A stretch of 64,000 bases of DNA from NCBI RefSeq assembly GCF_002776695.1, contig NZ_LFJC01000003.1:6063159-6127158 (forward strand), in the 5' to 3' direction. Below the pieces are notes generated by a model. It had not been told where the DNA came from. It made no database searches and saw nothing but the letters and a program-made list of their open reading frames with translations. The DNA is from Bradyrhizobium nitroreducens (lineage in GTDB: Bacteria > Pseudomonadota > Alphaproteobacteria > Rhizobiales > Xanthobacteraceae). A program made the translations under genes and the position numbers. Positions 1 through 64,000 of the stretch are shown piece after piece. Positions within the stretch are counted from its first letter, which is position 1. Every line of letters starts with the position of its first letter.

Positions 1-8
1 TCCCCCGC

Positions 9-926
9 CTATGACGGTTTGACGCTCGGCTGCGGCCGGGCCGGGATCGTCATGGCGGCGACGCCGAGGACGACGCAGGCAAGCCCGATCCAGGCGGTCC
101 GGCTCAGGGTCTCGCCAAGGAAGGCAACGCTGATGGCGACCCCGATGGGGACGCGCAAATAGGCCTGCGCCGTGGTGCCGACCGAGCCCAGGGTCTGGAT
201 CAGGCGGAAATAGATCGCAAACGCCGCGGCGGTCGAGAACACGGCGAGTGCGAGCAACGCCAGCACGGAGCTGAGCGAGGGCGACAGCGTCCAGGGCTGC
301 TCGACCACGAGCGAGGCCGGGATCAGGACCGCGGCCCCGGCCAGGAGCGAGCCGGCGGCCGGCGCCATGGGATCGAGGCCCCTGAAGCTGCGGCCGAAGA
401 TCGCAGCGCAGGCGTAGCAGATGGTGGCGGCGACGATGGCGGCTTCCGCAAGGAGGCCGCTGCCGATGTCGTGGAAGGCATCGGTGCCGACGATCAGCAG
501 GATGCCGGCCATGCCGGCGACCACGCCGAACAGCTTTCGCGGGGTCGTCGCCTCGTGGCGGGTGACGATTGCGGTGAGCAGGAAGGTGAAGATCGGCCCG
601 GCCGAGTTGAGGATGGTGGCGAGCGCGGCATCGACATGACGCTCGCCCCAGGCGATCAGCGTCCAGGGAATGACGCTGTTGAGCACGGCCTGGAACGCGA
701 AGCGCTGCCAGGTCGCGGCGTCGGTGGGCATCCCGATGCCCCGCCCCCACATCACGACGAGCAGGAGCACGCCGGCAACGGCCGTGCGCGCCGCAATCAG
801 CGTGATCGGCGGAATGGTGGCGACGCCGAGCTTGATGAATGTGTAGGAGCCGCCCCAGAGCGTTGCGAGCGCGACCAGCAGCGCCAGCTCGCCAGCGATG
901 TTGGTGTCCTGCCGGTTGTCCATCAT
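9..926 (-). CDS. DMT-superfamily (EamA) permease
   Basis: Predicted inner-membrane drug/metabolite transporter of about 305 residues with roughly ten hydrophobic helices and two EamA repeats. The first helix carries the typical LWGGSYTFIKLG segment, and the second repeat ends near LGETLSR. The substrate cannot be predicted. I chose the ATG at 926 because GGACGGG lies just upstream; an in-frame ATG at 944 would add six residues. It is the last of four co-directional minus-strand genes (SDR, DapA-like, Nudix, this one), 59 bp or more after the Nudix gene, so co-transcription is possible but unproven. Confidence 0.88.
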   Translation of the reverse strand: MMDNRQDTNIAGELALLVALATLWGGSYTFIKLGVATIPPITLIAARTAVAGVLLLVVMWGRGIGMPTDAATWQRFAFQAVLNSVIPWTLIAWGERHVDAALATILNSAGPIFTFLLTAIVTRHEATTPRKLFGVVAGMAGILLIVGTDAFHDIGSGLLAEAAIVAATICYACAAIFGRSFRGLDPMAPAAGSLLAGAAVLIPASLVVEQPWTLSPSLSSVLALLALAVFSTAAAFAIYFRLIQTLGSVGTTAQAYLRVPIGVAISVAFLGETLSRTAWIGLACVVLGVAAMTIPARPQPSVKPS

Positions 927-1002
927 GCGTCCCGTCCATTCCATGATGGACGGAACCTAGCGCGGCTGCGGCCTTCAATACTTCGTCGGCCGTCGAAGTG
1001 TA

Positions 1003-1818
1003 TTAGCCGACCGCGCCGACCTCGAACACCTCGCCGTCATAGCCGGCTTCGCGGGGGATGCGGAGCTGGCGGCCGGTTTCGGTTTTGGTCATGACCGGCA
1101 TCACCGTAACGATCGACAGGCCGCGGGCATGGTCCAGCGCGTCCTTCACACTGCCCTGCTGGGCGAGCCGGATCAGATTGCGCGTGGTCGGGAACGGCAG
1201 CTTGAAACGGCCGCTCTCGCCACCCTCCACCGCCTCGCGCGGCGAGACCCAGATCGAGTCGGTGGACTCCCGGCCGTCATGGGCGCCGAGCTGATCGGGC
1301 GGCGCTGCAGCCAGGAAGAACCAGGTGTCGAAGCGTTTCGGCATGCCCTCCGGCGTGATCCAGTGCGCGTATGGCACCAGCGTGTCGAGCGCGAGCTGGA
1401 GGCCGTTGTCCTCGAGAATTTTCAGGAAGCTGATCTTGTGCTCGTTGAGCGCGATGCGATGCGCATCGGCAAGCTCGCCGGCACGCTTGGCGTCGACCGG
1501 CGTGCCCGCGTCCTTGGACCGCGCGAGCAGGATGCCGCTCTCCTCAAAAGTCTCGCGGATCGCAGCGATCCGAAAACCGCGGTCCGCTTCGCTGAGGCCC
1601 TCGCCGCCTGAATACAGGTCGGCGCGGGCGACGATCTCGTTGTCGCCGGCATCGACGCTGCCACCGGGAAACACCAGCGCGCCCGAGTTGAACTCGATCT
1701 GATGATGGCGGACCATCATGAAGACTTCAATTTCGCCGCGGCCCTTGCCGTCGGCCTTTGCGCCGTCGCGCAGCAGGAGGATCGTCGAGGCCGGGCGTGA
1801 TGCTGATGTCTCGGCCAT
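1003..1818 (-). CDS. Nudix hydrolase, NUDT19-like split-box type
   Basis: A 271-residue Nudix-fold protein. LVFPGGSVDAGD (about residues 48-59) gives the glycine-rich half of the Nudix box and RETFEESG (88-95) the catalytic half. The two halves are separated by about 25 extra residues rather than the usual five to eight, as in the NUDT19/RP2-like branch that includes CoA diphosphatases. The substrate is therefore uncertain: CoA derivatives or a nucleotide diphosphate. It starts four bases after the stop of the DapA-like gene, indicating a tight transcriptional unit. The C-terminal half has no domain I recognise. Confidence 0.85.
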   Translation of the reverse strand: MAETSASRPASTILLLRDGAKADGKGRGEIEVFMMVRHHQIEFNSGALVFPGGSVDAGDNEIVARADLYSGGEGLSEADRGFRIAAIRETFEESGILLARSKDAGTPVDAKRAGELADAHRIALNEHKISFLKILEDNGLQLALDTLVPYAHWITPEGMPKRFDTWFFLAAAPPDQLGAHDGRESTDSIWVSPREAVEGGESGRFKLPFPTTRNLIRLAQQGSVKDALDHARGLSIVTVMPVMTKTETGRQLRIPREAGYDGEVFEVGAVG

Positions 1819-1822
1819 GCAA

Positions 1823-2776
1823 CTAACCCGCGGCGCTGGATTGCGGGCCGAGATTGGCGCGCTTGTCGAAGCGGGCGACGCGCGACAGCAGGTACTCGAC
1901 CTCCGCCTTCGCCGTCGCCGTGATGGTGGCGCCCGGCTTGCGCTGCGCGCTGGAGGCGATGATGCCGCGCTTCTGCAGCACGTATTTGCGGATGGTCAGG
2001 CCGACGCCGGGCTGCTGCTCGTAGCGGATCAGCGGCAGATGCGCGTCGAACAGATCGTGCGCGGCATCGCGCTTGCCTGCCTTGGAGAGGTTGACGACGT
2101 CGATCAGGAGCTCCGGGAAGGCGTAGCCCGTCATGGCACCATCGGCGCCACGCTCCATCTCGAAGTCGAGGAAGGTGCCGCCATTGCCGCAGAGGATCGA
2201 GAGCGGACGGAGCGATCCGTCCTTCTGGAAGCCGCGCAGCGTCGTGATCTTCTCCAGGCCCGGCCAGTCCTCGTGCTTGAGCATCACGCAGTTCGGATTG
2301 TCCATGACGATCTTGCGGATCACGGACGGCGTGAACACCACCTGCAAGGTGAGCGGATAGTCCTGCAGCACCCAGGGCACGTCGGGGCCGATGGCTTCCG
2401 CCGCCTGCTTGAAATAGCCGACGATCTGATCGTCGGTGCGCAGGCTCGGCGGCGGCGCGATCATCACGCCGGCCGCACCGGCATCCATCGAGGCCTTGGC
2501 CAGCGAGCGCATGGTGGCGAAGCCCGGCGCTGAGACACCGACGATCACCTGCATCTTCTTGGCGCGCTTGATGAAGCGCACGGCCACCTGCTCCGCCTCG
2601 GCCGCGTCGAGCTTGGGGGCTTCACCGAGGATGCCGAGCACCGTAACGCCGTCGCAACCGACCTCCTCGTAGAAATCGGTCAGGCGGTCGATCGAGCGCT
2701 CATCGATCCGGCCGTCGTCGTGGAACGGCGTCGGCGCGATTGCGAAGGTGCCCTTGGCGTCGGCGGTGAGTTTCAT
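1823..2776 (-). CDS. DapA/N-acetylneuraminate-lyase family class I aldolase
   Basis: A TIM-barrel dihydrodipicolinate-synthase-family protein of about 317 residues. The Schiff-base lysine is in VMLKHEDW (K169 counted from the upstream ATG) and the catalytic tyrosine in QDYPLT (Y142). The usual GTTGE motif reads GILGE, and the protein is about 25 residues longer than true DapA, so it probably acts on another 2-keto acid. The ATG at 2776 is preferred over 2782 because AGGGA lies six bases upstream of it. It is followed within 5 bp by the Nudix gene and separated from the upstream SDR by a palindromic repeat. Confidence 0.85.
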   Translation of the reverse strand: MKLTADAKGTFAIAPTPFHDDGRIDERSIDRLTDFYEEVGCDGVTVLGILGEAPKLDAAEAEQVAVRFIKRAKKMQVIVGVSAPGFATMRSLAKASMDAGAAGVMIAPPPSLRTDDQIVGYFKQAAEAIGPDVPWVLQDYPLTLQVVFTPSVIRKIVMDNPNCVMLKHEDWPGLEKITTLRGFQKDGSLRPLSILCGNGGTFLDFEMERGADGAMTGYAFPELLIDVVNLSKAGKRDAAHDLFDAHLPLIRYEQQPGVGLTIRKYVLQKRGIIASSAQRKPGATITATAKAEVEYLLSRVARFDKRANLGPQSSAAG

Positions 2777-2798
2777 CGTCATTCCCTGTCTCTCTGTT

Positions 2799-2878
2799 CG
2801 TCATTCCGGGGCGGCTCAAAGAGCCGAACCCGGAATCTCGAGATTCCGGGTTCGTGCTTCGCACGCCCCGGAATGACG
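2799..2878. repeat. Palindromic intergenic repeat, CATTCCGGGG family
   Basis: Long inverted repeat with CGTCATTCCGGGGCG at one end and its exact complement at the other, plus an internal CCCGGAATCTCGAGATTCCGGG palindromic core. It sits between the SDR and DapA-like genes. The same family recurs at 27102-27204 and 36336-36443. Confidence 0.85.
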
Positions 2879-2885
2879 GAACAGC

Positions 2886-3764
2886 CTAAAACCTCCTCGC
2901 GCCCATCTTGATCTGCTCCTCGGAGAAGAAAATCTCCTTGGCATGATCGGCGATGTCCCGGGCGTTCCAGCCCGTGTGCGGCGGTTTCCAGCCTTCCATT
3001 TCCATCATCCGCATCTCGCGCACGCCGCGGGGCCCGGATACGCCCAGCACCTTGCCGGTCTGCTCGCCCGACAAGTCGCTGACCATGTATAGCACGGCCG
3101 GCGCGATGCCGTCCGGCCCGAGCGCCGCGCCGGGGTTCTCCTTATAGCGGGGCAGGTCTGCGGTCATGCGGGTCAGGGCGCCCGGGGCCAGCGTCCAGAT
3201 CCGGATGTTGTACTTGCGGCCCTCGATGGCGAGCACGTTGGACAGGCCCCAGATGCCGCCCTTGGCCGCGCCGTAATTGGTCTGGCCGAAATTGCCGATC
3301 AGGCCCGATGTCGAGGAGGTGTTGACGATGACGCCGCCGCCGTTTTCCCGCATCCAGCGAAACACCGGCATGGTGCAACAAAAGGTACCCTTCAGGTGGA
3401 CCTTGATGACCTTGTCCCAGTCTGACTCGGAGGCCTTGTGAAAGGTCTGGTCGCGCAAAATGCCGGCATTGTTGACCAGGATGTCGGCGCGGCCGAAATG
3501 CTTGATGGCGTCGTCGAACACCGACTGGCCGCCCTCCATGGTGGAGATGTCGGCGCCGTTAGCGACCGCCTTGCCGCCCTCGGCCTTGATGGCGTCGACC
3601 ACCTGCTGGGCCATGGATTTGTCAGCGCCGGAACCGTCGCGGGGGCCGCCGAGATCGTTGACGACGACCGAGGCCCCTTCCCGCGCGAACAGTTTTGCGT
3701 AGGCCTCACCAAGCCCCCCACCCGCACCGGTGATCAGCGCAACCTTGCCGTCGAGTAATCCCAT
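2886..3764 (-). CDS. Short-chain dehydrogenase/reductase, HSD17B4-like
   Basis: A 292-residue NAD(P)-dependent SDR. TGAGGGLG (residues 13-20) is the cofactor glycine motif, NNAG lies at 98-101, and the catalytic set is S151, Y164 and K168 (YGAAK). The N-terminal region is most like the dehydrogenase domain of multifunctional beta-oxidation enzymes, so a hydroxyacyl-CoA substrate is plausible but inferred. The ATG at 3764 has AGGGAGG upstream; upstream in-frame codons lack such a site. The IS110 element is inserted 78 bp upstream in the same orientation, so it may have replaced the native promoter region. Confidence 0.9.
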   Translation of the reverse strand: MGLLDGKVALITGAGGGLGEAYAKLFAREGASVVVNDLGGPRDGSGADKSMAQQVVDAIKAEGGKAVANGADISTMEGGQSVFDDAIKHFGRADILVNNAGILRDQTFHKASESDWDKVIKVHLKGTFCCTMPVFRWMRENGGGVIVNTSSTSGLIGNFGQTNYGAAKGGIWGLSNVLAIEGRKYNIRIWTLAPGALTRMTADLPRYKENPGAALGPDGIAPAVLYMVSDLSGEQTGKVLGVSGPRGVREMRMMEMEGWKPPHTGWNARDIADHAKEIFFSEEQIKMGARRF

Positions 3765-3798
3765 GGTGGCTCCTCCCTGTTTGTTTTTCTTCTCTCGT

Positions 3799-3842
3799 GT
3801 CCCGGACGCGATGCAGCGTGAAACGCTGCGTCGCAGAGCCGG
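3799..3842. repeat. Left fragment of the palindromic repeat interrupted by IS110
   Basis: The segment GTCCCGGACGCG...CGCAGAGCCGG matches the first arm of the host repeat seen intact at 52051-52187. It stops at GAGCCGG, exactly where the IS110 element begins. Its continuation (GATCCATAACC...) is found on the other side of the element at 4953. Confidence 0.75.
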
Positions 3843-3848
3843 CAACTG

Positions 3849-4790
3849 TTATGTTGACGGTGCGACCTTATAGATTTTTCGGTCGCGCAGCATAGCGTTG
3901 AGGATGGTCAGCAGCTTCCTGGCGACAGCAATGAGGGCGAGCTTCGCTGGTTTGCCGGCTTGGCGCAGCCGGTCGTAAAAGGCCTTGAAGCGGTCGGCGC
4001 GGCGAATGGCGTTGAGAGCAGCCATGTAGAGGGCGTCGCGGACGCGCTTTCGTCCGCCGCCGATCTTGCGCTTGCCTCGATAAGCCCCGCTATCGACATT
4101 GAAGGGAGCCAGGCCGGCAAGAGCGGCCACTTCCTTCGGCCCGAGACGCCCAAGTTCGGGCATCTGGGTGAGGAGTTGCATGCAGGCGACGGGCCCCACG
4201 CCGGGCACCGAGCGCATCAGCTGTGCATCGTCCGCAAGCTCCGGCTCGGCTTTGACGAGCGCATTGATCTCGGTCTCGATTTCAGCGATCTCATAATTGA
4301 GGACCTCGATGAGGCGAGCGATGCGTTCCGCCATGGCGCGGTCCTCGGCTTCGCTGCGGCGGTTCTTTTCCTGGGCTCGCATAGCAACCAGTTGGTCCCG
4401 CCGTTTTGCAAGCTTTGCCAAAGCGTTGCGGGCGGGTGTCGCGGCCTGCTCGGTGGCGGGCTTCATGGCGCGGGCGAAGGCCGCCAGCATCTGCGCATCG
4501 ATCGGATCGGTCTTGGCGAGTTGGCCGCTGGCACGGGCAAAGTCGCGGGCACGGGCCGGATTGATACGGGCAAAGCGGATGCCGGCCCGATGCAGTGCCT
4601 CACGAAGCTCGAGGTCGTAGACCCCCGTAGCCTCGAAGACGACCAGCGCATCGCATCGCCAACGCGCCACCAGCTGTGTGATGGCGTGTGTCGCGTTGTC
4701 GATGCGTTCCGATACACCGACGGCCTCATCGAAAATATCGAGATGATGTTTGGAGACGTCGATTCCGACGCAACGAGAGGATATGATCAC
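3849..4790 (-). CDS. IS110-family transposase/recombinase
   Basis: Full-length 313-residue recombinase with no frameshift. The N-terminal RuvC-like DEDD domain has GIDVSK (D11), FEATGVY (E53) and KTDPIDA (D95, D98). A coiled region spans about 120-185. The C-terminal Tnp domain has SVPGVGP (194-200) and NVDSGAYRGKRKIGGG, with the presumed catalytic serine at S234. All residues expected for activity are present, so the element looks intact. IS110 enzymes work with a bridge RNA encoded in the element; the leader upstream of this gene fits that role (see the ncRNA entry). Confidence 0.95.
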   Translation of the reverse strand: MIISSRCVGIDVSKHHLDIFDEAVGVSERIDNATHAITQLVARWRCDALVVFEATGVYDLELREALHRAGIRFARINPARARDFARASGQLAKTDPIDAQMLAAFARAMKPATEQAATPARNALAKLAKRRDQLVAMRAQEKNRRSEAEDRAMAERIARLIEVLNYEIAEIETEINALVKAEPELADDAQLMRSVPGVGPVACMQLLTQMPELGRLGPKEVAALAGLAPFNVDSGAYRGKRKIGGGRKRVRDALYMAALNAIRRADRFKAFYDRLRQAGKPAKLALIAVARKLLTILNAMLRDRKIYKVAPST

Positions 4791-4794
4791 GGTG

Positions 4795-4925
4795 CCTGTC
4801 CCTGTGATGCGAGGTCTGTTGGCGCAGCCTCGTGCAACTGTTCAGGTTGTTGAATGGAACGGGCGGGAGACCGAGCCGGCTCACGGCGTCAAGCGCCAAG
4901 GACCCAACGGCTTCCCGCCCACCAT
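4795..4925 (-). ncRNA. Candidate IS110 bridge RNA
   Basis: The minus-strand leader folds into two loops. Target loop: outer stem GGGCGGGA/TCCCGCCC (4861-4868 with 4913-4920), inner stems AGCCG/CGGCT and GGCG/CGCC. Its 5' side carries TGGGTCC (4900-4906) and its 3' side GAGCCGG (4876-4882). On the minus strand the occupied site reads TGGATCC then CCGGCTC, so the left guide matches with one G-T wobble and the right guide is fully complementary. Donor loop: hairpin CGAGG/CCTCG (4810-4814 with 4828-4832), flanked by AACAGTTGC, identical to the right end, and CACAGG, complementary to the left end. RNA ends are approximate. Confidence 0.7.
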
Positions 4926-4952
4926 CATTATGACAGGCTTTTCAGACACAGG

Positions 4953-5050
4953 GATCCATAACCACCGTTGTTAGATTTGCGATGGCTGGAGCCAACAGCT
5001 TAGCCAAAAACCACGGTCTGTGGTTATGGGTCCCCGCGTTCGCGGGGACG
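4953..5050. repeat. Right fragment of the repeat interrupted by IS110
   Basis: Contains GATCCATAACCAC and, 70 bases on, the inverted partner GTGGTTATGGGTCCCC, followed by the small hairpin CCCCGCG-TTCG-CGGGG. It continues the host repeat whose first part lies at 3799-3842. The last bases overlap the 3' end of rimM. Confidence 0.7.
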
Positions 5051-5581
5051 ACCCGTGGAGAGAGCTTCGCCTCGCTCCTCGCCCTCGATCTCCTGCGGCA
5101 GCGCGATCACGACGCGGCCGCCCTTGATATCGACCTCGGGCACCACCGCATTGGAGAACGGCAGCAGCATCGTCGGCCCCTTCAGCGGGGCGATCTCGAT
5201 GATGTCGCCGGCGCCGAAATTATGGATCGCGAGCACGCGGCCGAGCGCGTCGCCGTCGGTGGAGACGGCGTCGAGCCCGATCAGATCGGTGTGGTAATAT
5301 TCGTCATCGTCCGTCGCGGGCAGTTTTTCGCGCGCGACATAGAGCTCGATGCCGTTGAGGCGCTCGGCGTCATCGCGGGTCGTGACACCCTTGAAGGTCG
5401 CGACCAGATGGTCCTTGGCTTCGCGCGCCGTTGCCACCTCGAACTGGCGCTTGCCGTCCTTGGACAGAAGCGGACCGTAATGCCTGACGGCAAACGGATC
5501 TTCGGTGAAGGTCCATAATTTGACCGCACCGCGCACACCATGCGCGGCGCCGATCCGCGCGACGCAGACCAGCGCCGACAT
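5024..5581 (-). CDS. rimM: Ribosome maturation factor RimM
   Basis: A 185-residue 16S rRNA-processing protein that assists assembly of the 30S head, binding S19. The N-terminal RimM barrel begins [21 protein letters not shown] and a PRC-barrel domain follows ([16 protein letters not shown], then IPLP-type segment near IALPQEIE). It starts 9 bp after rpsP in the standard ffh-rpsP-rimM order. The last residues ([11 protein letters not shown]) run into the palindromic repeat, so the C-terminus may have been altered by repeat or IS activity. Confidence 0.95.
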
Positions 5582-5590
5582 GACCTGGCC

Positions 5591-5923
5591 TTAGCCCTTC
5601 GCGGCGGCTTCGGCCTGCGCCTTGCGCTCCTTGCGCGGCACGGCCTTCTCGGGGTTGTTGCGCGCTTCGCGCTTCTTGACGCCGGCGGCATCGAGGAAAC
5701 GCGACACGCGGTCGGACGGCTGCGCGCCCTTGGCGAGCCAGGCCTTCACCTTGTCCATGTCGAGCTTCAGGCGGGTCTCGTTGTCCTTCGGCAGCAGCGG
5801 ATTGAAATGGCCGAGACGCTCGATGAAGCGGCCATCGCGGGGGAAACGCGAGTCGGCGACGACGACGTGATAGACGGGACGCTTCTTGGTGCCTGCGCGG
5901 GCGAGGCGGATAACGACGGACAT
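5591..5923 (-). CDS. rpsP: 30S ribosomal protein S16
   Basis: A 110-residue S16. [20 protein letters not shown] and [11 protein letters not shown] are diagnostic. The start at 5923 is preferred over an upstream in-frame ATG at 5938 because GAAGGAG lies seven bases before it. The tail is Lys/Ala rich, as in other alphaproteobacteria. It lies between ffh and rimM. Confidence 0.96.
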
Positions 5924-6009
5924 CTGGTTCTCCTTCAAAGTACGTTTTGTTCGGTTGATTGGTATTCCGCGTCACGTGAGACCGGTGCGATCCCGCCGCG
6001 ACGAATTCC

Positions 6010-7554
6010 TCATTTCTTCTTGCCCGGGAAACCGCCGAGGCCCGGCAGTGTCGGCTTGCCGCTCATCCCGGTCAGTCCGGGAAGGTTCGGCAGGCCGGTG
6101 CGAAGACCGGGCGGCAGATCCTTCGGCAGGTTCGGAAGGCCACCGCCGCCGGCCTGCATCTTTTCCTGCATCGCCTTCATCTCTTCGGGCGAGGGCATCT
6201 TCATGCCGCCGCCAAAGCCCATGGCTTGCGCAATGCCGGCCAGCGGGCCGCGCTTGCCCGAGCCCATGGCCTTCATCACGTCGGCCATGTTCCGGTGCAT
6301 CTTGAGCAGCTTGTTGACGTGCTCGACGCTCTGGCCGGAGCCGGCGGCGATGCGCTTCTTGCGGCTGGCCTTCAGCAGGTCGGGATGACGGCGCTCGTCG
6401 CGCGTCATGGAATCGATGATCGCGACCTGGCGCTTCAGGATCTTGTCGTCGATGCCGGCGGCCGCGATCTGGTTCTTCATCTTGGAGATGCCGGGCATCA
6501 TGCCCATCAGCCCGCTGATGCCGCCCATGTTGGCCATTTGCAGCAGCTGCTCGCGCATGTCGTTGAGGTCGAACTGACCCTTGCGCATGCGCTCGGCGGT
6601 GCGGGCGGCCTTCTCGGCGTCGATATTGGCAGCGGCGCGTTCGACCAGCGAGACCACGTCGCCCATGCCGAGGATGCGGCCGGCGATACGATCGGGATGG
6701 AAATCTTCCAGCGCGTCGGTCTTTTCACCGGTGCCGAGCAACTTGATCGGCTTGCCGGTGACCGCGCGCATCGACAGTGCGGCACCGCCGCGGCCGTCGC
6801 CGTCGACGCGGGTCAGCACGATGCCGGTGAGGCCGACGCGCTGATCGAACGCGCGCGCAAGGTTGACGGCGTCCTGACCGGTGAGGGAGTCCGCGACCAG
6901 CAGCACTTCATGCGGATTCGCCGCTGCTTTGATCGCCGCGGCTTCCGCCATCATGTCTTCGTCGAGCGTGGTGCGGCCGGCGGTGTCGAGCAGCACGACG
7001 TCGTAGCCGCCGAGCTTGCCGGCTTCCAGCGCGCGTTTTGCGATTTGCGGCGGCTGCTGGCCCGCCACGATCGGCAGGGTCGGAATGTCGAGATCGCGGC
7101 CGAGCACGGCCAGCTGCTCCATCGCCGCCGGGCGATAGACGTCGAGCGAGGCCATCAGCACCTTGCGCTTGTCGCGCTGGACCAGGCGGCGGGCGAGCTT
7201 TGCGGTTGTGGTGGTCTTACCGGAGCCCTGCAGGCCGACCATCATGATCGGCACCGGCGGCACGGAATTGACGTCGATGGTCTGGCCTTCGCTGCCGAGC
7301 GTGTTGACCAGCTCGTCATGGACGATCTTGACCACCATCTGGCCGGGCGTGACCGACTTGACGACGGTGGCGCCGATCGCCTGCTCGCGGACGCGCTCGG
7401 TGAAGCTGCGCACCACCTCGAGCGCAACGTCGGCTTCCAGCAGCGCGCGACGCACCTCGCGCATCGCGGCGTCGACGTCCTTTTCGGTCAGCGCACCGCG
7501 CCCCGTCAGACGATCGAGAATGCCACCAAGCCGTTCCGACAGATTGTCGAACAA
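6010..7554 (-). CDS. ffh: Signal recognition particle protein Ffh (SRP54)
   Basis: A 514-residue SRP GTPase that binds signal peptides of nascent membrane proteins and docks to FtsY, which is also in this window. N domain about 1-90; GLQGSGKTTTTAKLA (G1) near residue 107; DTAGR (G3) near 190; TRVDGDGRGG; then the methionine-rich M domain with SGQSVEHVNKLLK. The C-terminal 70 residues are a Gly/Pro/Leu-rich tail (LPNLPKDLPPGLRTG...) ending KKK. First gene of ffh-rpsP-rimM. Confidence 0.97.
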   Translation of the reverse strand: MFDNLSERLGGILDRLTGRGALTEKDVDAAMREVRRALLEADVALEVVRSFTERVREQAIGATVVKSVTPGQMVVKIVHDELVNTLGSEGQTIDVNSVPPVPIMMVGLQGSGKTTTTAKLARRLVQRDKRKVLMASLDVYRPAAMEQLAVLGRDLDIPTLPIVAGQQPPQIAKRALEAGKLGGYDVVLLDTAGRTTLDEDMMAEAAAIKAAANPHEVLLVADSLTGQDAVNLARAFDQRVGLTGIVLTRVDGDGRGGAALSMRAVTGKPIKLLGTGEKTDALEDFHPDRIAGRILGMGDVVSLVERAAANIDAEKAARTAERMRKGQFDLNDMREQLLQMANMGGISGLMGMMPGISKMKNQIAAAGIDDKILKRQVAIIDSMTRDERRHPDLLKASRKKRIAAGSGQSVEHVNKLLKMHRNMADVMKAMGSGKRGPLAGIAQAMGFGGGMKMPSPEEMKAMQEKMQAGGGGLPNLPKDLPPGLRTGLPNLPGLTGMSGKPTLPGLGGFPGKKK

Positions 7555-7990
7555 TGCAATCGTCCTTCTTTACCTCTCCCCGCCTGCGGGGAGAGGTCGC
7601 CGCCCTCTTGGGCGGCGGGTGAGGGGGTACGGGACTCATCTACGCGCACCATGCGCGGAGAGAGCCCCTCACCCCGACCCTCTCCCCGCAAGAGCGGGGC
7701 GAGGGAGTAGTTAACCAAACACCTTTGCGCCCGAGGGCGCATCGCGCTGTCGGGCGTTGGCCTCTGGCCTCCAGGGCCAGTCGGCGGGTCGAAAAGAAAG
7801 CCTTTCCGAGAAAGTGGCGGGGTTAAACGCCGCTCCCGCCCAAAAGTCAAGGAAAGTTAGGGCGCCGGGGCGGCTTTGCCAGGGCAACACCTTGAAATTA
7901 CGCCATTTCCGGCAACGGGTTCCTTTTCCTGCGGTGCCGCCCATATAGCGGTGATGTCTTACCGCCCTAACTGCCCCTAGAAGCCAGCCT
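7555..7990. other. Intergenic region between divergent ffh and MBL-fold gene
   Basis: 436 bp. The first part (7573-7706) is a palindromic repeat. The remaining 280 bp should hold the divergent promoters of ffh and the MBL-fold gene, but I see no promoter close to consensus and no convincing ORF. Confidence 0.6.
7573..7706. repeat. Palindromic repeat, CCTCTCCCCGC family
   Basis: Nested inverted repeats: CCTCTCCCCGC-CT-GCGGGGAGAGG, CCGCCC-TCTTG-GGCGG, and a distal CCCTCTCCCCGC. The family recurs at 14965-15090, 21247-21396 and 60681-60775. Confidence 0.8.
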
Positions 7991-9055
7991 GTGCCGATCA
8001 CCCGCCGCCGCGTTCTCGGACTGCTCGCCGGCGCCGGCGCGCTGGTCGGCGCCCCCTCTCTCTGGATGTCCCGCATGAAAACCTATGACGGTCCCGCTTC
8101 CGACCATTTCGACGGCCTGACCTTCTTCGATCCGGACGGCGTGCCGCCAAAGTCGCTGCGCGAGGTGCTGCGCTGGCAGTTCGGCGGTAAGCGGCAGCGC
8201 GCGAAATGGCCGGATTGGGCCCCCAGCCCCCATGCCGACACTCCGCCGGAGCGGGTCGACGGCGACAAGGTGCGGCTCTCCTTCGTCGGCCATGCCAGCT
8301 GGCTGATCCAGGCCGGCGGCCTCAACATCCTGGTCGATCCGGTCTGGTCGGAGCGGGTCTCGCCGGTCAGCTTTGCGGGGCCGAAGCGGCACAACGATCC
8401 CGGCATTGCGTTCGAGAAGTTACCGAAGGTCGATATCGTGCTGGTCTCGCACGGCCACTACGATCATCTCGACATCGCGACCTTGTCGCGGCTTACCAAG
8501 AATTTTGCCCCGCGCGTTGTCACCCCGCTCGGCAACGACGTGACGATGCGCAGCTCGGATTCCACGATCAGGGTGGAAGCCTTCGACTGGCACGACCGCG
8601 TCGAGCTCGGCGGCGGGATCGCCGTGCACCTGGTGCCGACGCGGCATTGGAGCGCGCGCGGCATGTTCGATCGCAACAAGGCGCTGTGGGCGAGCTTCGT
8701 CTTGGAGACGCCGGCCGGGAAGATCTACGTCGTCTGCGATTCCGGTTACGGCGATGGCCGGCATTTCCGCCGCGTCGCCGAGAAGCATGGACCGCTGCGT
8801 CTAGCCATCCTGCCCATCGGCGCCTACGAGCCGCGCTGGTTCATGCGCGACCAGCACATGAATCCGGAAGATGCGGTGAAGGCGCTAGGCGATTGCGGCG
8901 CCGAGGTCGCGCTCGGGCATCATCACGGCACGTTCCAACTGACCGACGAGGCGATCGATGCGCCGGCGAAAGCGCTGGTCGAAGCTCTGGATGCCGCAAG
9001 GATTCCGCAGGAGAGATTCGTGGCGATGAAGCCGGGGCAGGTGGTGGAGATCTAA
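7991..9055 (+). CDS. Metallo-beta-lactamase-fold hydrolase with Tat-like signal
   Basis: A 354-residue protein of the UlaG/NAPE-PLD-like MBL branch. LVSHGHYDHLD supplies metal ligands H154, H156, D158 and H159; further ligands are likely in PTRHWSARG, VCDSGYGDG and LGHHHGTF. The N-terminus ITRRRVLGLLAGAGALVGAP looks like a twin-arginine signal, so the enzyme is probably exported, and this supports the GTG start at 7991. Substrate unknown; relatives cleave phosphodiesters or lactones. Transcribed divergently from ffh. Confidence 0.88.
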   Translation: MPITRRRVLGLLAGAGALVGAPSLWMSRMKTYDGPASDHFDGLTFFDPDGVPPKSLREVLRWQFGGKRQRAKWPDWAPSPHADTPPERVDGDKVRLSFVGHASWLIQAGGLNILVDPVWSERVSPVSFAGPKRHNDPGIAFEKLPKVDIVLVSHGHYDHLDIATLSRLTKNFAPRVVTPLGNDVTMRSSDSTIRVEAFDWHDRVELGGGIAVHLVPTRHWSARGMFDRNKALWASFVLETPAGKIYVVCDSGYGDGRHFRRVAEKHGPLRLAILPIGAYEPRWFMRDQHMNPEDAVKALGDCGAEVALGHHHGTFQLTDEAIDAPAKALVEALDAARIPQERFVAMKPGQVVEI

Positions 9056-9232
9056 GGTCGCGCACCCATAAACCCGGCGGCGTGATGCGACGAAAGCAAT
9101 GTCCGCTTTGCTCCCATAGCGACAGGTTCGTGCGGCGCTGCGCCGTTGAACCAGAAAGCCCATGACGCAACAAAACACCATGGATTTCTTTCGGTCGGAA
9201 GACCTTGATTGATCGATGGATGGAGCCGGCCT

Positions 9233-9643
9233 GTGGGATTTTTGCTGAGAGTTGTGCTTGCGACCGTTCTCGTGAACCTTGCTCCGGCCGTCGCCCAGGC
9301 GAAGAATGCCGTCGCTTCTGCTGCCTTGCAGAAGGAATTCGATGGCTTCATCGAGAAGTTTCGCGCGGCGCTGAAGGCCAACGATTCCGCCGCCGTCGCC
9401 GCTATGACACGATTGCCGTTCATGAACGACAACGCAATTCGCGACGCCGCGCAATTTGGCGCCAAGATCTATCGGACCTCGTTCACGGCGAAAAATCGCG
9501 CGTGTATCCAGCGCGGCAAGGCCGTCTACGATCGCGATCAGGAGAAGAACGACAATTATTTCGTCTTCTGCGGCGAGCTCATCTTCGTCTTTACCAAGAC
9601 GCCGGCGGGTTTCCTTCTGACAGATATCGGCGCGAACGACTGA
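9233..9643 (+). CDS. Small exported hypothetical protein
   Basis: About 136 residues. An N-terminal signal peptide (GFLLRVVLATVLVNLAPAVAQA) is followed by a soluble domain with two cysteines (CIQRGKAVYD and FCGEL). I chose the GTG at 9233 because GGAG lies seven bases upstream; a TTG at 9209 would add eight residues. No family recognised. The size and the A-x-M-TRLPF segment resemble NTF2-like or periplasmic lipid-binding proteins, but this is only an impression. Confidence 0.7.
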   Translation: MGFLLRVVLATVLVNLAPAVAQAKNAVASAALQKEFDGFIEKFRAALKANDSAAVAAMTRLPFMNDNAIRDAAQFGAKIYRTSFTAKNRACIQRGKAVYDRDQEKNDNYFVFCGELIFVFTKTPAGFLLTDIGAND

Positions 9644-9686
9644 TCGGGCAGGTGGTGGAGATTTAGCTCCGCGCTCGCCACACATG

Positions 9687-9730
9687 CAGCTCGTCGTCCC
9701 GGATCTACGCGCGCTTGTCCGGGACGACAG
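9687..9730. repeat. Short inverted repeat, GTCGTCCCGGA arms
   Basis: GTCGTCCCGGA and TCCGGGACGAC are separated by a 16-base loop between convergent genes. It is probably a degraded copy of a host palindromic repeat and could also act as a bidirectional terminator. Confidence 0.55.
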
Positions 9731-9764
9731 CTGTGGTTGCCGCACACGCTGTGCCTCTTACGGC

Positions 9765-10487
9765 TTACTGCCCCTGCTTGATCGCCCAGCTCACATTCAC
9801 CGTCACCGACAGCGTTTCCTCGCCCGGTGCGACCGCAGCCGGCGCGGCCATCGGCGCTCCCGCTCTCAGCGTCTTGAACAGCGGCACCGGGGCGCCGCCC
9901 TCGGACACGCTGAGCGGCGCGCCGAGCGTCACACCGGTGGCCTTGGCGTAGATCTCGGCCTTGCGGCGCGCGTCGGCCACCGCCCGCTCGCGCGCATCGT
10001 CGAGCAGCTTCGAGGCCTGCGTCACCTCGAAGGAGATGTTGCCGATATCATTGGCGCCGGCGCTGACCAGCGTGTCGATGACGCTGGCCACCTTGGTCAC
10101 GTCGCGGATCTTCACGGTGACGCGATTGGAGGCGCGGAAACCGACCACCGGGGATGCGCCGGTGGATTTGTTCTGGCCGTATTGCGGCTGCAGCGACAGC
10201 CGGGAGGTCTGGTAATCCTTCTCGGGAATGCCGGCGCCCTTCAGCGCCAGCAGTATCTTGCCCATCGCGGCGTTGTTGGCATCGGAGGCTTCCTTCGCCG
10301 ACTTGGCGTCGCTGGCGACGCCGGCATCGATATGGGCGAGATCGGGCGTTGCGGACATCGTGGCTTCGCCGCTCACCGCAATGGCGGTGACGACATCGTC
10401 GGCGATTGCCGAGGTTGCCGGCAGCGTGGCGGCAAGAACGGCGGCAAAGGGAGCAGCAAGTACGGCAGGCTTTTTCATCAGTCTCAC
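9765..10487 (-). CDS. SIMPL (DUF541) domain periplasmic protein
   Basis: 240 residues from a GTG at 10487, or 237 from the ATG at 10478. A signal peptide (MKKPAVLAAPFAAVLAATLP...A) precedes a SIMPL/DUF541 domain beginning IAVSGEATMSATPDLAHIDAGV. SIMPL proteins are periplasmic or outer-membrane proteins of poorly known role, linked to stress tolerance in some bacteria. The gene overlaps or abuts the stop of the upstream exported GyrI-like gene (10484-10486), so the two are probably translated from one mRNA. Confidence 0.88.
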   Translation of the reverse strand: MRLMKKPAVLAAPFAAVLAATLPATSAIADDVVTAIAVSGEATMSATPDLAHIDAGVASDAKSAKEASDANNAAMGKILLALKGAGIPEKDYQTSRLSLQPQYGQNKSTGASPVVGFRASNRVTVKIRDVTKVASVIDTLVSAGANDIGNISFEVTQASKLLDDARERAVADARRKAEIYAKATGVTLGAPLSVSEGGAPVPLFKTLRAGAPMAAPAAVAPGEETLSVTVNVSWAIKQGQ

Positions 10488-11263
10488 TTCAGCGGCACGA
10501 AAACATTGATCACGAGCTTGTCCTCAGCGGTCTTCAGGGGATCGGTGAGGTACTCCTCGATGAAGGTGTCCTTGGCTTCCAGCCTCTTGTCGTCGAGGTG
10601 GTTGGTGATCGCCTCGTAGGTGTTGTCCATGTTGTCATAGGAGCCGCGATGGACGAATTTCAGCACCTTGCCTTCCGGCGATTTGCCGATGCTCATGTCC
10701 TTGGACAGGTTCTTCGGGTCCTGCTCGACCGGGATCTCGGCAAGGAAGGTGAAGCCGGTATCGTCCGTCGAGGTGTAGACGATCATCGCATTGCCGGCGT
10801 GCTTGATGCCCTGCTTGTCCAGGAGCGTGTTCAGCGCCTTGAAGGCGTCGATCAGCGTGTCGAAGGCCGAGTCCCAGTTCGCGGTGCCCTTGACCATCAC
10901 GACCTTCCTGGCCTCGAGCGTGGTTTCCAGGCCGAACGGATCGGCGGTCTGCACCGGGGCGGGGGTCGCGGCGGCGGCCGGCGGCGGGGCCGTCGGGCTG
11001 GGTGAGGCACTGGCGGCGGGCGAGGGCGACGTCGTCGGGGCCGGCGAAGCGCTGGCCGCGGGCGATGGCGCGGGTGAGGGCGTTGCCGCAGGCGCGGGCG
11101 AGGCACTTGCCGCCGGGGAGGGGGAGGCCGACGGGGCGGGTGAGGGACTCGCCGAGGCGGCCGGCGCCGGGCTCGGTGTTTGCGCCAGAACCTTGGGCAG
11201 GCCGAGCGACAAGGCCGCTGCCGGGATCAGCGCGGCCAGAGCGAGACGACGAAACCTGAACAT
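10484..11263 (-). CDS. Exported GyrI-like protein with Ala/Ser/Pro repeat linker
   Basis: 259 residues. A signal peptide (RRLALAALIPAAALSLGLPKVLAQ) is followed by a low-complexity stretch at about residues 29-105 built of ASPSPAPS-type repeats. A C-terminal SOUL/GyrI-like ligand-binding fold then runs from about 110 to 259 (ARKVVMVKG, FTFLAEIPV, FVHRGSYDNMDNTYEAI, DKLVINVFVPLK). GyrI-like domains normally bind small effectors in the cytosol; here one is predicted in the periplasm on a flexible wall-spanning linker. Paired with the SIMPL gene. Confidence 0.82.
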   Translation of the reverse strand: MFRFRRLALAALIPAAALSLGLPKVLAQTPSPAPAASASPSPAPSASPSPAASASPAPAATPSPAPSPAASASPAPTTSPSPAASASPSPTAPPPAAAATPAPVQTADPFGLETTLEARKVVMVKGTANWDSAFDTLIDAFKALNTLLDKQGIKHAGNAMIVYTSTDDTGFTFLAEIPVEQDPKNLSKDMSIGKSPEGKVLKFVHRGSYDNMDNTYEAITNHLDDKRLEAKDTFIEEYLTDPLKTAEDKLVINVFVPLK

Positions 11264-11509
11264 TTTATTTTATTCTCCCCAAGGCCTTAAGTCACCAAGG
11301 CCTGAACCACCAAGGCCAATCCGCTTTGCGCCCGGCCGCGCATCCCGCTTCGCGCCAACTTTCGCCGTTCTAACACGCGGGCGCCAAATTCGTCCCATGA
11401 CAGATGCGTCATGGCAGGCCCCTTGGCGGGCTTGCTGGCGCCCGGCGGCAAAACACTGGCCAAGCCGGCAAGGATCGCCATATAACACAGGCGAAATTCA
11501 GGAATTTTC

Positions 11510-12385
11510 ATGAGCGCGCTGGCCAACCACGCATTTGCCAAGATGAACGGCATCGGCAACGAGATCGTCGTTGTCGACATGCGCGATTCCACGGCAAAGG
11601 TGACGCCGGACGACGCCCGCGCGGTGGCGTCGGCGAATGGCGGCGTGGCCTACGACCAGCTCATGGTGCTGCAGAAGCCGCGGCTCGACGGCACCGAGGC
11701 CTTCATCAGCATCTACAACAATGACGGCTCGGAGGCCGGCGCCTGCGGCAACGGCATGCGCTGCGTGGTGCGGCGCATCTTCGAGAAGAACGGGCAGACC
11801 AATGCGACGTTCGAGACCGCGGCCGGCCTGCTCAATGCCTGGCAGGGTCCGGCGCCCGATCTCTACACCGTCGACATGGGCGTGCCGAAGTTCGGCTGGC
11901 AGGACATTCCGCTGGCGGAAGAGTTCCGCGACACCCGCTACATCGAATTGCAGATCGGCCCGATCGACAATCCGATCCTGCATTCGCCCTCCGTGGTCAG
12001 CATGGGCAATCCGCATGCGATCTTCTGGGTCGACGACGTCAACGCCTACGACCTCGAGCGTTTCGGCCCCTTGCTCGAAAACCATCCGATCTTCCCGGAG
12101 CGCGCCAACATCACACTCGCCCATATCGTCGATGACAAGCACATCACCATCCGCACCTGGGAGCGCGGTGCCGGCCTGACCAAGGCTTGCGGCTCGGCCG
12201 CCTGCGCCACGGCGGTCGCCGCGGCGCGGCTGAAGCGGGCCGAACGCAGCGTGGAGATCACGCTGCCCGGCGGCAAGCTCGGCATCGAATGGCGCGAGCG
12301 CGACGACCATGTGCTGATGACGGGCACGGCGACCTTCGAATATGAGGGCAGATTCGATCCGGCGCTGTTCGCGCCCGCGGCCTGA
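11510..12385 (+). CDS. dapF: Diaminopimelate epimerase
   Basis: A 291-residue PLP-independent epimerase converting LL- to meso-diaminopimelate for lysine and peptidoglycan synthesis. It begins [18 protein letters not shown]. The two catalytic cysteines are in GACGNGMRC (C79) and [10 protein letters not shown] (about residue 226). The stop TGA shares its last base with the ATG of mtaB (TGATG), indicating translational coupling. Confidence 0.97.
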
Positions 12386-13638
12386 TGGCCGTCGACATCG
12401 TCACTTTCGGCTGCCGCCTCAATGCCTTTGAGGCCGAGGTGATCCGCAGCAAAGCCGAAGCTGCGGGGCTCGAAGACACCATCGTCATCAACAGTTGCGC
12501 CGTCACCAACGAGGCGGTGGCGCAGGCGCGGCAATCGATCCGCAAGTTGAAGCGCGAGCGCCCCTCGGCGCGCATCGTCGTCACCGGCTGCGCGGCACAA
12601 ACGCAAAGCGGCATGTTCGCCGACATGGCCGAGGTCGATCGCGTCGTCGGCAATGACGACAAGATGCGCGGCGAAGCTTGGCGCGAGGCTCGCGATGCAT
12701 TCGATCTCGGCGCCAGCGAGAAGATCGCCGTCAGCGACATCATGGCTATCAGGGAGATGGCGCCGCATCTCGTCGACGGCTATGCGCGCGGCCTGCCGCG
12801 CGTGTTCGTTCAGGTGCAGAACGGCTGCGACCATCGCTGCACCTTCTGCATCATCCCCTATGGCCGGGGCAATTCACGCTCGGTGCCGATGGGCGCGGTG
12901 GTCGAGCAGGTGCGCAACCTGGCCGAACGCGGCCATGCCGAGATCGTGCTGACCGGCGTCGACCTCACCAGCTACGGCGCGGACCTGCCGGGCGCGCCAA
13001 AGCTCGGCATGCTGACGAAGCAGATTTTGCGGCACGTGCCGGAGCTGAAGCGCCTGCGCATCTCATCGATCGATTCGATCGAGGCGGATGACGATCTGCT
13101 CGACGCCATCGCCGGCGATGCGCGGCTGATGCCGCATCTGCACCTGTCGCTGCAATCCGGCGACGACATGATATTGAAGCGCATGAAGCGGCGGCATTCG
13201 CGAAGCGATGCGATCGCCTTCTGCGACCAGGTGCGCCGGCTGCGTCCCGATGTTGTCTTCGGTGCCGACATCATCGCGGGCTTCCCGACCGAGAGCGAGG
13301 AGATGTTCTCACGCTCGCTCGATCTCGTCGAAGAATGCGACCTGACATTCCTGCACGTCTTCCCCTATTCGCCGCGCCCCGGCACGCCGGCTGCAAGGAT
13401 GCCGCAAGTGGCGGGAGCGCTGATCAAGGAGCGCGCGAAGCGGCTGCGAGCAGCAGGCGAGTCGGCGCTGCGGCAACGGCTGCAAGCCGAGGTCGGTGCG
13501 ACACGCGATGTGCTGATCGAGAGCGAGGGTCAGGGGCGCACGGAGCACTATCTGCCGGTGGCGATTGCGGGCGAGCGCGTGGGGAGCGTGGTGCCGCGGG
13601 TGATTGCCGGCAGCGATGGCGAGCGGCTGACCACATAG
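12385..13638 (+). CDS. mtaB: tRNA N6-threonylcarbamoyladenosine methylthiotransferase
   Basis: A 417-residue radical-SAM methylthiotransferase making ms2t6A37 in tRNA. The N-terminal UPF0004 domain has cysteines in FGCRLNAFE, NSCAVTN and VTGCAAQ for the auxiliary cluster. The radical SAM motif CDHRCTFC lies at about 148-155. A C-terminal TRAM-like segment contains VLIESEGQGRTEHY. MtaB rather than MiaB or RimO is inferred from its length and FGCRLN start. Translationally coupled to dapF. Confidence 0.92.
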   Translation: MAVDIVTFGCRLNAFEAEVIRSKAEAAGLEDTIVINSCAVTNEAVAQARQSIRKLKRERPSARIVVTGCAAQTQSGMFADMAEVDRVVGNDDKMRGEAWREARDAFDLGASEKIAVSDIMAIREMAPHLVDGYARGLPRVFVQVQNGCDHRCTFCIIPYGRGNSRSVPMGAVVEQVRNLAERGHAEIVLTGVDLTSYGADLPGAPKLGMLTKQILRHVPELKRLRISSIDSIEADDDLLDAIAGDARLMPHLHLSLQSGDDMILKRMKRRHSRSDAIAFCDQVRRLRPDVVFGADIIAGFPTESEEMFSRSLDLVEECDLTFLHVFPYSPRPGTPAARMPQVAGALIKERAKRLRAAGESALRQRLQAEVGATRDVLIESEGQGRTEHYLPVAIAGERVGSVVPRVIAGSDGERLTT

Positions 13639-13737
13639 TCGGTCTCGAAGTTGCGGCGCATTGCATCCCCGATGTCGTCCCTGCGTGCGCAGGGTCGACA
13701 CCGAGGGTGTGGAGACGCCTTGCCCCAGAACGCGCGC

Positions 13738-14847
13738 CTACGACGCTCGCACCTGCCAGAACCGCAGCGTGCGCTTTGCATCATCCGGCGTCATCCGCGC
13801 GAAATGCCCCTGCGCTCTTGCGAGGTCCGCCGGCTTCATCGCGCCGGTCGCAAAGCGGCATTCGAGCACGGCGGCCGTCGTTTCCCAGCTGAGCTGCGCC
13901 GCCTTGCACGGCACCAGGAGGCCGTCCTCGCGAAGGCTCTGCATCAGCGGCCGAATCACCTCGACGGTGGAACCGGACAGGGCCGCCAGGGCCGCGGCAG
14001 TCTCTTCATAGCGCCGCTGCTTGGCAAAGCCTGATAGCGTCGCTTCGTTGAGCTGGCCGGTGGCCTTGAGGCCGGCGATGGCGCGCTTGGCGCCCTCGAA
14101 ATCGCGGACGCCCGACATCTCGCGGTCGACACCGACGGTGACGGCGGCGATCGCGCTCTGAATTTCCTCGAACAGATGCGGCGGCGCGCGCGACAACAGG
14201 CGGGCGCGCACGGTATCGGTCGCCGAGCGCAGCAATCGGCGGCGCAGCTCCGACGGCAGGTCGACGCGGACGCCGACGCTGACGGCGAGTTCGGGATCCG
14301 CCTCCGCCTGGGCGACCATGACGGAAAATCCGTTTCCGGAGACGCGCGCGCCGGGATTGGCGGCAAGCCTGCGGCTGACGCTGGGATAGCGGCGCGCCAG
14401 CAAAGCGTCGGTGACGATCTCCTTCAGCCACCAGCGGCCGGCGATCGCGAGCAGATGCGGCTCGCCCTTGGCTGAGGCGATCTTGACCAGCTCGCCGTCG
14501 TCGAGGCGCGCGGATTCCTGCAGCACCGGGCCGGCGATGCGGATCTCGTCGTTGCTGGCGAGGCGGCGGATCACGGAGGGCGGTGCCTGCGCGACCGGCG
14601 CCAGTTGCGCGCTGATCTCGGCGAGCGCGATGCGGGCGCCCATGTCGGCAAGCGCGCGCAGCTCGATGGTGCCGATCAGGCGATCGAGCACGTCGTCGAA
14701 CAGCGCGATCTGCTCGTCGTCGAAACTGCCGGCGGAGGAGAGGAACAGGTCGGTGACGCGCCGGGCCGTTGCCAGGCCCTTTTCCGGCGAGCCGGTGCGA
14801 ATCGCGGATTCGACCTCGTCGATGATCGATAGCCCGGCCGTGGACAT
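13738..14847 (-). CDS. DUF2336 domain protein
   Basis: About 369 residues, mostly alpha-helical. It matches the alphaproteobacterial DUF2336 family by its body (DDEQIALFDDVLDRLIGTIE, ISAQLAPVAQAPPSVIRRLASNDEIRIAGPVL). Function unknown; HEAT-like helical pairs are plausible. The start at 14847 (MSTAGLSIID) is chosen because upstream in-frame sequence runs into a palindromic repeat and is not protein-like. Confidence 0.85.
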   Translation of the reverse strand: MSTAGLSIIDEVESAIRTGSPEKGLATARRVTDLFLSSAGSFDDEQIALFDDVLDRLIGTIELRALADMGARIALAEISAQLAPVAQAPPSVIRRLASNDEIRIAGPVLQESARLDDGELVKIASAKGEPHLLAIAGRWWLKEIVTDALLARRYPSVSRRLAANPGARVSGNGFSVMVAQAEADPELAVSVGVRVDLPSELRRRLLRSATDTVRARLLSRAPPHLFEEIQSAIAAVTVGVDREMSGVRDFEGAKRAIAGLKATGQLNEATLSGFAKQRRYEETAAALAALSGSTVEVIRPLMQSLREDGLLVPCKAAQLSWETTAAVLECRFATGAMKPADLARAQGHFARMTPDDAKRTLRFWQVRAS

Positions 14848-14964
14848 GACGCGTTGCTCGTCCTGAGCGGTTACAGAAGCTTGTTCTAAGCAACCGCTAT
14901 CATTACGGACGAGCACTGAACGTTTCGTAAACCATGGGCCGGAGAGCGCCGCGGCGTCGGTGCG

Positions 14965-15090
14965 CTCCCTCCCCCGCTTGCGGGGACGGGCTGGGGAGAG
15001 GGTGTCTCCGCAACGGGACAATCCCCCAGAGGACAGAACCCTCACCCGCGCCTTCGGCTTAACCTCTCCCGCAAGCAAGCGGGAGAGGTT
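14965..15090. repeat. Palindromic repeat, CCTCTCCCGC family
   Basis: Imperfect inverted repeat with outer arms CTCCCTCCCCCGCTTGCGGGG and AACCTCTCCCGC...GCGGGAGAGG. It separates the minus-strand pseudouridine synthase and DUF2336 genes. Same family as 7573-7706. Confidence 0.75.
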
Positions 15091-15104
15091 AAGCAACACA
15101 GCCG

Positions 15105-15806
15105 CTACTCCCCATTCCACCCGCAGGCGCGCAGCTTCTCATGCATATGCACCGGGGCCGGCGCCACGACGCGGACCGGCTCCTTGTTCCGGGAGATCGG
15201 CACCACGATCTCGCGGGAATGCAAATGCAGCTTCGGCTCGCCGAAGCGCGGGCCGTTGCCGTAAATGTTATCGCCGAAGATCGGCCAGCCGCTCGCCGAG
15301 GAATGCACCCGTAGTTGATGGGTCCGCCCGGTCACGGGTTCCATGGCAAGCCAGGTGAAGCCGTCGCCGCGGCCCATCACCTTCCAATTCGTGATCGCCT
15401 TCTGGCCCTCGGGGTCCGGCTTCTGCCACCAGCCGCGCTCGGCATTGAGCCGTCCCAGCGGCATGTCGATGGTGCCTTCGTCCTCGGCAGGCCCGCCCTC
15501 GACCACGGTCCAGTAGGTCTTGCCGATCTTGCCGTGCTTGAACAGGAGGCCGAGCGAGGCGGTCGCCTTGCGATGACGGCCGAGCACGAGGCATCCGGAA
15601 GTGTCCTTGTCCAGCCGGTGGGCCAGCACAGGCGGCCGCGGCAGGCCGAACCGGAGCGCGTCGAAGGAGTCCTCCAGATTGGCGCCGCCCTTGGGGCCGC
15701 GATGCACCGGCAGGCCGGCCGGCTTGTCGATGATCAGCATCAGCCCGTCGCGGTGGAGCACGCGCGCCTGGATCTCCTCGGCGGTCAATTGGGGAACATC
15801 GAGCAA
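15105..15806 (-). CDS. RluA-type pseudouridine synthase
   Basis: 233 residues. LAHRLDKDTSGCLVLGRH carries the catalytic aspartate of the HRLDxxTSG motif; LIIDKPAGLPVHRG and GRTHQLRVH are also diagnostic. There is no S4 domain, so it belongs with RluA/TruC-like or 23S/tRNA enzymes; the exact uridine is not predictable. No ATG is near the start and TTG at 15806 is the best candidate. Transcribed divergently from ftsY, with only about 60 bp between them. Confidence 0.88.
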   Translation of the reverse strand: MLDVPQLTAEEIQARVLHRDGLMLIIDKPAGLPVHRGPKGGANLEDSFDALRFGLPRPPVLAHRLDKDTSGCLVLGRHRKATASLGLLFKHGKIGKTYWTVVEGGPAEDEGTIDMPLGRLNAERGWWQKPDPEGQKAITNWKVMGRGDGFTWLAMEPVTGRTHQLRVHSSASGWPIFGDNIYGNGPRFGEPKLHLHSREIVVPISRNKEPVRVVAPAPVHMHEKLRACGWNGE

Positions 15807-15866
15807 TTGCAGGACTTTCGGTCAAGACTTTCGTTTAGGGGCGGGAACGGCTAACACACCCCCGCC

Positions 15867-16814
15867 ATGAACGATACCACGTCAGATCCCCCCAAGCTGA
15901 GCTGGTGGCGCCGCCTGTCCAACGGGCTGAAGCGTACCTCGTCCTCGCTCGGGACCGCGGTCGCCGACCTCGTCACCAAGCGCAAGCTCGACCGCGCCAT
16001 GCGCGACGACATCGAGGACGTGCTCTTGCGCGCCGACCTCGGCACCTCGGTCGCGGTGCGGATCGCCGAGGCCGTCGGCACCGGGCGCTATGACAAGGCG
16101 ATCTCGGCGGACGAGGTCAAGGACGTCGTCGCCACCGAAGTCGAGAAGGTGCTGGCGCCGGTGGCCAAGCCGCTCGAGATCGACGCGGGCAAGAAGCCGT
16201 TCGTCATTCTCGTCGTCGGCGTCAACGGCTCCGGCAAGACCACCACCATCGGAAAACTCTCGCAGAAATTCGCCTCCGAAGGCCGCAAGGTGATGCTCGC
16301 CGCCGGCGACACGTTTCGCGCCGCGGCGATTGAGCAACTGAAGGTCTGGGGCGAGCGGACGAAGACGCCGGTGATCGCGGGCGCGCAGGGCTCGGATTCG
16401 GCGAGCCTCGCCTTCAACGCGCTGACCGCGGCGAAGGAGCAGGCCATCGACGTGCTGCTGATCGACACTGCCGGCAGGTTGCAGAACAAGGCCGAGCTGA
16501 TGAACGAGCTCGAAAAGGTCGTGCGCGTCATCCGCAAGGTGGACGACACTGCGCCGCATGCCGTGTTGCTGGTGCTCGACGCCACCGTCGGCCAGAATGC
16601 GCTGTCGCAGGTCGAGGCGTTCCATCGCACAGCGGGGGTCACCGGCCTCGTGATGACCAAGCTCGACGGTACCGCGCGCGGCGGCATCCTGGTGGCGCTC
16701 GCGGAGAAATTCAAATTGCCGGTGCACTTCATCGGCGTCGGCGAAGGCGTCGACGATCTCGCGCCCTTCACCGCGCGCGACTTCGCCCGCGCCATCGCCG
16801 GAATCGAAAGCTAG
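15867..16814 (+). CDS. ftsY: Signal recognition particle receptor FtsY
   Basis: A 315-residue SRP receptor GTPase, partner of Ffh. A short N-terminal acidic/basic region precedes the N domain. The G domain has [14 protein letters not shown] at about 118-131, DTAGR near 205, [10 protein letters not shown] near 268 and GVGEGVDDL near the end. It is short compared with E. coli FtsY because the long A domain is missing, as is usual in rhizobia. yciB starts 2 bp after its stop. Confidence 0.96.
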
Positions 16815-16816
16815 AG

Positions 16817-17419
16817 ATGGACAAGACCCAGCCGCATCCGCTGTTCAAGCTGGCGACCGAGCTCGGGCCGCTGCTCGTGTTCTTCTTCGTCAACGCGAAG
16901 TTCAATCTGTTCGCCGCGACCGGCGCCTTCATGGTCGCGATCGTGGCGGCGATGATCGCATCCTACGTGGTGACGCGCCACATCCCGATCATGGCGATCG
17001 TGACGGGCGTGATCGTGCTGGTGTTCGGCACGCTGACCCTGGTGCTGCACGACGAGACCTTCATCAAGGTCAAGCCGACCATCATCTACGGCCTGTTCGC
17101 CGCGATCCTCGGCGGCGGCCTCCTGTTCGGCCGCTCCTTCATCGCCGTGATGTTCGACCAGGTGTTCAACCTGACGCCGCAGGGCTGGCGCATCCTCACG
17201 CTGCGCTGGGCGCTGTTCTTCGCCGGCATGGCGGTGCTGAACGAGATCATCTGGCGGACGCAGAGCACGGACTTCTGGGTGAACTTCAAGGTGTTCGGCG
17301 TGATTCCGCTGACCATGATCTTCGCAATCGCCCAGATGCCCCTGACCAAGCGCTACCACATCGAGCCGGTCTCGCTGGAGAGAAGCGAGGCCGAGGCGGG
17401 GGATGTGAGCAAGGGGTGA
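16817..17419 (+). CDS. yciB: Septation protein A / inner-membrane protein YciB
   Basis: 200 residues with five or six hydrophobic helices. [38 protein letters not shown] and [14 protein letters not shown] are YciB/IspA family hallmarks. The family influences cell envelope synthesis and septation. It lies directly behind ftsY and is probably co-transcribed. Confidence 0.93.
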
Positions 17420-17642
17420 CGGCGGTTCCGAGCAGCCCCTGGTCGCGACCACGCTATTCACGCTGACGTGCACTCGGGCCGGTCCGTCGGACGCTGCGAT
17501 CGGATCGCGCGATCAAGCCGATCGGATTCTTCATCGCTCTGTAACCGCAAACCAAGATTGTTCGGCTCTCTCCCTTGCCCGGAAGGTCGGAGGCGATAGC
17601 CTCTCGTTGTGACGAGAGGACGGCACGCCGGAGAGCCCGGTG

Positions 17643-18839
17643 ATGAGCGCAAAACAGGACCATGCCGCTGAACACCTGATTCAGTACCTGCGGCAGCTCG
17701 CTCCGCAGGTCCGGCGCCGCCTGCTTGCCGAATTGGAGCGGCTCCATCTTCTCGGCGAGGACATTCCGCATTCCGAGCCATTGATCGCGGCGTTGCGCGC
17801 CGAGTTTCGCAACACCGGTCAGAACCACTATCGCGTCGGAAATCCCTCACGCTATTTCTTCGAGCCGCTCGAGCCGGTTCTGATGGACGGCGCACCGGAG
17901 CGTGCCAACAGCGGTCAGATCGCGCGTGGATCGCTTGCCCCGATCTGGAGCCTCGTCACCGAGCAATTGCTGCGCAGCATGGCTGCCGACTACATCGCCA
18001 GTGCGAACGAGGTCATTTCCGCCGGCAGGCAGTCCGAAGCGCGGCAGATGGCTCGGGCGTTCCAGAAGAAGGCGCTGATCTCTCTCAACGGTCTGCTTGG
18101 TTCTGCCGAGGGCGCCGCCAGCCTTCACGACGGGCTGATGGCCTATACCAGCTCGCATGCGACGTTCGACGACCTCAAGAAGATGCTGCGTTACCTCGAC
18201 ATGCAGCGGGAGCTCGAGGATTTTGGCGGCGCGCTTGCGCCGAAGATTGTTCGGCTCGAGGGCGCCGGCCTGGACAAGGTTCTCGGCCTTCTGAGCGGGC
18301 TCAAGGCCAGGCGCGTCGATGCCGTGCCGTTCGCGCTCACGATTCTCGCAAAGCGCCTGGAAACCTCCTGGGAACTGCTCTCCGTCGCGACCACCCCGGC
18401 CGACGACCGGGCCGCGGCGCGGATCGCCACGGGCTCCTTCGCCATCGCGGTGTCGATGGTGCTCGATCAGATCGAGGAGAAGCATCTCCTCATGCAGTTT
18501 GCGCTCAGGAACAACCGCCCGGTGCGGGCCAAGGAGATCGTTGGCGAGATCTACCGGATCGAGCAGGCGCTGAGAACGCAGATCGAGCTCCAGGGATCGG
18601 ACTGGGCCCGGCGTCTGGATGGTCTGATGACGGCCGTCCAGGCCGCCGTCGACGCCGAGATCAGCAGCATTCCGGGCGATCACCGGCACTTGACGCATAT
18701 TTTGGAATCGCCGCGATTGCGCCCGGGCCATTCCTTCGGCCACAAGGTCGGCCATATGTTCGAGAAGGGATGGGACGTCGTGTCCGGCCTGCTCGCAGGC
18801 ACCACGGACACGCCCAATCGCCGCGACAATTTGCCGTGA
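17643..18839 (+). CDS. Conserved hypothetical helical protein
   Basis: 398 residues from the ATG at 17643 (a GTG lies one codon earlier). It is predicted almost wholly helical, with no signal peptide or transmembrane segment and no catalytic motif I recognise. Highlights are HLIQYLRQLAPQVRRRLLAELERLHLLGED at the start and a His-rich segment near the end (GHSFGHKVGHMFEKGWD). Convergent with ccmG. Codon use looks like the neighbours, so it is probably a native genus-level gene of unknown function. Confidence 0.75.
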   Translation: MSAKQDHAAEHLIQYLRQLAPQVRRRLLAELERLHLLGEDIPHSEPLIAALRAEFRNTGQNHYRVGNPSRYFFEPLEPVLMDGAPERANSGQIARGSLAPIWSLVTEQLLRSMAADYIASANEVISAGRQSEARQMARAFQKKALISLNGLLGSAEGAASLHDGLMAYTSSHATFDDLKKMLRYLDMQRELEDFGGALAPKIVRLEGAGLDKVLGLLSGLKARRVDAVPFALTILAKRLETSWELLSVATTPADDRAAARIATGSFAIAVSMVLDQIEEKHLLMQFALRNNRPVRAKEIVGEIYRIEQALRTQIELQGSDWARRLDGLMTAVQAAVDAEISSIPGDHRHLTHILESPRLRPGHSFGHKVGHMFEKGWDVVSGLLAGTTDTPNRRDNLP

Positions 18840-18860
18840 ACTCAGCTTGGCTGCGCGCGG

Positions 18861-19454
18861 TCAGCTCCCCGCCTTCAGCGCCTTCTCCATCTGCGGCAAC
18901 AAGATCTTCTGCAGATTGTCCGGCGTGATCGGGCCGACCAGCTTGTAGACGATGGTGCCCTCGTGGCCGACGATGAAGGTTTCCGGCACGCCGTAGACGC
19001 CCCATTCGATCGAGGCGCGGCCGTTGGCATCCACGCCGACGTGGCCGAACGGGTTGCCGTAACGCCCCAGGAAGCGCCGCGCATTGTCGGGAGCGTCCTT
19101 GTAATTGATGCCGACCAGCTGGAAGCGCTTGTCCTTGGCGAGCTCGGTCAGAAGCGGCGCCTCGTCGTGGCACGGCACGCACCAGGAGGCCCAGACGTTG
19201 ACCAGGCTGACCTTGCCCTTGAACGCGGCGGGGTCGAGGCCGGGCACCGGCGCATTGTCGGCCTGCAATCCCTCCAGCGGCGGCAGCGTGGTCGGCGGCA
19301 CGGGACGGCCGATCAGCGCGGAGGGAATTCGCGAGATGTCGCCGCTGCCGAGCCGGAACCAGAACAGCAGCGCCAGTCCGATGAAGGCGATCAGCGGTAG
19401 CACCATCAGGAAGGTGCGGCGCTGCGGCGGTGCGGAGGTCGATTGATCGCTCAT
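18861..19454 (-). CDS. ccmG: Thiol:disulfide interchange protein CcmG/DsbE
   Basis: A 197-residue membrane-anchored periplasmic thioredoxin that reduces apocytochrome c before heme attachment (CycY in B. japonicum). One N-terminal helix ([19 protein letters not shown]) is followed by a thioredoxin fold with the CVPC active site (C92, C95) inside [15 protein letters not shown] and the cis-proline region YGVPETFIV. The start overlaps the ccmD stop by four bases (ATGA). Confidence 0.95.
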
Positions 19455-19630
19455 GACGCGTCCAAGGCGCTGCGGCCGGAGCGGCGGGTGATGCCGCGCT
19501 CCTCGAGCTCGCGCAGGCGCTGCGTCTGGTTGCGATAGTCCAGCGCGATCCAGCCGATCAGGATCGCGACCACGAGGGCCGCTGCGGCATAGGACGTCAC
19601 GATGAAGGACGCATAAGGACCAAGCGACAT
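19451..19630 (-). CDS. ccmD: Heme exporter protein CcmD
   Basis: 59 codons, beginning [19 protein letters not shown] with one transmembrane helix (about 10-31), then a basic cytoplasmic tail [16 protein letters not shown]. This is the classic CcmD pattern, and 59 residues is the size of B. japonicum CycX. CcmD holds the CcmABC complex and helps release holo-CcmE. ATG at 19630; the alternative MIM start at 19636 is possible. It lies 2 bp after ccmC and overlaps ccmG by four bases. Confidence 0.92.
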
Positions 19631-19632
19631 GA

Positions 19633-20424
19633 TCATGCGGCCCCAGCTTCTTTCGACGCGTTCTGTCCGCGCGAGGCGGCGCCCATCTCGCTCGAGAACG
19701 CCACGCGGCTCGCCTGCATCATCTGCAGCGAGCGGACGCGGCGGCGCAGGATCTCGTTGCGCATCGCAGCCAGATGCAGCGTGACGAACAGCAGCGTGAA
19801 GGCGATCGCCATCACCAAGAGCGGTATCAGGAACGATTTGTCGAGCGCCGATCCGCCCATGCGCATCACCGACGCCGGCTGGTGCAGCGTGTTCCACCAG
19901 TCGACCGAGAACTTGATGATCGGCAAATTCAGCGCACCGACCAGCGTCAGCACCGCGGCAGCGCGGGCGGCGCGCGAGGGATCGTCGACCGCGCGCCACA
20001 GCGCCATCAGGCCGAGATACATCAGGAACAGGATCAGCACCGAGGTCAGGCGCGCGTCCCATTCCCAATAGGTGCCCCACATCGGCCGACCCCACAGCGA
20101 GCCCGTCAGCAGCGCGAGGAAGGTGAAGGCGGCGCCGATCGGAGCTGCGGCTTTCGCGGCGACGTCGGCAAGCGGATGACGCCACACCAGCGTGCCCAGC
20201 GAGGCAATGCTCATCACGCCCCAGACGAACATCGACAGCCAGGCATTGGGCACGTGGATGAACATGATCTTCACGGTCGCGCCCTGCTGGTAGTCGTCGG
20301 GCGCCAGCGCGGTTTGATAGAGACCGATCGCAAGCAGGATAACGGTCGCGGCCGCAAGCCACGGCAGGACCCGCGCTGTCAGCGCGAGGAACCGCGTGGG
20401 GTTGGCGAGGTCGATCAGTGTCAT
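19633..20424 (-). CDS. ccmC: Heme exporter / heme lyase component CcmC
   Basis: 263 residues with six transmembrane helices, the same length as B. japonicum CycZ (ORF263). The tryptophan-rich heme-handling motif is [13 protein letters not shown], with flanking conserved histidines (HVPNAW, TLHQPAS). It loads heme onto CcmE. It is followed closely by ccmD and ccmG; 91 bp separate it from ccmB upstream. Confidence 0.95.
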
Positions 20425-20515
20425 GGTACCCTGATAATCATCGATGGCCGCTCAGGCAATCAGCACGAAAGCGGGGGGCGAAAGTTGATCGGGGTCAACA
20501 TCAATCGAGCCCGTC

Positions 20516-21184
20516 TCAGTCGAGTCCATGCCGCAGGCTCGCTGCGGCTGCGAACGGCCCGATCACGAGGCTGACCAGGGACAGCGCGCACAGGATCGAG
20601 AATGGCGCGCCGAACGTCATCGGGCCCACGATCACGGCCTGCGAGGCCGCAACCCCGAAAATCAGCACGGGAATCGACAGCGGCAGCACCAGCACCGCCA
20701 TCAAAAGTCCGCCGCGGTGCAGCGTCACCGCCAGCGCCGCGCCGATCATGCCGGTAAACGTCAGCGCCGGGGTGCCCGCCAGCAGGGTCAGCGCCACCGC
20801 GCCGGTCGCGACCATGTCGAGGTTGAGCAGGAGGCCGAGCACGGGGGTTGCGACAATCAGCGGCAGGCCGGCCGCGAGCCAATGCGCCAGCGCCTTGGCG
20901 GCGCAGGCCAGTTCCAGCGGGGTCCGGCTCATGGTGATCAGGTCGAGCGAGCCGTCCTCGTGGTCGGCCATGAACAGCCGGTCGAGGGTGAGCAGGCTCG
21001 CCAGCAGCGCGCCGAGCCAGAGAATGGCCGGCCCCAGCCGCGACAGCAGGGCCAGATCCGGCCCGACCGCGAACGGCATCAGGACCACCACGGTCAGGAA
21101 GAACAGCACCCCGACCAGCGCCCCGCCACCGACGCGGAGCGCGATCCGGATGTCCCGGCGGATCAGGGCGGAGAGGGCGGTCAT
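20516..21184 (-). CDS. ccmB: Heme exporter membrane subunit CcmB
   Basis: 222 residues with six helices. DRLFMADHEDGSLDLI and the LALAPTP-like stretch KALAHWLAAGLPLIVATPVLG identify CcmB. Together with CcmA it forms the ABC part of CcmABCD. The start is taken at ATG 21184 (MTALSALIRRDIRIAL); upstream in-frame codons belong to a palindromic repeat. Confidence 0.94.
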   Translation of the reverse strand: MTALSALIRRDIRIALRVGGGALVGVLFFLTVVVLMPFAVGPDLALLSRLGPAILWLGALLASLLTLDRLFMADHEDGSLDLITMSRTPLELACAAKALAHWLAAGLPLIVATPVLGLLLNLDMVATGAVALTLLAGTPALTFTGMIGAALAVTLHRGGLLMAVLVLPLSIPVLIFGVAASQAVIVGPMTFGAPFSILCALSLVSLVIGPFAAAASLRHGLD

Positions 21185-21246
21185 GGGGCGGCTCTCTGGC
21201 CAGTGAGGTCGTCTTGTGAGCCCTGCTCTCGCCTCTGGCAAACTGC

Positions 21247-21396
21247 GCTCCCTCCCCCCTTGTGGGGGAGGGTGGGGGAGAGGGGTGGCCCGGGGCGAGA
21301 TATTCGTTTGGGGCAGGCTTCCCAAGCGCTTGAACCGCGAGAGCGCGTCGTGTGGCACCCCCCTCCCTGACCCTCCCCCGCAAGGGGGGAGGGAAC
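21247..21396. repeat. Palindromic repeat inserted between ccmA and ccmB
   Basis: Arms CTCCCTCCCCCTTGTGGGGG and CCCTCCCCCGCAAGGGGGGAG enclose about 100 bp. It sits inside what is otherwise a contiguous ccm operon and could cause partial termination or mRNA processing between ccmA and ccmB. Confidence 0.75.
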
Positions 21397-21443
21397 GGAT
21401 GGGCCGCAGCCCAGCCGCTTGGAAAGCTGAGGGTCCGCGAACT

Positions 21444-22070
21444 TCATGCCGTCCCCCCGATCCGCAGCTCCCGCGAATCAATCCCGAGCGGCGCGTGGGT
21501 CGCCGCGATGATCATGCCGCCGCGCGAAAGGTGCTCGCGCATCAGGCCGCCGAACATGTCCTGGCCGGCCACATCAAGCGCATTGGTCGGCTCGTCCAGC
21601 AGCCAGACCGGGCGGCGGACGGTCAGCAGGCGCGCCAGCGACAGCCGGCGGCGCTGGCCGGCCGACAGGAAGCCCGCGGGCAGGTGGGTGGCGTGCTCGA
21701 GCCCCACCGTGGCGAGGCTCTCGGCGAAGTCCAGACGCTCGCCGCCCAGGAATTCGGCCCAGAATGTCAGGTTTTCGGCCACGCTCAGCGCCGGCTTCAG
21801 GGCATCGCGATGGCCGAGATAGTGGCACTGCTCGGGCAGCGTCAGCTCGGCATCGCCGCCTGCGAGCGCAATCTTGCCTCCCGCCGGCACGAGCAGGCCC
21901 GCGATCAGCCGCAGCAGCGAGGTTTTGCCCGATCCATTGCGGCCGACGACCGCCACGGCCTCGCCGGAGACGGCCGCGAAATCGAGCCCGGCAAACACCT
22001 GGCGGCCGCCGCGCACGCAGGTGAGTCCGTGCCCGGACAGCTGCATCTCGCCTCGTTTCAAGTCACTCAA
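21444..22070 (-). CDS. ccmA: Heme exporter ATP-binding subunit CcmA
   Basis: A 208-residue ABC ATPase. Walker [13 protein letters not shown], signature [14 protein letters not shown], Walker [13 protein letters not shown] and a switch histidine in ATHAPLG. CcmA ATP hydrolysis drives release of holo-CcmE from CcmC. First gene of the minus-strand ccm cluster; acnA lies divergently upstream. Confidence 0.95.
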
Positions 22071-22247
22071 AACCAGGCCTCAGGAAAACTTGGGGTAGCG
22101 CATGGGAATTTTTGGCTCGCGGTTGCTGCGGCACGATTGTGGCTGTGGCGGCGCGGTTAGAAAGCTTCTATAAGCCCGGAACTACTTGATGCAGCAACTC
22201 AACCTGCCCCTGCAAGCAGCCCAGCCTGATACGCTGACGGTGTTAAG

Positions 22248-22263
22248 ATACCCCGCCGGGTAT
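22248..22263 (+). promoter_or_regulatory. Small inverted repeat in the acnA leader
   Basis: ATACCC-CGCC-GGGTAT forms a perfect six-base stem 23 bp before the acnA ATG. It could be an operator or an mRNA hairpin close to the ribosome-binding site. No regulator can be named from sequence. Confidence 0.35.
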
Positions 22264-22286
22264 AACTAACAATTGGGATTTCCTAC

Positions 22287-25005
<2,719 letters not shown>

Positions 25006-25007
<2 letters not shown>

Positions 25008-25075
25008 GCATGATCCGGACCCGAAGGGCCGCGTTAGCGCAAAGTGCGGAGCGGTTTTCCGGGAAGATCATGCTC
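25006..25075. repeat. Inverted repeat, GAGCATGATCC type
   Basis: GAGCATGATCCGG overlaps the acnA stop codon and returns as CCGGGAAGATCATGCTC about 45 bases later. This interspersed palindrome type is frequent in Bradyrhizobium. Confidence 0.7.
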
Positions 25076-25085
25076 CAACAACAAC

Positions 25086-25114
25086 CGCTAAAGTGCGCCC
25101 GCCGCACTTTAGCG
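25086..25114. repeat. Perfect 12-bp hairpin
   Basis: CGCTAAAGTGCG-CCCGC-CGCACTTTAGCG. A perfect short palindrome following the GAGCATGATCC repeat, without a U-tract. Confidence 0.65.
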
Positions 25115-25162
25115 CGCGAATTTGTGAACGATGGCTCACCGCGACGTGAGTAGAAGGTTAAA

Positions 25163-25192
25163 CGAAGGCGGCCTATCACAAGGCCGCCTTCG
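25163..25192 (+). terminator. Probable acnA transcription terminator
   Basis: Stem CGAAGGCGGCCT / AGGCCGCCTTCG (12 bp) with loop ATCACA, followed by CGCGTTAA. Very stable, but the U-tract is poor. Being 155 bp after acnA, it is the most likely end of its transcript. Confidence 0.55.
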
Positions 25193-25344
25193 CGCGTTAA
25201 CGGCACGTTTCGGATGGGCCCGCCCGGCGGGAAACGGTCATTTGACGGTTCACTGGACGGATGAATGTGTCGTGCCCCGTAAGACTACGGTGACCATCAG
25301 ACGATAAGATCTTCCCCCACGAGTGACGGTGTGTGACGTTCGAC

Positions 25345-26121
25345 ATGACAGCAATGACGGCCTCTCATCTGGTTTCGCGTTGGTCCGGTGCGCTCTGGTC
25401 GGGAGCTCTCGGCATCTGTGCCATCTTCGCCGTCGTCGTTCCCGCCTCCGCAGATCCCCGCGCCGTTGTCGAATTGTTCACCTCGCAGGGCTGCTCGTCC
25501 TGCCCGCCCGCCGACCAGATCATCGGCGACCTCTCCAAGGATCCCTCGGTCATCGCGCTGAGCATGCCGATCGATTATTGGGACTATCTCGGCTGGAAGG
25601 ACACGCTGGCGGATTCGCGCTTCTCCGCACGGCAGCGCGCCTATTCGCGCATGCGCGGCGACCGCGAGGTCTACACGCCGCAGGTCGTGGTCAACGGTTC
25701 CACCCATGTCATCGGCAGCGATCGCGCCGGCATCGAGAGCGCGATCGGCAAGACCGACAAGGGTGTGGGCGTGATGAGCGTGCCGGTGACGATGTCGCTC
25801 GCCGGCAAGCAGATCAACGTGTCGGTGGCCGCAAGCAAGGAGCCGGCCGTCTCGCATGGCGAGGTCTGGATCTGCTCGATCGCCAAGTCGGTCCCGATCG
25901 CGATCACCCGCGGTGAGAATCGCGGACAGCAGGTCACCTATCACAACGTGGTGCGCAACCTGCTCAAGGTCGGTGACTGGACCGGACGTCAGGAAAGCTG
26001 GACGGTGCCGATCGAGAACCTGACGCGCGACGGCGTCGACGGCGCGGTGGTCTATGTCCAGGACGGCAGCCGCGAGAAGCCCGGCCCGATGCTGGGCGCT
26101 GCCTACACGTCGCTGCACTGA
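25345..26121 (+). CDS. DUF1223 thioredoxin-fold exported protein
   Basis: 258 residues from the ATG at 25345 (a GTG at 25333 is possible). A signal peptide (ALWSGALGICAIFAVVVPASA) precedes a DUF1223 domain starting VVELFTSQGCSSCPPAD. The CSSCPPAD motif is a CxxC-type redox centre in a thioredoxin-like fold; YTPQVVVNG is also conserved. Role unknown; periplasmic redox activity is inferred. Confidence 0.87.
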   Translation: MTAMTASHLVSRWSGALWSGALGICAIFAVVVPASADPRAVVELFTSQGCSSCPPADQIIGDLSKDPSVIALSMPIDYWDYLGWKDTLADSRFSARQRAYSRMRGDREVYTPQVVVNGSTHVIGSDRAGIESAIGKTDKGVGVMSVPVTMSLAGKQINVSVAASKEPAVSHGEVWICSIAKSVPIAITRGENRGQQVTYHNVVRNLLKVGDWTGRQESWTVPIENLTRDGVDGAVVYVQDGSREKPGPMLGAAYTSLH

Positions 26122-26150
26122 TTTCAATTCTCTAGCGTCGTACTCACTCT

Positions 26151-26264
26151 CTCCCCTCATGGTGAGGAGCGCGCCCTTGCGCGCGTCTCGAACCATGCAG
26201 GCCCCGCTCGCTCGGCCTCGATCCTTCCAGACGCCGCGCAAGAGCGCGGCCCTCAGGATGAGGA
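26151..26264. repeat. Palindromic repeat, CCTCATGGTGAGG family
   Basis: CCTCATGGTGAGGAGCGCG at one end and GCGCGGCCCTCAGGATGAGG at the other. Related to the copy at 47715-47861. Confidence 0.7.
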
Positions 26265-26319
26265 CAGAAAATCTTCGCGCGGATGTTCGGAGAAACTCGT
26301 CGAGGCAGAAACATCCCGA

Positions 26320-26352
26320 CAAAAACAAAAAAGGACCAACTTGCGTTGGCCC
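26320..26352 (-). terminator. Orphan rho-independent terminator
   Basis: On the minus strand: GGGCCAAC-GCAA-GTTGGTCC followed by TTTTTTGTTTTTG. An 8-bp stem (one G-U), GNRA-type tetraloop and long U-tract make this the best intrinsic terminator in the window, yet no minus-strand coding gene precedes it. Confidence 0.75.
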
Positions 26353-26716
26353 TCCTTGTCGCGCGTACAGACCCGATCCTGTTCGACCCCGGGGGGCTGG
26401 GGGCTGAGGAATCCGGAACCGAAAGGACCGGGTCAACGCACATGAATCTTTTCGCAATGCAGGGCGGCAGTCGCTAGGCGGAAAAGCGGCGAGACTAAGA
26501 TTCTTGAGCACGATCCCGTGACGGTTCGTCGCGACAGAGTTCCACCCTGGCGTGTGTCCTGATTCGCAACCGATTCCACCGGTTGCGTGCATCGAGTTCC
26601 ATCGAGGGTCTTGCGGCGGGGAACGGTTGGGGCGATCATGTATCCGTCATGATCCGCGGTTCCGGGGACGGTTTTCGCGGACGAGGGTCATGTTGTGCGA
26701 TGAGGAGGCGCTTCCT

Positions 26717-27088
26717 ATGAGTCTGATGTCGGAGGATGCCGATCCGAGCGAGCAGCGCGCGGCGGCGCGCCCCGCCGCTGCGAATGCGCAACAGGGCAGG
26801 GTGACGTTCAACCGGCTCGAGCTGCACCGTATTCTCAATCTCTACGGCCGCATGGTCGCCGATGGCGAGTGGCGCGACTATGCCATCGACTTCCTGAAGG
26901 ACCGCGCGGTGTTCTCGGTCTACCGCCGCGCCTCGGAAGTGCCGATCTACCGCATCGAGAAGGACCCGCGGCTGGCGCGCAAGCAGGGCATGTACAGCGT
27001 GATCTCGGCGACGGGCCTGATCCTGCGCCGCGGCCACGAGCTCGAGCGCGTGCTGCTGGTGATCGATCGGAAATTGGCGGTGGTGTAG
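26717..27088 (+). CDS. DUF2794 domain protein
   Basis: A 123-residue small cytosolic protein. The core VTFNRLELHRILNLYGRMVADGEWRDYAID ... FSVYRRASEVPIYRIEKDP matches alphaproteobacterial DUF2794. Function unknown. Start at ATG 26717 with GAGGAGG 9 bases upstream; an earlier ATG at 26690 lacks this support. Confidence 0.88.
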   Translation: MSLMSEDADPSEQRAAARPAAANAQQGRVTFNRLELHRILNLYGRMVADGEWRDYAIDFLKDRAVFSVYRRASEVPIYRIEKDPRLARKQGMYSVISATGLILRRGHELERVLLVIDRKLAVV

Positions 27089-27101
27089 CCTCGCGTACGG
27101 T

Positions 27102-27204
27102 CGTCATTCCGGGGCGCGACGAAGTCGCGAGCCCGGAATTCGTTGGTCCATCGTCCGTGCCGTTCAATGGATTTCGGACACGTGCTGCGCGCCCCGGAAT
27201 GACG
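27102..27204. repeat. Palindromic repeat, CATTCCGGGG family
   Basis: CGTCATTCCGGGGCG and its complement at the two ends, with an inner CGAGCCCGGAATTC. It lies between the convergent DUF2794 and GNAT genes. Confidence 0.85.
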
Positions 27205-27212
27205 AGTGAGCC

Positions 27213-27743
27213 CTACTTCCCCGGCACCGTGCTCCCGCCCTCGCCGAGGTCGCGCTGCATCATCACCGTGTCGAGCCAGCGGCCGAATTTCAGCCCGACA
27301 TTGGGATGCGTGCCGATCATCTTGAAGCCGCCCTTGGTGTGCACGCCGATCGAGCCGGCATTGGCGGAATCGCCGATCACCGCGATCATCTGGCGGAAGC
27401 CGCGCGCCTCGCATTCGGCGACCAGCCGCTCCAGCAGCCTTGAGCCGACGCCGCGGCGGTGGAACGAGGGATCGAGATAGATCGAGTTCTCGACCGTGAA
27501 GCGATAGGCCGGCCGGGGCCGGTAGGCGCCGGCATAGGCATAGCCGGCCACGCGTCCGTCGAGGATGGCGACGAAATAGGGATAGCCGCCGTCGATCAGC
27601 GCGCGATAGCGGCGCGTCATCTCGGCAAGGTCAGGCGGCTCCAGCTCGAACGTCGCAGTGCCCTCGCGGACGGCCTGCTGATAGATGGCGGTGATGGCGG
27701 GGAGGTCGGCCTCAAGCGTGGGCCTGATTTCTGGTGCGGACAT
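27213..27743 (-). CDS. GNAT N-acetyltransferase, phosphinothricin-acetyltransferase-like
   Basis: A 176-residue acetyl-CoA-dependent GNAT. The acetyl-CoA binding loop is DPSFHRRGVGSRLLERLV, and VENSIYLDPS and HTKGGFKMIGTHPNVGLKFGRWLDTVMMQ are typical of the PAT/Bar-like subfamily, which acetylates amino-acid analogues such as methionine sulfoximine. The natural substrate is not predictable. Confidence 0.9.
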   Translation of the reverse strand: MSAPEIRPTLEADLPAITAIYQQAVREGTATFELEPPDLAEMTRRYRALIDGGYPYFVAILDGRVAGYAYAGAYRPRPAYRFTVENSIYLDPSFHRRGVGSRLLERLVAECEARGFRQMIAVIGDSANAGSIGVHTKGGFKMIGTHPNVGLKFGRWLDTVMMQRDLGEGGSTVPGK

Positions 27744-27800
27744 GGGAGAAGATTAGAGCCTTCCCGCAGGTGCTGGAAGGGGCTCCGGTGCTGCCCCACC

Positions 27801-27888
27801 CGTCATTGCGAGCGCAGCGAAGCAATCCAGAAATGCATCCGCGGAGGGACTCTGGATTGCTTCGTCGTAAGGGCTCCTCGCAATGACG
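27801..27888. repeat. Palindromic repeat, CATTGCGAGC family
   Basis: CGTCATTGCGAGCGCAGCGA at one end, CTCCTCGCAATGACG at the other, with the inner pair AGCAATCCAGA / TCTGGATTGCT. The same family occurs at 51935-52020. Confidence 0.85.
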
Positions 27889-27934
27889 GGGAGAGAGCGG
27901 TGCTCCATCCGGGATACGGGCGTGCACCTGCCCA

Positions 27935-27964
27935 AACAAAAACCCCGGCCTTTCGGCCGGGGTT
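27935..27964 (-). terminator. Terminator of the Bax-inhibitor-1 gene
   Basis: Stem AACCCCGGCC / GGCCGGGGTT (10 bp), loop of four, followed on the minus strand by TTTGTTTG. It begins 26 bp beyond the stop codon of the minus-strand gene. Confidence 0.85.
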
Positions 27965-27989
27965 CGTGTCCGTCCTCTCGTCTCAGAGC

Positions 27990-28781
27990 TTAGTCGCGCT
28001 GGCCGAGGAGCTGCAGCAGCAGCGTGAACAGGTTGATGAAGTTCAGGTACAGCGACAGGGCACCGGTGATGGCCGCACGCTCTGCGATGTCACCGCCGGC
28101 CGAAGCGTAGCCGTAGATGTAGTCGTTCTTCAGCCGCTGGGTATCCCAGGCGGTGAGGCCCGCGAACACCAGCACGCCGACCACCGACACGATGAACTGC
28201 AGCATCGAGCTGGCCAGGAACAGGTTCACCAGGCTCGCGATGATGATGCCGATCAGGCCCATGAACAGGAACGAGCCCATCCCGGTCAGGTCACGCTTGG
28301 TGGTGTAGCCGTAGAGGCTCAGCGCGCCGAAGGTCGCCGCGGTGATGAAGAACACCCGCACGATCGAGGTGTGCGTGAACACCAGGAAGATCGACGAGAG
28401 CGAGATGCCCATCAGCGCCGAGAACACCCAGAACAGGATCTGGGCGGTCGAGGGCGCCAGACGGTTGATGCCCGCCGAGATCACGAACACCATGGCGAGC
28501 GGCGCGAGCATGAACAGCCACTTCAGGGGGCTGACGAACATCGCGTAGCCGAACGGCGTCAGGAACATATTGCCGACGCGGACGGCGTCGGCGGTCGGGA
28601 CGTCAGTCACGGCAGCCATGTAGACGCCGAGCGCGGCCAGGCCGGTGATGGCGAGGCCAATGCTCATGTAGTTGTAGATGCGCAGCATGTAGGCGCGCAG
28701 GCCGGCATCGACCGTCGCGGCGTCAACACGCCCGGCGGCCCTGCCGAAAGGAGAAGCGTAGTTACGGTCTAGGTCCGACAT
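27990..28781 (-). CDS. Bax inhibitor-1 / YccA-family membrane protein
   Basis: A 263-residue inner-membrane protein with seven helices. FLTPFGYAMFVSPLKWLFMLAPL and the C-terminal AWDTQRLKNDYIYGY ... LSLYLNFINLFTLLLQLLGQRD are family signatures; the aspartates near the end form the pH-sensing pair of the TMBIM fold. It probably acts as a Ca2+/H+ leak or stress-response factor. Start at ATG 28781 (MSDLDRNYASPFGRA). Confidence 0.93.
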   Translation of the reverse strand: MSDLDRNYASPFGRAAGRVDAATVDAGLRAYMLRIYNYMSIGLAITGLAALGVYMAAVTDVPTADAVRVGNMFLTPFGYAMFVSPLKWLFMLAPLAMVFVISAGINRLAPSTAQILFWVFSALMGISLSSIFLVFTHTSIVRVFFITAATFGALSLYGYTTKRDLTGMGSFLFMGLIGIIIASLVNLFLASSMLQFIVSVVGVLVFAGLTAWDTQRLKNDYIYGYASAGGDIAERAAITGALSLYLNFINLFTLLLQLLGQRD

Positions 28782-29062
28782 GGTCGAATTCCCGTTGGTT
28801 GGTCCGGTCCGGCATGAGGGTCGCCATGCCGCCGGTTCGTCAAATTCTATCTCGGATACCAATGCCAGCCGACTAAATTTTGGCTAACAATCCGGGCTCC
28901 GAACCCATTCGATATGTGGGAAACTAACACATTCACTGCAACCTTCCACGCGCGGCTGAATGTCGCCCTTGGCGGCAATCCTGACGCGAACCTGACGAGC
29001 AGTCGTGGTTAATCGCGGGAATCGTGCGATTCCGCATCCGAGCGGCCATCCGCTACATTTTG

Positions 29063-31633
29063 TCACAAATTCCGCAACACCGTGGCGGGCTTTTTGTTCA
29101 ATGCCAGCAGCGTGCCTGCGAGCCCGAGTCCGACGGTGACGACGAGCGCGGCCGCGACCACTCCGGCCGCACTGCCGGCCTGCCAGACGAAGCTCAGCGT
29201 CATCAGCCGCGTCACGATCATCCAGGCAGCTAAGCTGCCGGCGATCACGCCGAAAACCGCGGTGGCGAGCCCGATCAGGAGGTATTCGAGCGCATAGGCG
29301 CCGAGCAGCCGCAGCCGCGTCGCGCCCAGCGTCTTCAGAATCACCGCATCGTAGACCCGGTGGCGATGGCCGGCGGCGAGCGCCCCGCCGAGCACCAGGA
29401 TCGCCGAGATCAGGGTCACGGCGCTGGCACCGCGGATCGCCAGTGCCAGATTGGTCACGACAGAACCGACCGTCTCCATCACCTCGCGCACGCGCACGCT
29501 CGTCACCATCGGATAGGCGGCGGCGACGTCCTTGATGATCTTGCCGTCGCCTGCCGCGGTTCCGCCCGTCTCCGTCAGGGTCGCGATGTGGGTGTGCGGC
29601 GCGCCCTTGAAGGCGTTCGGCGAGAATACGAGGACGAAGTTGATGCCCATCCCCTGCCAGTCGATGCTGCGCAGATTGCCGATCTTGGCGGGAATGTCGC
29701 GGCCGAGCACGTTGACCACGATCTCGTCGCCGAGCTTGAGGCCGAGCCCGTCGGCGATCTTCTTCTCCATCGAGACCAGCGTCGGGCCGGAATAATCGGC
29801 GCGCCACCACTCGCCCTCGACCACCTTGGAGCCCTTCGGCAGCTCGGCGGTGTAGGTCAGGCCGCGGTCGCTCTGCAGCACCCATTCCGAATCGGTGGTG
29901 GGCTTGAGGTCCTCGGCGCGCACCCCGCGCGCAGCGACGATGCGTCCGCGCAGCATCGGCACGTCCTCGACCGTCGCCCCGGGCGCGATCTTGCGCAGAT
30001 ACTCGTCGAACGGTGCGGCCTGCGCGCTCGGAATGTCGATGAAGAAGAACGACGGCGCGCGATCGGGGAGGGCCGCCAGGAACTGCCGGCGCAGATTGCC
30101 GTCGATCTGGGTGATGGTGACGAGCACCGCGAGCCCGAGCCCCAGCGACAGCACGACCGAGGGCGTCAGCGCGCCGGGCCGGTGGATGTTGGCGATCGCG
30201 AGCCGCAGCATCGGCAGCCGCGTCCGCGGCAATCGCCGTGCGATTCCCATCAACAGGGCAGCGATGCCGCGCAGCAGGGCGAACACGACGACGGAGGAGG
30301 CCACGAACACCGCGGCGATGCGCTTGTCGAACGACAGCCCGATCACGACCGCGATCAGCAGTGCGATCACCACGCCCATCAGCACGAGATAGCCCGCGCG
30401 CGGCCGGTGCCAGTCCGAGCTGATGGTGTCGCGGAACAGCGCGGCGACCGGCACGTCATGGACGCGTCCGAGCGGCCACAGGCCGAAGGCGAGCGCGGTC
30501 AGCAGGCCGTAGACGAAGGACAGCGCGAGCTCGTCGGCATGCACGGCCGGCACCACCGGCAGCGGCAGCAGCTTGCCGAACAGGCCGACGATCGCGAACG
30601 GCATGGCGGCGCCGAGCGCAAGGCCGATCAGCGAGCCGATCGCGGCGAGCAGCAGAACCTGCGCGAGATAGATGCCGAACACGTCGCGCCCGGTGGCGCC
30701 GACGGCCTTGAGCGCCGCGATCACCTCGAGCCGCCGGTCGATATGGCTCTTCACGGCATTGGCCACGCCGACGCCCCCGACCAGCAGCGCGGCGAGGCCG
30801 ACCAGGGTCAGGAACTGCGTGAAGCGGCTGATGTTGCGCTCGAGCTGCGGCGATGCGTTGGAGCGGCTGCGGATCTCCCAGCCCGCCTGCGGCGCGGCGC
30901 TGCGCGCATCCGCGATGAAGGCTTCGGTGGCCCGCTCGTTGTTGGCGAGATCGGGCAGCTTGACCCGGTAGACCCAGCGCACCAGGCTGCCGGGCTGGAT
31001 CAGGCCGGTGGCGCGCAGGCCCGCCTGGCTGATCAGGAAGCGCGGGCCGAAGCCGATGCCGCCCGCGAGCTTGTCCGGCTCGGCTTCGACCGTGCTGCGG
31101 ATCTGGAAGGTCGCCGAGCCGATGGTGACGCGGTCGCCGGTCTTGAGCGACAGCCGCGCCAGCAGCGTCGGATCGGCGGCGGCGCCGAATGCGCCGTCGC
31201 GCTCCGCGAGCAGATCGGACATCGGAAGCTGCGGGACCAACGTGAGCTGGCCCAGCATCGGATAGGTGTCGTCGACCGCCTTCATCTCGACCAGTGCGAG
31301 CTGGCCATCGGCCGCGCGCGCCATGCCGCGCAAGGTGGCGGCGGTCGAAACCGTGCCGCGCGAGCGCAGGAAGGCGACCTCTTCGGGCTTGGCCTCGCGC
31401 TGGAACAGCACGAAGGAAACGTCGCCGCCGAGCAGCGTGCGGCCCTCGCGGGCAAGGCCGTCGGAAAGGCTCGCCGACACCGAGCCGACGCCGGCAATCG
31501 CCATCACGCCGAGCGCGATGCAGGCGATGAAGACGTAGAAGCCGCGCAGGCCGCCGCGCAATTCGCGCAGCGCATAACGCAATGATAGCGCGATGCCGCT
31601 CGGCTTCGCGAAGGGTTCAGCCGCCGCGCTCAT
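29063..31633 (-). CDS. FtsX-family ABC transporter permease (YbbP-like)
   Basis: 856 residues with a YbbP/MacB-like layout: one N-terminal helix (GFYVFIACIALGVMAIAGVGS), a periplasmic domain, then FtsX bundles around 260-400 and 720-856. Neighbouring ybbA-like and tesA-like genes mirror the E. coli ybbA-ybbP-tesA cluster. Probably a mechanotransmission-type exporter acting on envelope lipids or proteins. The start overlaps the ATPase stop by four bases. Confidence 0.9.
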   Translation of the reverse strand: MSAAAEPFAKPSGIALSLRYALRELRGGLRGFYVFIACIALGVMAIAGVGSVSASLSDGLAREGRTLLGGDVSFVLFQREAKPEEVAFLRSRGTVSTAATLRGMARAADGQLALVEMKAVDDTYPMLGQLTLVPQLPMSDLLAERDGAFGAAADPTLLARLSLKTGDRVTIGSATFQIRSTVEAEPDKLAGGIGFGPRFLISQAGLRATGLIQPGSLVRWVYRVKLPDLANNERATEAFIADARSAAPQAGWEIRSRSNASPQLERNISRFTQFLTLVGLAALLVGGVGVANAVKSHIDRRLEVIAALKAVGATGRDVFGIYLAQVLLLAAIGSLIGLALGAAMPFAIVGLFGKLLPLPVVPAVHADELALSFVYGLLTALAFGLWPLGRVHDVPVAALFRDTISSDWHRPRAGYLVLMGVVIALLIAVVIGLSFDKRIAAVFVASSVVVFALLRGIAALLMGIARRLPRTRLPMLRLAIANIHRPGALTPSVVLSLGLGLAVLVTITQIDGNLRRQFLAALPDRAPSFFFIDIPSAQAAPFDEYLRKIAPGATVEDVPMLRGRIVAARGVRAEDLKPTTDSEWVLQSDRGLTYTAELPKGSKVVEGEWWRADYSGPTLVSMEKKIADGLGLKLGDEIVVNVLGRDIPAKIGNLRSIDWQGMGINFVLVFSPNAFKGAPHTHIATLTETGGTAAGDGKIIKDVAAAYPMVTSVRVREVMETVGSVVTNLALAIRGASAVTLISAILVLGGALAAGHRHRVYDAVILKTLGATRLRLLGAYALEYLLIGLATAVFGVIAGSLAAWMIVTRLMTLSFVWQAGSAAGVVAAALVVTVGLGLAGTLLALNKKPATVLRNL

Positions 31634-32349
31634 GCCGGTGCGGACTGCGTGTCGATGCGGCCCGAGCGCAGCCGGATCACGCGATCGCAGCGATGCGCGA
31701 GCGAGGAATCGTGCGTGACCAGCACCAGCGTCATGCCGCGCTCGGCATGCTTGCTGAACAGGAGGTCGACGATCTGCTTTCCGGTGGCCTCGTCCAGATT
31801 GCCGGTCGGCTCGTCCGCGACCAGGATGGCGGGATCGGGCGCGAGCGCGCGGGCCAGCGCGACGCGCTGCTGCTCGCCGCCGGAGAGCTGCGTCGGATAA
31901 TGATGCAGGCGGTCGCCGAGCCCGACCGATTGCAGCTCCTGCGCCGCGCGCCTGGCCGCGTCGGGATTGCCGGCGAGCTCGAGCGGCACCGCGACGTTCT
32001 CCAGCGCCGTCATGGTCGGGATCAGATGGAAGGACTGGAAGACGATGCCGACCTGGCGGCCGCGGAAGCGCGCCAGCGCGTCCTCGTCGAGGGCATTGAA
32101 AGGCGTGCCCGATACCACCACCTCTCCGCTATCAGGACGCTCCAGCCCCGCCATCACCATCAGCAGCGTGGATTTGCCCGAGCCTGACGGGCCGATCAGG
32201 CCGATCGTCTCGCCCGAGGCGACGCGCAGGCTGATATCCTTGAGGATGTGTACGCGTGCCGCGCCCGTGCCCAATGAGAGATTGACGTTGGAGATGGCGA
32301 TGGTGTCCGCCGTAGCGGCGAGCGAAGAGGGTTCGATGCGAGTGTCCAT
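31630..32349 (-). CDS. ABC transporter ATP-binding protein (YbbA-like)
   Basis: 239 residues from ATG 32349. Walker [14 protein letters not shown], signature [15 protein letters not shown], Walker [13 protein letters not shown] and H-loop [17 protein letters not shown]. MacB/LolD-type ATPase partner of the FtsX permease downstream. Divergent from the esterase gene, with 55 bp between the start codons, so the two promoters must overlap. Confidence 0.93.
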
Positions 32350-32404
32350 GGTCCGGTCATATGGCAACTCCGATAGCGCGGTCGAGAGGCGTTACGGATT
32401 GTTC

Positions 32405-33040
32405 ATGCACATAGCCGTGTTGATGCTCGTCTTCATGACAATGGCGAACCCGGCCTGGGCGGAGGCGACAAAACCGGTCAAGCTGGTCGTTCTCGGCGAT
32501 TCCTTGAGCGCGGGTCTCGGCCTGCCGGCCCAGGATGCGTTTCCCCAAAAACTTCAAAAATCCTTGCAGGCCAAAGGCATAGCGGTCGACATGATCAATG
32601 CCGGGGTGTCCGGCGACACCACCTCCGGCGGGCGCGACCGGCTCGACTGGTCGGTGCCTGAAGGAACCGAGGGCGTCATCGTCGAGCTCGGCGCCAACGA
32701 TGCGTTGCGCGGCATCGATCCCGATTTGGCGCGCGCCGCGCTCGCCGACATCGTCCAGCGGCTCAAGACGCGCAAGATCGCGGTGATGCTGTGCGGCATG
32801 CTGGCGCCGCCGAATTACGGCGCCGATTATGCCGCGCGCTTCAATTCGATTTATCCGGATCTCGCGAAGAAATTCGAGGTGCCGCTCTATCCGTTCTTCC
32901 TCGAGGGCGTTGCCGCCGACGCCAAGCTCAACCAGGCCGACGGCATTCATCCGACCGCGGCCGGCGTCGACATCATCGTCGGCAACATCATGCCCAGTGT
33001 GGAGGCATTCTTGCGCAACATAAGCGAGCAGCGGCGATGA
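32405..33040 (+). CDS. SGNH-family arylesterase / lysophospholipase, TesA-like
   Basis: 211 residues with a signal peptide ([19 protein letters not shown]). [10 protein letters not shown] gives the nucleophile S33, [10 protein letters not shown] is block III, and DGIHPTAAG contains the Asp/His pair near 179-182. Periplasmic thioesterase/protease I/lysophospholipase L1 relative. ATG at 32405 puts the signal peptide at the N-terminus; an upstream ATG at 32340 would overlap ybbA. Confidence 0.92.
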
Positions 33041-33135
33041 AAAGCAGGCAACGCTAACCCTAATTCCCAGGGTTTTCACGGGGTGGCCCGCGCGATGCTT
33101 CGCAGAGTCACACAACTGCGATAGGAATCAGGGTA

Positions 33136-33153
33136 CCGGTGATTCGTCACCGG
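33136..33153 (+). terminator. Possible terminator or UUCG hairpin after the esterase gene
   Basis: CCGGTGA-TTCG-TCACCGG, a seven-base stem closed by a UUCG tetraloop, about 95 bp beyond the esterase stop and followed by CTCTAAAATTT. A weak U-tract keeps confidence low. Confidence 0.4.
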
Positions 33154-33214
33154 CTCTAAAATTTGGATATGGTCTTTCCCTGGGATCATGCCCAAGCATC
33201 GGGAGTGCGAAACG

Positions 33215-33751
33215 ATGCCGCGTTTGTTCACTGGTCTGGAAATTCCGGCCGAGATCGGCCAGTCGCTTTCCAATCTCAGAGGCGGCCTTCCCGGCGCCCG
33301 GTGGATCGATCCCGAAAATTATCACGTCACCCTGCGCTTCATCGGCGATATCGACGGCATGTCCGCCAACGAGATCGCCTCGATGCTGTTTCGCGTCGAC
33401 CGCAGGCCTTTCGAGGTCAAGGTGCAGGGCCTCACGAGTTTTGGCGGCCGCAAGCCGCGCGCCGTCGTTGCGACGATCGTGCCGAGCAAGCCGCTGATGG
33501 AATTGCAGGCCGAGCTCGAACGGATGATGCAGCGGATCGGTCTCAACCCCGAGGGGCGCAAATACATCCCGCATGTCACGCTGGCCCGGCTGCACGACGC
33601 CAGCGATCGCGACGTCGCCGACTATCTCTCCCTGCGCGGCTACTTCCCGAGCAAGGCGTTCATGGCCGAACGGTTTGTTCTGTTTTCCTCGCGCGCATCG
33701 ACCGGCGGCGGCCCGTACGTGGTCGAGGACGCCTACGAGCTGTGTGAGTAG
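33215..33751 (+). CDS. thpR: RNA 2',3'-cyclic phosphodiesterase ThpR
   Basis: A 178-residue 2H phosphoesterase. Two HxTx motifs, HVTLRF (H37) and HVTLAR (about H120), form the active site. FTGLEIPAEI and the C-terminal ASTGGGPYVVEDAYEL are family-typical. Start at ATG 33215 with GGGAG nine bases upstream. The last 28 bp of this gene are imperfectly repeated at 34247. Confidence 0.92.
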   Translation: MPRLFTGLEIPAEIGQSLSNLRGGLPGARWIDPENYHVTLRFIGDIDGMSANEIASMLFRVDRRPFEVKVQGLTSFGGRKPRAVVATIVPSKPLMELQAELERMMQRIGLNPEGRKYIPHVTLARLHDASDRDVADYLSLRGYFPSKAFMAERFVLFSSRASTGGGPYVVEDAYELCE

Positions 33752-33766
33752 GCGGAAAATCGAACG

Positions 33767-34213
33767 GTGCGGGTCGATCAATTTTGGCGATACGGCTCGC
33801 TGGGCCTCAGTATTGCGCTGTACCTCTGGTGCCTATCCCTCGATGCTTTTTGCGCGCCTGCATGCCAGCGCGGATACGACATCTTGATCGCCGGGCCGTT
33901 CGGCCTGTTAGCGTCCGTCACGAATTGGACCTGGCTCGCCAACCCCGTCCTTTTTTCGGCATGGTTTGGTCTCGCAGTCGCGGACAGGATCTCTGACGCG
34001 AGATTCTTGGCATTCGGTGCAGGCCTGGCTGCACTCGTCATCGCGGCATCGTTCCTGCTTCAACGGGAAGTCATGATGAATGAAGCTGGCATCCTCAATC
34101 CGATCCGGGCCTATGGGGCCGGGTATTGGGTTTGGTTGTCGAGCATGGCCGTCTGCTGCGTCGGAGGCCTGGCGACGGCCGAGCTTTCGGCGCGCAACAA
34201 AAATACGGGATGA
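33767..34213 (+). CDS. Orphan small membrane protein
   Basis: 148 residues from a GTG start, 15 bp after thpR. Four hydrophobic segments (GLSIALYLWCLSLDAFCA, LIAGPFGLLASVTNWTWLANPVLFSAWFGLAV, FGAGLAALVIAASFLL, GYWVWLSSMAVCCVGGLA) and several cysteines (CAPACQRG). No family recognised. It lies between two imperfect copies of the thpR 3' end (33725-33752 and 34247-34274), suggesting acquisition as a unit. GC content is slightly lower than around it. Confidence 0.65.
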   Translation: MRVDQFWRYGSLGLSIALYLWCLSLDAFCAPACQRGYDILIAGPFGLLASVTNWTWLANPVLFSAWFGLAVADRISDARFLAFGAGLAALVIAASFLLQREVMMNEAGILNPIRAYGAGYWVWLSSMAVCCVGGLATAELSARNKNTG

Positions 34214-34291
34214 AGCCCCTGCGGGTCTCTTCCGGCCGCTCTTGCCGAGGACGTCTACGAACTGTGTGGGTGGGGCCCGCACCTCGGCGCG

Positions 34292-34696
34292 TTATCGCAG
34301 CGGCGTCACGCTCGACCGGTTGATGTCGGTCTTCGCAAAGTCCTCGCCTTTGAACAGCAGTGGTTCGCCACGGGTCATGGCCAGCGCATAAGAAAAACAA
34401 TCACCGTAATTGAGCGACGCGGCGTGTTGCCCCTTTCCGAAGCGCCGCCAGGCGCGCCGTGCCGCGTCGGCTTGCACGGCATCGACCGCGACGATCTCAG
34501 CGCCGATCTTGACGAGCCAGAGATCGAACTCGCGCCCGCCCGCATCGCCCAGCCGCGTCTCGATCACCATCGTCGCTTCAAGCACCGTCGCCGCGGAAAT
34601 CAGGCGGATCGGATCGTCCACGATCAGTCGCTCCATATCCGCGGCATCGTCTTCGTCGAGCGCGATTGCCACGATCGCGGATGTGTCGATCACCAT
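34292..34696 (-). CDS. vapC: PIN-domain ribonuclease toxin, VapC family
   Basis: A 134-residue PIN domain. MVIDTSAIVAIALDED gives the first acidic residue (D4), VLEATMVIE the second (E40), and NYGDCFSYALA the third (D98); SASLNYGDCF-type sequence and LLFKGEDFAKTDI are typical VapC. Translation is coupled to vapB by a TGATG overlap. Predicted Mg2+-dependent RNase inhibited by the antitoxin. Confidence 0.92.
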   Translation of the reverse strand: MVIDTSAIVAIALDEDDAADMERLIVDDPIRLISAATVLEATMVIETRLGDAGGREFDLWLVKIGAEIVAVDAVQADAARRAWRRFGKGQHAASLNYGDCFSYALAMTRGEPLLFKGEDFAKTDINRSSVTPLR

Positions 34697-34950
34697 CAGC
34701 GTGGCAATCCATGATCGTCGTATCCGAGGATTTCTTCAGGCTTGCGGTCGTCCAGGACGCGCATCTCGCTCCAGCGCCGTCTGATCTCGGCAAGGTCTTC
34801 GAGCAGCGCGTCCTTGTGTGTTTGAGCGTTGAGCCGGCGCAATCGCTCCTCGATCGCGCGCTTGGTCGCAGTCGTGATGTTCTCCCCCGTCAATTGTGCC
34901 AGACTCCGGGCCAATTGCTCGGTTTCGGGGTCCTTGATGCTCAGCGCCAT
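34696..34950 (-). CDS. vapB: VapB-type antitoxin (PSK transcription-factor family)
   Basis: 84 residues starting MALSIKDPETEQLARSLAQ. The N-terminal half is the Rv0623-like ribbon-helix-helix DNA-binding fold (KDPETEQLARSLAQLTGENITTA). The C-terminal EDLAEIRRRWSEMRVLDDRKPEEILGYD is the toxin-wrapping segment. ATG at 34950; longer in-frame starts lack domain support. Likely autoregulates the vapBC operon. Confidence 0.92.
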   Translation of the reverse strand: MALSIKDPETEQLARSLAQLTGENITTATKRAIEERLRRLNAQTHKDALLEDLAEIRRRWSEMRVLDDRKPEEILGYDDHGLPR

Positions 34951-35134
34951 GCTCGGCTCCTTGGTTCCTAAATAGGTATATTCTACCTCAAGGCGCCGCA
35001 AGCTGGATTCTGACGGCCCGCTCGGCTTGTCGTCCCACCGGGGCATCCGGCCGGTTTCCGCGAAAGAGGTCGCGCATAAGCCGTTGCGCCAATACGCGGT
35101 TGCAATTTCCGTCCGTCTCTGGCGGTAAAGGGCC

Positions 35135-36322
35135 ATGCTCTCGACCCCCAGTTCCCCCTTCAACGACGCGTATCAGGCCCAGATCGCCGCCGGTGCGATC
35201 GAGCCGGATGCCGCGCAGGCCGAAGTCGCCGAGGCCTATGCGGCGCTGGACCTGCGGCTTGCGAACTACAAGCCGCAGCGCAAGCAGGGCCTGCTCGCCC
35301 GCCTGTTCAGTAGCAGCGACAAGGACGAGGCGCCGCGCGGGCTCTACATCCATGGCGAGGTTGGCCGCGGCAAGACCATGCTGATGGACCTGTTCTTCCA
35401 GCACAGTGGCGTCGAGCACAAGCGGCGCGCGCATTTCCACGAATTCATGGCCGACGTGCATGAGCGCATCTACGACTATCGCCAGAGCATCGCGCGCGGC
35501 GAGATCGCCGATGGCGACGTCATCGCGCTGACCGCGAACGCGATCTTCGAGGAGAGCTGGCTGCTCTGCTTCGACGAATTCCACGTCACCGACATCGCGG
35601 ACGCGATGATCCTCGGGCGTCTCTTCGCAAAGTTGTTCGAGCTCGGCACCGTCGTGGTCGCGACCTCCAACGTCGCGCCCGACGATCTCTACAAGGGCGG
35701 GCTGAACCGCGCGCTGTTCCTGCCCTTCATCAAGCAGATCACCGACCACATGGACGTCGCGCGGCTCGATGCGCGCACCGACTTCCGCCTGGAGAAGCTG
35801 CAGGGCGTGCCGATGTGGCTGACGCCGGCAGATGCTGATGCCGATGCTGCGCTCGACCGAGCCTGGAAACGGATGTCGGGCGGCGCCAAATGCCGCTCGC
35901 GCGACATTTCGATCAAGGGCCGCATCCTGCATGTGCCGTGCTCGGCCCATGGCGTGGCGCGGTTTTCGTTCGCCGATCTCTGCGAGAAGCCGCTGGGGGC
36001 ATCGGACTACCTCAGGCTGGCGCACGACTATCACACCATCCTGGTCGACCATATTCCAGTGATGGATCTCTCCCAGCGCAATGCCGCCAAGCGTTTCATC
36101 ACGCTGATCGATACGCTTTATGACAATGCGGTGAAGCTGATGGCCTCGGCCGACGCCAACCCGATCTCGCTCTACCTCGCCCACGAGGGCACCGAGGCCA
36201 TGGAGTTCAAGCGGACGGCCTCGCGCCTGATCGAGATGAGCTCGGAATCCTATCTGGCCCTGGCGCACGGCCGCAAGGATTCCACCGCCAGCGGCTCCAC
36301 CAAGGGCCTGGTGGAGACTTAA
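35135..36322 (+). CDS. zapE: Cell division ATPase ZapE (AFG1 family)
   Basis: A 395-residue AAA-type ATPase. LYIHGEVGRGKTMLMDLFF is Walker A (about 69-87), LLCFDEFHVTDIADAMIL Walker B, and TSNVAP sensor 1. ZapE/AFG1 proteins act at the division ring or in inner-membrane protein turnover. Its position upstream of mdh, as here, is common in alphaproteobacteria. Confidence 0.93.
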   Translation: MLSTPSSPFNDAYQAQIAAGAIEPDAAQAEVAEAYAALDLRLANYKPQRKQGLLARLFSSSDKDEAPRGLYIHGEVGRGKTMLMDLFFQHSGVEHKRRAHFHEFMADVHERIYDYRQSIARGEIADGDVIALTANAIFEESWLLCFDEFHVTDIADAMILGRLFAKLFELGTVVVATSNVAPDDLYKGGLNRALFLPFIKQITDHMDVARLDARTDFRLEKLQGVPMWLTPADADADAALDRAWKRMSGGAKCRSRDISIKGRILHVPCSAHGVARFSFADLCEKPLGASDYLRLAHDYHTILVDHIPVMDLSQRNAAKRFITLIDTLYDNAVKLMASADANPISLYLAHEGTEAMEFKRTASRLIEMSSESYLALAHGRKDSTASGSTKGLVET

Positions 36323-36335
36323 GTCCTATGCCCAC

Positions 36336-36443
36336 CGTCATTCCGGGGCGTCGCGAAGCGACGAGCCCGGAATCCATTCATCGGCGCGCTCTCTTGCCCG
36401 ATGGATTCCGGGCTCGCGACTTTCGTCGCGCCCCGGAATGACG
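36336..36443. repeat. Palindromic repeat, CATTCCGGGG family
   Basis: CGTCATTCCGGGGCGTCGCGA at the left and TCGCGCCCCGGAATGACG at the right; the inner arms GAGCCCGGAATCCAT and ATGGATTCCGGGCTC are also exact complements. Third copy of the 2799-2878 family, between zapE and mdh. Confidence 0.85.
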
Positions 36444-36520
36444 GGCTTGTATGGCTGCTATCGCGCCAAGCCCGACAATTGGGCATTGGGCGACTTGAAC
36501 GGGGGAGGCGAAAGGGATAA

Positions 36521-37537
<1,017 letters not shown>

Positions 37538-37551
37538 GCGCCAAGCACTTC

Positions 37552-37590
37552 CCGCCGAAGCCCGAAAACCGGTCTTCGGCGGTTTCATTT
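37552..37590 (+). terminator. Intrinsic terminator after mdh
   Basis: CCGCCGAAG / CTTCGGCGG (9-bp stem, 13-base loop) followed by TTTCATTT, 15 bp beyond the mdh stop codon. Confidence 0.75.
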
Positions 37591-37741
37591 CCGGGGCCCG
37601 GTTGTCGGGACAGGCCCCGGGTCGGCAGTCCAGATCGATGTCAGAGAATCCGGGTTGCAGTTCCTGTGGTATATGGTATGCCAGCCACAAGACTGAGGTG
37701 GGCCCAAGAGGTCACCGCCCGCGGGTTCAGGGAGCGACCAT

Positions 37742-38938
<1,197 letters not shown>

Positions 38939-38942
38939 CGCC

Positions 38943-39422
38943 ATGGCCCAGGACCATCTCGCCGCATCATCTCCGCTTCCCGAGCACGCGCGTCTTTCCG
39001 CGTTGGCCGGCGAATGGGATGGCGAAGAGATGGTCTTCCCGTCGCGCTGGACGGCGGGCGGACCGGCCACCTCGCGCACCGTCGCGCGCATGGATCTCAA
39101 TGGGTTCTATCTGATTCAGGACTCGGTCCAGATGCGCGACGGCAAGCAGGTCTTCGCCACCCACGGCATCTTCACCTACGACCGCGACGACCGGACCTAC
39201 AAATTGTTCTGGTACGACTCGCTCGGCTACACGCCGCCCTCGCCCGCCTCCGGCGGCTGGGTCGGCAACACCCTGACGCTGGTGCGCGGCTCGCTCCGCG
39301 GCAATGCGCGCCACGTCTACGAAATCATCAATGAGGATTCCTACTCGTTGAAGATCCAGTTCTCGCCGGATGCGGAAGGCTGGGCCGACGTGCTCACCGG
39401 CGTCTATCGCCGCATCCACTGA
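38943..39422 (+). CDS. DUF1579-family protein between sucC and sucD
   Basis: A 159-residue soluble beta-rich protein. LAGEWDGEEMVFPSRW, DLNGFYLIQDSVQMRDGKQVFATHGIFTYDRDDRTYKLFWYDS resemble the DUF1579 lipocalin-like family. Its ribosome-binding site GGAGG overlaps the sucC stop, so it is translated from the sucCD message. Role unknown; a ligand-binding or chaperone-like function is only a guess. Confidence 0.8.
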   Translation: MAQDHLAASSPLPEHARLSALAGEWDGEEMVFPSRWTAGGPATSRTVARMDLNGFYLIQDSVQMRDGKQVFATHGIFTYDRDDRTYKLFWYDSLGYTPPSPASGGWVGNTLTLVRGSLRGNARHVYEIINEDSYSLKIQFSPDAEGWADVLTGVYRRIH

Positions 39423-39458
39423 CCCTCTCACTCCGTTAGTTTCGCGAAAGCAGACCTC

Positions 39459-40343
39459 ATGTCCATCCTGATCGACAAGAACACCAAGGTCATCTGCCAG
39501 GGCTTCACCGGCAAGAACGGCACCTTCCATTCCGAGGCCGCGATCGCCTACGGCACCAAGATGGTCGGCGGCACCTCGCCGGGCAAAGGCGGTTCGACTC
39601 ATCTGAACCTGCCGGTGTTCGACACCGTGCGCGAGGCGCGTGAGAAGACCGGTGCGGATGCGTCGGTGATCTACGTGCCGCCGCCGGGCGCGGCGGATGC
39701 GATCTGCGAAGCGATCGACGCCGAGATCCCGCTGATCGTCTGCATCACCGAAGGCATTCCGGTGCTCGACATGGTCCGCGTCAAGCGCTCGCTGATCGGT
39801 TCCAAGTCGCGCCTGATCGGGCCGAACTGCCCGGGCGTCATGACCGCCGGCGAGTGCAAGATCGGCATCATGCCGGCCAACATCTTCAAGACCGGCTCGG
39901 TCGGCATCGTCTCCCGCTCGGGCACGCTGACCTATGAAGCCGTGTTCCAGACCTCCCAGGAAGGCCTCGGCCAGACCACCGCGGTCGGCATCGGCGGCGA
40001 CCCGGTCAAGGGAACCGAATTCATCGACGTGCTGGAAATGCTGCTCGCCGACCCCAAGACCGAATCGATCATCATGATCGGCGAGATCGGCGGTTCCGCC
40101 GAGGAGGACGCCGCCCAGTTCCTCAAGGACGAGGCCAAGCGCGGCCGCAAGAAGCCGATGGTCGGCTTCATCGCCGGCGTCACGGCCCCTCCCGGCCGCC
40201 GCATGGGCCATGCCGGCGCGATCATCTCGGGCGGCAAGGGCGACGCCGGTTCCAAGACCGAAGCGATGAAATCGGCAGGCATTACAGTGTCCCCGTCGCC
40301 CGCACGCCTCGGCCACACGCTTGCCGAAAAATTGAAAAGCTAA
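39459..40343 (+). CDS. sucD: Succinyl-CoA synthetase alpha subunit
   Basis: 294 residues. [26 protein letters not shown] binds Co[20 protein letters not shown] is conserved, and the phosphohistidine is in [16 protein letters not shown] (about 246). Forms the alpha-beta enzyme with SucC. It follows the DUF1579 gene by 36 bp. Confidence 0.97.
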
Positions 40344-40480
40344 TTCACTTCTTCGTACTTTTCCGGGCGAAGTTTCGCAGCAAATAGGGTAAAGGGTGCC
40401 TGTCGCGCCGAGCCTCTGCCGGGGAGCTCGGCGCCAGCGCCGTTTGTTACGCGCGAACCGAAATCGCCAGGAACTCCAGT

Positions 40481-43438
40481 ATGTCTCGCCAGGACGCGAA
40501 CGCAGCCTTTGCCTTGTCATCCTTTTTGCAGGGCACCAACGCCACCTATATCGACGAAATCTACGCCCGCTACCAGAAGGACCCCTCCTCGGTCGATCCC
40601 GAGTGGCAGGAGTTCTTCAAGAGCCTGAACGACGCGCCCGCCGACATCAGCAAGAACGCGGAAGGGCCGTCCTGGGAGCGCGACAACTGGCCGCTGACCC
40701 CGCAGGACGACCTCACCTCCGCCCTCGACGGCAATTGGGCCGAGGTCGAGAAGGCGGTCGGCAGCAAGATCGCCGCTAAGGCGCAAGCCAAGGGCGCCGA
40801 CATCTCCTCCGCCGACCTGCTCCAGGCCACGCGCGACTCGGTCCGCGCCCTGATGCTGATCCGCTCCTACCGCATGCGCGGCCACTTCCACGCCAAGCTC
40901 GATCCGCTCGGCATCGAAGCCCAGCGCAACCGCGAGGAGCTCGATCCGCGCACCTACGGCTTCAGCGAAGCCGATTTCGACCGCAAGATCTTCCTCGATC
41001 ACGTGCTCGGTCTCGAATACGGCAGCCTGCGCGAGATCACCGCGATCTGCGAGCGCACCTACTGCCAGACGCTCGGCGTCGAGTTCATGCACATCAGCAA
41101 CGCGGCGCAGAAGGCCTGGATCCAGGAGCGCATCGAGGGACCCGACAAGGAGATCTCGTTCACCCGCGAGGGCCGCCGCGCCATCCTGCAGAAGCTGATC
41201 GAAGCCGAGGGCTTCGAAAAATTCTGCGACACCAAGTTCACCGGCACCAAGCGTTTCGGCCTCGACGGCGGCGAATCCCTGATCCCCGCGCTCGAGCAGA
41301 TCATCAAGCGCGGCGGCAATCTCGGCGTGAAGGAAATCGTGCTGGGCATGCCGCATCGCGGCCGCCTCAACGTCCTCACGCAGGTGATGGGCAAGGCGCA
41401 CCGCGCGCTGTTCCACGAGTTCAAGGGCGGCTCGGCCAACCCCGACGCGGTCGAAGGCTCGGGCGACGTCAAGTATCACCTCGGCGCCTCCTCGGACCGC
41501 GAGTTCGACGGCAACCGCATCCATCTGTCGCTGACCGCCAACCCCTCGCATCTCGAGATCGTCGATCCCGTCGTGCTCGGCAAGGTGCGCGCCAAGCAGG
41601 ACCAGCACGGCGATCCCCCTGATATGCGCATCTCCGTGATGCCGCTGTTGATGCACGGCGACGCCGCGTTCGCCGGCCAGGGGGTGGTCGCGGAGTGCTT
41701 CGGCCTGTCGGACCTGAAGGGCTACCGCACCGGCGGCTCCGTGCACTTCATCGTCAACAACCAGATCGGCTTCACCACCTATCCGCGTTACTCGCGCTCC
41801 TCGCCCTATCCGTCGGATGTGGCGAAGATGATCGACGCGCCGATCTTCCACGTGAACGGCGACGATCCGGAAGCCGTCGTGTTCGCGGCCAAGGTTGCGA
41901 CCGAATTCCGGCAGAAGTTCCACAAGCCCGTCGTCATCGACATGTGGTGCTATCGCCGCTACGGCCACAATGAGGGCGACGAACCGGCTTTCACCCAGCC
42001 GGTGATGTACAAGCGGATCGCGGCCCATCCCTCGACCCTGACGCTCTACTCCAAGCGCCTGATCGCCGAAGGCGTGGTCACCGAGGGCGAGGTCGACAAG
42101 CTGAAGGCCGACTGGCGCGCCCGGCTCGATGCCGAGTTCGAGGCCGGCACCTCCTACAAGCCGAACAAGGCCGACTGGCTCGACGGCAAGTGGGCGGGCT
42201 TCAAGATCGCCGACCAGGAAGAGGATGCGCGGCGCGGCGTCACCGGCGTCGACCTGCCTGTTCTCAAGGACATCGGCCGCAAGATCACCAAGGTGCCGGA
42301 CGGCTTCCGCGTTCACCGCACCATTCAGCGTTTCCTCGATAACCGCGCCAAGGCGATCGAGAGCGGCAACGGCATCGACTGGGCGACAGGCGAGGCGCTG
42401 GCGTTCTGCACGCTGCTCAACGAAAACCACCACGTCCGCCTGTCCGGACAGGATTCGGAGCGCGGCACCTTCTCGCAGCGCCATTCGGTCCTGATCGACC
42501 AGGAGGACGAGAGCCGCTACACGCCGTTCAACCATCTCGGTGGCGAGCAGGGCCATTACGAAGTCATCAACTCGCTGCTGTCGGAAGAAGCCGTGCTCGG
42601 CTTCGAATACGGCTATTCGCTCGCCGAGCCGAACACGCTGACGCTGTGGGAAGCCCAGTTCGGCGACTTCGCCAACGGCGCGCAGGTCGTGTTCGACCAG
42701 TTCATCTCCTCGGGCGAGCGCAAATGGCTGCGCATGTCCGGTCTCGTCTGCCTCCTGCCGCACGGTTATGAGGGCCAGGGACCGGAGCACTCCTCGGCGC
42801 GCCTCGAGCGTTACCTGCAGATGTGCGCGGAAGACAACATGCAGGTGGTCTATCCGACCACCCCGGCGAACTACTTCCATGCGCTGCGCCGGCAGCTGCA
42901 CCGCGAGATCCGCAAGCCGCTGATCATGATGACGCCGAAATCGCTGCTGCGTCACAAGCGGGCGGTGTCGCGTCTCGAAGAGCTGGCGAAGGGCACCACC
43001 TTCCACCGCATCCTCTATGATGACGCCCAGATGCTGCCGAACGAGCCGATCAAGCTCGTCCCCGACGAGAAGATCCGCCGCATCGTGCTGTGCTCCGGCA
43101 AGGTCTATTACGACCTCTACGAGGAGCGCGAGAAGCGCGGCATCGACGACATCTACCTGATGCGCGTCGAGCAGCTCTATCCGGTGCCGCTGAAGGCGCT
43201 GGTGGCCGAGCTGTCGCGCTTCAAGAAGGCCGAGATGGTGTGGTGCCAGGAAGAACCCCGCAACATGGGTGCCTGGCACTTCATCGAGCCCTATCTGGAA
43301 TGGGTGCTGAACCAGGTGAACGGCACGAGCCGGCGTCCGCGTTATGTCGGCCGCGCCGCTTCCGCCGCGACCGCCACGGGTCTGATGTCCAAGCATCAGG
43401 CTCAGCTGAAGGCATTCCTGGACGAAGCACTGAGCTGA
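40481..43438 (+). CDS. sucA: 2-oxoglutarate dehydrogenase E1 component
   Basis: A 985-residue thiamine-diphosphate decarboxylase of the 2-oxoglutarate dehydrogenase complex. N-terminal E2-binding segment SFLQGTNATYIDEIYARYQKDP; ThDP fold with GMPHRGRLNVL, GDAAFAGQG and VNNQIGFTT; C-terminal transketolase-like domain with LPHGYEGQGPEHSSARLER. Followed by sucB, an SDR gene and lpdA, which supply the other subunits. Confidence 0.97.
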   Translation: MSRQDANAAFALSSFLQGTNATYIDEIYARYQKDPSSVDPEWQEFFKSLNDAPADISKNAEGPSWERDNWPLTPQDDLTSALDGNWAEVEKAVGSKIAAKAQAKGADISSADLLQATRDSVRALMLIRSYRMRGHFHAKLDPLGIEAQRNREELDPRTYGFSEADFDRKIFLDHVLGLEYGSLREITAICERTYCQTLGVEFMHISNAAQKAWIQERIEGPDKEISFTREGRRAILQKLIEAEGFEKFCDTKFTGTKRFGLDGGESLIPALEQIIKRGGNLGVKEIVLGMPHRGRLNVLTQVMGKAHRALFHEFKGGSANPDAVEGSGDVKYHLGASSDREFDGNRIHLSLTANPSHLEIVDPVVLGKVRAKQDQHGDPPDMRISVMPLLMHGDAAFAGQGVVAECFGLSDLKGYRTGGSVHFIVNNQIGFTTYPRYSRSSPYPSDVAKMIDAPIFHVNGDDPEAVVFAAKVATEFRQKFHKPVVIDMWCYRRYGHNEGDEPAFTQPVMYKRIAAHPSTLTLYSKRLIAEGVVTEGEVDKLKADWRARLDAEFEAGTSYKPNKADWLDGKWAGFKIADQEEDARRGVTGVDLPVLKDIGRKITKVPDGFRVHRTIQRFLDNRAKAIESGNGIDWATGEALAFCTLLNENHHVRLSGQDSERGTFSQRHSVLIDQEDESRYTPFNHLGGEQGHYEVINSLLSEEAVLGFEYGYSLAEPNTLTLWEAQFGDFANGAQVVFDQFISSGERKWLRMSGLVCLLPHGYEGQGPEHSSARLERYLQMCAEDNMQVVYPTTPANYFHALRRQLHREIRKPLIMMTPKSLLRHKRAVSRLEELAKGTTFHRILYDDAQMLPNEPIKLVPDEKIRRIVLCSGKVYYDLYEEREKRGIDDIYLMRVEQLYPVPLKALVAELSRFKKAEMVWCQEEPRNMGAWHFIEPYLEWVLNQVNGTSRRPRYVGRAASAATATGLMSKHQAQLKAFLDEALS

Positions 43439-43450
43439 ATTTTTTGAACT

Positions 43451-43569
43451 GCGTCATGCCCCGCCTCGTGCGCCTCCAGCCCACCGGAGCGGGGCATCCG
43501 GTAACTCGTGGCCTCCGCGTCAAGGCGAAGCGTCCCGGCTTGCTGGATGGCCCGCTTTTCGCGGGCCGT
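43451..43569. repeat. Inverted repeat and hairpin between sucA and sucB
   Basis: ATGCCCCGC pairs with GCGGGGCAT (43456-43464 and 43499-43507), followed by the tight hairpin GGCCCGC-TTTTC-GCGGGCC (43549-43567). No U-tract, so processing or mRNA stabilisation is more likely than full termination. Confidence 0.6.
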
Positions 43570-43616
43570 TGACGACCGACTGATGACCGCATTGGCGATC
43601 CCTTAAGGAAGAGACC

Positions 43617-44852
43617 ATGACTGAAATTCGTGTGCCGACGCTCGGCGAATCCGTCACCGAGGCCACCATCGGCCGCTGGTTCAAGAAGGCCGGCGATCCC
43701 GTCGCCGTCGACGAGCCCTTGGTGGAGCTCGAGACCGACAAGGTCACCATCGAAGTCCCGGCGCCCTCCGCCGGCACGCTGAGCGAGATCATCGCTGCCG
43801 ATGGCGCGACGGTTGCCGTGGGCGCGCTGCTCGGCCAGATCACCGACGGTGCCGGCGCGGCCAAGCCCGCCGCGGCGCCTGCCAAGCCTGCCGCTGCTCC
43901 GGCGCCCGCCGCTGCCGCGCCCGCTCCGGCCGCGAAGGCGGCCCCGGCCGATGCGCCGCTCGCTCCCTCCGTGCGCAAGCTCTCAGCGGAGACCGGCATC
44001 GATGCCTCGACCGTTCCGGGCTCCGGCAAGGACGGCCGTGTCACCAAGGGCGACATGCTCGCTGCGATCGAGCGCGCCGCGTCCGCGCCGACCCCGGTCA
44101 ACCAGCCCGCCGCCGCCGTTCAGGTCCGCGCGCCGTCGCCGGCCGATGACGCCGCCCGCGAAGAGCGCGTCAAGATGACCCGGCTGCGCCAGACCATCGC
44201 GCGCCGCCTCAAGGACGTGCAGAACACCGCGGCCATGCTGACGACCTTCAACGAGGTCGACATGACCAACGTGATGGCGCTGCGCGCCCACTACAAGGAT
44301 GCGTTCGAGAAGAAGCACGGCGCCAAGCTCGGCTTCATGGGCTTCTTCACCAAGGCCGTCGTGCAGGCGCTGAAGGACATCCCGGCCGTCAACGCCGAGA
44401 TCGACGGTACCGACCTGATCTACAAGAACTACTACCACATCGGCGTCGCCGTCGGCACCGACAAGGGCCTCGTCGTGCCCGTGGTGCGCGACTGCGACCA
44501 CAAGTCGATCTCCGACATCGAGAAGGGCATCGCCGATTTCGGCCGCCGCGCCCGTGACGGCCAGCTCAAGATCGACGAGATGCAGGGTGGCACCTTCACC
44601 ATCACCAATGGCGGCATCTACGGCTCGCTGATGTCGACCCCGATCCTGAACGCGCCGCAGTCCGGCATCCTCGGCATGCACAAGATCCAGGAGCGTCCGA
44701 TGGTCGTCGGCGGCAAGATCGAGGTCCGCCCGATGATGTATCTGGCGCTGTCCTACGATCACCGCGTCATCGACGGCAAGGAAGCCGTCACCTTCCTGGT
44801 TCGCGTCAAGGAGAGCCTGGAAGATCCGGCGCGCCTGGTGCTCGATCTCTGA
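43617..44852 (+). CDS. sucB: Dihydrolipoyl succinyltransferase (E2 of 2-oxoglutarate dehydrogenase)
   Basis: 411 residues. One lipoyl domain with [17 protein letters not shown] (lipoyl-lysine about 43), an Ala/Pro-rich linker, a peripheral subunit-binding domain ([31 protein letters not shown]), a second linker, and the catalytic domain ending [16 protein letters not shown] with the HxxxD active site. Single lipoyl domain and length fit SucB. Confidence 0.97.
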
Positions 44853-44919
44853 TCCCTGATGCTTTGCGAGCGCCGTCGCCGACTTGCGCGACGGCGCGTG
44901 TCGAACCATGGAGGCGCGC

Positions 44920-45669
44920 GTGACGGATAAGGTCGTTGTCATCACCGGCGGCAGCCGCGGCATCGGGCGGGCGACCGCCATTGCCGCAGCCGCGCGCGGC
45001 TACCGGGTCGTGGTCGGGTACGCCAGCAACAAGAAGGCCGCCGACGAGGTGGTCGCGCAGATCGAGGCCAGCAACGGCAAGGCGATCGCGGTCAAATGCG
45101 ATGTCGCCGAGGAACGCGACATCGTCGATCTGTTCAAGGAGGCCGACAAGTTCGGCACGCTGGGGGCGCTCGTCAACAATGGCGGCATCGTCGGCACCAG
45201 CGGCGTGCGCGTCGACGAGATGTCGGCCGAACGCATCCAGCGCGTGCTGGCGGTCAACGTCACCGGCTCCATCCTCTGCGCCCGCGAGGCCGTGAAGCGG
45301 ATGTCCACCAAGCACGGCGGCACGGGCGGCGTCATCGTCAACCTGTCGTCGGTCGCGGCCAAGCTCGGCGCGCCCAACACCTATGTCGATTACGCCGCGT
45401 CCAAGGGCGCGATCGATTCCTTCACCACCGGTCTCGGCTACGAGGTCGCAGGCGAAGGCATTCGCGTTGCGGGCATCCGCCCGGGCCTGATCGACACCGA
45501 AATCCACGCATCGGGCGGCGAGCCCGACCGGCATCATCGTCTCGCCCACATGGTGCCGATGAAGCGCGTCGGTACCGCCGACGAGATCGCGAGCGCCATC
45601 ATCTGGCTGATGTCGGACGAGGCGTCCTACATCACCGCTGCCACTCTCGATGTGTCCGGCGGACGCTGA
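44920..45669 (+). CDS. SDR oxidoreductase between sucB and lpdA
   Basis: 249 residues. TGGSRGIGRATA is the NADP-type glycine motif, NNGG replaces NNAG, and the catalytic S/YxxxK is SSVAAKLGAPNTYVDYAASKG. Start at GTG 44920 with GGAGG five bases upstream; ATG 44908 would add four residues without a ribosome-binding site. Substrate unknown. Its position within the 2-oxoglutarate dehydrogenase genes suggests co-expression. Confidence 0.9.
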   Translation: MTDKVVVITGGSRGIGRATAIAAAARGYRVVVGYASNKKAADEVVAQIEASNGKAIAVKCDVAEERDIVDLFKEADKFGTLGALVNNGGIVGTSGVRVDEMSAERIQRVLAVNVTGSILCAREAVKRMSTKHGGTGGVIVNLSSVAAKLGAPNTYVDYAASKGAIDSFTTGLGYEVAGEGIRVAGIRPGLIDTEIHASGGEPDRHHRLAHMVPMKRVGTADEIASAIIWLMSDEASYITAATLDVSGGR

Positions 45670-45727
45670 CGCGCCGCGCGGACGCTGACACATCCTCATC
45701 ACGCCTAACCTTACGGGACTTTCTCTC

Positions 45728-47128
45728 ATGGCTACCTACGATCTCGTCGTCATCGGCACCGGACCTGGCGGTTATGTCTGTGCGGTGCGCGCAGCCCAGC
45801 TCGGCATGAAAGTCGCCGTGGTCGAAAAGAACGCAACCCTCGGCGGCACCTGCCTCAACGTCGGCTGCATGCCCTCGAAAGCGCTGCTGCACGCGTCCGA
45901 GATGTTCGAGGAAGCCGGGCACTCCTTCGCGAAGATGGGCGTCAGCGTTTCCGCGCCGAAGCTCGATCTGCCCGCGATGATGAACTTCAAGCAGCAGGGC
46001 ATCGACGGCAACGTCAAGGGCGTCGAGTTCCTGATGAAGAAGAACAAGATCGACGTGCTCAAGGGCACCGGCAAGATCCTGGGGACCGGCAAGGTCGAGG
46101 TCTCCGCCGACGGCAAGTCGCAGCTGGTCGAGACCAAGAACATCGTGATCGCCACCGGCTCGGACATCGCGCGCCTCAAGGGCATCGAGATCGACGAGAA
46201 GCGCATCGTCTCGTCCACCGGCGCGCTGTCGCTCGACAAGGTCCCTGGCAAGCTCCTCATCGTCGGCGCCGGGGTGATCGGCCTCGAGCTCGGCTCGGTC
46301 TGGCACCGCCTCGGCGCCGAAGTCGTCGTCGTCGAATTTTTGGATCGCATCCTGCCCGGCATGGATGGCGAGATCGCCAAGCAATTCCAGCGCATCCTCG
46401 AGAAGCAGGGCTTTACGTTCAAGCTGGGCGCCAAGGTCACGGGCGTCGATACCTCCGGCAAGACGCTGAAGGCGACGGTCGAGCCCGCCGCCGGCGGCGC
46501 TGCGGAGACGCTGGAAGCCGATGTCGTGCTCGTCTGCATCGGCCGCGTGCCCTACACCGAGGCGCTCGGCCTGAAGGAAGCGGGCGTCGCGCTCGATCCC
46601 CGCGGCCGTGTGCAGATCGATCCGCATTTCGCCACCAGCCTGAAGGGCGTCTATGCCATCGGCGACGTCGTCGCTGGGCCCATGCTCGCGCACAAGGCCG
46701 AGGATGAAGGCGTTGCGGTCGCCGAGATCATCGCCGGCCAGGCCGGCCACGTGAATTACGACGTGATCCCGGGCGTCGTGTATACCACGCCGGAAGTCTC
46801 CTCCGTCGGCAAGACCGAGGAGGAGCTGAAGCAGGCGGGCATCGCCTATACCGTCGGAAAGTTTCCCTTCACCGCCAACGGCCGCTCCAAGGTCAACCAG
46901 ACCACTGACGGCTTTGTGAAGATTCTCGCAGATGCGAAGACCGATCGCGTGCTCGGCGTGCACATTATCGGCCGCGAAGCCGGCGAAATGATCCATGAAG
47001 CCTGCGTTCTCATGGAGTTTGGTGGCAGTGCGGAAGATCTCGCGCGCACCTGCCACGCGCATCCGACCCGCTCGGAAGCGGTCAAGGAAGCCGCGCTTGC
47101 AGTCGGCAAGCGGGCCATCCATATGTAG
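45728..47128 (+). CDS. lpdA: Dihydrolipoyl dehydrogenase (E3)
   Basis: A 466-residue FAD disulfide reductase. FAD motif [15 protein letters not shown], redox disulfide [17 protein letters not shown] (about C41/C46), NAD motif [15 protein letters not shown], and C-terminal active-site [14 protein letters not shown]. Re-oxidises the lipoyl groups of SucB. Last of the sucA-sucB-SDR-lpdA group. Confidence 0.97.
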
Positions 47129-47162
47129 TAACGCGCCCAGCGCCGAATCGGGCGGGAAACAC

Positions 47163-47693
47163 ATGTTGCGCCGCCTTCTTCAACCGGTCTGGGTCCTGCT
47201 TGCGATCGTCTTTCTGATCGAAGCCTGGCTGTGGGACCATCTCGAACCGATCGTTGCAAAGGTTGTCGCAGCCATCCCGCTGGCGCGCTTCAAGCAATGG
47301 CTGACGGAGCGTGTCGATGCGCTCCCGCCGGCCATGACGCTGATCGTGTTCGCGGTGCCGATCCTTCCGCTGTTTCCGCTCAAGCTGGTCGGCCTGTATC
47401 TGCTCACGCATGAATACTGGCTCACCGGCATGTCCACGTTCCTGTTCGCCAAGATGCTCGGCGTCGGCGTCACCGCCTTCGTGTTCGACGTGACGCGCGA
47501 CAAGCTTCTGGAGATGCGCTGGTTCGAGCGGATCTACGATCTCGTGCTGAAGATCCGCGCCAAGGCCACCGCGCTCGTCGACCCGATCAAGCACCGCATC
47601 CGCGAGCTGATCGCCGGCAACGGCGAGGGCTGGTCGTCACGGACGCTGCGCCTGATCCAGCGGTTCAGGAAGAGCGTGCACCAGGCGCGGTGA
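47163..47693 (+). CDS. Conserved hypothetical membrane protein
   Basis: 176 residues from ATG 47163. Three hydrophobic stretches (VWVLLAIVFLIEAWLW, TLIVFAVPILPLFPLKLVGLYLL, FLFAKMLGVGVTAFVFDV) and a basic C-terminal tail. No named family recognised. It begins 35 bp after lpdA and may be read through from it. Confidence 0.8.
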   Translation: MLRRLLQPVWVLLAIVFLIEAWLWDHLEPIVAKVVAAIPLARFKQWLTERVDALPPAMTLIVFAVPILPLFPLKLVGLYLLTHEYWLTGMSTFLFAKMLGVGVTAFVFDVTRDKLLEMRWFERIYDLVLKIRAKATALVDPIKHRIRELIAGNGEGWSSRTLRLIQRFRKSVHQAR

Positions 47694-47714
47694 TCGGCGG
47701 AGCAATCGTTCTCT

Positions 47715-47861
47715 CACCGTCACCCTGAGGTGGCCGCTTCTTCAGCGGCCCTCGAAGGGCGACGGCCCCGCTCTATCCGCGCGGCAGCAGCTCGGCCGTT
47801 CATCCTTCGAGGCTCCGCCCGCGATGCGTTGCATCGCGGCCCTCGCGCCTCAGGATGACGG
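47715..47861. repeat. Palindromic repeat, CACCCTGAGG family
   Basis: Outer pair TCACCCTGAGG / CCTCAGGATGACGG, with internal hairpins GGCCGCTTCTTCAGCGGCC and GCGATGCGTTGCATCGC. Between two convergent genes; related to 26151-26264. Confidence 0.75.
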
Positions 47862-47890
47862 AAATAGCATGTCGCCGCCGCCTCAACCCC

Positions 47891-48478
47891 TCAATGCAAA
47901 TGCAGCAGATGCGGCCACCACAGGCCGAGGCCGGTCATGAACAGGCCGGCGAGGGTCAGGATGCCGCTGACATAGGCCAGCGCGAACATGCCGGTGATGA
48001 TGGTGGCCGAGGCCAGCACGATGCCGATCTGGAAGGCGGCCGACGCCAGCTCGAAATGATGGTATTTCGCGGTCGCCTCGTCGCGGTCGTGCTCGGCGTG
48101 CTTGGCCTTCTCGGCGAGCTGCTCGGTACCTTCGCCGGTCTCGGGCTCGGAGCGGTAGCGCGCCGCGGTCTTGGTCCAGTCGTCGACCTGCTTCTGCACG
48201 GCGGGCTTCTGCGCCTCGTCCGCGGCGGCGAGCGTGAGCTTGCCCTGCTCGGCCGCGGTGATCACCACGGTGCGGCGGATGCTTTTGGCCTGGAAGAACG
48301 CCCAGAGATTGGCGGCCTCGACGTTCTTGCTGATCGATTCGGTCTGGGCGCCCTTGCCGAGCGTCTCCGAGACCGCCAGGAACAGCGCCAGCACCGCGAT
48401 CAGGAGCGCGATCTTCTTGTTCGAGCCGGACGCGTGTTCGGCGTGCTCGGCATGCTCCATGCTTTCATGTGCGCTCAT
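47891..48478 (-). CDS. DUF4337 membrane protein
   Basis: 195 residues. An N-terminal His/Glu-rich start (HESMEHAEHAEHA) could bind metal. One transmembrane helix (KIALLIAVLALFLAVSETLG), a cytosolic coiled-coil loop, then two or three helices (FQIGIVLASATIITGMFALAYVSGILTLAGLFMTGLGLWW). NVEAANLWAFFQAKSIR is the DUF4337 signature. Function unknown. Confidence 0.85.
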   Translation of the reverse strand: MSAHESMEHAEHAEHASGSNKKIALLIAVLALFLAVSETLGKGAQTESISKNVEAANLWAFFQAKSIRRTVVITAAEQGKLTLAAADEAQKPAVQKQVDDWTKTAARYRSEPETGEGTEQLAEKAKHAEHDRDEATAKYHHFELASAAFQIGIVLASATIITGMFALAYVSGILTLAGLFMTGLGLWWPHLLHLH

Positions 48479-48599
48479 GATTCCCCTCCGCTTCGGTTCC
48501 GCAACGATTGACCGAACCGCGCGGCCTGCGCAAGGGGCACGCAGGCTGTGACAGCTTCATGTCAGGAAGCAGCGGCCATTCAGCGCTGGTTCAGCAACA

Positions 48600-49565
48600 T
48601 CACCGCCGCGGATGCGCGCTGGCATAGACTTCCAGCAGGCGCTCGGAATCGATGGCGGTATAGACCTGCGTGGTCGAGAGCGAGGAATGGCCGAGCAATT
48701 CCTGGATGGCGCGCAAGTCACCGCCGCGCGAGAGCAGATGCGTGGCAAAGGAGTGGCGCAGCGCATGCGGCGTGGCGCTGTCGGGCAGGCCGAGCGCGCC
48801 GCGCAGCCGCTCCATCGCGAGCTGGATGATGCGCGGGCTCAATGGCCCGCCGCGCGCGCCGACGAAGATCGGGCCCTCCGCCGGCAGCGGATACGGGCAC
48901 ATCGCGACATAGTCCTGCACCAGTTCCAGCACGTTCTGCAGCACCGGCACCATGCGGGTCTTGTTGCCCTTGCCGGTGACGACCAGCACGTCGCCTTCGC
49001 CCGGCTTCGGCACCTCGCGGCGCTTCAGGCCGAGCGCTTCAGAGATGCGCAGGCCCGAGCCGTAGAGCAGCGCCATCACGGCGGCATCGCGCGCAAGGAT
49101 CCAGGTCTCGCGATCCTCGCCGGCGCGCTCGTCGGCATCGGCAAGACGTTTTGCCGATGCCATCGGCAGCGGCTTCGGCAGGCTCTTCGCGACCTTTGGC
49201 GCGCGGATTGCGGACAAGGCCCCGACCTTGCCCTTGCCTTCGCGCTCGAGGAAGCGGCCGAACGAGCGCAGGCCCGCCAGCGCGCGCATCAGCGAGCGGC
49301 CGGCAATGTCGTCGGCGCGGCGCATCGCCATGAAGGCGCGGACGTCGGTCGCCTCCAGCGCGGCAAAACGCTTCAGCGTCACGCGCTCGCCCCAATGGGC
49401 ACAGAGAAAATCCAGGCACTGCCGCAAGTCGCGGCCATAGGCCTCCAGCGTCTTCGGCGACAGCCGCCGCTCGGCGCCGAGATGCGACAGCCAGCGCGTC
49501 ATCTCCTGCGCGATCGAGGGATCGGCGCTGGCGAGTTCGATGGGGGGTGCGGCGGCTTTGCTCAT
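48600..49565 (-). CDS. xerC: Tyrosine recombinase XerC
   Basis: 321 residues. N-terminal SAM-like core-binding domain (about 20-110). Catalytic set: R in GSGLRISEAL, K in GKGNKTRMVP, HALRHSFATHLL, and the nucleophile Y in LSTTQVYTAID. Housekeeping chromosome-dimer resolution at dif; XerC rather than XerD is inferred from its position divergent from priA, as in other rhizobia. It is not next to any integrative element. Confidence 0.9.
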   Translation of the reverse strand: MSKAAAPPIELASADPSIAQEMTRWLSHLGAERRLSPKTLEAYGRDLRQCLDFLCAHWGERVTLKRFAALEATDVRAFMAMRRADDIAGRSLMRALAGLRSFGRFLEREGKGKVGALSAIRAPKVAKSLPKPLPMASAKRLADADERAGEDRETWILARDAAVMALLYGSGLRISEALGLKRREVPKPGEGDVLVVTGKGNKTRMVPVLQNVLELVQDYVAMCPYPLPAEGPIFVGARGGPLSPRIIQLAMERLRGALGLPDSATPHALRHSFATHLLSRGGDLRAIQELLGHSSLSTTQVYTAIDSERLLEVYASAHPRR

Positions 49566-49701
49566 CGCTCTGGACGGATTGATTCCGCTCAGTATATCGC
49601 ATCACACCCGTTTACTGTTCGCTAAGGCCGCCCCCGGGCGCTAGCCTTGCCACGCTAGTCTTGCCACATCAGGTTCCGATTCTCCTTCCAAAGCCCCCTT
49701 G

Positions 49702-51912
49702 ATGGATCATTCGTCGCGCAGCTCGACCGCCCCCACCAACGCGACCGGCATGGTCGACGTGCTGGTGCCGGTCGCGCTCGACCAGACCTATTCCTACAAG
49801 GTGCCGCGCGGGATGGAGCTGAAGGCGGGCGATCTCGTCGGCGTGCCGCTCGGCCCGCGCGAGGTGCTGGCCGTGGTCTGGGGCGAGAACGCCAATCCGG
49901 ATCCGCGCCTGCACAACCGGCTCAAGGAGGTCAGCGAGAAGCTCGACATCCCGCCGCTCAAGCCCGAGCTGCGCCAGGTCGTCGACTGGGTCGCCAATTA
50001 CACGCTGAGCCCGCGCGGCATGGTGCTGCGCATGTGCCTGCGGATGGGCGAGAATCTCGGCCCCGAGCGGGTGCGTCCGGGCGTGCGTCTTGTCGGCGAT
50101 CCCCCGAAGCGGCTGACGCCGGCACGGGCGCGCGTGATCGAGGTCCTGTCGGACCGGCTGCTGCACGGCAAGTCGGAGGCGGCGAAAGAGGCGGGCGTCT
50201 CGGCCGGCGTGATCGACGGCCTGGTCGATGAGGGCACGCTGACGGTCGAGCCGATGCCGCCGCCTGCGCCGCCGCCGGTGCCCGATCCGGATTTCGGGCG
50301 GCCGGATTTTTCGCCGCTGCAGCGGGCTGGCGTGGATGCGATGCGCGCGCTTGCGGCCAACGGCACCTTTCACGTCGCACTGCTCGACGGCGTCACCGGC
50401 TCGGGCAAGACCGAGGTCTATTTCGAGGCGGTCGCGGAAACCATCCGCCGCGGAAAGCAGTCGCTGATCCTGATGCCGGAGATCGCGCTCACCGGCCAGT
50501 TCCTCGACCGCTTCGCGCAGCGCTTTGGCGTGCGGCCGATCGAATGGCATTCGGAGCTGACCCCGCGCACCCGCGCCCGCAATTGGGCGGCGATCTCGGG
50601 CGGCACCGCGCCGGTCGTGGTCGGCGCGCGCTCGGCGCTGTTTCTCCCTTACGCCAATCTCGGCCTGATCGTGGTCGATGAAGAGCACGACCAGGCCTAC
50701 AAGCAGGACGAGGGCGTGCATTATCATGCCCGCGACATGGCGGTGGTGCGCGGGCATATCGCAAAAATCCCGGTCGTGCTGGCGTCGGCGACGCCCTCGG
50801 TCGAGTCCGAGGTCAATGCCCGCAAGAACCGCTATCAGCGCATCGCGCTGCCCTCGCGCTTCGGCGGCCAGCACATGCCGCATATCGAGGCGATCGATTT
50901 GCGCCGCGAGCCGCCCGCGCGCGGCCGCTTCATCTCGCCGCGCTTGGCCGGCGAGATCAGGATCGCGATCGAGAAGCGCGAGCAGGCGCTGCTGTTTCTC
51001 AACCGCCGCGGCTATGCGCCGCTGACGCTGTGCCGGGCCTGCGGCCACCGCTTCGCCTGCACCATCTGCGATGCCTGGCTGGTCGATCACCGTTTTCGCC
51101 AGCGCCTCGTCTGTCACCATTGCGGCTTCTCGATGCCGCGCCCGCATACCTGCCCGCACTGCGCGGCCGAGGAATCGCTGGTCGCGGTGGGGCCGGGCGT
51201 CGAGCGCCTGCAGGAAGAGGCCGCCGCGCTGTTTCCGCAAGCGCGCACCATGGTGCTGTCGAGCGATCTCATCACCTCGATCGAGACCATGCGTTCCGAG
51301 CTTGCCGAGATCGCGGAGGGCCGCGTCGACATCATCATCGGCACCCAGCTCGTGGCCAAGGGCCATAATTTTCCGCGGCTCAATCTCGTCGGCGTGGTCG
51401 ATGCGGACCTCGGCCTGTCCAACGGCGATCCGCGCGCAGCGGAGCGGACCTGGCAATTGCTCAACCAGGTGATCGGCCGCGCCGGCCGCGAGCAGGGCCG
51501 CGGCGTCGGTTATCTCCAGACCCACCAGCCCGATCATCCCGTGATGAAGGCGCTGATCGCCTGCGACCGCGAGGCCTTCTACGACAGCGAGATCGACCTG
51601 CGTGAAAGGACGCTCTATCCGCCGTTCGGCCGGCTCGCGAGCCTGATCATCTCCGCCGGCGACCGCCCGAGCGCCGAAGGTCTCGGACGCAGGCTGGTCG
51701 CGCTCGCGCCGCGCGACGAGCGCGTCGTGGTGCTGGGCCCGGCGGAAGCGCCGCTCGCCGTCATCAAGGGCCGCTACCGCTTCCGCATCCTGGTGAAATC
51801 GGCGCGCGGCTTCGATCTGTCGGACTATTTGCGGAGCTGGCTTGCGGTGTGCCCGAAGCCGACGGGCAATCAGAAGCTGGAAGTCGACGTCGATCCGCAG
51901 AGCTTTTTGTAA
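49702..51912 (+). CDS. priA: Primosomal helicase PriA
   Basis: A 736-residue 3'-5' helicase restarting collapsed replication forks. N-terminal 3' DNA-binding domain (VDVLVPVALDQTYSYKVP); Walker A GVTGSGKTEVYFEA; DEEH box VDEEHDQAYK; zinc-binding loops with four CxxC pairs (CRACGHRFACTIC, CHHCGFSMPRPHTCPHC); and helicase motifs V-VI (GTQLVAKGHNFP, QVIGRAGREQGRG). ATG at 49702, with a TTG one codon earlier. Confidence 0.97.
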   Translation: MDHSSRSSTAPTNATGMVDVLVPVALDQTYSYKVPRGMELKAGDLVGVPLGPREVLAVVWGENANPDPRLHNRLKEVSEKLDIPPLKPELRQVVDWVANYTLSPRGMVLRMCLRMGENLGPERVRPGVRLVGDPPKRLTPARARVIEVLSDRLLHGKSEAAKEAGVSAGVIDGLVDEGTLTVEPMPPPAPPPVPDPDFGRPDFSPLQRAGVDAMRALAANGTFHVALLDGVTGSGKTEVYFEAVAETIRRGKQSLILMPEIALTGQFLDRFAQRFGVRPIEWHSELTPRTRARNWAAISGGTAPVVVGARSALFLPYANLGLIVVDEEHDQAYKQDEGVHYHARDMAVVRGHIAKIPVVLASATPSVESEVNARKNRYQRIALPSRFGGQHMPHIEAIDLRREPPARGRFISPRLAGEIRIAIEKREQALLFLNRRGYAPLTLCRACGHRFACTICDAWLVDHRFRQRLVCHHCGFSMPRPHTCPHCAAEESLVAVGPGVERLQEEAAALFPQARTMVLSSDLITSIETMRSELAEIAEGRVDIIIGTQLVAKGHNFPRLNLVGVVDADLGLSNGDPRAAERTWQLLNQVIGRAGREQGRGVGYLQTHQPDHPVMKALIACDREAFYDSEIDLRERTLYPPFGRLASLIISAGDRPSAEGLGRRLVALAPRDERVVVLGPAEAPLAVIKGRYRFRILVKSARGFDLSDYLRSWLAVCPKPTGNQKLEVDVDPQSFL

Positions 51913-51934
51913 AGCTCCGCGCACACTCTCCCCA

Positions 51935-52020
51935 CGTCATTGCGAGCGAAGCGAAGCAATCCAGAATCCCTCCGCGGAGGCAATCTGGATTGCTTCGTCG
52001 CTCCGCTCCTCGCAATGACG
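51935..52020. repeat. Palindromic repeat, CATTGCGAGC family
   Basis: CGTCATTGCGAGCGAAGCGA and TCCTCGCAATGACG at the ends; inner pair AGCAATCCAGA / TCTGGATTGCT. Second copy of the 27801-27888 family. Confidence 0.85.
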
Positions 52021-52050
52021 TGGTGAGAGCGGCGCGCAAATCTCCTCGCT

Positions 52051-52187
52051 CGTGCCCCGGACGCAGCGCAGCGTCACTTCGACGGTGCGCTGCTGAGCCG
52101 GGGCCCATGTCGCAGAGGAACTCGGGGCTCCTGGGTCCCGGCTCTGCGCCGCAACGCTCACGCGTTGCAGCTTGTCCGGGACACGAC
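52051..52187. repeat. Palindromic repeat, CCCCGGACGCAGCG family, with IS110 target motif
   Basis: Arms CGTGCCCCGGACGCAGCGC and GCAGCTTGTCCGGGACACG. It carries TGGGTCCCGGCTC at 52132-52144 and the inverted one-mismatch variant GAGCCGGGGCCCA at 52095-52107. This is the same family as the repeat interrupted by the IS110 element, and TGGGTCCCGGCTC is exactly the target its bridge RNA predicts. Confidence 0.8.
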
Positions 52188-52198
52188 AGCCCAACAAA

Positions 52199-52228
52199 AA
52201 GCCCGCGGTCCCCCAAGACCGCGGGCTT
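52199..52228 (-). terminator. Bidirectional-looking terminator after the rlpA gene
   Basis: GCCCGCGGTC / GACCGCGGGC (10-bp stem, 6-base loop). On the minus strand the stem is followed by TTTTTGTTGG, giving a good U-tract about 60 bp after the rlpA stop. Confidence 0.75.
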
Positions 52229-52286
52229 GTTTCATTCGCGCAGCAAACTGATGAAACTGCGCGATGGCTGAGGCGCTTGATGCGCC

Positions 52287-52790
52287 TTAGGAGACGACTT
52301 CCGCGGTGACGCGACCGACGCCGGCGCCGGTGAGGCCGATGGCGCGGGCGGCGCCCGTGGAGAGGTCGAGAACCCGGCCGCGAATGAAGGGGCCGCGGTC
52401 ATTGATGGTGACGACCACGCTCTGGCCGCGATGGGTGACGCGCAGCTTGGTGCCGAACGGCAGCGAGCGGTGCGCCGCAGTCAGGGCGTTCTGGTTGAAA
52501 CGCTGGCCCGAGGCGGTGCGGCTGCCGGACTCGTTGCCGTAGTAGGAGGCCATGCCGGAGAAGCTGTGGCCGCCGCCCGAGGTCGGCGTCATCGCTGCAT
52601 TGGCGTTGCGCCAATCGGAGGTCGGGTTGGTATCGGCCTGGGCGTGGTGGCGGTGATGATGGTGATGCCGGTGGTGGCGGGATTTGGCGGAAGCTTCGGT
52701 GGCAGTTCCACCGATAAGGAGAGTTGCGGCAACGAAAGCGATCGCCGTGCGCGGCCGGGTCGCAAAGCCCAGCGTCTTCAAAGACAGCAT
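52287..52790 (-). CDS. RlpA-family septal/peptidoglycan protein
   Basis: 167 residues with a signal peptide (RTAIAFVAATLLIGGTATEASA). A histidine cluster follows (KSRHHRHHHHHRHHAQ, residues 36-51), then a double-psi beta-barrel: GMASYYGNESGSRTASGQRFN, LTAAHRSLPFGTKLRVT and TINDRGPFIRGRVLDLS, with the Asp of VTINDRGPF in the RlpA active-site position. No SPOR domain, so septal localisation is uncertain. The His-rich stretch may bind metal. Confidence 0.9.
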   Translation of the reverse strand: MLSLKTLGFATRPRTAIAFVAATLLIGGTATEASAKSRHHRHHHHHRHHAQADTNPTSDWRNANAAMTPTSGGGHSFSGMASYYGNESGSRTASGQRFNQNALTAAHRSLPFGTKLRVTHRGQSVVVTINDRGPFIRGRVLDLSTGAARAIGLTGAGVGRVTAEVVS

Positions 52791-52813
52791 TTATTGGTCC
52801 CTAAGCTAGTATT

Positions 52814-52827
52814 GCCACATATGTGGC
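52814..52827 (-). promoter_or_regulatory. Perfect palindrome upstream of rlpA
   Basis: GCCACATATGTGGC, 24 bp upstream of the rlpA start codon. A perfect dyad at this position suits an operator for a dimeric regulator overlapping the rlpA promoter. The regulator is unknown. Confidence 0.5.
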
Positions 52828-52971
52828 TAGTGGAGCCCCCATCAGTTTGTGAGCGGTCTGGCGTTTCGATTCCCAATGCGGCGTGAATTGGGCAGTAGAT
52901 CATTCTGTGTCGTCATGAAACATCTTGTTACCGCCACGGGATATTCAGCCGATATTCCGTAATCTTTGCCT

Positions 52972-53008
52972 TTAACGGTTTGTTAACTTCATTATTACTG
53001 CTTAATAC
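52972..53008 (+). promoter_or_regulatory. CtrA box overlapping a sigma-70 promoter
   Basis: TTAACGGTTTGTTAAC (52972-52987) fits the CtrA consensus TTAA-N7-TTAAC exactly. A promoter overlaps it: -35 TTGTTA at 52980-52985, 17-base spacer, -10 TAATAC at 53003-53008. The surrounding 130 bp are unusually AT rich for this genome. It points towards atpH, whose start is about 490 bp away. Confidence 0.6.
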
Positions 53009-53502
53009 TGTAAAACGAAGTCATCGCTTTCAGCATTTAGAATTGGGTAAGTATTCGGCGAGTGGAGCCCAGGGCGCCGGAATCACGGCTCAGCGATCCG
53101 TGTTCATGGCCGCTATGCGCTGAGGGCAGGAACCATCATGAGGAGAGGGCGCGGCGAGACCTCTCGCCAATTCCGCGACGCGGCAGGTCGTTGCCCCTTT
53201 CCCCGATCCATGTCCCCGATCAAGTCCTTGATCCAGTCTTGATCCCCGTCCTCGGGCCAGGCGCTGATCGAGGTGTCGCAATGTGCGACGAACTGGCGAC
53301 AGAACCTCGTGCCTTTAATTTGGCGTCATGTTGCACCTGCGCGCCTGCTATGTTAGCAAAGCCGCGATTTTAACGGACCCGGCACCTCCCGTGTCGGCCG
53401 AAAATCGAAGTCCCGCTTGAATTCCAAGGGCTTGGATCGCTAGGCGCCGCTTTGTGGCGACGGTTTTTCCCTTGCGAGTTTGACAGCAAAAAGAGCGCGT
53501 CT

Positions 53503-55592
<2,090 letters not shown>

Positions 55593-55598
55593 GAACCG

Positions 55599-55715
55599 TC
55601 ACGGCCGGGCCAAAAGCGCGAAGCGCGTCTTCGCATTTGATGTCCCGGCCATCCACGCCTTACCGCGTGGACGATGAAGACGTGGATGCCCGGGACAAGC
55701 CCGGGCATGACGACA
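55599..55715. repeat. Palindromic repeat between atpA and atpG
   Basis: Contains GCGCGAAGCGCG, CCACGCCTTACCGCGTGG, and ATGCCCGGGACAAGCCCGGGCAT hairpins within 120 bp. A host repeat unit sitting inside the ATP synthase operon. Confidence 0.75.
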
Positions 55716-55766
55716 GGGATAGGCTAGCGGTTTGTCCGCAAGGGATCGAACCGTCGGGGACGAAGA

Positions 55767-56639
55767 ATGGCGTCACTTAAAGACATGCGCGTCCGCATCG
55801 CCTCCACCAAGGCGACGCAAAAGATCACCAAGGCCATGCAGATGGTCGCAGCCTCGAAGCTGCGCCGCGCGCAGACCGCGGCGGAAGCTGCGCGTCCCTA
55901 TGCCGACAAGATGAGCGCGGTGATCTCCAACATCGCCAGCGCCGCGGCGGGATCGCCCGGCGCGCCGGCGCTGCTGGCCGGCACCGGCAGGGACCAGGTT
56001 CACCTGCTGCTGGTCTGCACCGGCGAGCGCGGCCTGTCCGGCGCCTTCAACTCCTCGATCGTGCGTCTCGCCCGCGAGCGCGCCCAGTCGCTGATGGCGC
56101 AGGGCAAGGAAGTGAAATTCTTCTGCGTCGGCCGCAAGGGCTATGAGCAGCTGCGCCGCCTGTTCGACAAGCAGATCGTCGAGCATCTCGACCTGCGCAG
56201 CGTTCGCCAACTCGGCTTCGTCAACGCCGAGGACATCGCCAAGAAGGTGCTGGCCCGTTTCGACAACGGCGAGTTCGACGTCTGCACGCTGTTCTATTCG
56301 CGCTTCCGCTCGGTGATTGCGCAGATCCCGACCGCCCAGCAGGTCATCCCGCTGGTCGTCGAGGCGGGCGCTGCCGCCAACACCACGTCCTACGACTACG
56401 AGCCGGAAGAGGACGAGATCCTCACGCGCCTGCTGCCGCGCAATCTCGCGGTCCAGATCTTCCGCGCGCTGCTCGAGAACAACGCCTCGTTCTACGGCGC
56501 GCAGATGAGCGCGATGGACAACGCGACGCGCAACGCCGGTGAGATGATCCGCAAGCAGACGCTGGTCTACAACCGCACGCGTCAGGCGCAGATCACCAAG
56601 GAACTGATCGAAATCATCTCGGGTGCCGAGGCCGTCTGA
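55767..56639 (+). CDS. atpG: ATP synthase F1 gamma subunit
   Basis: A 290-residue rotor subunit. The N-terminal helix [36 protein letters not shown] and C-terminal [43 protein letters not shown] form the coiled coil inside the alpha3-beta3 ring. Confidence 0.98.
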
Positions 56640-56689
56640 TCAAGGCGCTTCAGTACCCGTCAAACTCAACTTCCCGGTCGACAAGCTGA

Positions 56690-58159
<1,470 letters not shown>

Positions 58160-58165
58160 TTCTAG

Positions 58166-58273
58166 GTGTCATTGCCGGGCGAAAGTGCGAAGCACGTCTT
58201 CAAGCTAAAGTCCCGGCGATCCATCGAACGAAAAATTCGATGGATGGACCCGCGGGTCAGGCCCGCGGGTGAC
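58166..58273. repeat. Palindromic repeat between atpD and atpC
   Basis: ATTGCCGGG ... CCCGGCGAT outer pair, CCATCGAACGAAAAATTCGATGG, and ACCCGCGGGTCAGGCCCGCGGGT. Probably another unit of the atpA-atpG type. Confidence 0.75.
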
Positions 58274-58293
58274 AAGCGGAAAACAACGGATAG

Positions 58294-58703
<410 letters not shown>

Positions 58704-58704
<1 letters not shown>

Positions 58705-58728
58705 GCCCCGGGGCACCGCTCCGGGGCT
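58704..58728 (+). terminator. Probable terminator of the atp operon
   Basis: AGCCCCGG-9-CCGGGGCT, starting at the last base of the atpC stop codon. U-tract weak (CAAGCTCAGTATTTCT). Confidence 0.55.
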
Positions 58729-58854
58729 CAAGCTCAGTATTTCTGAACAGGTTCAGCGCTCGTCACCGACCGTGGCGGGCGCTGAAACTTTGTTGCACCG
58801 TGCTGGGGATCGCGGCATTCTGCCCGCATATTTTGTCCCCGGGGCAGGGTGCAG

Positions 58855-60522
58855 ATGAAACGCAAGATCGCGGCGATCTTCGCAGCCGATATTGCCGGTT
58901 ACTCGAGACTGGTCGCGGAAGACGAGGAGGAGACGCTGCGGCGTCTGGCCTCCTACCGCGAGGTCGTCGACGATTTCATCGCCAAGGCCAGTGGCCGCAT
59001 CTTCAATACCGCAGGCGATGCCGTGCTCGCGGAATTCCCGAGCGCGGTCGATGCGGTGCGCTGCGCGATCGACATCCAGGAGAGCCTGCGTACCCGCAAC
59101 ATGGCCTATCCGCCGAGCCGGCAGATGTCGTTCCGCATCGGCATCACCATCGGCGACGTGGTCGAGCGCGACGGCGATCTCTTGGGCGACGGCGTCAACA
59201 TCGCAGCAAGGCTGGAGGGCCTCGCCGAGGTCGGCGGCATCTGCGTCTCCCGTGCGGTGCACGAGCAGGTCGCCAACAAGCTCTCGGTGCAATTCGCCGA
59301 TATCGGTGCGCAGGAGGTGAAGAACATCCCGACGCCGGTGCATGCCTACATGGTGGCGATGCGGCGCGAGGACGGCAGCTATTCCAAGCCGCAGCTGAAG
59401 AAGGCGGCTGCGAAGGTGGCCGCCGCACCGGTGTGGATGTGGCCGCTGGTGGTGGCCGTGGTCTCGATCGTCGGCATCGTCGTCACCGGCTTCCTCTACA
59501 ACACCAAGCTCAAGCAGACCGCGAGCATCGCAGCTCCGGCCGTGACGCCCAGTGCTGCGCCGAGCCCAACGCCGACTGCAATGGCCGCGTCGCCGACGCC
59601 GATGCCGACCCAAATGGCAAAGGCGCCGATGGCGCCGCCGAATGCGGGCGCCGCGATGGCGCCGATGCCATCGCCGTCGCCGTCCGCATCGCCGACATCA
59701 GGCCAGCTTTCAGCCGACAGCGTACCCTTCATCAACGAGCGCGTTCGCAGCTTCCTCGCCGGCGATTATGCGAGCTCCGGCGACTACAAGGCCTTCGCGC
59801 TCAATGTCGGCGGCTTCACCGGCTCGGCGATGAACCAGCCGAACGAGGAAGCCGCGCGCAACATGGCGATCGAGCAGTGCCAGAAGCGCGCCGACGCCGC
59901 GCAATCGCCGCGGCGATGCGAGCTCTATGCGCTCGGCAACACCGTCGTGTACGCGCATGGCAAGCCGCCGATGCCGCCGCCGCCCTACTTCCGGCATGAT
60001 GCGATGATCGAGCGGGCCTTCGCATCGAAGGATTTTCCGATCGTGCGTGAGCCGCAGAAGGTCCGGCTCGAGAACATCTTCGTGCCCGCGGCGAAATCCC
60101 GCTCGGTCGCGCTCGGTCCGGGCGGACAATATTTCATGGTGCTCGGCGCCTCGTCCGCGGAGGATGCGGCGCGGCGGTCGCTGGAATCGTGCGGCGCGAT
60201 CGCCGGCGTGGCGTGCCTCGTGGTTGCGATCGACGACAATTTCGTCGTGCCGATCCCGACCCTGTTCAGGATCACCGGCTTCTTCAATGCGGCGAGCAAC
60301 GCCTCGATCGTGGCGGATGCGCGGGGTGAGGTGGTGCGCAAGCTCGGCGACGCCATGGGCTGGAATGCGGTCGCCGTCGGCACCGCCGGCCGGGCAGGTC
60401 TTGGCCTCAAGGCCGCCGACGAGCAGGCCGCCGTCAAGTCCGCGCTGGCCGACTGCGCCAAGCGCGACAGCGATTGCCACGTCATCGCGATCGGCCCGTT
60501 CACGGTGGGTCCGATCAATTAG
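58855..60522 (+). CDS. Membrane-tethered class III adenylate/guanylate cyclase with periplasmic domain
   Basis: 555 residues from ATG 58855. Cyclase domain about 1-175: metal aspartates in IFAADIAGYSRL and NTAGDAVLAEF, transition-state residues in GDGVNIAARLE. One helix follows (VWMWPLVVAVVSIVGIVVTGFLY, about 201-223). Then a Pro/Ala/Ser/Met-rich linker (about 225-290). The periplasmic region has two similar modules with alternating cysteines (AIEQCQKRAD...RRCELYALG; RSLESCGAIAGVACLVVA and ALADCAKRDSDCHVIAIG), reminiscent of DUF4189. Predicted to make cAMP (or cGMP) in response to an envelope signal. Confidence 0.88.
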   Translation: MKRKIAAIFAADIAGYSRLVAEDEEETLRRLASYREVVDDFIAKASGRIFNTAGDAVLAEFPSAVDAVRCAIDIQESLRTRNMAYPPSRQMSFRIGITIGDVVERDGDLLGDGVNIAARLEGLAEVGGICVSRAVHEQVANKLSVQFADIGAQEVKNIPTPVHAYMVAMRREDGSYSKPQLKKAAAKVAAAPVWMWPLVVAVVSIVGIVVTGFLYNTKLKQTASIAAPAVTPSAAPSPTPTAMAASPTPMPTQMAKAPMAPPNAGAAMAPMPSPSPSASPTSGQLSADSVPFINERVRSFLAGDYASSGDYKAFALNVGGFTGSAMNQPNEEAARNMAIEQCQKRADAAQSPRRCELYALGNTVVYAHGKPPMPPPPYFRHDAMIERAFASKDFPIVREPQKVRLENIFVPAAKSRSVALGPGGQYFMVLGASSAEDAARRSLESCGAIAGVACLVVAIDDNFVVPIPTLFRITGFFNAASNASIVADARGEVVRKLGDAMGWNAVAVGTAGRAGLGLKAADEQAAVKSALADCAKRDSDCHVIAIGPFTVGPIN

Positions 60523-60523
60523 A

Positions 60524-60640
60524 ACGTTTTCGAGCGAAGTGGACACCGGTTCGCGTGAAGAAAACGCGTCAAATCAAGAATCTAGAGCTTCGGTTCTGAT
60601 TCAATCAGAACCGAAAATGCTCTCGAGCCGGATGGCTTTT
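60524..60640. repeat. Interspersed repeat with long palindrome
   Basis: Contains GTGGACACCGGTTCGCGTGAAG and a near-perfect palindrome TTCGGTTCTGATT-C-AATCAGAACCGAA (60589-60615). Frequent type of Bradyrhizobium intergenic element; could also terminate the cyclase transcript. Confidence 0.65.
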
Positions 60641-60680
60641 GATTGACTCGGTCCGGGCGATGCCAAGCATCGTCCCGCGC

Positions 60681-60775
60681 GCCGGGTGAGGATTCTAACC
60701 TCTGGGGGAATCCCACCGGGGAGACACCCTCTCCCCACCCCTCTCCCGCAAGCGGGCGAGGGAGCGAGAGAATGG
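60681..60775. repeat. Palindromic repeat, CCTCTCCCGC family
   Basis: CCCTCTCCCCACCCCTCTCCCGCAAGCGGGCGAGGGAG, the same family as 7573-7706. Confidence 0.65.
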
Positions 60776-61032
60776 TGCGCCCCTCACGCGCCAATCTCCG
60801 GCGAAAAATTCTCGAATGATTTCAACCCCATTCTACTGTGCATGGGGTTGTTTTCGCAGTTTCGCACTTCCAGGCCGGCAATTGCGGGGCGACCGTACGC
60901 AGGCCCTCACGGCGGAACGGACGACAAGACCTGCACCTCTGGTTGCGCGCTGCGCAATTCCAGGCTGTAATGGCTCGGCTTGTTCGCTGCGGTCCAGTCC
61001 TTGGTGAATTCCTGGTTTGTCTGGAGCTAGCC

Positions 61033-61335
61033 ATGTCAGCAGAAACAATTGTTCTCGAAATCTTGTCCTCGGACGGCCCGGCGGACGCCGAGATCAGGTC
61101 TCGCCTGACGTCGCTCACGCCCGAGCCGATTTCATTTCTGGACAAGCGCAACAACGACGGCGTCCAGTCCGTCGTGGCGATTCTACAGGCCAGCGCCCCA
61201 CTGCTGACTGCGCTCGCGCCCATCATTGTCGAACTCATCAAGCAGAGGCGCCTCGCCAAGGTCAGGACGCCCCAAGGTGAGATCGCAAATCCAACCGAGC
61301 AGCAGTTTCGTGATCTGAGCCGGGGCGGCGAGTAG
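61033..61335 (+). CDS. Small protein paired with HExxH gene, EACC1-like layout
   Basis: 100 residues from ATG 61033 with GGAG upstream. Layout: an N-terminal strand and helix (TIVLEILSSDGPADAEIRSRL), a hydrophobic helix at about 47-70 (VVAILQASAPLLTALAPIIV), a basic turn (KQRRLAK), and a short hairpin with VRTPQGEIANPTEQQF. This order resembles the small constant components described next to effector genes in bacterial conflict systems (EACC1-type). That is a layout match by eye, not a proven family. Its stop is 16 bp before the HExxH gene, so both are likely one operon. Confidence 0.7.
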   Translation: MSAETIVLEILSSDGPADAEIRSRLTSLTPEPISFLDKRNNDGVQSVVAILQASAPLLTALAPIIVELIKQRRLAKVRTPQGEIANPTEQQFRDLSRGGE

Positions 61336-61351
61336 GCTCGCGAGAGGGCTT

Positions 61352-62626
61352 ATGAGCCTCGACACCGCACACCTCATGGTCTCGGCGACCCTTCCCTTCG
61401 GCGCACGCTTCGCCGAAGACAATTTCGCAGGCGATGCCCTCGTCAGGGAATTCTGCGACCTGTTGGCGAGCGAGCTGAAGGTGAGCCCCAGGATGTTCGT
61501 ATCCTGGTGCTGTCCTCCGTCACCTTTCATCCTGTTGTCGGGGCCGACGACCGTTCTCGTGCGAAGCGAGCGCTTCGACACTCTGCTGGTCGAATATGTG
61601 AGGTTGAAGGCGGAGGCCGCTCAGGGCGGCCAAAGGTCGATCGAAGCGAAACTGCGGGCCGCCATCTTTCGCTGGGTCGCGGAGTTCTGCCTGGCCGACA
61701 AATTACCCGTCACGGCTCTGCATGCGGCGGTTGCGGCATATCATACGGGTGCGCGGCGCGAGTTTAGTCCCCTGCGCGACGAAAGCTTGGCGAGCGTCGA
61801 CGAGGTGATGCGCGCCGCTCTTCAATGCTGCAACCTTGCGCATGAATTCGCTCACATTCATCAGGACCATATCGTCCGCGACTCGCTCTCCGCCTCGATC
61901 GATGGAATGACGATGCTGGCCCATATCGAGGGGGCACTCCGGGAAGAAGGCCATTCCTCAGCTGACATCAGCGCCATGCTGCAGCTCACGGAGCAGATTG
62001 ACGCAAGGGTGTTGTTGCGCGAGGTCGATGCCGACCTGCGCGCCCTGCACGCGGTGGGGTTGTTCTTGCAGAAGACGTTCCATGTCACGCCGGTTCAGGC
62101 GGTTGAGGCGGCGACCGTTGCAATCGAGGCGCAGAGTTTCCTGAACGCGGCGCGGTTCTCGTGCTCATTGCTTCCGAAGGTCGAGGACGACGCTGCCGAC
62201 GATCAATCTGCAGTCGATGATTGGCTGAATGCCGCCCAGATTCACGTCAGAGCCAAATGCGTGATGCGGCGGGCCGGCATCTTGTTGGCGCAATGGTCCG
62301 AGCCGGACAAGCCCGTCACGGCGGACAAGGTCAATCGCTATGTCCCGCGGATTGACGCAATGTTCGCCGCCAGTGTCCCATTCCGGGTAGCCTTGGACGA
62401 AGTCTTGCACGCCGCCCTGAGCTACCTGAAATCTGCGCGTCTCCGCGAGCAGCCGGGCTCCGAGGACCGTTTCGCCGAGCTCTTAGCGGCGGCCGAAGCG
62501 CATCCGGAGCTGATGCTGGATCTCTACAAAATGATGATCGCCATAGGCTATCCGGCCCATATCCGGACCAGCACATTCCTGAGTGATCTCTATTTGGAGA
62601 GGTGCCGCGGGGGATTGCCGTGCTGA
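61352..62626 (+). CDS. Predicted zinc metallopeptidase (HExxH) of unknown family
   Basis: 424 residues, no signal peptide. CCNLAHEFAHIHQDH contains HExxH (H164, E165, H168), and REVDADLRAL (E224, D226, D228) about 56 residues later fits the third zinc ligand of gluzincin peptidases (E-x-DAD helix). The rest is helical with no recognised domain. Paired with the 100-residue gene just upstream. Located between the cyclase and the rppH genes, a block otherwise of housekeeping type, and next to repeats: likely accessory DNA. Proteolysis is inferred from the motif only. Confidence 0.75.
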   Translation: MSLDTAHLMVSATLPFGARFAEDNFAGDALVREFCDLLASELKVSPRMFVSWCCPPSPFILLSGPTTVLVRSERFDTLLVEYVRLKAEAAQGGQRSIEAKLRAAIFRWVAEFCLADKLPVTALHAAVAAYHTGARREFSPLRDESLASVDEVMRAALQCCNLAHEFAHIHQDHIVRDSLSASIDGMTMLAHIEGALREEGHSSADISAMLQLTEQIDARVLLREVDADLRALHAVGLFLQKTFHVTPVQAVEAATVAIEAQSFLNAARFSCSLLPKVEDDAADDQSAVDDWLNAAQIHVRAKCVMRRAGILLAQWSEPDKPVTADKVNRYVPRIDAMFAASVPFRVALDEVLHAALSYLKSARLREQPGSEDRFAELLAAAEAHPELMLDLYKMMIAIGYPAHIRTSTFLSDLYLERCRGGLPC

Positions 62627-62665
62627 AGAAGATGAATTGCAGCCCAATACCGGCGCAGCGGCGCC

Positions 62666-63190
62666 TCAAACCGACGATCGCGCGAAGGCCGCAAACTCGC
62701 TTGCCACCGCGCGATAGACTTCCCGCCGGAACGGCACCACGAGGTCGGCAACACGGTCGAGGCGCTCCCAGCGCCAGGCATCGAACTCCGCGGGCTGGCC
62801 GTTTTGCGGCGTCAGCGGATCGATCTCGTCGTCCTTGCCGGTGAAGCGCAGCGCGAACCATTTCTGGCGCTGGCCGCGGAATTTTGCGAGGCGGTGCGTC
62901 TGCGGTCCGTCGTAAGGCGGGAATTCGTAAGTGAACCAGTCGGTCTCGCCGAGGAAGTTTGCGCTGACGACGTTGGTCTCCTCCCAGAGCTCGCGCATCG
63001 CCGCATCGCGCAAATTCTCGCCCTCGTCGACGCCGCCCTGCGGCATCTGCCAGTCGAGGCCGGGCAGGATGATCTCGGGCCCGTCGCCCTTGAAGCGGTG
63101 GCCGATCAGGACATGGCCATCGGCATTGAACAGCGCGATCCCGACATTGGGACGGTAGGGCTTTTCATTCGTCACGCGCAAATCTCTCAT
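62666..63190 (-). CDS. rppH: RNA pyrophosphohydrolase, RppH family (copy 1)
   Basis: 174 residues. YRPNVGIALFNADGHVLIGHR start; Nudix box GGVDEGENLRDAAMRELWEETNV; then FRGQRQKWFALRFTGKDDEID, typical of RppH/Ap4A hydrolases. Removes pyrophosphate from 5'-triphosphate RNA to start decay. Start ATG 63190 (MRDLRVTNEK). A second, similar gene lies directly upstream in the same direction. Confidence 0.92.
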   Translation of the reverse strand: MRDLRVTNEKPYRPNVGIALFNADGHVLIGHRFKGDGPEIILPGLDWQMPQGGVDEGENLRDAAMRELWEETNVVSANFLGETDWFTYEFPPYDGPQTHRLAKFRGQRQKWFALRFTGKDDEIDPLTPQNGQPAEFDAWRWERLDRVADLVVPFRREVYRAVASEFAAFARSSV

Positions 63191-63236
63191 CGTCATTCCC
63201 GGGTGCATTAGCACCGAAGCGGGACGACAATTCGAT

Positions 63237-63743
63237 TTATTCATCCGCCAGCGCGGAAAATTCCTGCACCACGCGCTCATAGACCGGGCGCTTGAAGGGG
63301 ATGATCAGCCCGGTCAGGTTCTTCATCGGTTCCCAGCGCCAGCTCACGAACTCGGCCTTGTGGCCGCCGCCGCCGGGCTTCTCGACGTTGATCTCGCTGT
63401 CCTTGCCGGTGAAGCGCACCGCGTACCATTTCTGGCGCTGGCCGCGGTAGCGGCCCTTCCAGGCGCGTCCGGCGACCGTGCGCGGGATGTCGTAAGTGAG
63501 CCAGTCGGGGACCTCGCCGAGCCGCTCGACCGAGCGCACGCTGGTCTCCTCATAGAGCTCGCGCTTGGCGGCCTCCCAGGTGTCCTCGCCGGGATCGACG
63601 CCGCCCTGCGGCATCTGCCAGACATGGGTGTCGTCGACATGCTCGATGCCGCCAGCGCGGCGACCGATGAACACCAGTCCCTTCGTGTTGATCAGCATCA
63701 CGCCGACACAGGTCCGGTAGGGCAGATCCTCGTAACGCGCCAT
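63237..63743 (-). CDS. rppH: RNA pyrophosphohydrolase, RppH family (copy 2)
   Basis: 168 residues. [21 protein letters not shown]; Nudix box [62 protein letters not shown]. It is clearly homologous to the next gene throughout its length (tandem paralogues 46 bp apart). Which copy is the main RppH cannot be told from sequence. ATG at 63743. Confidence 0.92.
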
Positions 63744-63821
63744 TCCGCCAGACCTCTCGCATGCTGCCGGTACGGCTTGACCGGGTCCCTGCCAGGATCC
63801 GTGCCGCACCAATTCGTTGAT

Positions 63822-64000
63822 TTAGCTGGATTTTGATTTCAGCATCGCGGTTGTCAATGGCACCAAAAGAATACCCCGGTCGCCCAATGTCTTGGTCCAG
63901 GCGCTGATGCGATCGATCGAGACGGGAAGGGCGGAGGCCGTGCCGACGGCCGCGCCGCGCTCGCGTGCCGCCGATTCGAGCTTGTTCAGGGCGCGGTCGA
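63822..64000 (-). CDS. Divergent polysaccharide deacetylase family, C-terminal fragment
   Basis: Only the last 58 codons are inside the window, ending at TAA 63822-63824; the gene continues beyond 64000. The visible part reads ...ARERGAAVGTASALP, then SIDRI..W...LGDRGILLVPLTTAM, the usual C-terminus of the YibQ/divergent polysaccharide deacetylase family, often found next to rppH and ctpA in alphaproteobacteria. Confidence 0.75.
   Translation of the reverse strand, partial: DRALNKLESAARERGAAVGTASALPVSIDRISAWTKTLGDRGILLVPLTTAMLKSKSS

Follow-up and report, generated by a model that had tools for sequence, protein, structure and literature searches.

Among the closest described systems is IS621 of Escherichia coli, which encodes a DEDD and serine recombinase and, upstream of it, a bridge RNA consisting of a target loop followed by a donor loop. 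Its left guides are read in the same sense and its right guides in antisense, a dinucleotide core lies inside the guides, and handshake bases as well as catalytic residues including D102 and S241 have been described (PMC11208158). Furthermore, IS621 targets repetitive extragenic palindromes (REP) and forms a junction promoter at its joined ends (PMC11208160; both papers in excerpt). Insertion into such palindromes is likewise recorded for the IS110-family elements ISPpu9, ISPpu10, ISPa11 and ISRm19 in the excerpt of PMC1525189, and ISPa11 is treated as IS1111-type in that of PMC11187229. The latter source also describes ISEc21 and its seekRNA (Siddiquee et al.), an upstream RNA matching both target strands, and reports natural reprogramming for it.

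Within the window, i.e. the 64,000-nucleotide stretch of Bradyrhizobium nitroreducens DNA analyzed in this study, an intact IS110-group element of 1110 bp was found on the minus strand (Table 1); this size includes a single core copy, at the left end. The element is an IS621-type bridge-RNA insertion sequence in REP-like repeats, and hence a new member of an already known kind; a partial literature search, covering titles and abstract starts, returned no paper on this Bradyrhizobium element. It is highly probable that its bridge RNA guides insertion into a dispersed palindromic repeat. With a predicted bridge RNA, the features named above for IS621 other than the junction promoter recur in the window element, whose own junction promoter is putative. 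The order of the loops, the sense of the strands, the core and the catalytic residues agree with IS621; the initial annotation had noted this for the placement of left and right guides within each loop. Differences concern the core (CC versus CT in IS621), the left target guide, in which 6 instead of 7 bases before the core are matched, and the right end, which lies only 6 nt past the stop codon. Moreover, the IS621 RNA has a 5' stem loop, for which the window RNA would have no room, judged by the position of the putative junction promoter. Together with the 162 nt preceding the GTG codon, the short right end corresponds to the layout of the IS110 group (long left and short right non-coding end), IS1111 elements showing the opposite. 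ISPpu9, ISPpu10, ISPa11 and ISRm19 belong to other hosts and repeats and are likened to the window element by targeting, not by sequence. ISEc21, a different element with a different target, is likened by description, and ISCro4, the second solved structure matching the window recombinase, by the recombinase only.

Recombinase, ends and copies of the element

The recombinase carries both Pfam domains of the IS110 family and aligns to the recombinases of IS621 (PDB 8wt6, E 1.3e-35) and ISCro4 (PDB 9t56, E 4.9e-34). In the alignment, D11, E53, D95, D98 and S234 land on the catalytic positions of IS621, of which those besides D102 and S241 are positions that we take to be catalytic. The transposase had been annotated as complete, in agreement with its open frame and the placement of these residues. 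Recombinases of approximately 50% identity were observed in 13 plasmid records (12 from Sinorhizobium, e.g., NZ_CP088110.1, and one from Agrobacterium); those on Sinorhizobium plasmids are possibly related to the REP-targeting ISRm19.

On the minus strand, TGGATC-CC (4958-4951) leads into the element, which begins with CCTGTG (4952-4947) and closes with AACAGTTG (3850-3843), followed by CC-GGCTC (3842-3836). Direct reading of the sequence recovered the element as originally called (3843-4952), all strings named for it and the CC core at both junctions, which is kept in genus copies. In total, 77 distinct genus copies were compared, and the 71 with both ends read share the ends of the window element, with CC at both in 71/71; as ends were found by a motif admitting CC or CT only, copies with quite different ends would escape this comparison. 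Comparison of copies with empty sites revealed no target duplication and is in line with exchange at the short CC core shared by target and donor. Empty sites in relatives, a comparison suggested by the initial annotation, fit the ends of the element.

A second full copy in the same genome (copy 2) is 100% identical over 1110 bp and has the same two ends. At a third place (L003, C1, near 5026820), 71 right-end bases adjoin a run of 10 N, probably marking a gap that the assembly left across the element. Some DNA match to the element was obtained in 82 of 265 genus genomes, many matches being short. Since this genus-wide search scored at most two candidates per genome, copy numbers were taken from a deeper search of 21 of the 82, 12 of which contained two or more full or near-full copies. 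A class-level search of 385 genomes yielded, apart from the own genome, no relative at E <= 1e-75. It is unlikely that the element is a dead relic: the frame is open, all catalytic residues are present, the identical second copy has both ends intact and relatives harbor several copies per genome. Judged by these features, the element may be active.

Table 1. Features of the IS110-group element and its junctions, given in window coordinates.
Feature	Position	Strand	Basis or remark
IS110-group element	3843..4952	-	identical copy with the same ends elsewhere; empty sites in relatives
Recombinase gene, 313 aa, GTG start	3849..4790	-	Pfam DEDD_Tnp_IS110 and Transposase_20; D11, E53, D95, D98, S234
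Left core CC	4951..4952	-	sequence; CC in 77/77 genus copies (motif allowing CC or CT)
Right core CC	3841..3842	-	sequence; CC in 71/71 genus copies with right end read
Left target half TGGATC	4953..4958	-	from rimM-trmD intergenic repeat
Right target half GGCTC	3836..3840	-	from repeat upstream of SDR gene
-10-like CATAAT	4927..4932	-	would form a promoter-like pair, across the circle join, with TTG (3845-3843) and CCT (4952-4950)
Stretch holding both target guides	4861..4920	-	consensus fold of 17 leaders
Left target guide TGGGTC and core C	4900..4906	-	covariation; next base U opposite second core position
Right target guide GAGCC and core GG	4876..4882	-	covariation; next base C (4875) is the handshake base, opposite donor G7
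Stretch holding both donor guides	4795..4846	-	leader alignment, consensus fold
Left donor guide AACAGTTG	4835..4842	-	identical to right end 3850-3843 (sequence)
Right donor guide CACAGG	4801..4806	-	complements left end 4952-4947; G (4800) is the handshake base opposite target position 7

Bridge RNA, guides and target repeat

Based on a consensus fold of 17 leaders, picked for diversity from 45 distinct ones, a two-loop RNA with conserved stems is present in the left end. In this fold, 522 of 544 cells are paired, and two-sided changes occur in 13 of the 32 pairs of the whole RNA; the majority of these belong to the target loop, to its outer and its inner stem, and two to the donor-loop stem. 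The leader of the window element folds better than its shuffles (z = -2.75; 2 of 200 equally good); in the minimum-energy fold of this single leader, the target guides pair partly with each other. An Rfam search of the element region matched no family to the leader, the one match being a microRNA model at 3980-4073 on the plus strand with a score of 20.6 against a cut-off of 100.

Across the joined ends, TTG|CCT and CATAAT at a spacing of 17 bp reach 9 of 12 sigma-70 consensus bases, compared with a coding background having a mean of 5.6 and a 95th percentile of 7. Among 19 chosen elements, the same join-spanning promoter-like pair ranked first, alone or tied, in 15. Transcription from this junction promoter, if it occurs, would begin at the target-loop stem and yield an RNA below the 177 nt of IS621. 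The donor-loop stem comes within a few bases of the GTG start codon (window positions 4790-4810), which makes it overlap the likely ribosome-binding site; bridge RNA and recombinase mRNA may compete.

Read directly, the leader contains TGGGTCC (4906-4900), GAGCCGG (4882-4876), AACAGTTGC (4842-4834) and CACAGG (4806-4801). The two donor guides match the joined ends of the element. CACAGG complements the left end, as noted earlier, and the proposed match of the left donor guide to the right end holds too, but the ninth base, C, of the string then reported is the first core base. Both target-guide strings are present as described, but the occupied site cited for them is not one original target (see below). 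The left target guide places U opposite the second core base (U-G wobble), whereas the left donor guide places A there and so does not match this base. Regarding the handshake bases, C opposite donor G7 was found in 17/17 guide types, and G opposite target position 7 forms G-C in 15 types and a G-T wobble in two; as these bases are invariant, their agreement represents fit and not covariation. The donor guides are nearly invariant as well, so that covariation probes them solely in one copy (L176).

To read guides in relatives, the leaders of copies carrying the donor-loop anchor were stripped of their flanks and aligned, and each guide was taken from the columns that the guides of the window element occupy; these columns were fixed on the window element, and flanks were inspected by eye before the covariation test. 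The set comprised 107 distinct copies from 119 anchors, 12 having been dropped as repeats of identical flanks (likewise, 8 of 90 in the by-eye flank comparison). Contig-end fragments without the anchor were excluded, and the guide analysis left out loci at 45% identity or lower as well as L026-L032 and L042.

Among the 107 copies, 17 guide types were distinguished (10 left-guide and 11 right-guide types). On the left, guides matched their own flanks at 5.79 of 7 positions versus 3.86 for other types, and on the right at 4.25 of 5 versus 2.86. With guides shuffled among types 20,000 times, the observed match, left or right, was never reached, a result which, due to the shared descent of the 17 types, represents no exact probability. 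In a scan of 152 reading offsets, the difference between own and other peaked exactly at the left guide (1.93; next 0.44) and at the right guide (1.39; next 0.35), with wrong-sense controls reaching up to 0.54 and 0.39. The guide positions are thus the only strong scan peaks of the RNA, in the two expected senses, and guides follow the flanks of other insertions, the relationship on which the initial annotation had staked its reading.

Natural reprogramming is apparent in single copies. On the left, guide GTGAGACT lies beside flank ACGAGACT in L039 and beside GTGAGACT in L040, both of which combine right guide AAGGCC with flank GGCCTT; right guide TAGGCG accompanies flank CGCCTT in L115, and left guide GTGTGCAC occurs beside flank CGTGCAC in L173, L178 and L181. 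In L176, core CT replaces CC, in the guide too. The left flanks of L006 and L186 differ strongly from the guide. Within the genus, 72 of 77 copies with the left guide of the window element have the left flank TGGGTC and two have TGGATC, and GG follows core CC in 69 of the 71 copies with the right flank read. Outer right-guide positions are weakly enforced: the 61 copies with guide GAGCC include right flanks GGCTC (14), GGCCT (20) and GGATC (12). At target position 12, A occurs in 5/6 copies with guide GATCC versus 12/61 with GAGCC (Fisher p 0.003); three right ends of one genome (G079; L043-L045), excluded from this test as no leader could be joined to them, carry C there and weaken the contrast.

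The target TGGRTC-CC-GGCTC represents the edge of a dispersed repeat. The full motif TGGRTCCCGGCTC, which by eye begins a palindromic repeat, has 90 sites in the own genome versus one for the reversed control pattern; as a partial control of background, TGGGTCCCGGA sites were counted in four genomes. Genus copies occupy TGGGTC-CC-GG (left flank 72/77, right flank 69/71). An unoccupied, fully matching target, TGGGTCCCGGCTC, is located at 52132-52144 of the window.

It is very unlikely that the recombinase protein itself reads the palindromic repeat, the likeness of the leader being a by-product of insertion near repeats. By eye, many genus copies do sit at the edge of a repeat, an association with such repeats is on record for IS elements of five families, and for IS1397 and ISKpn1 the transposase is credited with target choice (PMC1525189, in excerpt). 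However, leader stretches covary with flanks over 17 guide types, and both covarying stretches occupy the known positions and senses of IS621. Moreover, L010 and L016 are without an obvious repeat by eye, yet TGGGGC or TGGGTC with CCGG is kept; L006 is a partial exception, in which neither repeat nor guide matches well. That the match arose by chance, or was read with hindsight into a stretch rich in GC and repeats, is hardly credible: the strings had been picked by eye in the initial annotation and TGGGTC-like words are common in the own genome, but the shuffle test, the offset scan and the compensatory stem changes speak against it. Guidance by the bridge RNA remains the preferred reading.

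Exchanged flanks of the two copies

The left neighbors of the window element encode 30S ribosomal protein S16 and RimM, and the right neighbor of copy 2 encodes TrmD (NCBIfam). For the gene left of copy 2, a weak NCBIfam match to a fused hydroxyacyl-ACP dehydratase lies below cut-off, so the label dehydratase-like is tentative. An empty site flanked by rimM and the SDR gene together was absent from the loci of 19 relatives, which led the search to flank exchange. In relatives, rimM adjoins trmD, 17 of 19 rimM loci matching the right flank of copy 2 too, and the sequence left of copy 2 precedes the SDR gene of the window in 6/6 relatives examined. These adjacencies indicate that the two copies swapped flanks.

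The occupied site in the window, TGGATC|CCGGCTC, is, judged by these comparisons, a hybrid combining the left half of one site with the right half of another. The original sites were likely TGGATC-CC-GGATC between rimM and trmD and TGGGTC-CC-GGCTC upstream of the SDR gene, the latter having 13/13 bases matched by a guide. Correspondingly, the empty rimM/trmD site TGGATCCCGGATC in L146 reads exactly TGGATC-CC-GGATC and that in L144 TGGGTC-CC-GGATC, and the empty SDR-upstream site TGGGTCCCGGCTC in L165 reads exactly TGGGTC-CC-GGCTC; variants of this site occur in L163, L166 and L167, and L164 is without it. The guide strings stand as first noted, but the statement that the left guide fits with one wobble and the right guide fully describes no single insertion event, because the cited site is composite after the exchange.

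As the two copies share one contig and the same strand, a single exchange cannot link the map to a single ancestral circle, and the flank swap involves further rearrangement or misassembly. Whether it is an assembly error or a real rearrangement is evenly balanced. Over their 1110 bp the two copies do not differ, the third copy at the 10-N gap indicates that the element did trouble the assembly, and the need for further rearrangement also points to an error. On the other side, the contig measures 8.17 Mb, the genome is rated 100% complete, and the two sites are oppositely oriented in two relatives (G023 and G087), so that an inversion between copies may have taken place, with a second inversion thereafter.

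Proposed mechanism, possible self-targeting and significance

Starting from the observed anatomy, ends, empty sites, guide-flank covariation and target repeat, a course of events may be proposed in which RNA expression, RNA-protein complex, strand exchange and circle are carried over from IS621. The element would excise as a circle, whose joined ends would give rise to a promoter, and the leader would then be transcribed to yield the bridge RNA. In its target loop, TGGGTC(C) and GAGCC(GG) would pair with the two strands of the dispersed palindromic repeat, and in its donor loop AACAGTTG and CACAGG would pair with the joined ends of the element. Finally, the DEDD/serine recombinase would swap strands at the CC core, resulting in insertion without target duplication.

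Since bridge-RNA elements contain a copy of the left target in the DNA of their left target guide, they would face a built-in self-targeting problem. In one relative (L184; G569, contig C21), a full element directly follows the leader of another copy cut at the left target guide, as though its own guide gene had served as the insertion site and the remainder had then been lost. In the guide of the Bradyrhizobium clade, the second core base is T in 73 of 77 copies, the genomic core being CC, and the other four (G241) have CC. That this T wobble is kept because it would spare the element's own guide DNA while the real target still pairs is a speculative and rather improbable explanation.

In a lineage far from E. 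coli, the element puts the bridge-RNA model to an independent, natural test, in which guides predict insertion sites over 17 guide types, among them changes of the whole guide and one change of the core. Its recombinase and RNA make up a compact pair that has a CC core and approximately 90 natural target sites in the own genome. Such elements in repeats can turn into exchange points, and here one has perhaps parted rimM from trmD. Its value lies in clean, naturally occurring data on guide-target covariation, complemented by a flank exchange and by a lead on self-insertion.
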